Assembly (NCBI GenBank): GCA_016744895.1
Contig: JADGDK010000012.1
Location: 1 to 41,795, forward strand
Direction: 5' to 3'
DNA length: 41,795 nucleotides
DNA from: Campylobacterales bacterium
Lineage (GTDB): Bacteria > Campylobacterota > Campylobacteria > Campylobacterales > QNZT01
This document shows, in pieces, positions 1 through 41,795 of the stretch (its first letter is position 1; every line of letters starts with the position of its first letter). Both the position numbers and the translations under genes were made by a program. The notes below the pieces were generated by a model. That model saw nothing but the letters and a program-made list of their open reading frames with translations. It had not been told where the DNA came from and did no database searches.

Positions 1-397
1 ACTCATATCCATATAAATCATCAAGATGATGTTGTATATCCCGTACACTCATACCTTTGGTATAGAGTGAAAGTATTAAATCTTCACTTCCATCTAATAG
101 AACTTCTCTTTTTTTAACTAGTTGTGGTTGAAAAGAAGAGTCTCTATCTCGTGGAATTGATAGATCTATTTGTCCATATTTAGACTTGACTCTTTTATCA
201 TTGTAGCCGTTACGGTAATTGGAAGTTTCTGACTCTTGGTGTTTCTCATACCCTAAATGAGAAGTTAACTCCTCCTCACTCATTGTCTGTATAGCCTCTT
301 TTAAAATACCTTTAAACTCATTGGTAATATCATCTAAAGAAGTAAATGTACCTTCTTTTATTTGCCTTTTTAACTCTTCTTTATTTAGTATGCTCAT
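1..397 (-). CDS. IS256-family transposase, N-terminal part (3' end outside window)
   Basis: Own translation from ATG at 397: MSILNKEELKRQIKEGTF...MSEEELTSHLGYEKHQESETSNYRNGYNDKRVKSKYGQIDLSIPRDRDSSFQPQLVKKREVLLDGSEDLILSLYTKGMSVRDIQHHLDDLYGYE; typical IS256 (mutator) motifs. Not in ORF track because it is open at the edge. Confidence 0.9.
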   Translation of the reverse strand, partial: MSILNKEELKRQIKEGTFTSLDDITNEFKGILKEAIQTMSEEELTSHLGYEKHQESETSNYRNGYNDKRVKSKYGQIDLSIPRDRDSSFQPQLVKKREVLLDGSEDLILSLYTKGMSVRDIQHHLDDLYGYE

Positions 398-484
398 ATG
401 TAAACCTTTTTAAAATAATTTACTTGATTACTATATCAAATAAATTCACTTTTTTGGATTTACACAGTTAGATTTACACTCCCC
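1..484 (-). mobile_element. IS256-family insertion sequence, one end only (runs off window)
   Basis: Minus-strand reading gives an IS256-type transposase N-terminus; beyond the gene start, minus strand reads GGGGAGTGTAAATCTAACTGTGTAAATCC (about 456-484), which resembles IS256-family terminal inverted repeats. Exact boundary inferred. Confidence 0.75.
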
Positions 485-731
485 TTTAATATTAACAATT
501 ATATTATATGCTGTTTGGTTATTTATTTTTGGGATAATTATTCTTGATACCTATAGTCCAAATCAATGTATAGCTGATAATTGTTACCCTTTTTCATGGT
601 GGGAAGACCTTATGTTTTTTCTAGCTACTTTTGTTTCTTTTATAATTATTGGAGTATATTTTTTTAAAAAGTTTGTTTTTATTAAAGCAAATAGTAAAAC
701 CTTAGTTGAGAAAAAGGAATATTATTGTTAG
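485..731 (+). pseudogene. 3' remnant of a small membrane-protein gene cut by the IS end
   Basis: Frame open from the IS end to TAG at 729-731: ...ILTIILYAVWLFIFGIIILDTYSPNQCIADNCYPFSWWEDLMFFLATFVSFIIIGVYFFKKFVFIKANSKTLVEKKEYYC*; no convincing start between IS end and the first TM segment. Confidence 0.5.
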
Positions 732-1126
732 ATAGTATTTTTACAACAGATACTGACAACAATATCATTTTTTATAAATGGGGTGGTGTTGGTAAAGCTC
801 ATATTGTCAATGATAAAACTAAACAAAAAAAACTTATTAAATTAATAGACAGAAGAGATTTTTTTCTAAGACCTATGATTTTTACGTCAATAATGGAAAA
901 TTTAATTTGGTTTTTAATCTTTGGACCAATTATAATATTTTTAATACCACTTGTACTTAGCTCTACACTTTTGGGAATACCTATATTCTTTAGTATTAAG
1001 TATTTTTTTCACAATTTATCAAATCTAGAAATTTTAGGTATTACTGTTCTAATAGACTTTATTATTTTTCTATTGATCTATTCATATCAAGTTGATAAAG
1101 TTCTTAATGAAGAAAAAAATCTATAG
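725..1126 (+). CDS. hypothetical membrane protein
   Basis: 133 aa ORF with two hydrophobic segments; TTG start overlapping the end of the preceding frame. Confidence 0.55.
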   Translation: MLDSIFTTDTDNNIIFYKWGGVGKAHIVNDKTKQKKLIKLIDRRDFFLRPMIFTSIMENLIWFLIFGPIIIFLIPLVLSSTLLGIPIFFSIKYFFHNLSNLEILGITVLIDFIIFLLIYSYQVDKVLNEEKNL

Positions 1127-1177
1127 TCCAAATTGCGGTAAAAATTTTGAGTAAAAGATGAATTCATGGTACAACTC

Positions 1178-1522
1178 TTAACTTGTTTCCTCTGTGTTTT
1201 CTGTATCTTCTTCTGCTGAAGTATCCTGAGCAACTATTTCTTTTGGTTTCTTAATACCTTCAAAACTAAGTATCTCTATATTTAACATTTCTGCTTCTTC
1301 TAATACTAAAATATCAATGGTTTTGATAAGATTTTGGAACTCTATAACTGCTAATTTATCATTATTTTTAGAAATTCTACACTCCAATTTCCAAAAATCA
1401 ACACCTTCTGGTAAAGGTTTGTTTTTTTCTCTTTTTATATATTTTCTTATCTCATGTTTAATTGCTTCAACAACTCTATCTTTGTTTCTTTTTTCTTCTA
1501 TCAGTTTATATGTTTTGTTCAT
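1178..1522 (-). CDS. hypothetical protein
   Basis: 114 aa charged ORF; same strand as downstream RNase H-like gene. Confidence 0.6.
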   Translation of the reverse strand: MNKTYKLIEEKRNKDRVVEAIKHEIRKYIKREKNKPLPEGVDFWKLECRISKNNDKLAVIEFQNLIKTIDILVLEEAEMLNIEILSFEGIKKPKEIVAQDTSAEEDTENTEETS

Positions 1523-1571
1523 TTTTTACCTTTTGTGGATTATATCACTATGTTAAATAAAAGGGCTTAAA

Positions 1572-2060
1572 TCAAATATTTTCCCTCAGAGCCTTTCTTG
1601 TAGCTTTATCGACAAGTGTAAAAACTTCATCTATCTCATCTTTGACAGATGTTTTTTTATGTCCTTTTACCTTAACAAACTCACATTCTAAAATATCCAT
1701 CATCTTAAAAAACTCTTTATATAGTGTATAATTTTTTATCTGTTTGTTTTTACCTGTCATATAGTTTTTTTGCTCAAGCCTATCTCGTCTGGCTGACAAA
1801 CCTATAATATTTTGACAATCTGTATACACTATTGTTTTAAAATTTTTTAAACTCACTTCACCTAGCGCCCATAAAAGCGTCTCTAACTCTAACTTTGTTG
1901 AGGATGTATTATAAAATCTTTTAGTTTTAATCTTTTTTTTCAACTTAGATGAAGAAAATTCAGAATTCTCTACAAGTAAATAAGCTCCAACTCCCTCTCC
2001 GCTTTGAGGATTTACACTAGCATCTGTAAATAAAAATATTTTTGGTTTAGTTTGATTCAC
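1572..2060 (-). CDS. RNase H-like protein
   Basis: LFTDASVNPQSGEGVGAYLL...TKLELETLLWAL...VYTDCQNIIGL...VKGH: RNase HI fold acidic residue pattern. Confidence 0.75.
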   Translation of the reverse strand: MNQTKPKIFLFTDASVNPQSGEGVGAYLLVENSEFSSSKLKKKIKTKRFYNTSSTKLELETLLWALGEVSLKNFKTIVYTDCQNIIGLSARRDRLEQKNYMTGKNKQIKNYTLYKEFFKMMDILECEFVKVKGHKKTSVKDEIDEVFTLVDKATRKALRENI

Positions 2061-2319
2061 AATTTTTTTAATTAAGCGATCTCTCGACTATGCTTTTTAT
2101 ATCTGTAGTTTATTTTAGCCATTGATGATCCTATTTTTTAATATGTGATTATAACAAGTTTTAGAGACGGGGAACATAATCGCTATATCCTCACAAAGCA
2201 TAGAGTTGCAACATAAGAAAAGCTGTAAGAGTCTCATAAAGAAGAACAAAACGTACAAATTTTAAAGATAATGACAAAGTTGAATTATGAGTTTTATCAC
2301 CTAAAGAAAATTGTGGTGT

Positions 2320-2730
2320 TTAAATCACATACTCTGGATTATTACTAATATCTTCATATTTTTTGAGTTCAGAGAGTGAAATATCAAAATTTTTATAACT
2401 TTTTTCTTTAAAATTATTCCAAAACTGTTTTAGGGCATGGTTTTGTGTTTTACATACGGTTTCAAAATAACTATCTTCAACGATTTCAACAACATCTGCT
2501 AAAGTGATTTCTGAGAGTTGACGATTGAGTTTGTATCCTCCATATGCACCTTTGATACTGATGAGAATACCACTCTTTTTAAGTTCCAATAAAATTTGCT
2601 CTAGAAAATTTTGGGGAATATTTGCACTTGTTGCTATATCTTTAATTTTTGTAGCTTTATCCCCATCTCTAGAGTCCAAATCGTATAGTGCAGCAACAGC
2701 ATAAAATGTTTTTGCGGATAGACCGATCAA
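2320..2730 (-). CDS. Rrf2 family transcriptional regulator
   Basis: MIGLSAKTFYAVAALYDLD...IATSANIPQNFLEQILLELKKSGILISIKGAYGGYKL: Rrf2 wHTH signature. Confidence 0.9.
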   Translation of the reverse strand: MIGLSAKTFYAVAALYDLDSRDGDKATKIKDIATSANIPQNFLEQILLELKKSGILISIKGAYGGYKLNRQLSEITLADVVEIVEDSYFETVCKTQNHALKQFWNNFKEKSYKNFDISLSELKKYEDISNNPEYVI

Positions 2731-2739
2731 ATAGACTCC

Positions 2740-3174
2740 TCATAGAATTTTCAAAGTTTTTAACCCTTGATATATTTTACATCCTACACAAAAACCAAAC
2801 AATGTCTCTAATAAAGCGCAACTAAAAAGTACGCTTATAAGCCATGTCGCATAGGTTGATGCATCAAATGTCACAAGCACTGCTATGATAAATAACATAC
2901 TCCATCCAAGGTATAGAGAAAACCTTTTAGGTGCTTCATCACTAAGCTTTGGCTCGATTTTTAGCTTTTCTAGTATAACTAAACTCAGTTGAAAAAATAA
3001 ACTATAGCGATTTAGGCGAAGTGCCCTTAGTGAGAAGTCTATGAACAGTAGGTAAACAAGCACTTTGCTAGAAGTGAGTAAAAACAAAAGTGCGGTTATC
3101 GTAACAAAAACGGATATCGCTCTTACGACTTGTTCGTTGATACTTATATGTGAAATAGGGCAGGTTGCTGACAT
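2740..3174 (-). CDS. DUF4395-type membrane protein
   Basis: CPISHISINEQVVRAISVFVTITALLFL... multiple TM segments and GFCVGCKIY C-terminus. Confidence 0.7.
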   Translation of the reverse strand: MSATCPISHISINEQVVRAISVFVTITALLFLLTSSKVLVYLLFIDFSLRALRLNRYSLFFQLSLVILEKLKIEPKLSDEAPKRFSLYLGWSMLFIIAVLVTFDASTYATWLISVLFSCALLETLFGFCVGCKIYQGLKTLKIL

Positions 3175-3316
3175 GTTGATCCTTTGTGATCTTTAATTTA
3201 GAGAAATTATAGCCTAATAAATTTTAATGTCAAGTAAATCTATGGATTTTATTGTTATTTAAGTTTTTTATGTGTAGGCTAATAGGGAATTTATCAAAAA
3301 ACACAAAGGAGATTGT

Positions 3317-4045
3317 TTGAAAAGAAGAGGTTTTCTAAAGTTTACTGGGCTTTCAGCATCAGCCATAATCATAGCGCCATCGCTGATCACAGAAAACTTA
3401 TATGCATCTGATGGAGGTCTCTATAAAGCGTATGAAAAAGTACAGCTTAAAGACAAAGAGGGAAATCCATTGACTATAAAGAGTTTAAAAAAAGAGGAGA
3501 ATTATCTGTTTCATTTTCCTATGAAATCGACACCTTGTATCTTGGTTGATTTAGGAGAGCGTACACAAAAGGATGTCACATTAAAAGCGGATGATGGTAC
3601 AAAATATATTTTTAAAGGGGGTGTAGGTGAAAATGACTCTATAGTAGCATTTTCTGCAATTTGTCCACATCAGTTAACACATCCTACTCCAGAGACTAGT
3701 CTTTTTCAGTATGTGTCAAATGCTGGAAAAACGCTTTCTCATGACAAGGGTGGGGTTTTTGTTTGTTCTTCTCATCTGTCCGCTTTTAATCCTAAAGAGG
3801 GTGGTAAAAGAGTGAGTGGCCCTGCGACTGAAGGGTTGACGCAAATAGTATTGGAAGTTGACAAAGACAATACTATTTGGGCAGTTGGTGTTTTAGGACC
3901 TAGTAAGTTTCATGACTATTTTGATGCATTTAAAGATGAGTTTAAAAAATATTATGAGGGGAGAAGACGTGCTAAAAAATTGGTAAAACATGAGGCTAAA
4001 GTAGTTTCATTGGATAGTTTTTCAAAAGATATCATCCAGTATTAG
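3317..4045 (+). CDS. Rieske [2Fe-2S] domain protein with Tat signal
   Basis: MKRRGFLKFTG Tat-like leader; CPH...CSSH Rieske cluster-binding motifs. Start is TTG. Confidence 0.85.
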   Translation: MKRRGFLKFTGLSASAIIIAPSLITENLYASDGGLYKAYEKVQLKDKEGNPLTIKSLKKEENYLFHFPMKSTPCILVDLGERTQKDVTLKADDGTKYIFKGGVGENDSIVAFSAICPHQLTHPTPETSLFQYVSNAGKTLSHDKGGVFVCSSHLSAFNPKEGGKRVSGPATEGLTQIVLEVDKDNTIWAVGVLGPSKFHDYFDAFKDEFKKYYEGRRRAKKLVKHEAKVVSLDSFSKDIIQY

Positions 4046-4092
4046 GAGCTTAGAAAAATTATCCAAAATGGGGTAGGGCTGTATAAATATAA

Positions 4093-5478
4093 ATGAATAA
4101 AAAGGAAAAAATTGTGAAAAGAAGATCGTTATTTAAACTAGCAGGTGTGGCAGCGGCTGTTGCTGTGACTCCTGTAAGTAAATTAATCGCAGATACAAAA
4201 GTGAAATCTATAGAAAATAGAAGAAGTGGGAAAACAGTTCTCATCATCGGTGGTGGTTTTGGTGGCTTGACTGTTGCTAAGGAGCTTCGTAAAAAAGATA
4301 AAAGTATAGAAGTGACCATTATCGAAAAGAAAGATATCTTTATGTCTTGTCCTTTTAGTAACTCTTACTTAGGTGGGTTAGATGATGTGGGGCTTGATAC
4401 ATTGACGCATGATTATTATTCGGCATCGGTGAAGCATGGTTATAGTTTTGTGCAAGCAGAAGTGACGCAGATTGATAGAAAAAATCAACACATAACGACA
4501 ACAAATGGGAATTTTACTTATGATATCTTGGTGCTTTCTCCAGGTATCGCTTATGATTGGGAAAAACAGTTTCCAACATGGAGTAAAGAGAAAGTTGCAG
4601 ATGTAGCGCATTCATGCCCAGCTGCGTTAATGCCTGGAAGTGAACATCTCGCACTGAAACGTCAACTTGAAAACATGGATGATGGAAATGTCATCATAGT
4701 CCCTCCTGCAAAAGGAAAATATAGATGTCCTCCAGCGCCGTTTGAACGAACTTCTATGATCGCAAACTATATGAAAAATGAAGAGATCAGAGGAAAGGTG
4801 ATCGTACTTGATACACGAGATGGAAAGTTTTCAAAAGGAGCTGCATTTCAAGAGTCATGGCGTGATATTTTTCCTGATATCATCGAGTATAAAGGACTTA
4901 CTGAAGTTATAGATGTGGATACAAAAGTAAAAATTGTGACCTATATAGAGTATCAAAATAAGAAAGATTATATAGGAACGACGAAAACATTAAAGTATCA
5001 AGTCTGTAATCTCATCCCTATCAATAAATGTTCACCTGTAGTTAAGATGGCTGGTGTAGCGGTAAATGAGTCTGGATATGCGGTCATGGATGGGTATAGT
5101 TTTAGATCAAAAACTGATCAAAATATCTATGTTGTTGGTGATGCTGTATCTCATAAAATTCCACCAAGTGGTCAAACTGCTATTTGGGGTGCAAAAAGAG
5201 CAGCAGGTCAAATTGCTGATCAAGTCAATGGACGAAAATCAGATTTTAAAGCGAACTTACCAGCAAGAGCAGCCAATGTATGTTTTTCTATGGTAAGTGG
5301 AAAACCTGAAGAGGCAATCATGGTAACACATACATTTTCAGCAGATCCAAGTGGGGTACTCAAAGGAAAAGGTACAGTTCCAAAGTCTCAAGATGGAAGC
5401 GGAAAATTTAGATCAAAAAGTACGGCAAAGCTTACTAGAGAGTGGTTTAGTGGTGTCAAAAGAGAACTATTTTCTTAA
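4093..5478 (+). CDS. FAD-dependent sulfide dehydrogenase, flavocytochrome c flavoprotein (FccB/SoxF)-like
   Basis: Tat-like leader (KRRSLFKLAG), GGGFGGLTVAKELRK FAD motif, HSCPAALMPG and YRCPPAPFERTSM motifs typical of FCSD, C-terminal FCSD region. Confidence 0.85.
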   Translation: MNKKEKIVKRRSLFKLAGVAAAVAVTPVSKLIADTKVKSIENRRSGKTVLIIGGGFGGLTVAKELRKKDKSIEVTIIEKKDIFMSCPFSNSYLGGLDDVGLDTLTHDYYSASVKHGYSFVQAEVTQIDRKNQHITTTNGNFTYDILVLSPGIAYDWEKQFPTWSKEKVADVAHSCPAALMPGSEHLALKRQLENMDDGNVIIVPPAKGKYRCPPAPFERTSMIANYMKNEEIRGKVIVLDTRDGKFSKGAAFQESWRDIFPDIIEYKGLTEVIDVDTKVKIVTYIEYQNKKDYIGTTKTLKYQVCNLIPINKCSPVVKMAGVAVNESGYAVMDGYSFRSKTDQNIYVVGDAVSHKIPPSGQTAIWGAKRAAGQIADQVNGRKSDFKANLPARAANVCFSMVSGKPEEAIMVTHTFSADPSGVLKGKGTVPKSQDGSGKFRSKSTAKLTREWFSGVKRELFS

Positions 5479-5493
5479 AGGTTGAGGTGAAGT

Positions 5494-5817
5494 ATGAAAT
5501 TTATAATTAAAAAAATTGGTTTATTGATGTTTAGCATGGCACTGCTTTTAAATGTAGCACAAGCTGGAAATGTAAATATTGGTCAAAGTATTTACGCTAA
5601 TGAGATAGGCTCAGAATGTGGCATGGATGGTGTGAAATTTACAGATCTCCATACACCTAAAGAGTGGCTTAGTCTCTATAGAGGTGATAAGTTACAAGAT
5701 GAGATACGAAAAATTTGTCCAAAATTAAAAGTATATGATCCAAAGTGGAGTGAACATCTCTTCACTTTTTTGTATGAGTATGGTAAAGGTTCAGGGGTTC
5801 AACCTACTTGTAGATAA
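5494..5817 (+). CDS. small exported cytochrome-c-like protein lacking a CXXCH haem motif
   Basis: Signal peptide MKFIIKKIGLLMFSMALLLNVAQA; GQSIYANEIGSECGMDGVKFTDLHTPKEWLSLY; three cysteines but no CXXCH. Confidence 0.6.
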   Translation: MKFIIKKIGLLMFSMALLLNVAQAGNVNIGQSIYANEIGSECGMDGVKFTDLHTPKEWLSLYRGDKLQDEIRKICPKLKVYDPKWSEHLFTFLYEYGKGSGVQPTCR

Positions 5818-5826
5818 TGTTTTTAA

Positions 5827-5863
5827 GTGCCAAAGTGGGGGAGTTTATCTCTTGCTTTGGCAT
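5827..5863. terminator. bidirectional terminator hairpin between FCSD operon and toxin-antitoxin pair
   Basis: TGCCAAAG...CTTTGGCA arms followed by TTTT. Confidence 0.65.
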
Positions 5864-5939
5864 TTTAAGTTTGTACTATCAGATGTATAGATGCGAGTAT
5901 GGAAATATCATTGATGATTACACCAAAACATTTATTTCT

Positions 5940-6206
5940 TTAGAAAAGCTTTGAATGACTTCCTACACGAACAAGTGCTAACTCTAAAATATCATTATCA
6001 ATCCTATAAATTAACAATAGATCTGGTTGAACATGACACTCTTTACATCCCAAGTAGTTTCCTATAAGTTTATGGTCTTTGAGTTCTTCATCTAATTTCT
6101 TACCCTCTGCTAATATTTTAACAACTGGTTTTAGTAAATCTTTTTCTTTATTTGAAAGTCTTTTATAATCTTTTTTAAAACTTGTAGTTCTAAAAATTTC
6201 ATACAT
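5940..6206 (-). CDS. YafQ/RelE-family mRNA interferase toxin
   Basis: MYEIFRTTSFKKDYKRLSNK...LKDHKLIGNYLGCKECHVQPDLLLIYRI...LVRVGSHSKLF. Confidence 0.9.
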   Translation of the reverse strand: MYEIFRTTSFKKDYKRLSNKEKDLLKPVVKILAEGKKLDEELKDHKLIGNYLGCKECHVQPDLLLIYRIDNDILELALVRVGSHSKLF

Positions 6207-6458
6207 TTACGAATCCAAGTCATCAAAAAGTTCATCTACATTTTTGAAGCTTTTACCTTTTTTTGTCTCTAGTTCATCAAGAGCCTGTTTAGTTTTATCA
6301 TTTGGTATTTTTAACTCAAATGGCAATCCTTTGTTTAATACTATCATGTTGTTAAATACACTTATCGCTTGAGAATAGTTAAGTCCCATTTGACTTAAAA
6401 TCTCTTTTGCTTGATGATAACTTGTCTCTTCAACTCGTATTGTTGTTTGAGTTTTCAT
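6207..6458 (-). CDS. RelB/DinJ-family antitoxin
   Basis: RVEETSYHQAKEILSQMGLNYSQAISVFNNMIVLNKGLPFELKIPN; directly abuts the toxin. Confidence 0.9.
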   Translation of the reverse strand: MKTQTTIRVEETSYHQAKEILSQMGLNYSQAISVFNNMIVLNKGLPFELKIPNDKTKQALDELETKKGKSFKNVDELFDDLDS

Positions 6459-6550
6459 GATAACTCCTTATATTTTCTATATTATATCCCATTTTGAATA
6501 CAAAATCAATATTTTTTCGTTTGTTTTCTTGATGGACTTAGAACTTTTAG

Positions 6551-6617
6551 GGTAACGGCTATCTTTAAAAATAAGTTAAGAATTGAACTCTTGTATACCT
6601 CTATAGATTTTGTTACC
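6551..6617 (-). repeat. attC-like inverted repeat (candidate)
   Basis: Minus strand GGTAACAAAATCTATAG...GATAGCCGTTACC, 67 bp with GGTAAC/GTTACC ends and inner CTAT/ATAG; overlaps the stop codon of the oxidoreductase gene. Confidence 0.35.
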
Positions 6618-7176
6618 TGTTTTGTTGTTCGATAGTATTTAATATTTTATTTGTATTTTCTTTGCTTGTATCCACCCCACCAAATATACTAAATTTTTCA
6701 AGTTTCATTCCACAAAATTCTATAATTTGTTTTTTAAACATATTTTTCAATCTTCTATGTGCTCCTGTAATCATATATATAAAATATGGTGCACCAGTTG
6801 TTGTAAAGACTTTTACAGTTTTATTTTGCAATAAACCTTTTGGTCTTGAATTGACATATTCGAAGGCAAAGCCTTTGGACAAATTCCAGTCAAAAAAGTT
6901 TTTTAGTATTGCTGGTGTACTACCCCACCAATATGGAAATACAAAAACTAACTCGTCTGCTTTTGTGATTTTATCTTGATAATATTTCATTTCTTGTGTT
7001 ACTTCAAGTTCATTTGCATTTTGATATGTAAAAAATGGTTGTTGATGTTTGTCTGTATATAAATCAATTATTTCAACTTCATTGTTTTTAGTTATCATTA
7101 TCTCTTTATATTTGTTTGCCATTGCAAATGAGAAACTATCCTGTTTTGGATTTGCTACTATTATTAAAATATTCAT
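6613..7176 (-). CDS. NAD(P)H-dependent oxidoreductase (flavodoxin-like fold)
   Basis: MNILIIVANPKQDSFSFAMANKYKE...ADELVFVFPYWWGSTPAILKNFFDW...VKVFTTTGAP. Confidence 0.88.
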   Translation of the reverse strand: MNILIIVANPKQDSFSFAMANKYKEIMITKNNEVEIIDLYTDKHQQPFFTYQNANELEVTQEMKYYQDKITKADELVFVFPYWWGSTPAILKNFFDWNLSKGFAFEYVNSRPKGLLQNKTVKVFTTTGAPYFIYMITGAHRRLKNMFKKQIIEFCGMKLEKFSIFGGVDTSKENTNKILNTIEQQNR

Positions 7177-7223
7177 TGTTTTATTGCTCCTTAAATTGTT
7201 TAGATAACGTGTGTAGGTACATT

Positions 7224-7460
7224 TTAATCTTCAGGAAGTGCGTTAAAATCTTCCTTTTTATTTGTAAACCATTTTATCATTTCTTCTGGTTTTTGCATAA
7301 GTATTTGAATCCTACCCATCGCTTCAAGATGCTCTGGGTCTTGTGATTGAAACATCTCCATGCCATGCTGTTTACTTAACTCTACGATTTCTTCAAAAGT
7401 ATTTGCTTGAAATGTTTTATCACAAGCTCCTCCAAGTTGTTTACATGTCATTGATTTCAT
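7224..7460 (-). CDS. DUF1059-type small protein
   Basis: MTCKQLGGACDKTFQANTFEEIVELSKQHGMEMF. Confidence 0.8.
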   Translation of the reverse strand: MKSMTCKQLGGACDKTFQANTFEEIVELSKQHGMEMFQSQDPEHLEAMGRIQILMQKPEEMIKWFTNKKEDFNALPED

Positions 7461-7845
7461 AATTTTCCTTCTTTTTCATTTGTTTTTTTTCACACTTTTC
7501 AATTAATAAAATTTTGGTCTGATCTATATAGTATTTTATCGCTTTTTTTTCGGTTTTACCAAACTTTTTAATTTTTTGTCCTCTTATGATTTTTCCTTTA
7601 CCAAAAAATAAATTTGGAATATCTTCTATAAAAGCTCCTTTAAACCATCCTATATGAACATAATCATCTTTCACTCTAATATAGCAAAAACCGCTATCAA
7701 ACTCTTTTGAGTAGTACGAGGTAAGATTATTTGTAAAGTTTTCTTTGATATCACTTTCATCATTACTGATATTTGTGATAATACAATCTCTCACATCTAA
7801 AAATAGCTCAGCTAAAGAGGAATTCATGTCTTTATCAAATTGCAT
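7441..7845 (-). CDS. DUF1801/YdhG-like protein
   Basis: SGFCYIRVKDDYVHIGWFKGAFIEDIPNLFFGKGKIIRGQKIKKF; overlaps next gene by 20 nt. Confidence 0.55.
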   Translation of the reverse strand: MQFDKDMNSSLAELFLDVRDCIITNISNDESDIKENFTNNLTSYYSKEFDSGFCYIRVKDDYVHIGWFKGAFIEDIPNLFFGKGKIIRGQKIKKFGKTEKKAIKYYIDQTKILLIEKCEKKQMKKKENYEINDM

Positions 7846-7889
7846 TTTTACTCATTTTATTTTTGTTGCTACTACTTGTTTTGATCGTT

Positions 7890-8144
7890 TTAATCTCCAC
7901 CACCTCCAAATATATCACCATCATAAAATCCATTTGTTTTATCTTGTGCATGAGGTGGTTTTTTATCTTGATTTCTTTGTAAACAATCAAAGTAAGGAGG
8001 TATGTGATAAAAACATAATCCCAATGCTATTACAATTGGAAAAAATACTAATGGAAGATCAAGTAAATAATTACTTATAGGAATGGATAGAATTGATAGA
8101 GCTACGATAATTAAATTTTTATTGTATTTTCTACAATCTTCCAT
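7890..8144 (-). CDS. hypothetical small membrane protein
   Basis: 84 aa with a hydrophobic hairpin and Gly-rich C-terminus. Confidence 0.5.
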   Translation of the reverse strand: MEDCRKYNKNLIIVALSILSIPISNYLLDLPLVFFPIVIALGLCFYHIPPYFDCLQRNQDKKPPHAQDKTNGFYDGDIFGGGGD

Positions 8145-8216
8145 TCAAATCCCTTTTATTTTTTACACATAAATATTAGACTTGTACTCATAACGTTTGA
8201 CTTGAGGAATAGTTTG

Positions 8217-8810
8217 TTAGTCTTTAAACCACCAAGAAGACCAACCTTTTATGTAGTTTGCTAATAACTCATATCCTCTATCTCTTGGATGGGCACCATC
8301 GTTTGATGAAACTTCATCTTGCCATATTTTATCATTGATTAATCTTTCATAGATTGAAAGATAAGGAATATTTAATTTATTACATAAAGTTTGATAGGTT
8401 TCATCTAGTTCTTTGATTATTTTATTTTGTTCATCATCATTGATAGGAGGCATACCAATCATTATGACATCATATTTTTTTGATGCCATAGATAACATAT
8501 TTTTAGCATTTGAAATACTATCTTTGAGCGAAACTCTTTTTTGTCCATTCTCAATAACAGTATCATTTACACCAAATGAAAAAATAACTTTATTTTCTGA
8601 TATTTCAGGTAGTCTTGCTTGACACTCTGCTTCCCATCTTTTTAATATATCTGCTGAAGTCTCTCTTCTAATACCAAGATTATAGTGTGTTATATCAATT
8701 TCATTATTTTGAGATTTTGCACTCAACCTTCCAGTCCAGCCTAGTTTTTCTGGATCTCCTGTTCCATTAATAAATGAGTCTCCAATATAGCAAATACGAA
8801 CATCTCTCAT
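8217..8810 (-). CDS. SGNH/GDSL-family hydrolase
   Basis: ICYIGDSFINGTGDP (block I), FSFGVNDT, SNDGAHPRDRGYELLA (block V). Confidence 0.88.
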   Translation of the reverse strand: MRDVRICYIGDSFINGTGDPEKLGWTGRLSAKSQNNEIDITHYNLGIRRETSADILKRWEAECQARLPEISENKVIFSFGVNDTVIENGQKRVSLKDSISNAKNMLSMASKKYDVIMIGMPPINDDEQNKIIKELDETYQTLCNKLNIPYLSIYERLINDKIWQDEVSSNDGAHPRDRGYELLANYIKGWSSWWFKD

Positions 8811-8812
8811 TC

Positions 8813-9340
8813 TTAACCTTTAATATCTATTTTTAATTTTCTTCCACCCGATATTTCAAAACTATTATTTTCATAAAATGATAGCGTTTTATCAAATTGA
8901 GGTAATGGTGGGGTCGTAACTTCTAATCTTTTCCAATTCTTTGAAATAGCAAATTCTTTTGCTTTTTCTAATAATAGTTTACCTACGTTCAAAGAACGAT
9001 ACTCTTGTCTAACATATAATTCAGGTATCGTTCCATATGCACCTTCCGCATATAAAGCATAGCTTTCATACATTGAAATAAATCCTATGGATTTGTCATT
9101 ATCTTTTGCAATAAAAACAAAATAAAGATTTTTTGATATTAAATCTTCTGCTCTTTTTTGTGTTTCTTCTTGATTGAAATTAAAAGCTTTAATGTTTATT
9201 ATATCCATAATCTCTTGGAGTAGTTCTCCTGTCATTATAGATATATCTAATGAATCATCTTTGGTTGATTTTATTATTTCAATACTCATTTCTTTGTTTA
9301 TGTCCTGTTTCAATTGTTTCAATTTTTGTAATGATAGCAA
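8813..9340 (-). CDS. GNAT N-acetyltransferase
   Basis: YGTIPELYVRQEYRSLNVGKLLLEKAKEFAISKNWKRLEVTTP acetyl-CoA motif; actual start may be the internal Met near 9288. Confidence 0.85.
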   Translation of the reverse strand: MLSLQKLKQLKQDINKEMSIEIIKSTKDDSLDISIMTGELLQEIMDIINIKAFNFNQEETQKRAEDLISKNLYFVFIAKDNDKSIGFISMYESYALYAEGAYGTIPELYVRQEYRSLNVGKLLLEKAKEFAISKNWKRLEVTTPPLPQFDKTLSFYENNSFEISGGRKLKIDIKG

Positions 9341-9384
9341 GTATTTTTACTTTAAATCTTAGCTCGGCTGGGGGGATATAGATT

Positions 9385-9792
9385 TTATGTACCTAGTGCT
9401 GTAAAACAATAAAAGAATCTCATCTTATTTTTATCATTATCATGAGCATGATATTCTTTTTCAACAGAATATATAATAAATTGTACAAAGAGTGCCATAG
9501 TCATTAAAGTTAATAGAAGTATTACAATATATGGTTTAATTTTTATTTTCAATGTAGCCCAATAAATTAGAGAAAATATTGCAAACCAAATTATTAAATC
9601 AACAAAAAAATATGGATGTCTTTCAATAAATGGAATAAATTGATGATTTTTATTCTTATCACATATCATATTTTGATAATCATAACTTCCTCCATGGTCA
9701 AGGCAAGAATCAATTGTAGACCATTCATCAAGGTAAATTAAAATAGGAATTAGTATTGCTAAAACAATAATTATAATTTGTGCTTTTTTCAT
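9385..9792 (-). CDS. hypothetical membrane protein
   Basis: 135 aa, several TM segments. Confidence 0.6.
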   Translation of the reverse strand: MKKAQIIIIVLAILIPILIYLDEWSTIDSCLDHGGSYDYQNMICDKNKNHQFIPFIERHPYFFVDLIIWFAIFSLIYWATLKIKIKPYIVILLLTLMTMALFVQFIIYSVEKEYHAHDNDKNKMRFFYCFTALGT

Positions 9793-9800
9793 TTTTCTCT

Positions 9801-9839
9801 CTTAACTTTTGGGTACCTTCACTGAAGCGAATTGTTAAG
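9801..9839 (-). repeat. attC-like inverted repeat (candidate)
   Basis: Minus strand CTTAACAATTCGCTTCAGTGAAGGTACCCAAAAGTTAAG: CTTAAC/GTTAAG outer arms and CTTC/GAAG inner hairpin. Confidence 0.3.
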
Positions 9840-9901
9840 TATAAATATATGTAACGAAGGTAGCTATAACAAAACTAAAAGCTTGACTCTAGGCTATGTA
9901 A

Positions 9902-10198
9902 TTAGATTTTGTTTGCTAGTTTTCTACATCTTTCTTTTGATAGAAGCCACGCTTTCTTTTTTTCTTTTGCGAATGCTTTTATGTACCCACCGCCTCCAAG
10001 CTTATCTCGACTAATTTCATCTGCCTTAGCTTTCAATTTGATAGCCATAAATGGATTTGTATCTTTTAGCTTTAATGTACAAACCTCATATTTTGCTGCA
10101 AATGAAGCAGCTACTTTTTCATCAAACCCTGCATTTAAATCAAGAGTGAGAAAAGCTCCTGCAATAGAAATACTTGCAACCATCATAATTTTTTTCAT
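9902..10198 (-). CDS. hypothetical exported protein
   Basis: Signal-peptide-like N-terminus MKKIMMVASISIAGAFLTLDLNA. Confidence 0.55.
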   Translation of the reverse strand: MKKIMMVASISIAGAFLTLDLNAGFDEKVAASFAAKYEVCTLKLKDTNPFMAIKLKAKADEISRDKLGGGGYIKAFAKEKKKAWLLSKERCRKLANKI

Positions 10199-10508
10199 TA
10201 CTCAATATCCTTCAATTCGATTAATTTATAAATTCTAATTCCCGCCTTGCATCCAATTTGTGCTTAACACATAACTATTGATACATTAAAGATAGTATCA
10301 AACTTAACCCCAAATCAAAGAATTATCTGAACACACAAAATATACAAATAATCATGTAAAAGATAAAATATTATTAACTAAAAGATAAAAAATAGATTAC
10401 AATGCAAATTATGTTTAGATACTTGGTTAAAAATCCATTATTTGTGCAAAGTGTTTGTTGTATGGGAGAGATGGTTTGAGTATAAAAAAGCATTCTGTTG
10501 CGCTATGT

Positions 10509-10538
10509 ATAAGTGGAGAAAAACCTCTCTCCACTTAT
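10509..10538. terminator. hairpin terminator downstream of glycosyltransferase
   Basis: ATAAGTGGAGA / TCTCCACTTAT 11-bp arms. Confidence 0.6.
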
Positions 10539-10542
10539 GTAT

Positions 10543-11670
10543 TTAAAGTGACTCTAGTACCTCATAAAGCTCTTTAGCCATTATTTTATAATTTCGTTTA
10601 TGCTGTAGCAATCTATCTTGTCCTGCATGACCAATTTTTGCTAATTCATCTTCTGTCATGGTGATAATCTCCTCAAACTTAGCAGCCATAGCATCTACTT
10701 CATACTCACAAAATAGGGCATTTTCGTCATTAAAAAGTATACGGTTTTTACTGTTTTCACTCATAAGTGAAGGGATGGCGCAAGTAGAGTAATCCATGAT
10801 TTTTGCAGGTATGGAAGTGTTAAACAGAGAGATATCAGGGAAAAGTGCAATTCCTACATCTGCATCATTGATTTGGTACATCAAGTCATTTAAATTATCA
10901 GCTTTTAATATACTGACTTTTTTATCGATATTGGTATAACGATCCATGATCTTTTTGGCAAACTCATAGTTATGTGTGGACACAGACAGGTGCCAATTGG
11001 ATGAATCCACTTTAGAAAAAGCTTCTAGTATCTTTTCAAAGTGTCGAAGTGTGTCGAGCCTTCCTACATAGAGAAAATGTCGCTCACTGCGATGTGAAGT
11101 TTTAAAAGGTGTTACACGTGAAGGATCTAGACCTGAAGGTAGTGGGAAACTGACAACATTACTACCACCATAAAAAGTCTCTTCCACGTCTTTTGATTTT
11201 GGCATAAAAAGATCACATTTTGACCGAAGGCTCTTCTTTCTGTATCTTTTATAGAGTATGCCAATTTTATCAAAAATTGTAGTGCGATGTTCTGCTTTAC
11301 CTATCGCAAATACACGTTCACTTTTAGGTGCAGAAACCCTAAAACCGACTTTATAACCAAACTTTTCGCGTAACTTTAAAACATGCGCTAAGATATCAAG
11401 CTGATTTCTGACAAAGACAAAGTCAAATGATGAGATGTCAATGCCTTTAAGTCCAAGATATTGACACACCTTTTTTTCATACTGTTGTGGTACCACATAA
11501 TCAGTACCTTTAATTTGAAAACTGTTTTTATACTTTGTGAAGTAGACAATATATACATCACAATGATCTTTAAGATAGCCATTGAAAAGTGGACCTATGG
11601 CACCGTGCTGTGCATACTCCTCTTGATCTGTGATATAGAGAAGTTTTTTCTTTTGTTTTGCATCTGTCAT
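10543..11670 (-). CDS. glycosyltransferase (GT4-like)
   Basis: FPLPSGLDPSRVTPF...RHFLYVGRLDTLRHFEKILEAF...DVGIALFPDISLFNTSIPAKIMDYSTCAIP. Confidence 0.8.
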   Translation of the reverse strand: MTDAKQKKKLLYITDQEEYAQHGAIGPLFNGYLKDHCDVYIVYFTKYKNSFQIKGTDYVVPQQYEKKVCQYLGLKGIDISSFDFVFVRNQLDILAHVLKLREKFGYKVGFRVSAPKSERVFAIGKAEHRTTIFDKIGILYKRYRKKSLRSKCDLFMPKSKDVEETFYGGSNVVSFPLPSGLDPSRVTPFKTSHRSERHFLYVGRLDTLRHFEKILEAFSKVDSSNWHLSVSTHNYEFAKKIMDRYTNIDKKVSILKADNLNDLMYQINDADVGIALFPDISLFNTSIPAKIMDYSTCAIPSLMSENSKNRILFNDENALFCEYEVDAMAAKFEEIITMTEDELAKIGHAGQDRLLQHKRNYKIMAKELYEVLESL

Positions 11671-13052
11671 GTGTTTTCTCCTTCTATAGGTTCTTCATCT
11701 ACGAGTTCATCATTAAAAGTTTTCTTATCAAATGTAAAGCCAAGATATTCACATATCGCTTCGACATCACGAACAGCATTACCCAGACAACTTGTCGCAC
11801 CAGGAGACGGTGTCATGTTGAAGATGATGCCTTCTCCTGTATCAATAGATGCTTCTCCTAACATCAACTTTTGATTTTTTTTATCCAAAATCTGTGGTCT
11901 TACTCCACCAAATCCCTTGGCATAGGAGATATCTTCTTCATTTAATGAAGGAACAATTTTGTGTGCATCTTGTAAAAATAGCTTTTTATTGATATACGGC
12001 ACTTCAAAAAGAAAGTTTTTCATCACATAATTTCGTATTTCCGAATCACTCAGTAAATCTACAAAGATTTTAATCACATTGTGATCTAGTCGTAAAGTCT
12101 TAAAAAAGTCTAGATAAGTGCCTGGTTTGAAGCGTTCTAGTTTGGGTAACATTAAAGCAGTGGGACCAAATCTTGTAAATCCATTTACCAATATATCAGG
12201 ATCACCATGTAAAGCGGCAAAAGGAAGTTTTGGATTTTGTACCATATAGACTTTACCATTTAGGATTTGTTTATTTGACATATAAAAACTTCCTGCCATT
12301 GGTAAACATCCATAATCCAACCCATGTCCCATCTGATGTGCTAGATATAAACTATGCGCTCCTGCATCTACCACTACAAAATCAGCGGTAAATTGGGTCA
12401 TGGTCGTCTGTACATGATAGGTAGTACCAATTTTTTGAATTTGTGTTACTTCATTGTTAAAAAAGATATCAGTCACTTTATCTTGAATTTTCAGTGTATT
12501 GTCTATAAACGTATCACTTAAGGCTTTAAAGTCAACGGTCGTATATTCACCTTGTGCGCCCATACCTACGATATCTTCAGGACGTTCATTTCCATCTTTA
12601 TCATAGATAACAGCAGGTTCAATCTCTGCAAGTTTTTCTTTGTCATAAAGTTCTAGGTAAGGATAGAGGCTTTTAAACTCTTCAAAACGATTTTTGATAT
12701 AGATCACTTCTTCACGACCCACACCTAGTGCCAATTTTTGATGTGAAAAGATTACTTTATCTTCATAACCATGTTTTAAACAGTATTTTTCAACCATCTT
12801 AGCAGTCTTTTTTACTTTGGCTGCTTTTTCTAATGTATAATTAGTTTCGATATCTCCACAATGAATTGTTTGAGAATTTGCCGAACCATTGGAATTTAAA
12901 GAAGCAAGGGAATCATACTTTTCTAATAGACATATTTTTTTGATATCTGTGTATCTGCCCAATTCATAAAAGAGAGCGGATCCAGACACTCCTCCCCCAA
13001 TAATAATCACATCATAGTGATTTTGTGTCATAATATCCTCTTTACCTTCCAA
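11667..13052 (-). CDS. mqo: FAD-dependent oxidoreductase, malate:quinone oxidoreductase-like
   Basis: DVIIIGGGVSGSALFYELGRYTDIKKICLLEKYDSLASLNSNGSANSQTIHCGDIETNY...GFGGVRPQ; actual start may be internal MTQNHYD. Confidence 0.75.
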   Translation of the reverse strand: MEGKEDIMTQNHYDVIIIGGGVSGSALFYELGRYTDIKKICLLEKYDSLASLNSNGSANSQTIHCGDIETNYTLEKAAKVKKTAKMVEKYCLKHGYEDKVIFSHQKLALGVGREEVIYIKNRFEEFKSLYPYLELYDKEKLAEIEPAVIYDKDGNERPEDIVGMGAQGEYTTVDFKALSDTFIDNTLKIQDKVTDIFFNNEVTQIQKIGTTYHVQTTMTQFTADFVVVDAGAHSLYLAHQMGHGLDYGCLPMAGSFYMSNKQILNGKVYMVQNPKLPFAALHGDPDILVNGFTRFGPTALMLPKLERFKPGTYLDFFKTLRLDHNVIKIFVDLLSDSEIRNYVMKNFLFEVPYINKKLFLQDAHKIVPSLNEEDISYAKGFGGVRPQILDKKNQKLMLGEASIDTGEGIIFNMTPSPGATSCLGNAVRDVEAICEYLGFTFDKKTFNDELVDEEPIEGENT

Positions 13053-13199
13053 ATTAAATATTTGTTTTAGTTATAATACACGAATTTCTATAAAAATAAT
13101 CTATAAATATTAAAAGTCTTGAAAATCTAGCATCTTTCAGTTGTTTTTTTATAAGAAAAATATAAAATATTTTTTCTATTTACCCAAGGAAGTATCACT

Positions 13200-15098
13200 G
13201 TGAAGACACATTATAAAATTGAAACCCTTTTTGATATGTTCATACACTCTTATGAACACTATAAAACAAACCCAGCATTTATCTATAGAGCATTTGACCA
13301 TGAGTTCACTGTCAGTTATGAAAAGTTTTTTGATGATGTATTGATACTTTCAAAAGCATTTAGCAGTAAAAAAATTGCTAAGGGCTCTAAAGTCATGTTG
13401 CTTTCAGATAACCGTTATGGATGGATAGTAACAGATATGGCACTTGTGTCATTAGGTGCAATTTCTGTGCCAAGAGGAAGTGATACACCCACCCAAGAGT
13501 TAGAGTATATCATGACACACTCGGCATGTGAATTTTTGATCGTAGAAAATCAAGAGCTTTTGATCAAACATGAACATCTCATAAAACAACTTAATTTAAA
13601 AGCTATTTTTGTCATCGAAGCAGATAAATTACATACTCCTTTTGACCACGTCTTTTCTTATAATGACATTCTCAAAGATCGTACCATTTCAGATGATGAA
13701 GTAGATCAATTTATCAAACACAAAGAGTCTCTAACGGCAGATGATATCTTTACCATTATTTATACTTCAGGTACAACAGGTACACCAAAAGGGGTACTTC
13801 TTTCACATCAAAACATCATGTATAATGTCAGTACAATTCCTGGATTGATTCGTTTAGTCCATGAAGATAAATGGCTTTCGATATTACCTACATGGCATAT
13901 TCTTGAAAGAGCTGCTGAGTATGTAGCTTTGTCCAAAGGGTGCTGTACGGTGTATTCGGGAATTAAAACATTTTCAGATGATCTACAAAGATATAAACCA
14001 ACGATTGTCGCTACAGTCCCAAGACTTTGGGAATCTATGTATGTGAAAATCAATGCGGCAATTAAAGCACAAGGCAATACAAAAAATAAAATTTTCCAAG
14101 CTTTGGTGATTGTCTCGGAAAAATACAACTATAACCTTCGTGTTTTAAAAGATCATTTACCTGTATTTAAAAAACAAAATGCACTGAAATCTTTATATCT
14201 AAAAAGTATTGCTTTAGGAAACCTAATTTGGCTGACACCGCTTAATTTTATCGCCAAAAGAAAGTTACAAGTGGTACAAGAGAAGTTTGGTGGAAGACTC
14301 CGACTTGCAGTTAGTGCTGGAGGGACTTTGCCAAAATATCTAGATGAGTGGATTGATGCCCTTGGTATTACGATTATTAACTCATATGGTATGACAGAGT
14401 GTGCACCATTAATTCGAGGCCGTGCGCTTAGCTGTGATACATTTGGGACATTAGGAACGTCTGTGGAAGGTTCAGAGATGAAAATTGTGGACGAGCAGGG
14501 TAATAATGTCGCAGTTGGAGAAGTAGGTGAAATTGTTGTAAAAGGCCCCCAAGTCACACCTGGTTACTACCTCAATGATGAAGAAAATCTCAAAGCTTTT
14601 GGCGTAGATGGATTCTTTAAAACTGGTGACCTTGGTAAGCTTACTATTAATGATGAATTAGTGATAACAGGTCGATCAAAAGAGATTATTGTTTTAGCAA
14701 ATGGTGAAAATATTGACCCAAGCAAGATCGAATCAACGATCACCATGCTTCCGTTTATCAAAGATACAATTTTAGTAGGGCAAGATAAAAAAGGGTTAGG
14801 TGCATTGATCGTTCCTGATATTGACCAACTTAAAGAGTTTATCCATACGAAGCTTGATTTGGCGGTACATTCATTAGAACAGATCAAAGAGGATAAACCC
14901 CTTACCAATAACATTAAAAGAGAGATCAATAAACTACTCAATGCAAAAGAAGGTTTTAGACCTTTTGAAAAACTGCAAAATATTCACTTCTTAGATAAGG
15001 ATTTTACACCTGGAGAAGAGTTAACAAATACATTGAAAAAAAAGCGTCATATTATTGAAAAAAAATATAAAGAGATTATTGATAAGATTTTAAAATAG
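13200..15098 (+). CDS. long-chain acyl-CoA synthetase / AMP-binding enzyme
   Basis: TIIYTSGTTGTPKGVLLSHQN, YGMTECAPLI, KTGDLGKL, GRSKEIIVLANGENIDPSKIE. Confidence 0.92.
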   Translation: MKTHYKIETLFDMFIHSYEHYKTNPAFIYRAFDHEFTVSYEKFFDDVLILSKAFSSKKIAKGSKVMLLSDNRYGWIVTDMALVSLGAISVPRGSDTPTQELEYIMTHSACEFLIVENQELLIKHEHLIKQLNLKAIFVIEADKLHTPFDHVFSYNDILKDRTISDDEVDQFIKHKESLTADDIFTIIYTSGTTGTPKGVLLSHQNIMYNVSTIPGLIRLVHEDKWLSILPTWHILERAAEYVALSKGCCTVYSGIKTFSDDLQRYKPTIVATVPRLWESMYVKINAAIKAQGNTKNKIFQALVIVSEKYNYNLRVLKDHLPVFKKQNALKSLYLKSIALGNLIWLTPLNFIAKRKLQVVQEKFGGRLRLAVSAGGTLPKYLDEWIDALGITIINSYGMTECAPLIRGRALSCDTFGTLGTSVEGSEMKIVDEQGNNVAVGEVGEIVVKGPQVTPGYYLNDEENLKAFGVDGFFKTGDLGKLTINDELVITGRSKEIIVLANGENIDPSKIESTITMLPFIKDTILVGQDKKGLGALIVPDIDQLKEFIHTKLDLAVHSLEQIKEDKPLTNNIKREINKLLNAKEGFRPFEKLQNIHFLDKDFTPGEELTNTLKKKRHIIEKKYKEIIDKILK

Positions 15099-15150
15099 GT
15101 CAACTCCAAACGGTGAATATGGTATAATACAAAAAACTTAAAGGGGTAAT

Positions 15151-15651
15151 ATGATTAGTGACAAAATGACAGCGGAACTCAACATCCAACTTAATAAGGA
15201 GTTTTATTCTGCTTATCTCTATCTTGGCATGTCAACTTGGTGTGCAGATGTAGGATACAACGGAAGTGCGCATTGGTTTATGTCTCAGTATGAAGAAGAG
15301 CGTGCACATGCGCTTAAAGTATATAAGTATATGCTTGATCAGGGAGGTAAAATCGAACTTTTGACGATCGAACAACCAGAGATAAAATATGACTCACTTT
15401 TACAATGTTTTGAAGATAGTCTTCACCATGAACAGATGATGACAGAATCTTTTAACGAGCTTTGCGATCTTGCACTCAACCAAAAAGACCATGCCTCTTA
15501 TGGCTTTTTTCAATGGTTTGTAGAAGAGCAGATTGAAGAAGAGGCGAGTGTGGGAGAAATTATAGCAAAACTCAAACTTGTTGGTGATGGAAATGGAATT
15601 TTCATGATTGATAATCAATTGGCTAGTCGTAGTGATACTGAAAGTGCTTAA
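15151..15651 (+). CDS. ftn: ferritin
   Basis: LNIQLNKEFYSAYLYLGMSTWCADVGYNGSAHWFMSQYEEERAHALKVYKYM...FLQWFVEEQIEEE-type ferroxidase pattern. Confidence 0.92.
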   Translation: MISDKMTAELNIQLNKEFYSAYLYLGMSTWCADVGYNGSAHWFMSQYEEERAHALKVYKYMLDQGGKIELLTIEQPEIKYDSLLQCFEDSLHHEQMMTESFNELCDLALNQKDHASYGFFQWFVEEQIEEEASVGEIIAKLKLVGDGNGIFMIDNQLASRSDTESA

Positions 15652-15653
15652 AA

Positions 15654-15854
15654 ATGCGAATCAAACTTTGCAAAAAGTATCCTAAAAAGAAAAAATTTGC
15701 AAAGAAGCTTCTACTAGCACATCCCGATGCAAAGATTGAAATCAAATCTTGCATCGGGATGTGCAAACACTGTAAATCTAAACCTACAGCAAATATAGAC
15801 GGAAAAAAACTCAAAAAAAAGCGTATTAAAAAATTTATCGAGTCTCTCTCCTAA
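15654..15854 (+). CDS. small Cys-rich thioredoxin-like [2Fe-2S]/DUF1450-like protein
   Basis: 66 aa; LAHPDAKIEIKSCIGMCKHCKSKPTANIDGK. Confidence 0.6.
   Translation: MRIKLCKKYPKKKKFAKKLLLAHPDAKIEIKSCIGMCKHCKSKPTANIDGKKLKKKRIKKFIESLS
15717..15764. repeat. near-perfect long inverted repeat inside coding sequence
   Basis: GCACATCCCGATGCAA (15717-15732) and TTGCATCGGGATGTGC (15749-15764), 16-bp perfect arms extended by GATT/AATC after a 1-nt bulge, 7-nt loop. Confidence 0.97.
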
Positions 15855-15861
15855 TTTAAAG

Positions 15862-16689
15862 TTAAATACTATTTTCTAATAAATGCTGATTCTGCATGGC
15901 TTTATAAAGTTTATCATACCCTTTAAGCTCTTCTTCTCCCACTTCTACCCATCTGTTTAATCCCTCCATAATCATCATTTTTTTGATGATAGGATCTTTA
16001 GGATCTTGGGACATGATCATTTCTGTAAATGCTTTGGATAACTTTTCGTCACACTCTGGCATCACTGTAAAGTTACAGTGACAGTAACCACAACTGGTAT
16101 AAAAAGCTTCTACTTCACCCTCTGGAAAAAGTCCCTCTTCAATCATCCGAATCCAGGTGGTACTTCCGATAGAACCAGCATCGATTTCACCATTTAATAT
16201 GGCGTCTAAGATATCAAACTCACTTTTTCCAGTATCTCCGTGTTTACCAATATCAGAGTTAAAACGTACCAGTGTTAAATCTTTTTCAGGATCAATATCT
16301 TCTTCTTGTAGATAAGCATAAGGTAAAATTGCTGCTTGAGCTGAATCTTTACTCCCTAATCCAAATTTTTTTGTTTTAAGGTCAGCAACGCTCTTGATGC
16401 CAGATGATGATTTAGTGATGAAAATAGACCTAAAATTTATATCTGTATCACGCATCACAAGTGCCTTGGCTTTGTTATTTGTTGCATGATGCATCCGTAT
16501 CCAAGCGACATTGGTATTCCAAGCAACATCAATCATCCCTTTTTGTAAGGCTTCTACCTGTGCTTCATAATTTGAAAAAAGTACATAGTCAAGTTTCAAA
16601 CCATTGTCATTATAATAGTCTCTGATAATATTCCAAATTGGTACTACTTTTGCATCATAGGCTACTGCCCCTAACATAATTGTTTTCAT
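15862..16689 (-). CDS. PhnD/SsuA-like periplasmic-binding-fold protein without signal peptide
   Basis: MKTIMLGAVAYDAKVVPIWNIIRDYYNDNGLKLDYVLFSNYEAQVEALQKGMIDVAWNTNVAW; begins directly at first beta strand; FYTSCGYCHCNFTVMP. Confidence 0.78.
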   Translation of the reverse strand: MKTIMLGAVAYDAKVVPIWNIIRDYYNDNGLKLDYVLFSNYEAQVEALQKGMIDVAWNTNVAWIRMHHATNNKAKALVMRDTDINFRSIFITKSSSGIKSVADLKTKKFGLGSKDSAQAAILPYAYLQEEDIDPEKDLTLVRFNSDIGKHGDTGKSEFDILDAILNGEIDAGSIGSTTWIRMIEEGLFPEGEVEAFYTSCGYCHCNFTVMPECDEKLSKAFTEMIMSQDPKDPIIKKMMIMEGLNRWVEVGEEELKGYDKLYKAMQNQHLLENSI

Positions 16690-16698
16690 TTTTTCTCC

Positions 16699-17826
16699 TT
16701 AAGGTATTGGTTGGTTTGTGAGTGCTTTACCCAGCCAAATCGATAAAACATCTGTACTAGGTGCCATCACTTGTGCGGCTAAGGCATCTCTTAACAGTCT
16801 CTCAAGTGGCAATCTTTTTGCATAAGCTGCGCCACCACCTATTTTCATCGCTAAAGTTGCTACTTCAACTGCGACATCTGAAGCATTGACTCTTGCTGCA
16901 ATAATCTGCGTTAAAGCATCTGCATCCATGTTTGAGCCACTAAGTGACGCTGCAGTGGTAAAGTGTTTTGCTCCTTGTGCTTTTTTATAGATTTGTGCTA
17001 AGTGGTTTTGAACCGTTGGAATTTCACTCAAACTTTTTCCATCACTATATTTTCGATTCATGCTATAAGCTACAGCGATATCATTTATATGTAGCGCAAC
17101 TCCTGTATAGACTGCCGCTAATCCTGTGATAAAAAATGGTGCTACCACTTCAAAAACTTGTGTTACGCCACTTCCTTCTGCTCCGACTCTATCATTTTCA
17201 TCTAAGGTGACATTTTCTAGATACATTGGCATAGACGCATTTCCACGCATGCCTAATCCATCCCATTGGCTTGCTTGAAAAGTCACACCCTTACTACCAT
17301 CAGGTACGAGCCAGTTATCTAAGCCATCTTTTTTTAAAGTAGAAGAGAGCACCATATAGTAGTCCACAAAACCAGCTGCAGTTACAAAACTCTTTTTGCC
17401 ATTTAAAATATAATTTTCATTCTTTTTTGAGAGTGCAATTTCAGGTTGGTAAAAATGTGTCCCAGTACCTGTTTCACTAAAAGCAAGTGCTAAAGAGATC
17501 TCTCCCTTGGCAATTTTTGGTAGTAATGCCTCTTTCATCTTATCACTACCATGCAGTACAACACACATCGTAGCAACATTGTGCATCATATAACACAGTG
17601 CAGTTGTTGCACAACTTTGTGCCAATGCTTGTATCACAGTAGCATGTGCATGAAGGTTTAATCCTTGCCCTCCATAAGCTTCAGGTACGATGAGTCCCAT
17701 ATAGCCTTCTTTTTTTAAAGCCGTAAAACTCTCTAGAGGATAAGTTCCCTCTTTATCTGCTTGGTCACTGTGTGGCGCTACATAGGTTTGTGCAAATTGC
17801 ATCGTTTTTTCATTAAGTTCTTTCAT
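16699..17826 (-). CDS. acyl-CoA dehydrogenase-superfamily protein (non-canonical active site)
   Basis: GLIVPEAYGGQGLNLHA, LAFSETGTGTHF, YILNGKKSFVTAA, LGMRGNASM, C-terminal LRDALAAQVMAPSTDVLSIWLGKAL. Confidence 0.85.
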   Translation of the reverse strand: MKELNEKTMQFAQTYVAPHSDQADKEGTYPLESFTALKKEGYMGLIVPEAYGGQGLNLHAHATVIQALAQSCATTALCYMMHNVATMCVVLHGSDKMKEALLPKIAKGEISLALAFSETGTGTHFYQPEIALSKKNENYILNGKKSFVTAAGFVDYYMVLSSTLKKDGLDNWLVPDGSKGVTFQASQWDGLGMRGNASMPMYLENVTLDENDRVGAEGSGVTQVFEVVAPFFITGLAAVYTGVALHINDIAVAYSMNRKYSDGKSLSEIPTVQNHLAQIYKKAQGAKHFTTAASLSGSNMDADALTQIIAARVNASDVAVEVATLAMKIGGGAAYAKRLPLERLLRDALAAQVMAPSTDVLSIWLGKALTNQPIP

Positions 17827-17835
17827 GGTTTCTCC

Positions 17836-19095
17836 TTACATAAAATTTGGTGTGTGGGATTTTGAGATATCTATGGCTAAGTCTTCATCCATACCGATAT
17901 CCATCAATCGTTTAATTCTATTTCGATTCATCGTTTTTTTGAGATCTTCAACCGCTTCATATCCTCTTTTATAGTGCTCAATCGACGTACCACCTCCTGC
18001 TAAAATAGACAAAGACTCTAGTAGCATGGTTGACTCTCCATTGATCTCATCCATAAACTCTTTTCTTTTAAATGCAGTCTCTTTCAGTGAATTAATCCGT
18101 TTAGGATTTTGTGCTAGCGCTGATGAGACATGTGCCATACCATAGGCAACATGACGGGACTCATCACGGCGTACATAGTTTAAAATTCTCTTAGTACTCG
18201 CATCAGGCATATAGTTTTCTAAAAACTTCAACAGATCGATAAATGTTCCCTCACCCATAACATGCAGTAAAAATGAGGACTTGATATAATCTTTTTCTGC
18301 AAAAAGAGAATACAAAGAGCGTTGTGTGACAGTTGAAGAGTATTGTATACCGCCACCATTGGCATTGGCTCTTTTGGTAAATGCTTCGATATGACGTGCT
18401 TCATCATTCATTAATGATGATAAAAACAGTGGTATCTCCATGTAGTAAGGGTTCATCTGTGAGATAAACTTCCCTGGAATGTAAAGGGCTGAAAACTCAT
18501 TTTCAATAAGATAAGTCATGATTTGACAAATAGCACGCTCAAACTCTGGATCGTATTCTGGGATTTCATTCCACAAGATATCATCTGTTGCGTCCCACTG
18601 TCCATGTTTGGCTTCTTCATAAAGTCGTGATACTGGTTCTGCCCAAATTTCTTCTTTATGGTTGATCGCAAAGTTATAATCAACGCTTCCCTCTTCAATG
18701 ATACAATCTCTTGGCATCAAACCATGATGATCAGGTGCTTTTGTCAAGATAGAATCTTTGCCATGAAAATTCCAATCTCCACTTTTTGGATTGTTGGTAT
18801 CGATACCTTTCATCGTAAACCCAAAATTGGCTGTTTTGGGAAATGCACTTTTGTGATTGCGTACTTTGTAAGAGAGTTGGTTTTTTAGATGGATTTTTTC
18901 AAGAAGCTTATGCCCTTTTAAGTTACACCAACTTGCCAACTCAAACTCTATTTTTTCGTTGGTAGATACAATTTCGATGATTTCACCATCACCTGCAAGT
19001 AAAAAAGCATTTTCTAGTTTTAAAAAGAGTGCTTTCCCTACGGCTAAATTGCCAACAAAAATGGTACCGGAATGTTTATAATTTGATTTGTTCAT
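17836..19095 (-). CDS. fusion of TusA-like domain with diiron ferritin-like/RNR-like domain
   Basis: N-term KALFLKLENAFLLAGDGEIIEIVSTNEKIEFELASWCNLKGHKLLEKI (TusA-like); C-term ...LIENEFSALYIPGK...LSSLMNDEARHIEAF...HVMGEGTFIDLLKFLE...YVRRDESRHVAYG (paired ExxH diiron motifs). Confidence 0.7.
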   Translation of the reverse strand: MNKSNYKHSGTIFVGNLAVGKALFLKLENAFLLAGDGEIIEIVSTNEKIEFELASWCNLKGHKLLEKIHLKNQLSYKVRNHKSAFPKTANFGFTMKGIDTNNPKSGDWNFHGKDSILTKAPDHHGLMPRDCIIEEGSVDYNFAINHKEEIWAEPVSRLYEEAKHGQWDATDDILWNEIPEYDPEFERAICQIMTYLIENEFSALYIPGKFISQMNPYYMEIPLFLSSLMNDEARHIEAFTKRANANGGGIQYSSTVTQRSLYSLFAEKDYIKSSFLLHVMGEGTFIDLLKFLENYMPDASTKRILNYVRRDESRHVAYGMAHVSSALAQNPKRINSLKETAFKRKEFMDEINGESTMLLESLSILAGGGTSIEHYKRGYEAVEDLKKTMNRNRIKRLMDIGMDEDLAIDISKSHTPNFM

Positions 19096-19244
19096 AGTAT
19101 GTTCCCATATAGGTTAAAAACAACATCTATGGTAAAGAAGTAATATTCTTAAAATGTTTATCTGTCACGCAGATCTGAAATACAAGTATACAAGATTAAA
19201 CTTTTATTTACCGTTAAAGAATTTATTAATTATTGCAAAATAGG

Positions 19245-19270
19245 AAAAAGGAGTATAAAAACTCCTTTTT
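19245..19270. terminator. bidirectional terminator
   Basis: AAAAAGGAGT-ATAAAA-ACTCCTTTTT. Confidence 0.85.
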
Positions 19271-19295
19271 GAGTCAAAATCTATAGAAAATATTT

Positions 19296-20105
19296 TTATT
19301 TTGCTGGTTCCCATGAAAGTAATGCCCATTTGATAAAATTCTCTTTATCTTGTTTAAAACGATACTCTGTTTCATAGTACTTTTCTAATTGTTTTATCTC
19401 TTTTGGTGTTACCGCTCCAAGACTCCAACTAATTTTTTTGGCAAACTCTTCTTTAGAATCACTATTAAAACGCATATTTTCACTCAAAATAAAATCTACT
19501 TTACACTCAATTCCCATCTGATATAGTATATTTACAAGGTAGATATAATCAGGTCTAGGCTCCACTACACGATCCAAGATATTTAAAATCTCTTCATCTA
19601 CAAAACTTCCACCGACCTTGAAACTGATATAGATTTTTTTGTTGGCTTTGGCATTTAGCTTTTCAATGGCTTTGTCTATTTCATGTAATTCAATAGAGCG
19701 AGACGCGATGATGATATCTGACTTGGGGATATCTTCCCAAGAGTCTTCCCATGATTTATGCAGACAAGTGATATTGTCAAGATCATGTTTTTTACTATTT
19801 TCTACTACGCACTCTAGCATAGACTCTGAAAAGTCCATTGCATAGACATGGTCAAGTTTTGGAGCAAGACGAAGTGCTAAGGTTCCTGGACCACACCCTA
19901 CGTCTAAAAGTGTTTGCATTCCTTCAAGATCTACAGCATTTAAAAACTCTTCTATATAGATACTTTCATGTACCTTTTTATTCATTTGTTTGGCTTTTGC
20001 GTTCCAATCTGTACTATTTTTAGTTTTAAATGTTGAGGTGTTTTTTTGTGCTTTATATAGTGATACAAAATCGATTTTTGAAAGGTTTGTTTTTGCAAGA
20101 CCCAT
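19296..20105 (-). CDS. class I SAM-dependent methyltransferase
   Basis: MQTLLDVGCGPGTLALRLAPKLDHVYAMDFSESMLE. Confidence 0.88.
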   Translation of the reverse strand: MGLAKTNLSKIDFVSLYKAQKNTSTFKTKNSTDWNAKAKQMNKKVHESIYIEEFLNAVDLEGMQTLLDVGCGPGTLALRLAPKLDHVYAMDFSESMLECVVENSKKHDLDNITCLHKSWEDSWEDIPKSDIIIASRSIELHEIDKAIEKLNAKANKKIYISFKVGGSFVDEEILNILDRVVEPRPDYIYLVNILYQMGIECKVDFILSENMRFNSDSKEEFAKKISWSLGAVTPKEIKQLEKYYETEYRFKQDKENFIKWALLSWEPAK

Positions 20106-20123
20106 TATTGTTCCTTTGTAATT

Positions 20124-20894
20124 TTAAAATTGAGGTACACAAAATCGGTACCCATCTTTATTCTCTTTTACCTGTACACGGACACCATAGAGTGTCTTGA
20201 TATTTTCTGCGGTAAGTGTGTTTTTTACCTCTCCATATGCGACTGTAGCACCTTCTTTGATCATCATTACTTTATTGGAGACATAGAGTGCATGGTCAGG
20301 GTAGTGCGTGGTTTTTAAAAATGTATATCCATTTTCAGAAAATTCTTTTATAAATTTTAGAAGTTTGATTTGATTACCATAATCTAATCCTGTAACTGGT
20401 TCATCCATCAAAATAATTTTTGACTCTTGCGCCAAGGCTCTTGCTATAAATGTTAATTGCCTTTCACCTCCACTAATCTCAGAGTAGAAATAATTTCTTA
20501 AATGTAAAATTCCTACTTTTTCTAGCATCTGAACCGCTATATCTCTATCTTTTTGTCCATAATTAGAAAAGAGTCCGATATGTGGTAGTCTTCCCATCAA
20601 AACTACATCAAATACAGTATAGGAGAAGGGTATTTGATGGGTTTGCGGCACATAAGAGATCAGCTGTGCGAGTTCTCGTTGGCTATAACTTTTTAGAGTT
20701 TTTCCTAAGAGGTTGACACTTTCTGATGTTTTATAAAAGCCCAAAAGTACTTTTAAAAGTGTACTTTTACCACTACCGTTTGGACCTAAAAGTGAAAGTA
20801 CATCCCCTTGTTCTATACGCAAATCTATGTTGTGAAGGACTGCTTTGTTTCCATATGAAAAAGAGATATTTGTAGCTTCAATGACAGGTACCAT
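20124..20894 (-). CDS. FecE/BtuD-type ABC transporter ATPase
   Basis: LLGPNGSGKSTLLKVLLG (Walker A), EISGGERQLTFIARALAQ signature, IILMDEP Walker B. Confidence 0.93.
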   Translation of the reverse strand: MVPVIEATNISFSYGNKAVLHNIDLRIEQGDVLSLLGPNGSGKSTLLKVLLGFYKTSESVNLLGKTLKSYSQRELAQLISYVPQTHQIPFSYTVFDVVLMGRLPHIGLFSNYGQKDRDIAVQMLEKVGILHLRNYFYSEISGGERQLTFIARALAQESKIILMDEPVTGLDYGNQIKLLKFIKEFSENGYTFLKTTHYPDHALYVSNKVMMIKEGATVAYGEVKNTLTAENIKTLYGVRVQVKENKDGYRFCVPQF

Positions 20895-21910
20895 TAAAAT
20901 CCTTTTCTTGCGTTTCTAAGCACAATTACAAAGATAGGAATTCCTACAAGAGAGGTTAAAATTCCGATAGGTACTTCAAAGGTAAAAAGGGTTCGTGAGA
21001 GATCATCGGTAGCAAGTAAAAAAAGTGCACCTATCAAAGCACTTGCAGGTATCATGATACGGTTATCGGCACCAAGAAAAAGTCGTGCTATGTGAGGAAC
21101 AATAAGTCCAACCCAACCAATCACACCGGCTAAAACAACAGTAAGTGCACTGATAAAAGTAGCAGAAAATATCATGATAAGTTTGAGCATCTTGACATTG
21201 ACACCTAGTGATTTTGCCTCTTCATCTCCTAAACTCAAGGCATTGAGATATTTAGAAAACAGAAGCAGTATTGCGATACCAACAGCCATGGGAATTAACA
21301 ACATATAAATAGTATCTTTGCTACTAAAAGAGAGACTCCCCATAAGCCAATAGACAATCGCAGGCAAAGTGTCGTAAGGGTCAGCTGTGTATTTCAAGAT
21401 CGAGAGTAGGGCACTAAAGAGTGAACTACTAATCACCCCTCCTAAAATCAGTATAATCATGCTTCGATTATTGATATAAAGATAGGATATCGAGAGTGCT
21501 ACAATAACAGCTAAAAAACCAAAGAAAAAAGTACTCAGCTGTATGCCAAACCATGAAAATTTTAATACCATTCCAAGTGCCGCGCCAAATGAAGCCCCAG
21601 CAAGTACTCCTAAAAGACCTGGAGAGACTAAAGGGTTGACAAACATTGCTTGATAGGTACTTCCAGCAACTGCTAAAGAAGCTCCTATCATGATAGCCGC
21701 TAAGATCCGTGGTAGACGTATCTCTAAGATGACCGAATTTAAAAGTGCTAATTTATCTTTATCAATGACTACATCATCAAATATGAAGCTCTGCATAAAC
21801 AGCACATACTCATCTAAAGTGATAGGATATTTCCCCACAAACATAGAAAGTTGGATCAGTAAAATTAAAAGTATCAGCAGTACGGTGAGTATCACTCGCT
21901 CTTTATTCAT
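20894..21910 (-). CDS. FecCD/BtuC-family ABC transporter permease
   Basis: LRLPRILAAIMIGASLAVAGSTYQAMFVNPLVSPGLLGVLAGASFGAALG; GVIGWVGLIVPHIARLF. Confidence 0.93.
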   Translation of the reverse strand: MNKERVILTVLLILLILLIQLSMFVGKYPITLDEYVLFMQSFIFDDVVIDKDKLALLNSVILEIRLPRILAAIMIGASLAVAGSTYQAMFVNPLVSPGLLGVLAGASFGAALGMVLKFSWFGIQLSTFFFGFLAVIVALSISYLYINNRSMIILILGGVISSSLFSALLSILKYTADPYDTLPAIVYWLMGSLSFSSKDTIYMLLIPMAVGIAILLLFSKYLNALSLGDEEAKSLGVNVKMLKLIMIFSATFISALTVVLAGVIGWVGLIVPHIARLFLGADNRIMIPASALIGALFLLATDDLSRTLFTFEVPIGILTSLVGIPIFVIVLRNARKGF

Positions 21911-22896
21911 TGATGTAAAATTTCACGAATCTCTTGTGCGCTGAGTTCATATTGTAAAAAGAGTTTATAAAAATCTCTCATTTGTGCTTTGATATCGATA
22001 GAAGTCTCTTTGGGATGTAAAACAGTCAATAACCATTTGAGCCCTAAAAAACGCATAAAAGAGATTGGTTTGTCTATCCAATTAAAAGGTCCACTTGGTA
22101 TAAGGTAGACTTTTTTTTGTTTGACCGCACGAAGTAGGTTCCATTGACTATCTTTTAAAAGTTTTTTATAAAATTTTTTATTGTGTACCAAGATAATATC
22201 TGGATTATAGATGAGTAGTTGCTCAAAGCTAATGACTTGTGAATTGTAGTGTCCTTTGACATGACATTTATGGATATTTTCACCACCAGCCAAATCAATA
22301 ATCTCCATTCTAAATGAGGTATGGCACTCAGTTTTAAGTCCATTATTACCACCTGCATAGTAGACAGTAGGTGTTGAAAGGTTTTTATCTCGAATGCTTT
22401 TTGCTGTGTCGAGTGATTGCATACCCCACTCTTTAAGTGCATGTGCACGCTCTTTTGAACCCACTTCATTGGCTAAGATTTCAAAAGATTCTGCCAGCTC
22501 TTGCAGTGTCTCATCTTTAAGGAAAAGTTGGGGAATTTTGACACTTCCAAAACTTTTTGTAACTTTTTCTTTTGCATATGTTCTCATCCATTCTGACATA
22601 AGTATTAAATCAGGATGGATTGAGAGTACCATCTCAGCATTAGCAGTTTTACCTTGTCCTAGAAATCCACCAATGAGAGGTAAATTAACTGTTTTGGGAT
22701 CTAAGTATTTTTTCTCTTCATCCCAAAACTTAAATATAAGTCCTGCTATCAAAGAGCGATCTAGTGCATAGAGTTGATACAAAAGTGTAGGATTTGAAGC
22801 ATATACTTTTTGAATTTTTCTATCATCTGCACCATGTACAGATGATAGAAATAAAATAGAGATAATAATGAGACGTTTAAGTATCATCTCAAACAC
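21907..22896 (-). CDS. FecB/BtuF-type periplasmic substrate-binding protein
   Basis: Signal peptide; VYASNPTLLYQLYALD..., LPLIGGFLGQGKTANAEMVLSIHPDLILMS, YNPDIILVHN. Confidence 0.88.
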   Translation of the reverse strand: MFEMILKRLIIISILFLSSVHGADDRKIQKVYASNPTLLYQLYALDRSLIAGLIFKFWDEEKKYLDPKTVNLPLIGGFLGQGKTANAEMVLSIHPDLILMSEWMRTYAKEKVTKSFGSVKIPQLFLKDETLQELAESFEILANEVGSKERAHALKEWGMQSLDTAKSIRDKNLSTPTVYYAGGNNGLKTECHTSFRMEIIDLAGGENIHKCHVKGHYNSQVISFEQLLIYNPDIILVHNKKFYKKLLKDSQWNLLRAVKQKKVYLIPSGPFNWIDKPISFMRFLGLKWLLTVLHPKETSIDIKAQMRDFYKLFLQYELSAQEIREILHQ

Positions 22897-22898
22897 TC

Positions 22899-24899
22899 CT
22901 AAAAACTGTAACGCACACTAGTAAACCATGTACGACCAGGTTGTGGATATCCCTCATCATACTCATAGTCTTCATCAGTGATATTACGTGCACCTAGCTC
23001 AATATTAAGATCTTTCATCACTTTATACCCCACTTTTACATTTGCAACTGTGAAGCTATCACTCTCTAATATCGCACCTCTTTTATGTACTCTAGAGATA
23101 CGTGAAGATTCATATCTTGCTGATGCTATAAGTTCCCATTGTGGTGCAAAGTCCCAATTGGCATAAGTATATATTTTATGTTTTGGAGAAGCTGCGATCT
23201 CAACTTCTACAGCACTTTTGTTTTTACGTCTTAAGTAACTGTATGATCCGCCAAGTTCTAAAGTATCACTCATCATAGCTGCCACGGCAAGTTCAACACC
23301 ACGATTTTGAACTTCTGCAATATTAACCTTTTGCTCTATCAAAGAGCCATCACTATCTTCCACTTCTATGTACTCCATAGCATCATCGATATCAGATTGG
23401 AATATCGCTGTATCTAAACGTACTTTATCATTTAACAGTGTCGTGTATCCAATCTCATAATGTGTCGCTTTTTCAGCTTTTAGATCTGGATTAGGCAGTG
23501 TATATCCTAATTTACTAGAGTATCTATCTTTGATATTAGCAAATCGTGTTTTTCTTGAGACTGTAGCACGTACCTGATCACCATTTTTGTAAGAGTGAAA
23601 AAGACCTATTTGTGGATTTAGTGCATGTGTAGTTTCAGTTGGCAAACTTGTGAATCCTGTATCTTCATCATATTCTGTTGCTTCAACGGATTCTCTTTGG
23701 TCATAGCTAATTCCAGCAACCACACTTATTTGGTCACTAAACTCATAGGTATCTTCTATCCCAAGAGAGATAGTACGATCTTCATAGGTACTTTGTGGTT
23801 CACCTAAGTCATTTTCTTCGTGTACATCATCTTTAAATGTTAATGCCATCCGAAGCATGTTCTTTTCTACTATAGGATATCCAACTTCTACCGTTGCCCC
23901 ATAAGTATAGTCTTCATAGATACTTTGAAATCTAGTAGAAGAAAAAGTTTCATTTTTATAAGCATAAAGTGAGTTATCAAATGTGTCATAATAGACACGT
24001 GATTTTACATACCCTTTTCCCACTGCGGTATTTGAGAAAAAATAGATACTCTGTTTGTCATAATTTGGCCATGTCCAGTATCTTGGATATTCGTCCTCAT
24101 CAGTACCTGCATATAGGGGTGTCTCTTTTTCTGCACGTTGGTCTGAAAAACCGATGACATATTCATCTGTTTCATTTGGAGTAAATCCCATTTTAAAGCT
24201 AATCTTTTGATCTTTTTGCTCTGCATTTTCACGGGTTTTATCTGGTTGTATTTCATTAAATGCAAAATTATCAGAGATTGAAAATGCGTCACGATCAAAA
24301 TATGATCCACCCATTTGCATATACCAATTTCCTTGATTTGTTCCGATGTTAAATGAAGTCTCATAACCAGAAGTATCACTAGATTCACCTGTGATAAATT
24401 CAGCTGCAAGTGTCCCTTCCCAAGATTTTACGGGTCGTTTACTGACGATATTGATCGCACCACCAAGTGTGTTTGCTCCATAAAGTACAGAACTAAAACC
24501 TTTAGCAACTCTAAGCTCACTTATATCCGCAGTCGTAAAACGTGCTAAATCTACATTTCCATCATAAGGAATATATACGGGTATCCCATCTATAAATAGA
24601 GGCACTTGTTTTGAATCAAAACCTCTTACCATGACGTTAAACTCATTTCGATTACCTGTGTGATCAAGAGTTACACCTGGTACTAATTGTGCAGCTTCAA
24701 CCATATTTTTAAGATTGTGTTTGACTACGATCTCATTGTCAACTACCTCTTCCATCGCGGTGTTTACAGGTTGTTGTTTGGCTACAATTTCTACCCGTCC
24801 AAGTGTAAACACATCACTATCTGCTGCTTGAACTACTAAAGATGTTAGCAACAGTGCTGCATACCTACTTACTTTTGTCATAAAATGCCCTTTTTGCAA
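22899..24899 (-). CDS. TonB-dependent outer-membrane receptor
   Basis: Plug domain (VELVPGVTLDHTGNRNEFNVMVRGFDSKQVPLFIDGIPVYIPYDG...GANTLGGAINIVSKRP) and C-terminal GRTWFTSVRYSF beta strand. Confidence 0.94.
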   Translation of the reverse strand: MQKGHFMTKVSRYAALLLTSLVVQAADSDVFTLGRVEIVAKQQPVNTAMEEVVDNEIVVKHNLKNMVEAAQLVPGVTLDHTGNRNEFNVMVRGFDSKQVPLFIDGIPVYIPYDGNVDLARFTTADISELRVAKGFSSVLYGANTLGGAINIVSKRPVKSWEGTLAAEFITGESSDTSGYETSFNIGTNQGNWYMQMGGSYFDRDAFSISDNFAFNEIQPDKTRENAEQKDQKISFKMGFTPNETDEYVIGFSDQRAEKETPLYAGTDEDEYPRYWTWPNYDKQSIYFFSNTAVGKGYVKSRVYYDTFDNSLYAYKNETFSSTRFQSIYEDYTYGATVEVGYPIVEKNMLRMALTFKDDVHEENDLGEPQSTYEDRTISLGIEDTYEFSDQISVVAGISYDQRESVEATEYDEDTGFTSLPTETTHALNPQIGLFHSYKNGDQVRATVSRKTRFANIKDRYSSKLGYTLPNPDLKAEKATHYEIGYTTLLNDKVRLDTAIFQSDIDDAMEYIEVEDSDGSLIEQKVNIAEVQNRGVELAVAAMMSDTLELGGSYSYLRRKNKSAVEVEIAASPKHKIYTYANWDFAPQWELIASARYESSRISRVHKRGAILESDSFTVANVKVGYKVMKDLNIELGARNITDEDYEYDEGYPQPGRTWFTSVRYSF

Positions 24900-24908
24900 T
24901 TAAAAAAT

Positions 24909-24977
24909 CAATGTTATTCCCACTTAAAAAGGCCAACTTTCAGTGGGAATTATAATATCACCTGCAGTCATGATATT
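24909..24977 (-). promoter_or_regulatory. structured 5' leader of TonB receptor mRNA (two hairpins)
   Basis: Hairpin 1: AATATCA...TGATATT (24954-24977). Hairpin 2: ATTCCCACT...AGTGGGAAT (9-bp arms) with inner GAAAG/CTTTT pairing. Confidence 0.6.
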
Positions 24978-24981
24978 TGAA

Positions 24982-25026
24982 AGTATAGTATAAAAAATCT
25001 TTAAAGTAAACAGTTGTTTACTGTTT
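24982..25026 (-). promoter_or_regulatory. sigma70-like promoter with palindromic operator for TonB operon
   Basis: Minus strand TTTACT-N17-TATACT; palindrome AGTAAAC-AGTT-GTTTACT (25005-25022) and overlapping AAACAGT-TGTTT-ACTGTTT (25008-25026) cover the -35 box. Confidence 0.6.
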
Positions 25027-25158
25027 AATACGTTATTTAGTGGGGGTTTTGATGATATTGTTAATATCTTTTTACTTTGAAGTCCTATATATGTGCATTT
25101 AATACATATTTTGATTATAGTATTTGAGCAAGCTTGAAATTTGGTTAAGAGTATTTAA

Positions 25159-26352
25159 TTATAAAAAACCACTAAAAAGTCCATCTGCTACACCTTTAAT
25201 ACAGTCAAATTTACTTTTCATGTCAAAATTTGTAGTAGGGCGCATAATTTGTTTGACTTTAAATGCAAGTAGTGCTCCCATATTGATTTTTATATTTGGT
25301 TCGTAAAGATCTCCATAGAGTTTTCCTGAAAGTTCTTGATTTTGCATTTTCATATCAAAGTATGCGCTGAGTTTGTTTAGTTTTTGGTTTATCTTTGCAC
25401 GTGTGATATAGAGATGACTGTTAGGATTTTGTATTTTAAAATCACATTGAATATGTTCTTGATCGGTTTTGGCTACAAATTGCCCATATTTGAAACTACT
25501 TTTTCTAATATCTAGTTTTAATACATCGTAGAGGTTTTGTGTTGTGATACAATTTAAAAAATTGATATTTTTCATGTTTAAATCAATGTTAGTACGCTCA
25601 TGCGTTAAGTGATAGTCAACAGTACCATTTACTTTAGCATCGAGCATAGTAGGATAATCCATAAGATAGAGTATTTTTTGTGCGTCAACTTTTGAGAGTT
25701 TTAAGTTGACTCTATCATTTTGATAGTGAAAATAGGAGTATCCTCCAAAATTTTCAGATCCTCCTTGAATCTGAAGTCCTTTGTGATAGATGATTTTCCC
25801 TAAAATGTTTAGATGACCATGATAACGTTTTTTTGTCATATGTGAAAGGTTGTCAACTTCAAATTTATAGTCACTTGTAACAGTTTTAAGTGCTTTATTG
25901 ATGATTCCATTTTTTAACTCTATGTGTGCAAGTGTATTTTGATGTTTGGTACTAAAGATTTTTCCTCTTCCTGAAAACTGTATCTCTTTGAATGTACCAT
26001 TTGCATCACCTTTGAGATAAAATTCTCTTCCCATGGCTCTTTTCTTGCAGATAATATTTGGAGCGATGAGTTTATAATTTAAATCAAAAGAGCTACTAAA
26101 AGGGTTGATTGTACCTTGTGCCTCAACTTTGGTGATATCATTTAAAAGTAAACGTACTTCAAAGTTTGGAAGGGTCAGTACCATATCTGTAACTTTGACT
26201 TGGATTTTGTCTTGGAGTTGTTTTGTAAGATAGTTACTGGCATAGGGTAAAAGTAATTGATTTCCAAATGTGCTGTAAAGCAGTAAAAAAACAAGGATAA
26301 AAATAGTTAAAATTATAGATAAAAAAGGTTTGATTATATGCTCCAACTTCAT
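25159..26352 (-). CDS. hypothetical AsmA/TamB-like membrane-anchored protein
   Basis: Single N-terminal TM, long beta-rich repetitive domain. Confidence 0.5.
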   Translation of the reverse strand: MKLEHIIKPFLSIILTIFILVFLLLYSTFGNQLLLPYASNYLTKQLQDKIQVKVTDMVLTLPNFEVRLLLNDITKVEAQGTINPFSSSFDLNYKLIAPNIICKKRAMGREFYLKGDANGTFKEIQFSGRGKIFSTKHQNTLAHIELKNGIINKALKTVTSDYKFEVDNLSHMTKKRYHGHLNILGKIIYHKGLQIQGGSENFGGYSYFHYQNDRVNLKLSKVDAQKILYLMDYPTMLDAKVNGTVDYHLTHERTNIDLNMKNINFLNCITTQNLYDVLKLDIRKSSFKYGQFVAKTDQEHIQCDFKIQNPNSHLYITRAKINQKLNKLSAYFDMKMQNQELSGKLYGDLYEPNIKINMGALLAFKVKQIMRPTTNFDMKSKFDCIKGVADGLFSGFL

Positions 26353-26377
26353 AATTGGAACATTGTATCTTTTTAAA

Positions 26378-27289
26378 TTAAAATAGTTCTGTACTTAGAT
26401 ATCTTTCTCCCGTATCACATAGGATTGTTACAATAGTTTTGCCTGGATTTTCTTGGGCTATTTTTTGTGCTGCGTGTACATTTGCACCTGCGGAGATACC
26501 AACAAGAAGTCCTTCATTGTGTGCTAGATATTTGGACATTTTGAATGCATCTTCATTAGAAACTTTAATGATGTCATCATAGATATCAGTATTTAGGATT
26601 TTTGGAATAAAACCTGCCCCAATACCTTGGATTTTATGTGGTCCACCATTTTCACCACTAAGCACTGCTGAGTCAGTTGGCTCTACTGCTATCACTTTGA
26701 GATTTGGAATCATCTGCTTGAGTATTTCACTTGTACCTGTTATTGTCCCACCAGTTCCAACAGCTGCTATAAAAAAGTCTATATTTCCTTCAGTATCATT
26801 GTAGATTTCAAGTGCCGTTGTTTTTCTGTGAATCTCAGGGTTTGCAGGATTTTCAAATTGCTGTAATATGATAGAGTCTTCCATTGTCTTATTTAACGCT
26901 TCAGCCTTTTGTATTGCACCATTCATTCCTTGTTCTTTAGGGGTGAGTTCTAAAATTGCGCCAAAGGCAGAGAGTACTTTTCTTCGTTCAATACTCATAG
27001 ATTCAGGCATAGTAAGAATAAGACGAATACCAAGAGATGCACAAATACTTGCAAGTGCAATTCCTGTATTACCACTAGTAGGCTCAATCACAGTTGTATT
27101 TGGACCAATTTTATTGTTTTGAATTGCATTTTGGATCATGTTGTATCCAATACGATCTTTTACTGAACTTGTTGGGTTCATAAATTCACATTTCCCGATA
27201 ATTTTTGCACCACTTTTTTGTGAGATAGAGTTTAATCTCACTAGTGGTGTATTGCCAATAAGTTCAGTAATATTTTCTGCAATTTTCAT
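26378..27289 (-). CDS. cysK: cysteine synthase (O-acetylserine sulfhydrylase)
   Basis: ELIGNTPLVRLN, EFMNPTSSVKDRIGYNMI (PLP Lys), EPTSGNTGIALA, GTGGTITG. Confidence 0.95.
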   Translation of the reverse strand: MKIAENITELIGNTPLVRLNSISQKSGAKIIGKCEFMNPTSSVKDRIGYNMIQNAIQNNKIGPNTTVIEPTSGNTGIALASICASLGIRLILTMPESMSIERRKVLSAFGAILELTPKEQGMNGAIQKAEALNKTMEDSIILQQFENPANPEIHRKTTALEIYNDTEGNIDFFIAAVGTGGTITGTSEILKQMIPNLKVIAVEPTDSAVLSGENGGPHKIQGIGAGFIPKILNTDIYDDIIKVSNEDAFKMSKYLAHNEGLLVGISAGANVHAAQKIAQENPGKTIVTILCDTGERYLSTELF

Positions 27290-27410
27290 TTTTTGATCCT
27301 TAGTATTAATTGTGTTCTTTTTTCACTCTATCTTTTATACTTTAATTATATCAAAGCATTAAACAATTGCAAAGTCATGCCGATATATATGAAACTATTT
27401 AAAGGTAAGA

Positions 27411-28316
27411 ATGATGAAAATTCTCATAATTGTATCATTGATGATACAATTAACGACTGTTTTATGGGCTGATAAAAGTTACCCTCAATATTTAAATATG
27501 AAAAAAGAAGCTTATTCACTTTATGAAAACGATAAAACAAAAGCTGCTTTTACGATGGTAGAAGATTTTATTAGTACTTATCCTCAAAGCTTGAGAGCAC
27601 AAAATTTATTGGCTGTTTTATATTTTTGGAATGGAGATCTTTCTCGTTCCAAAAATATACTACAGAGTATTTTAAGTAAAGAATCATTTCCACAAGCATT
27701 ATCTCTTTTAAAAAGAATTGAGAAAAGTGAATCAACACGTTTAAAATCACCTTTAAAAGTTTCAGCCAAGAGTGTTGTAAAAAAGAGTAAACAAAAAGTT
27801 TCCTCATCGAATTTAATTCATTTGATAAATAAAATCAAAAATAATCCCAATGATGTATATAGCAGAAAAATATTAGCACTTCACTATGATAAAATCGGAA
27901 ACTCTAAACAGGCAACTTATTTTGCAAGAGCAGTTTTAAAAATTGAGCCTGATGATAATGATATGGTCTCTTTATTACAAAGTGAAAACGTGAGTCCCTA
28001 TACTTCTAAAAGAACTGTTCAAAGAGCATTGAGTAAATTAGATGAATTGTATGCAGTTAAATCTTACAATCGTTTTATAAATCTTTATATTTCATTGGAA
28101 AATAACAATGTAGTGATGCCAACTCCGATGCATGTTAATGCTCTTGATTGTGCAATTGAGTTAAAACAATATGAAAAGGCTAAGTCAATTTTACATATAT
28201 ACCGTATGCCAAAAAATAAATATATTGCCCAAATTGAAGAACTTTTAGATGAAAAATTAATGTTGAGTCGTTTTGCACAGGATTGTACTACCGGGACGTG
28301 CGGTTCTGGTAGATAG
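27411..28316 (+). CDS. exported TPR-like repeat protein
   Basis: Signal peptide; repeated helical hairpin pattern (LLAVLYFWNGDLSRSKNILQSIL...LALHYDKIGNSKQATYFARAVLKIEPDD). Confidence 0.6.
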   Translation: MMKILIIVSLMIQLTTVLWADKSYPQYLNMKKEAYSLYENDKTKAAFTMVEDFISTYPQSLRAQNLLAVLYFWNGDLSRSKNILQSILSKESFPQALSLLKRIEKSESTRLKSPLKVSAKSVVKKSKQKVSSSNLIHLINKIKNNPNDVYSRKILALHYDKIGNSKQATYFARAVLKIEPDDNDMVSLLQSENVSPYTSKRTVQRALSKLDELYAVKSYNRFINLYISLENNNVVMPTPMHVNALDCAIELKQYEKAKSILHIYRMPKNKYIAQIEELLDEKLMLSRFAQDCTTGTCGSGR

Positions 28317-29409
28317 TTTTTGGATCAATAGCTTGACTCCAGAGATATCCACGTATCTTTGGTGGTATTTTTAATATACGGCAGGACTCTTTAAAACTTT
28401 TTTCCATCACAACATCTTTAAATGGTGAAATATAAATCTTTTCATCTTCAATGGCAACTGCAATTTTATGTGCTATGACACATGTCTTTTGTCTTATGAT
28501 CTCTTGACGCTCTTTTGCAGAGATGATGATACCAAGCCTTTTGATGATTTTATCTATAGCTCTTAAATTTTCTGTATCATTGTCACTTTTTTCTAAGATA
28601 TAAAGTTCATTAATCTGTTTTAAGATATTTAAAGTAAAAAGCCTCTCTTTATCGATTTGCAGGTAGTCAAAACTTTTTGAAATTCCTTCACCAAACTCTT
28701 CTATAAGTTTATTGGCATAAGTTTCTCTAAATCTATTACGTTTGAATTTTGGATCTTGATTGCTCTCATCTTCAAAATATTTGATACCGTTTTGTTCTAA
28801 ATAGGATAATAACTCTTTTTTAGAGACCTCTATGAGTGGTCTTAAGAGGTTATAATGTTCTCTTTTCTCTATGGCTTCAAAACCCAAAAGCTCAACCGTA
28901 CCAGCACCTTTGGTAAACTGCATCAAAAACCACTCTAATCTGTCATTGAGTTGGTGTGCTGTGATGAGGTTTTCATAAGTATGTTCTTCAATAATCTCTT
29001 CAAAAAATTGATACCTTTTGATTCGTGCATTTTGTTCAAAATTGGCATCTTCTAAAATGACTTGTGTAGTAAAACATGTCTTTTTGTACTGTGTAGCTAA
29101 AGATTTTGCATATGCAATTTCGTGTTTTGCATTCTCTCTTTTAGTATAATCTACAATGGCAATATCAAAATCTATATTTCTCTCTAAAAGAAGAAAAAAA
29201 AGTGCAGTAGAATCTACTCCAGCAGAAAATGCAAGTAGATTTTTTCTAGTTTTTAATATCTCTAAATTGGATAATTTTAAGCACGGTTTATCTGTGCGTG
29301 AGCCGGCTGCTGAAGCAAACTCAGCGTTAGCGTAGTCAGAGGAATTCACTTCTTCTGACGTTATCTTATGGCTTTTTAGTGATTTTTCCAACAAGCTTAT
29401 CTCCAGCAA
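28288..29409 (-). CDS. tilS: tRNA(Ile)-lysidine synthase
   Basis: [50 protein letters not shown]...[21 protein letters not shown]...[10 protein letters not shown]. Confidence 0.92.
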
Positions 29410-30694
29410 TTTCCTCTATGAGTGCTATGTAACTTTTTCCAAACTCTATCTCTTCATCTAAAGTATTATCATTGATAAGTATTTCTCCATCAATATCTTC
29501 AGCCCAAATACTCTTTTTAGCTGCGATGAAATATTCATGCTCACTACTTTCACCTTGTGCAACTACTTCGATCTCTTTGCCAATTTCATTTTGGAGTGAT
29601 TCAATAGTTTGTGTTTCAATGATTTCATTTAAAACTGTAATTCTTTTTTCTACTACTTCGAGTGGAATTTTCTCTTCCATAGTTTTTGCTTTGGTGCCTT
29701 CTTCATCTGAGTAAGCAAAAACATTGATACGATCAAATTGAAACTCTTTTAAAAATGAGACTAATTCCTCAAAATCCTCTTCACTTTCACCTGGATGTCC
29801 AGCGATAATGGAGGTGCGTACAAATGAATCAGGTGCATCTCTCATAATTTCTAGTTGATGTTTGATAACCTCTGTTCCTGAACCTCTTTTCATGATACGA
29901 AGTACTCGGTCACTGATATGTTGAATCGGCATATCAAAGTAGTTATGAAAAGTCTTTGAGCTGATAATTTTTTCTAAAACAGCATCGCTTAGTGTTGAAG
30001 GGTAAAGATAGAGAATTCTAGCGCTTTGAACACCATCAATTTTTTCAATAGCGGTGACAAGATCAATCAATCCATCTTTAACCTCAAAATCTCTCAGATA
30101 AGAGCTACTATCTTGTGAAATAAAGCTAAAGTCATAAAAGCCTTGAGAAACAAGTTGTGTCACTTCTTGTACCACAGAATCCAATGCACGAGATTGGAGT
30201 TTTCCTTTAAATTGTGGAATGGCACAAAAACTGCACTGTTGATTACACCCTTCACTGAGTTTGATATAGGCATGGTAATTTGAACCTGTGATGACACGTT
30301 CTTCATTTTTGATTAGGTACGATTTTGGAGAGAAACGGTTCTGTTTAAGATTGATGAGTTCATCAATACGATCATAATCTCCAACTCCTGTAAAAATATC
30401 AACCTCTTTCAAATCCTTTTGAAGTTCTTCTTTGTATCGTTCACTAAGACATCCACTCATTACAAGGAGTGAATCATCTTTTCGCTCATCATGGAGATTT
30501 AAAATAGTCTGTATACTCTCTTCTTTTGCCGCATCGATAAATCCACAGGTGTTTACGATAATAACATCTGCATCATCCCCTTCATTAACAATTTCATACT
30601 CTTGTAGTCTGCCTAACATGACTTCACTATCTATAAGATTCTTGGTACAGCCTAACGAAACTAAATGTAATTTTTTACTCATTTTTATATCCAT
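29366..30694 (-). CDS. rimO: ribosomal protein uS12 methylthiotransferase
   Basis: [42 protein letters not shown] radical SAM motif; [16 protein letters not shown]. Confidence 0.96.
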
Positions 30695-31506
30695 ATATTG
30701 TCTATCAATCTCGTTGTACCTACAAAGGTGGCAACTAAAATGATGGTATTTTTGATCTCTACTTCTTCGATGTGATTAAATTCTCTATCTACAATTTCTA
30801 CATATTCAATCTTTGTATCTTCTAAAACCTCTTGCATAGCTAATGTAATATCAGAGCATTTAAATTGTTGGGTCATCACCATTTTTGTTGCAAGCTTCAG
30901 TGCTTTTGAGAGTTTAAGTGCTCTAAGCCTTTCTTTCTCACTTAAGTAGACATTTCGACTACTTAATGCCAACCCATCACTCTCTCGAACAATTTCACAT
31001 GGTATGATTTGTACATCTAAAAAGAGATGTTTTACCATGTTTTGAATCATAAAGAGTTGTTGTGCATCTTTTTTCCCAAAATAGGCACGTGTTGGGGATG
31101 TGATGTTTAAAAGTTTTAAAACTACTTGTAACACGCCATCAAAATGACCAGGTCGGTTATAGCCCTCTAAAATGAAACCTTTGATCTTGGGTGCAGTAAT
31201 GGTGAGTTCATCTTTTTCATACATAGCCTGTATGTTTGGTAGAAAAACAGCATCTACTCCTGCAAGTGCACAAATTTTAAGGTCAGCAGCTATTTTATTT
31301 GGGTAAGAGTCTAAATCTTCACCTTCTAAAAACTGGGTTGGATTGACGAAGATTGAAACAATTGTTTTATCATTTTCAGCAACAGATTGTTTGATAAGTG
31401 ATATATGCCCTTCGTGAAGTGCTCCCATGGTTGGTACAAAACCAACACTTTTAGTCATCTCTTTTCTATAGGTTATCAACTCTGCAGGGGTGGAAAATTC
31501 TCTCAT
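30685..31506 (-). CDS. panC: pantothenate synthetase
   Basis: [54 protein letters not shown]. Confidence 0.96.
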
Positions 31507-31564
31507 GTTAAGTCTCTTTAATGTATTATTGATTTCATTATAGCAAATTATATTAAGGGACTAC

Positions 31565-32659
31565 ATGGATAGTTACGAATATGGCGAACTTTTATCAAAG
31601 CTAAATACGAAGATAGACAATATTAAACAAATTATTGATCCTGATAAGGTAGAGTCAAGACTGGAAGAGATTACCGTAATAGAACAGGGTGCTGATTTTT
31701 GGAGTGATCCCAAAAAAGCGGCGGTAATTCAGCAAGAGAAGAATAGAGCACTTTCAATTATGAAAAAGTATAACAGTGCCAAAGATGCTGTGACTGATGC
31801 TGGAGATCTTTTTGAGATGGCAAAAGATGAGAATGATGATGATACATTTGAGGAGCTTTTTTCTGATGCTCCATCTTTAGAACAGTTGATCTCAGAACTT
31901 GAAGTGAACATGATGTTAAGTGATGAAAATGATGTCAATAATGCCATTGTCTCTATTCATCCAGGGGCAGGTGGAACTGAGAGTCAAGATTGGGCGAGTA
32001 TGCTTTATCGTATGTATCTTCGTTGGGCTGAGAGACAAGGATTTAAAGTTGAGGTTATGGATTATCAAGATGGTGAAGAAGCTGGACTTAAAGATGTGAC
32101 TTTTATTATTAAAGGTGAAAATGCCTATGGTTATATGAAAGCTGAAAATGGAATACATCGATTGGTTCGTATCTCTCCATTTGATTCTAATGCAAAGCGT
32201 CATACTTCATTTAGCTCTGTGATGGTTTCTCCTGAAGTAGATGATGATATTGAGATTGCTTTAGAAGAGAAAGATTATAGAGTTGATACGTATAGAGCAA
32301 GTGGCGCTGGTGGACAACATGTCAATAAAACAGACTCAGCAATACGACTTACTCATATCGAAACTGGAGTTGTTGTACAGTGTCAAAATGATAGAAGTCA
32401 GCATAAAAATAAAGCTGCCGCGATAAAGATGTTAAAGTCAAGACTTTATGAGTTAGAACTAGAAAAGCAAAAAGCTGAAGAAGCGGGAATTGAAAAAAGT
32501 GAAATTGGGTGGGGACATCAGATACGATCATATGTCTTAGCACCATATCAGCAAGTCAAAGATACCAGGTCAAATATAGCCTATTCACAAGTTGATGCGA
32601 TTTTGGATGGGGATATTACAAAGGTGATAGAGGATGTACTGATATCATTTTCGGCGTAA
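31565..32659 (+). CDS. prfB: peptide chain release factor 2 (single frame, no programmed frameshift)
   Basis: [58 protein letters not shown]. Confidence 0.95.
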
Positions 32660-32662
32660 GTG

Positions 32663-32695
32663 GGAAGTGATCGTTTAGATATCACTTCCTTTTGT
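32663..32695 (+). terminator. prfB terminator
   Basis: GGAAGTGAT/ATCACTTCC followed by TTTTG. Confidence 0.75.
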
Positions 32696-32706
32696 CGGTA
32701 GTTTAA

Positions 32707-33393
32707 TTAAAATTCAACTTTATGAGATGTTGTATTGGTTTCACCCTCATTATCTGTTACAGTTAGTGTAATGACTGCGTATGCCGCACTACCACAAGGT
32801 TGTATTGTCACAGTAGAATCATCTAAAACACCTTTATTCTCTTTTATGAGTTCATCTTCTACATTAAATCCTTGAGTTTGCCATTCACATAATTCAATAC
32901 TTTGCCCATTTTCATCTTGATCATAACTATCTACACAACTAAATGTGAATAGGGTGCTATTAGGTCGTGTGATGACTGCAACTGGAGTTGTCGCTTCACT
33001 ATCTGGTGTTTGCACTACAATTGTAGTTTGAGTTGTGTTTGTTAATCCATCGTTATCAGTGACTGTAAGATAGATAATTTTTTCACCGGTTGTATCATAT
33101 GATGTAGTGTAGGTTTCACCATCATTGTTTTGAGTTCCATTTTCCCAATAATATTTTACAATGTTACCATCTTTATCTGAACTTGGCTTACCATCTAAAG
33201 TGATCTCTTCTCCCACTGTATATGTTTTATTAGCAGTTTTTGATATGACGGCTACTGGAGCGATAGAACCTAGTTCTTCTATAGGTGTTGTAGTATTTTC
33301 TCCTGTTTTGGCGATACAACATTCACCATCTGCTGAGCCGCATCCTGTGAGTAATCCAATTAAAATTGCGGAAGTAAACAAACTGTATTTCAT
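32707..33393 (-). CDS. PKD-domain lipoprotein
   Basis: LLTGCGS lipobox; VGEEITLDGKPSSDKDGNIVKYYWENG...KIIYLTVTDNDGLTNT PKD repeat. Confidence 0.8.
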   Translation of the reverse strand: MKYSLFTSAILIGLLTGCGSADGECCIAKTGENTTTPIEELGSIAPVAVISKTANKTYTVGEEITLDGKPSSDKDGNIVKYYWENGTQNNDGETYTTSYDTTGEKIIYLTVTDNDGLTNTTQTTIVVQTPDSEATTPVAVITRPNSTLFTFSCVDSYDQDENGQSIELCEWQTQGFNVEDELIKENKGVLDDSTVTIQPCGSAAYAVITLTVTDNEGETNTTSHKVEF

Positions 33394-33485
33394 ATTTTTA
33401 TCCTTTTATATAATTTCCCATTTATAACATTAAAACTATCAAGATTGTAGGTAGAATGTTATAGCTGAGGTACACTAGTTTAACC

Positions 33486-33506
33486 ATAAGCTAAACTTAA
33501 GCTTAT
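33486..33506. terminator. hairpin downstream of OmpA-like gene
   Basis: ATAAGCT-aaactta-AGCTTAT. Confidence 0.4.
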
Positions 33507-33631
33507 ATGATTATAAATAAAAAGGCTTAAAATAATATTAAATAATATTTAAATTTATAAAATTATTATTTAAAATAAAAAATACTTCATTTTTTTATTT
33601 TAAGGTATATATTATGGATATTATATTTAGT

Positions 33632-34348
33632 TTAAATACATTGATTTACAACAAACTCTTGATTTGGATATAGAAAAACTTCTACTCTTCTATTTAAATC
33701 CATGTTTTGTGAAGAGGTATTAGGTACGATAGGTTTATCAAAAGAGCATCCTTTTTCATAAACAGGATTTCTTACACCACCATTCATAATAAGATTTGCA
33801 ACACTCCTAGCTCTTTTTTGAGAAAGTGTTAAATTGTAGGCATGTGCGCCTCTGTTATCCGTATGCCCGACAACTTGAACGATAGTTTGTGGATAATTTT
33901 GCAAAACACCAATAAGTTTACGAACTTTATAACTAGCAGTTGAGGTTAAAGTCGCAGAATTTATTGGAAACATCATTTGGTCTCTAAATGTAATTTTTAC
34001 AAACCGATCATTTTTTGTAACAATAATATCTTCATCACTTGTTGCTTCAGCATTTGGAGAAGTATTTACTTCTGTTTCTAATGATTTTGCAATTTCAGCA
34101 GCTTGTTTGTCCATGTTATATCCTACAGCACCACCTAAGACTGCACCTGCAGTTGCACCAATAAGTGTGCCTTTTGTATCTTTACCCAAAATATTACCCA
34201 AAATGGCACCTGCGGCGGCACCAATTGCTGCACCTGATTTTGTTTTATCTCCTGCAACACTTTGTTGAGGCATTTGTGCACATCCACTAAATAGTATAGT
34301 TGCTGTTAAAATTGAAATAACTTTTTTTGAAAATATTTTAGTTTTCAT
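33632..34348 (-). CDS. OmpA-family lipoprotein with glycine zipper
   Basis: LFSGCAQ lipobox; GAAIGAAAGAILGNILG glycine zipper; VVGHTDNRGAHAYNLTLSQKRARSVANLI. Confidence 0.9.
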   Translation of the reverse strand: MKTKIFSKKVISILTATILFSGCAQMPQQSVAGDKTKSGAAIGAAAGAILGNILGKDTKGTLIGATAGAVLGGAVGYNMDKQAAEIAKSLETEVNTSPNAEATSDEDIIVTKNDRFVKITFRDQMMFPINSATLTSTASYKVRKLIGVLQNYPQTIVQVVGHTDNRGAHAYNLTLSQKRARSVANLIMNGGVRNPVYEKGCSFDKPIVPNTSSQNMDLNRRVEVFLYPNQEFVVNQCI

Positions 34349-34412
34349 AAATCTTCCTTGTAATTAAATGTACTCCATTATATCTAAGTTTTGTTAATGA
34401 GTAAAAATAGTT

Positions 34413-35033
34413 TTATTTACAATGATTTATGATATTTGTTTTGTTAGGATAAATGTAGATGTTTATTTTTCTATCTATTATTTTGTTGTATTTATCCATA
34501 TTCTCTGGGTTTGCTTTATTGTCTGAACAACCTTTTGCAAAGATTTCATCTCTTATGCCAGCATTAAAAAGTAACTCTGCTAAGCTTATCGCTCTATCAT
34601 CAGAAAGATGTTGATTTTTTTGTTTATTTTTATTGTCATTCGCATGTCCTGTTACTACTATATAAAGTCCTGCCTGTTCTTTAATAATAGGAGTGATACA
34701 AATAAGTTTTTCTTTAGACTTTTTCTTGAGAAGATAAGAACCATTTCTAAAATCACTTATTTCATGAAAATCAATATGAATGTAGTTACGATAATGTTTG
34801 ACATATACTGAGCTATTTTGATCTTTGATAGCTTTAGCTTGACATCGATCCATGACTTTAGTCATAAATAAGTTGAGACTGTAAGTTTCACTTCCCATAG
34901 GTGCTGGGTAGATAAGATAATCTTTTTTAATTTCTTTAGGAAGTTCTATTATCTTTTTTTCTGTTATACATCCTGCATAAAAAAATATAAAAATCAGAGA
35001 TAAAATAGTACGAAATAAGTTTTGATAATTCAT
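34413..35033 (-). CDS. divergent OmpA-like lipoprotein paralogue
   Basis: FYAGCITE lipobox; VTGHANDNKNKQKNQHLSDDRAISLAELLFNAGIRDEIFAKGCSDNKANPENMDKYNKIIDRKINIYIYPN. Confidence 0.75.
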   Translation of the reverse strand: MNYQNLFRTILSLIFIFFYAGCITEKKIIELPKEIKKDYLIYPAPMGSETYSLNLFMTKVMDRCQAKAIKDQNSSVYVKHYRNYIHIDFHEISDFRNGSYLLKKKSKEKLICITPIIKEQAGLYIVVTGHANDNKNKQKNQHLSDDRAISLAELLFNAGIRDEIFAKGCSDNKANPENMDKYNKIIDRKINIYIYPNKTNIINHCK

Positions 35034-35167
35034 AGCTGTGATTATAGCAGTTATTTAATAACAGATATAAAATTTTCTATTTAGAAAATTTAAAGTATTT
35101 TTTAGATAAAATACCCAACTTTTTTAGACCACATTGATCTATACAATTACATAAACAGGAGAAGCCA

Positions 35168-36511
35168 GTGTTTGAAGTATTAACGGACTCGTTTAAGAGT
35201 GCAATTAATAAAGTACGATTTGCAGATGATGAAAAATCACTTAAAAAAGCACTAGATACACTCAAAAAATCACTTCTCAAAGCTGATGTACATCATAAAG
35301 TGGTTAAAGACTTAATTAAAACAATTGAGCTAGAGACAAAACAATCGGGTATTGGTAAAGAGAGTTTCTTAAAATCTATGAAAGAGAATCTGACTAGTAT
35401 CTTAACAACCCCTGGGAATCAAGGATTTGTTTTTGCTTCAAAACCTCCTACAATCGCCTTAATGTGTGGTCTTCAAGGTTCAGGTAAAACAACAACAACT
35501 GTAAAACTTGCACACTATTTAAAAGGTAAAAAGAAAAAAGTTTTAATTGCAGCATGTGATCTTCAAAGACTTGCAGCCGTAGAACAACTTAAGCAACTTT
35601 GTACGACAAATGAGATTGATCTCTTTTTTGATGATGGTGAAAAAAACCCAATTAAAATTGCAAAAGCAGCACACAAAAGAGCTAAAGAAGGACTTTATGA
35701 TGTCCTTTTAGTGGATACAGCAGGTCGTTTGGCGATTGATGAAGAGCTTATGTCTGAGCTTGGTGATATCAAAAAGAGTTTAAATCCTGATGAAGTTTTT
35801 TATGTTGCAGATTCTATGACAGGGCAAGATTCAGTAAGAACAGCTGCAACATTTAATGAACTCATGGCTATTAGCGGTGTTATTTTAACAAAGTATGATG
35901 GTGATTCAAAAGGTGGTGTAGCTTTAGGTATCGCAAAACAGATCTCTATTCCTTTACGTTTTATTGGTATGGGTGAGAAAGTTGGAGATTTAGAACCATT
36001 TTTACCTGAAAGAATTGTAAACCGTTTAATGGGTGAAGGTGATCTTATCTCATTGGCTGAAAAAACATCTGAAATTATTGATGAGAAGCAAGCCAAACGA
36101 TTAACTTCAAAGATTAAAAAGGGTCAGTTTAATTTTAATGACTTTTTAGATCAAATGGAGAGTATGAAAAAACTTGGAAACTTAAAGTCACTTGTGGGTA
36201 TGATTCCAGGCATGTCAGGGATGGCTGGAAAACTTCAAGATATGGATTTAGAGAATAACTCAGATATCAGTAGAATAAAAGCAATGATAAGTTCTATGAC
36301 AAAAAAAGAGCGAGAGATGCCTGATCTATTGAATAATGCTCGAAAAAAGAGAATCGCTGATGGTTCAGGATTATCACAAATGGAAGTGAATCGTTTTCTA
36401 AAGCAATTTAAAAATGCAGCAAAAATGGCAAAAAAGTTTTCAGGTAAAAATGGTATGAAAGATTTGCAAAATCTAATGGCACAACAAGATAGGATGCAGA
36501 TACCAAGGTAG
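35168..36511 (+). CDS. ffh: signal recognition particle protein Ffh
   Basis: LMCGLQGSGKTTTTVKLAHYL, VLLVDTAGRLAIDEELM, TKYDGDSKGGVAL, C-terminal Met-rich M domain. Confidence 0.97.
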   Translation: MFEVLTDSFKSAINKVRFADDEKSLKKALDTLKKSLLKADVHHKVVKDLIKTIELETKQSGIGKESFLKSMKENLTSILTTPGNQGFVFASKPPTIALMCGLQGSGKTTTTVKLAHYLKGKKKKVLIAACDLQRLAAVEQLKQLCTTNEIDLFFDDGEKNPIKIAKAAHKRAKEGLYDVLLVDTAGRLAIDEELMSELGDIKKSLNPDEVFYVADSMTGQDSVRTAATFNELMAISGVILTKYDGDSKGGVALGIAKQISIPLRFIGMGEKVGDLEPFLPERIVNRLMGEGDLISLAEKTSEIIDEKQAKRLTSKIKKGQFNFNDFLDQMESMKKLGNLKSLVGMIPGMSGMAGKLQDMDLENNSDISRIKAMISSMTKKEREMPDLLNNARKKRIADGSGLSQMEVNRFLKQFKNAAKMAKKFSGKNGMKDLQNLMAQQDRMQIPR

Positions 36512-36514
36512 AAA

Positions 36515-36557
36515 TACGGTTTAGGATTTATGATTATGTCATAAGTCCTAAGCCGTA
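36515..36557 (+). terminator. long intergenic hairpin between ffh and rpsP (terminator/attenuator or regulatory element)
   Basis: TACGGTTTAGGATTTATGA-ttatg-TCATAAGTCCTAAGCCGTA: 19-bp stem with two G-U wobbles, 5-nt loop. Confidence 0.6.
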
Positions 36558-36590
36558 ATGAAAAAAATAATTAATAACGTAGGAGAACAG

Positions 36591-36821
36591 ATGGCAACAG
36601 TAGTAAGATTAACGAGAATGGGTAGAAAGAAAAAACCTTTTTATAGAATCGTAGTTACAGATAGTAGAAAAAGAAGAGATAGTGGTTGGATTGAGTCAAT
36701 TGGTTATTATAATCCAATGACAGAACCTGAAGTTATCAAATTTGATGAAGAACGTTTAGCATATTGGACAAGTGTTGGTGCTAAAATGAGTGATCGTGTA
36801 AAGAGAATTACAGGTAAGTAA
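36591..36821 (+). CDS. rpsP: 30S ribosomal protein S16
   Basis: [45 protein letters not shown] at 36591 preceded by AGGAG; listed ORF start (36558) is an upstream extension. Confidence 0.97.
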
Positions 36822-37069
36822 TGGCTGATAAGTTTATACTTGAATTTGCTAAATTAATTGCAGATAAGCCAGACTTTGTAAGTGTCCAAAGAGAAGACAT
36901 TGATGAAGGTTTTTCTGAAATTACTGTCAGAGCAGATAAAAGTGATACAGGTAAGCTCATAGGTAAAGATGGAAAGATGATAAACTCTCTAAAGTCGATT
37001 ATCTCTGGTTGTAAAGCCAAAGAGGGTAGAGCTTACCGTGTGACTATCAAATCTAATGATGAACAGTGA
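36821..37069 (+). CDS. khpA: KH-domain RNA-binding protein
   Basis: TVRADKSDTGKLIGKDGKMINSLKSIISG KH motif; between rpsP and rimM. Confidence 0.9.
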   Translation: MADKFILEFAKLIADKPDFVSVQREDIDEGFSEITVRADKSDTGKLIGKDGKMINSLKSIISGCKAKEGRAYRVTIKSNDEQ

Positions 37070-37589
37070 TAAACTGCAAATTGCAACAATTGGTAAAGTT
37101 GTAGGCCTTTGGGGCGAACTCAAGCTCCACCTACAATCTGACTTTGAAGAACAATTTCAAAGTGGTAGTCAGTTTGTACTTACAAACGGGAACAGTGTTG
37201 AAATAGAATCATACAATCCATCGAAATCACTTGTTAAATTTTTAGGATTTAATGTCCGTGAAGATGCCCAGAAACTTACAAATCAAAAACTTTTTACAAC
37301 TATTGAAGCTACAAGAGAACAATGCTCATTAGAAGAAGGACAATTCTATTGGTTTGATGTTGTTGGGTCATCTATTTATGATGAAGGTAGATTCTTAGGA
37401 ATTGTTGACGAAATTGAGCGGATTGGCACGGTGGACTATTTAATTATAAAAACTGCTGAGGACTTAGTAGAAAAAGAGTATCCAACAAAGTTTTATATCC
37501 CTTATATTGATCAGTACATTAAACTGTTTGACAGTGAAAATAAGAAGATTGAAACAGAAGGTGGCTTACTGCTTCTAGAGGCATCTTGA
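37056..37589 (+). CDS. rimM: 16S rRNA processing protein RimM
   Basis: [35 protein letters not shown]-barrel; gene order. Confidence 0.93.
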
Positions 37590-38281
37590 TGAAGTTTACA
37601 TTTGTTACGCTTTTTGAAAATCTTGTGAAACACTATTTTGAAGATTCAATTTTAAGTCGTGCAATTAAAGATGAGATTTTTAATATTGACTTTGTAAATC
37701 CAAGAGACTTTGCTATGGATAAGCATAAGAAAGTAGATGACTATCAAGCTGGTGGTGGAGCAGGGCTACTTTTAAAGCCTGAACCACTTTCATTAGCATT
37801 AGAGTCGATCAAAAATGAGAATCCTGAAGCTTATTTTATATTTGCAACGCCTGCTGGAAAATCTTTTAAGCAAATTGATGCTAAAAGACTTTCTCAAAAA
37901 GAGCATGTGGTATTTGTAAATGGTCGTTATGAGGGAATTGATGAACGTATCATTGAAAAATATGCAGATGAGCTCTTTTCGATAGGGGATTATATACTTA
38001 CAGGTGGAGAATTACCAAGTATGTGTATGTGTGATGCTGTCAGTAGGAATATTCCAAAAGTACTTGGAAATGCCGAATCTTTGGACGTTGAGAGCTATGA
38101 AAATAATCTCCTAGAAGCTCCAGCATTTACAAAACCAAATACTTTTCAAGGTAGTGAAATTATTAAAGAGTACTTAAAGGGTAATCATGGTAATATCCTC
38201 ACTTTAAAAAGCAGGCTATCTGTCTGTAAAACAAACTATTTTAGACCAGATTTGTTTAAAAAGATAAAAAATACAAGGTAA
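37586..38281 (+). CDS. trmD: tRNA (guanine-N1)-methyltransferase
   Basis: [44 protein letters not shown]. Confidence 0.97.
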
Positions 38282-38287
38282 CATAGA

Positions 38288-38650
38288 ATGAGAAATAAAT
38301 ATATTGACGCTTTCGAAGCAAAACAAGCTGACGGTAAAAACATTCCTGACTTTAGAGCAGGTGATACTTTAAGAGTAGCTGTTACAATTAAAGAAGGTGA
38401 CAAAACAAGAGTTCAGAATTTTGAAGGTGTTTGTATCGCAAGACGTGGTGAAGGCACTGGCGAAACATTTATGATTAGAAAAATGGGTGCTAATAATGTT
38501 GGTGTAGAGAGAATTTTTCCAATTTTAAGTGATAGTATCGAAAGTATTACAGTTCTAAGACGTGGACGTGTAAGAAGAGCTAAACTTTTCTATCTAAGAG
38601 AGAGAAAAGGTAAATCTGCAAGAATTAAAGAGCTTAAAAAATCAAAATAA
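38288..38650 (+). CDS. rplS: 50S ribosomal protein L19
   Basis: [47 protein letters not shown]. Confidence 0.97.
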
Positions 38651-38654
38651 ATAA

Positions 38655-38673
38655 GAATGAGCTTAGCTCATTC
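38655..38673 (+). terminator. hairpin downstream of rplS
   Basis: GAATGAGC-TTA-GCTCATTC perfect arms. Confidence 0.6.
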
Positions 38674-38690
38674 TGTTGTGAACCTTCTAG

Positions 38691-38713
38691 CTTTTTAGGA
38701 TTTTCCTAAAAAG
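38691..38713. terminator. bidirectional terminator between rplS and ileS units
   Basis: CTTTTTAGGA-TTT-TCCTAAAAAG perfect 10-bp arms. Confidence 0.75.
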
Positions 38714-38716
38714 TTA

Positions 38717-38824
38717 TTATTCATACTTCTTTACGAAATAAATCCCAATTCCAATTATTACAAATATTAGTGCAACTGTTGAAAATACAAAACTAAGTTC
38801 TATTGGTTGAGAGATATCAGGCAT
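38717..38824 (-). CDS. 35-aa single-pass membrane peptide
   Basis: [38 protein letters not shown] overlaps ileS stop as TAATG; below ORF-track size cut-off. Confidence 0.6.
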   Translation of the reverse strand: MPDISQPIELSFVFSTVALIFVIIGIGIYFVKKYE

Positions 38825-41571
38825 TAACCTAATACCCCATGACATCTTTCACACAGTGTTTCTTCATCTTTACTTCTATACTTCCAACAACGAGGACATT
38901 TTGCACGTGTGCCAAGTAGAATTTTAAAGTTGTCTTCACCTACTTTAAAGTTAGCCAATTCACCATCTTCTTCATGGGAAATTACTTTACTGACTGTAAA
39001 CCAATCCTCGGCATCAACACGTTCAAGTTTTTGTAAAGTTGTAGAGTTGGTCTGAATTACAAGTTCAAGTGTTGCTTTGATTTTCTTATCTTTTTTAAGT
39101 ATGTCAACTGCTTCAAAAAACTTCTCTCTTGCTTCAATCATATAGGCTTCATCAAAGTCAACTGTCGAAGTTTCAATAGGTGTATAAAGCAGATCAAAAA
39201 CATCTTCAGCATCACCCTTGATAACTTTTGGAGCATACTCCAATACTTCGTCTACGGTATACGTTAAAACAGGTGCTAAAAGTGATAGCATTCCTTTTGT
39301 GATGATTGCCATAGCACTTTGTGCTGATTTTCTTATCTGGTCATTTTTATCGTTACAATAAAGTCTATCTTTTGAGATATCCATGTGGATTCCACTTAGC
39401 TCGACAGCGATAAAGTGATTTAAGAGTGAAAGACCTTTGGAAAATTCATAGATTTTAAAATATGCTTCTACTTGATCAAAAACTGATTTTGCTTTACCCA
39501 CTATCCATTGATCAACCGTACCAAGTTCATTGATTGGCATGATCATTTCTAAATCATCAACGTTAGCAAGTAAAAAACGAAGCGTATTTCTTGTTTTTCG
39601 ATACTGTTCTGCCATCTGTTTTAAAATATCGTCACTTATTTTTTGGTCTCCCATATAATCAACCATACCAACCCAAAGTCTTAATATCTCAACACCGAAT
39701 TTTTTACTTACATCATTTGGTGCAACAACATTTCCTTTAGATTTACTCATCTTTTTACCATTGGCGTCATTTGTAAAACCATGGGTTATTAGATTTTGAT
39801 AAGGGGATTTGCCATTGACTGCACAACTGACGATCATAGAGCTTTGAAACCAACCTCTATGCTGATCACTTCCCTCTAGATAAATATCTGCTGGATAATT
39901 ACCAGCATCATACTCTTTGGAGTCTAAAACAGCTTGCCAAGTTGAGCCACTATCAAACCATACATCTAAAATGTCTGTTACTTTTTCTAAATTTTCAGCT
40001 TTGTAACTACTGTCTGGATTTAAAAGCTCTTGGATTTCTTTTTCAAACCAAACATCGGTTCCCTCTTTTTCAAAGATAGAAGCTAAATATGCATGTACTT
40101 CCTCATCCATAATCACTTCGCCTGTAGTCTTATCTCTAAAAAATGCGATAGGAACACCCCAGTCTCTTTGTCTAGAGATACACCAGTCAGGTCTGTTTGC
40201 AACCATTGATGCAAGTCTATTTTTTGCAGAAGCTGGATAAAAAGAGACACCTTCCATAGCATTCGTTGCAACTTCCCTAAGTGTCTTTTCTTGCTCTTTT
40301 TGATCCATTGCGATAAACCATTGGTTTGTTGCTCTGTAGATGACAGGTTTATGTGTTCTCCAGCAAAATGGATAAGGATGTCTGAATTTTGAAACCTTTA
40401 ACAGTGCATCTCCTAAAAGTTCTAAAATAGGCTCGTTGGATTTGAAAATATGTATACCTACATAAGTTTCAGGATTTGGCAAAAGCTTTTCTCTAATGAC
40501 AGTTTCGTCAAATAGACCTCCATCATCAACAGGCATGATAACTTCAAGGTTATATTTTAATCCTACACGATAATCATCTTCACCGTGACCAGGTGCAGTA
40601 TGTACACAACCACTACCGCCATCCATGAGGACATGATCCCCCAAAAGGATTTGAGATTTTCTATTGTTGAGTGGATTGATTGCAAAAAGATTTTCAAGCA
40701 GTTCACCTTTAAACGTTTGCGAAATTGTTCCAGTAAGAACCTCTTCATCAATCATATCTTCATATCTTGCAAATGCTACGATAAAGCCGTCAGAGGTTAA
40801 AACATAATCTTCCTCGGGATTTAAAGAGATTCCCATGTTTGATGGAAGTGTCCAAGGTGTAGTTGTCCAGATGACAACAGAAGCTTTTTCCACACCTAGT
40901 TTTGCCTTAGCATCATCTTCAAGTTCAAATGCAACATAAATTGAATAATCTTCTTTCTCTTCATACTCAACTTCAGCTTCAGCCAGTGCAGTTTTAGCTG
41001 CCCACGACCAGTACACAGGTTTGCTTCTCTCAATCAAAAGACCTTTTTTAGCAATAGCACAAAGTGTTTTAAATATATCCGCTTCAAATTCATACTTCAT
41101 AGTAAGATAGGGGTTTTTCCAATCGGCTACAATACCCAGAGCTTTAAACTCCTCTTTTTGAATAGCGACAAATTTATCAGCATGTTCACGACATAATCTT
41201 CTAATTGTTGCTTTTGGAAGTGTCTCTTTTTTCTCAGTACCAAGTTTCTTTTCTACCTGCTGTTCAATTGGCAGTCCATGACAATCCCAGCCAGGAACAA
41301 ATCGTACATCTTCTCCTAAAAAATATCTGCTTTTTACAACGATATCTTTTAGAATTTTATTCAAGGCATGACCGATGTGAATGTTTCCATTTGCATATGG
41401 AGGTCCATCGTGGAGTGTAAAGAGTTTAGACCCTGCACGTTTTTGTGTCATTTTTGTATAGACATCTTTTTCTTCAAACCAATTTTTATATCTTTTAGGT
41501 TCGTTTTGTGGTAAGTTCCCTCTCATTGGAAAGGCTGTTTTTGGTAAAAGTAGGGTTTCTTTATAATCCAT
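38824..41571 (-). CDS. ileS: isoleucyl-tRNA synthetase
   Basis: [23 protein letters not shown] (HIGH), [15 protein letters not shown] (KMSKS), C-terminal Zn motif [19 protein letters not shown]. Likely start [12 protein letters not shown] at 41571 (or 41589), not the listed 41688. Confidence 0.96.
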
Positions 41572-41641
41572 CTGCTCTATATGCTCCATTTTAAAATTCG
41601 CGTATTTTATCCAAAAAGCCCTTATATGGTACAATATTCTT

Positions 41642-41795
41642 ATGAAAAATGCACTCATGATTGTAGGAAAAGCGTTAAAATATAACATCTATTTTACAGC
41701 ATATCTAAAACGAGAAGTTACAAGCGCTATAGGTGTCGTAGATATAACACTCTTTATTGGCAAAAATGATGAAACGATTGCATCAACTATTAAAG
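41642..41795 (+). CDS. hypothetical protein, N-terminal fragment (runs off window)
   Basis: ATG at 41642: [51 protein letters not shown]... Confidence 0.5.

Follow-up and report, generated by a model that had tools for sequence, protein, structure and literature searches.

Acyl-CoA dehydrogenases (ACADs) and acryloyl-CoA reductase, the R2-like ligand-binding oxidases (R2lox) and AurF N-oxygenases, and the phosphite/phosphonate-binding proteins PhnD, PtxB and HtxB are the described proteins closest to the products of the three genes reported here, and the closest described gene set is Rv1678-Rv1681 of Mycobacterium tuberculosis (NF049986, NF049984, NF049985 and NF049973). In the literature searched, which took in few subscription papers, we found neither an account of the function of Rv1679/Rv1680 or of the present genes nor a characterised pathway that matches them. 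The locus lies on a contig from a Campylobacterales bacterium (JADGDK010000012.1; 41,795 nt), and this whole stretch, analysed at its full length, is called the window. Its three genes, called the triad, share with the mycobacterial set the adjacency and order of the ACAD and PhnD genes, but have a TusA-diiron gene in place of the DoxX-like membrane protein.

17836-19095, minus strand: gene 1, 419 aa, a fusion of a TusA-like and an R2lox/AurF-like diiron domain
16699-17826, minus strand: gene 2, 375 aa, an ACAD-superfamily flavoprotein, kin of Rv1679/FadE16
15862-16689, minus strand: gene 3, 275 aa, a cytosolic PhnD-fold protein, kin of Rv1680
19245-19270, minus strand: a hairpin with a T run, terminator-like, between the triad and the upstream methyltransferase gene

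Organization of the locus

The intergenic gaps within the triad measure 9 nt and 9 nt. The first-pass annotation, made from the sequence alone, had the strand and the tight spacing right, and its figure of 10 nt for one of the gaps is corrected here. The Shine-Dalgarno sequences of genes 2 and 3 are strong and overlap the preceding stop codon (TAAGGAGAAACC-ATG and TAAGGAGAAAAA-ATG). A strong terminator had also been placed between the triad and the neighbouring uptake operon. The hairpin (19270-19245) does exist, but terminator-like sites are no more numerous than in shuffled sequence (2 found against 2.3 expected); a strong terminator at this position is plausible.

Misbinning of the contig in its MAG was ruled out, because its tRNA-synthetase gene is 78-86% identical to those of same-genus genomes. 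Among the 22 genomes of the window's family that were searched, no other has the triad, which is accessory within this family. As for the surroundings, an AMP-binding gene (acyl-CoA ligase type) is located near the triad at 13200-15098, a ferritin gene adjoins the triad, and a 66-aa ORF with CxxxCxxC and no Pfam match lies between the latter two on the plus strand (15654-15854). A PLP-dependent enzyme of cysteine-synthase fold (PALP) is encoded at 26378-27289, fairly near the TonB/ABC uptake operon (20124-24899).

Conservation of the triad in Campylobacterota

The phylum survey covered 397 Campylobacterota genomes, and plasmid records gave a view of other phyla. It turned out that the PhnD-like protein occurs in 51 of the 397 genomes (NCBIfam model search) and the diiron protein in 46 (profile search), each of which is one of the 51 PhnD carriers (hypergeometric 5.6e-55, the kinship of the genomes being ignored). 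At every locus examined that has all three genes (36 of 36, the window counted in), they sit side by side on a single strand in an unchanged order. A gene-neighbourhood check for co-occurrence had been set beforehand as the refuting test, and the families co-occur decisively; with these counts, and with no characterised pathway found for it, the description of the triad as an uncharacterised three-gene redox operon is borne out. The three proteins have diverged in parallel: the pairwise correlations between their distance matrices are 0.81-0.93 (at most 0.34 when permuted), a sign of shared inheritance that alone is no evidence of interaction.

The genes flanking the triad vary between genera, the uptake operon of the window included, and since these flanks are not conserved, the triad is a self-contained module. 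The uptake operon, which had been thought possibly related to the triad, is probably an incidental neighbour, because relatives do not conserve it near the triad. Decay also hits the set jointly: the PhnD-like and diiron genes of genome G262 are both reduced to fragments, and in G276 (L071:2030-5172) an alternative ACAD-PhnD-MetE set, described below, has stop codons in several genes together, as if it had been lost as a unit. There is thus a strong case that the three genes make up one conserved module.

A seeming diiron gene without partners in a Helicobacteraceae MAG (L003) proved to be an ORF-calling artefact, and the ACAD and PhnD genes directly follow it. Scans of viral contigs gave no relatives. 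Several acyl-CoA dehydrogenase genes were seen in contigs (127-379 kb) with a phage label (CAKLQH02/CAKLQF02, Acinetobacter phage MD-2021a), apparently bacterial DNA that contaminates the phage collection.

Features of the three proteins

18856-19074, minus strand: TusA-like domain of gene 1, residues 8-80 (Pfam TusA, AF2 model, Foldseek)
17863-18648, minus strand: diiron ferritin-like domain of gene 1, about residues 150-411 (37-sequence alignment, HMM matches)
17839-17856, minus strand: C-terminal HTPNFM motif of gene 1, nearly invariant (P416 replaced in 2 of 37 sequences)
16759-16767, minus strand: MAP motif of gene 2 (M354-A355-P356), invariant, where acyl-CoA dehydrogenases have the catalytic Glu of YEG(T)
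16075-16080, minus strand: H204-C205 of gene 3, invariant, at a cleft site held by Asp/Tyr in phosphite/phosphonate-binding proteins

The domain assignments made at first pass, namely an N-terminal TusA-like and a C-terminal diiron ferritin-like domain, an ACAD-superfamily protein and a PhnD fold without a signal peptide, all hold, with the correction that the ACAD-like protein is missing its catalytic base.

In gene 1, Pfam TusA matches are obtained for 6 of 16 family members (best 6.8e-7), and the AF2 model of residues 8-80, which is of moderate confidence (pLDDT about 56-79 here), has the betaAlphaBetaAlphaBetaBeta topology of TusA. The top Foldseek match of this domain is E. coli TusA (3lvj_C; probability 1.0, TM 0.78 by target length, E 0.013). 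The AF2 model of the diiron protein, built with one relative in the alignment (pLDDT 39), is usable for the TusA-like domain alone. At the position of the catalytic CPxP Cys of TusA, the alignment of the gene 1 family has no Cys. In the diiron domain the ligand pattern E, ExxH, E, ExxH (four carboxylates and two histidines) is complete and consists of E200, E232, H235, E282, E312 and H315, of which E232 is kept in 36 of 37 sequences and the others are invariant. The HMM matches of this domain are weak and point to R2-like ligand-binding oxidases, DUF455 and AurF (best among family members: NF006200 with 6e-12 and AurF with 6.9e-7). It shares with R2lox and the AurF N-oxygenases the ferritin-like diiron domain with full ligands; however, gene 1 scores far under the cut-offs (42.7 bits against 194 for the R2lox family, so that it falls outside R2lox proper), and it has the added TusA-like domain and the HTPNFM C-terminus.

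Gene 2 has an ACAD Pfam match (1.5e-24) and belongs to the superfamily of acyl-CoA dehydrogenases and acryloyl-CoA reductase over its whole length. In contrast to these enzymes, every member of the gene 2 family has a MAPS-type motif instead of YEGT, with an invariant Ala where the catalytic Glu aligns. ACADs without the usual Glu can employ another base; no IVD-type alternative Glu was seen in gene 2, its position being judged by eye. ETF-alpha is found in 2 of 50 carriers, which are the window's own genome and G352, against 10 of 14 control genomes. Besides, most carriers have a single copy of the ACAD N-domain per genome, i.e. mostly no other ACAD. Because the catalytic Glu is gone and ETF is missing in 48 of 50 carriers, the gene 2 product is not an ordinary acyl-CoA dehydrogenase.

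Gene 3 matches Pfam Phosphonate-bd (PF12974, 2.3e-30) and aligns over its full length with phosphite/phosphonate-binding proteins such as PhnD, PtxB and HtxB (5e-25 to 7s6g). It has the PBP fold homology of a PhnD-type binding protein but neither the export signal nor the ABC permease/ATPase: in all relatives the fold begins right at the N-terminus, with no signal peptide ahead of it, and no phn-type transporter gene is found in the triad or as a conserved neighbour. The cleft region, which includes D115-S116, H150-G-D152, E157 and H204-C205, is also altered. The Ser/Thr motif for phosphonate has changed from the oxyanion Ser-Thr-Ser to Asp-Ser-Ala, and Asp/Tyr has been replaced by His/Cys; Asp, His, Glu and Cys residues are invariant in the family. 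D115-S116 and H204-C205 probably fall where the relatives bind their oxyanion ligand, a placement made partly by reference to E. coli PhnD. C205, within the motif GYCHCNF, is the sole invariant Cys. AF2 prediction of the PhnD-like protein alone gave an unusable model (pLDDT 35).

Alternative partners and mycobacterial relatives

Five PhnD carriers are without the diiron gene, and in them a MetE-like protein and an OsmC-like protein are encoded directly after PhnD. Among the genomes tested, the MetE-like protein is found in 5 of 5 diiron-lacking carriers, 0 of 20 diiron carriers and 0 of 11 non-carriers, and it has the zinc ligands of thiol alkyltransferases, recognisable as HVC and DCG in its sequence. 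A Paracoccus relative of this protein has its own N-terminal TusA-like domain and lies beside TusA, DsrE and cysteine desulfurase genes. On pFER4 of Paracoccus ferrooxidans (L082:4881-10627), the TusA-MetE gene is clustered with genes of TusA, DsrE, SelA and TrxB, the cysteine desulfurase is on the other strand, and two proteins of 168 and 522 aa have no Pfam match; the cluster may represent a related sulfur/selenium pathway.

The ACAD and PhnD-like proteins do not form orphan families but are distant kin of the NCBIfam Rv1679 and Rv1680 families. The family matches extend over the full length (6e-81 and 1e-92), at scores below curated membership (272.5 bits against a cut-off of 600 for the ACAD and 310.5 against 400 for the PhnD-like protein), and the PhnD-like protein is 42-44% identical to the Mycolicibacterium and Rhodococcus copies. 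On actinobacterial plasmids of these two genera, the ACAD-PhnD pair comes after an Rv1678-type membrane protein (above the NCBIfam cut-off), and in Mycolicibacterium it comes before an Rv1681-type radical-SAM enzyme. The Miltoncostaea pair has other radical-SAM genes as its neighbours. For instance, a Miltoncostaea oceani plasmid (L036:1-10844) carries selD, DoxX, AhpD-like and Rv1681-like radical-SAM genes together with the ACAD and PhnD-like genes, as well as an arsenosugar-type glycosyltransferase (TIGR04282), DUF2515 and a SPASM radical-SAM gene. The search for the Rv1681 radical-SAM enzyme gave no match in 37 carriers, and the positive-control genomes gave no match either.

Proposed function and alternative explanations

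We tentatively propose, with a confidence just short of an even chance, that the triad is a cytosolic, O2-dependent oxidative module acting on a small compound of sulfur or possibly selenium. The PhnD-fold protein, of phosphite/phosphonate-binding descent, would be off transporter duty and would bind a small substrate or itself convert it. The ACAD-like flavoprotein would most likely be a flavin oxygenase/oxidase or pass electrons directly to a partner, because the proton-abstracting Glu is lost and the ETF partner absent. The diiron protein would carry out an O2-dependent oxidation, while the Cys-less TusA-like domain could be where a sulfur-carrying protein or substrate docks. A small organosulfur compound, or possibly an organoselenium one, would probably be the substrate, and the module would either produce it or break it open so that its sulfur can be used. 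This order of steps is what we infer, as are the use of O2 by the flavoprotein and the diiron protein, the sulfur substrate and the docking role. The third enzyme is swapped by lineage, for a MetE-like zinc thiol-alkyltransferase and OsmC in Helicobacter-type loci and for a DoxX-like membrane protein, with or without the radical-SAM enzyme, in Actinobacteria; the alternative partners could also stand for different reactions instead of isofunctional swaps.

A sulfur substrate is proposed mainly because the enzyme set is recurrently associated with sulfur-carrier parts. The earlier suggestion of a small sulfur- or nitrogen-containing molecule gains support on its sulfur side, from the TusA fold and the swappable MetE-like/OsmC partner. 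Against the proposal, the TusA-like domain is without the sulfur-carrying Cys, and the window's own genome is among the two carriers with ETF.

A selenium variant, in which the module would make or cleave a carbon-selenium compound with the help of selenophosphate from SelD, is unlikely but draws on several observations. SelD is present in 50 of 50 carriers tested and in 51 of 51 by phylum scan, compared with 233 of 346 non-carriers, and by genus in 16 of 16 carrier genera compared with 46 of 68 (P about 7e-4). In G357 (L064:2446-3495) and G153 (L067, same position), a selD precedes the diiron gene by about 130 nt, and G357 has a further copy of selD elsewhere; selD is also near the Miltoncostaea ACAD-PhnD locus, and SelA adjoins the Paracoccus TusA-MetE gene. 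However, SelD is common in the phylum and clustered by family, so that the association is confounded and a weak pointer, and among Campylobacterota selD is directly by the triad in one genus only. In Campylobacter jejuni the TusA-like YedF/FdhU already has a link to selenium-dependent formate dehydrogenase (PMC5322559).

It is quite improbable that the triad is an operon for metal or oxidative-stress defence or sensing, with the diiron protein as O2/peroxide scavenger and the PhnD-like protein as metal-binding sensor. Such a role would suit the diiron site, the invariant Asp/His/Glu/Cys residues of the PhnD-like protein, the ferritin gene adjoining the triad in the window and the often microaerophilic life of Campylobacterota. 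Yet it gives the ACAD nothing to do, the ferritin gene is not a conserved neighbour of the triad, and Helicobacter-type loci carry the MetE-like enzyme and no diiron gene.

The first-pass annotation had considered the PhnD-like protein ligand-binding or suicide-enzyme-like. Still less probable is that it is a THI5-type suicide enzyme, making a thiamin-like pyrimidine or other heterocycle with the help of the redox enzymes. Gene 3 resembles THI5/NMT1 HMP-P synthase as a cytosolic PBP-fold protein of the common superfamily (Pfam NMT1/THI5, 1.2e-8), and its Cys-containing GYCHCNF in the cleft region recalls the THI5 motif CCCFC, which binds iron (PMC10512395). But the gene 3 motif is not CCCFC and has a single invariant Cys (C205), the sequence is nearer to phosphite-binding proteins, and ThiC is kept in every carrier tested (35 of 35), which leaves no shortfall in thiamin synthesis to make up, and a thiamin bypass was rejected.

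That these are ordinary genes of acyl-CoA/fatty-acid oxidation, with a binding protein beside them by chance, is scarcely credible. Gene 2 does belong to the dehydrogenase superfamily and the AMP-binding gene is nearby, but canonical beta-oxidation is contradicted by the Glu replaced in all members, the ETF absence and the usually sole ACAD per genome, and the triad is strictly conserved while the ligase gene near it is not.

Implications

Extending the favoured reading of an O2-dependent oxidative module, the triad may belong to a widespread new oxidative pathway for a small sulfur/selenium metabolite in Campylobacterota and in Actinobacteria including Mycobacterium tuberculosis, which we consider possible, though somewhat below an even chance. 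Its fixed core would be the PBP-fold enzyme and the base-less ACAD, and its third enzyme TusA-diiron, MetE-like/OsmC, or radical-SAM with DoxX-like. Being kept whole or lost jointly across the phylum, the triad must do one definable job, for which a PBP-fold binding protein and an acyl-CoA dehydrogenase have both apparently been recruited to new chemistry. The swapping among diiron, zinc-thiol and radical-SAM partners offers natural clues to the reaction, and the triad is a tractable three-protein system toward the job of the unannotated mycobacterial Rv1678-1681.
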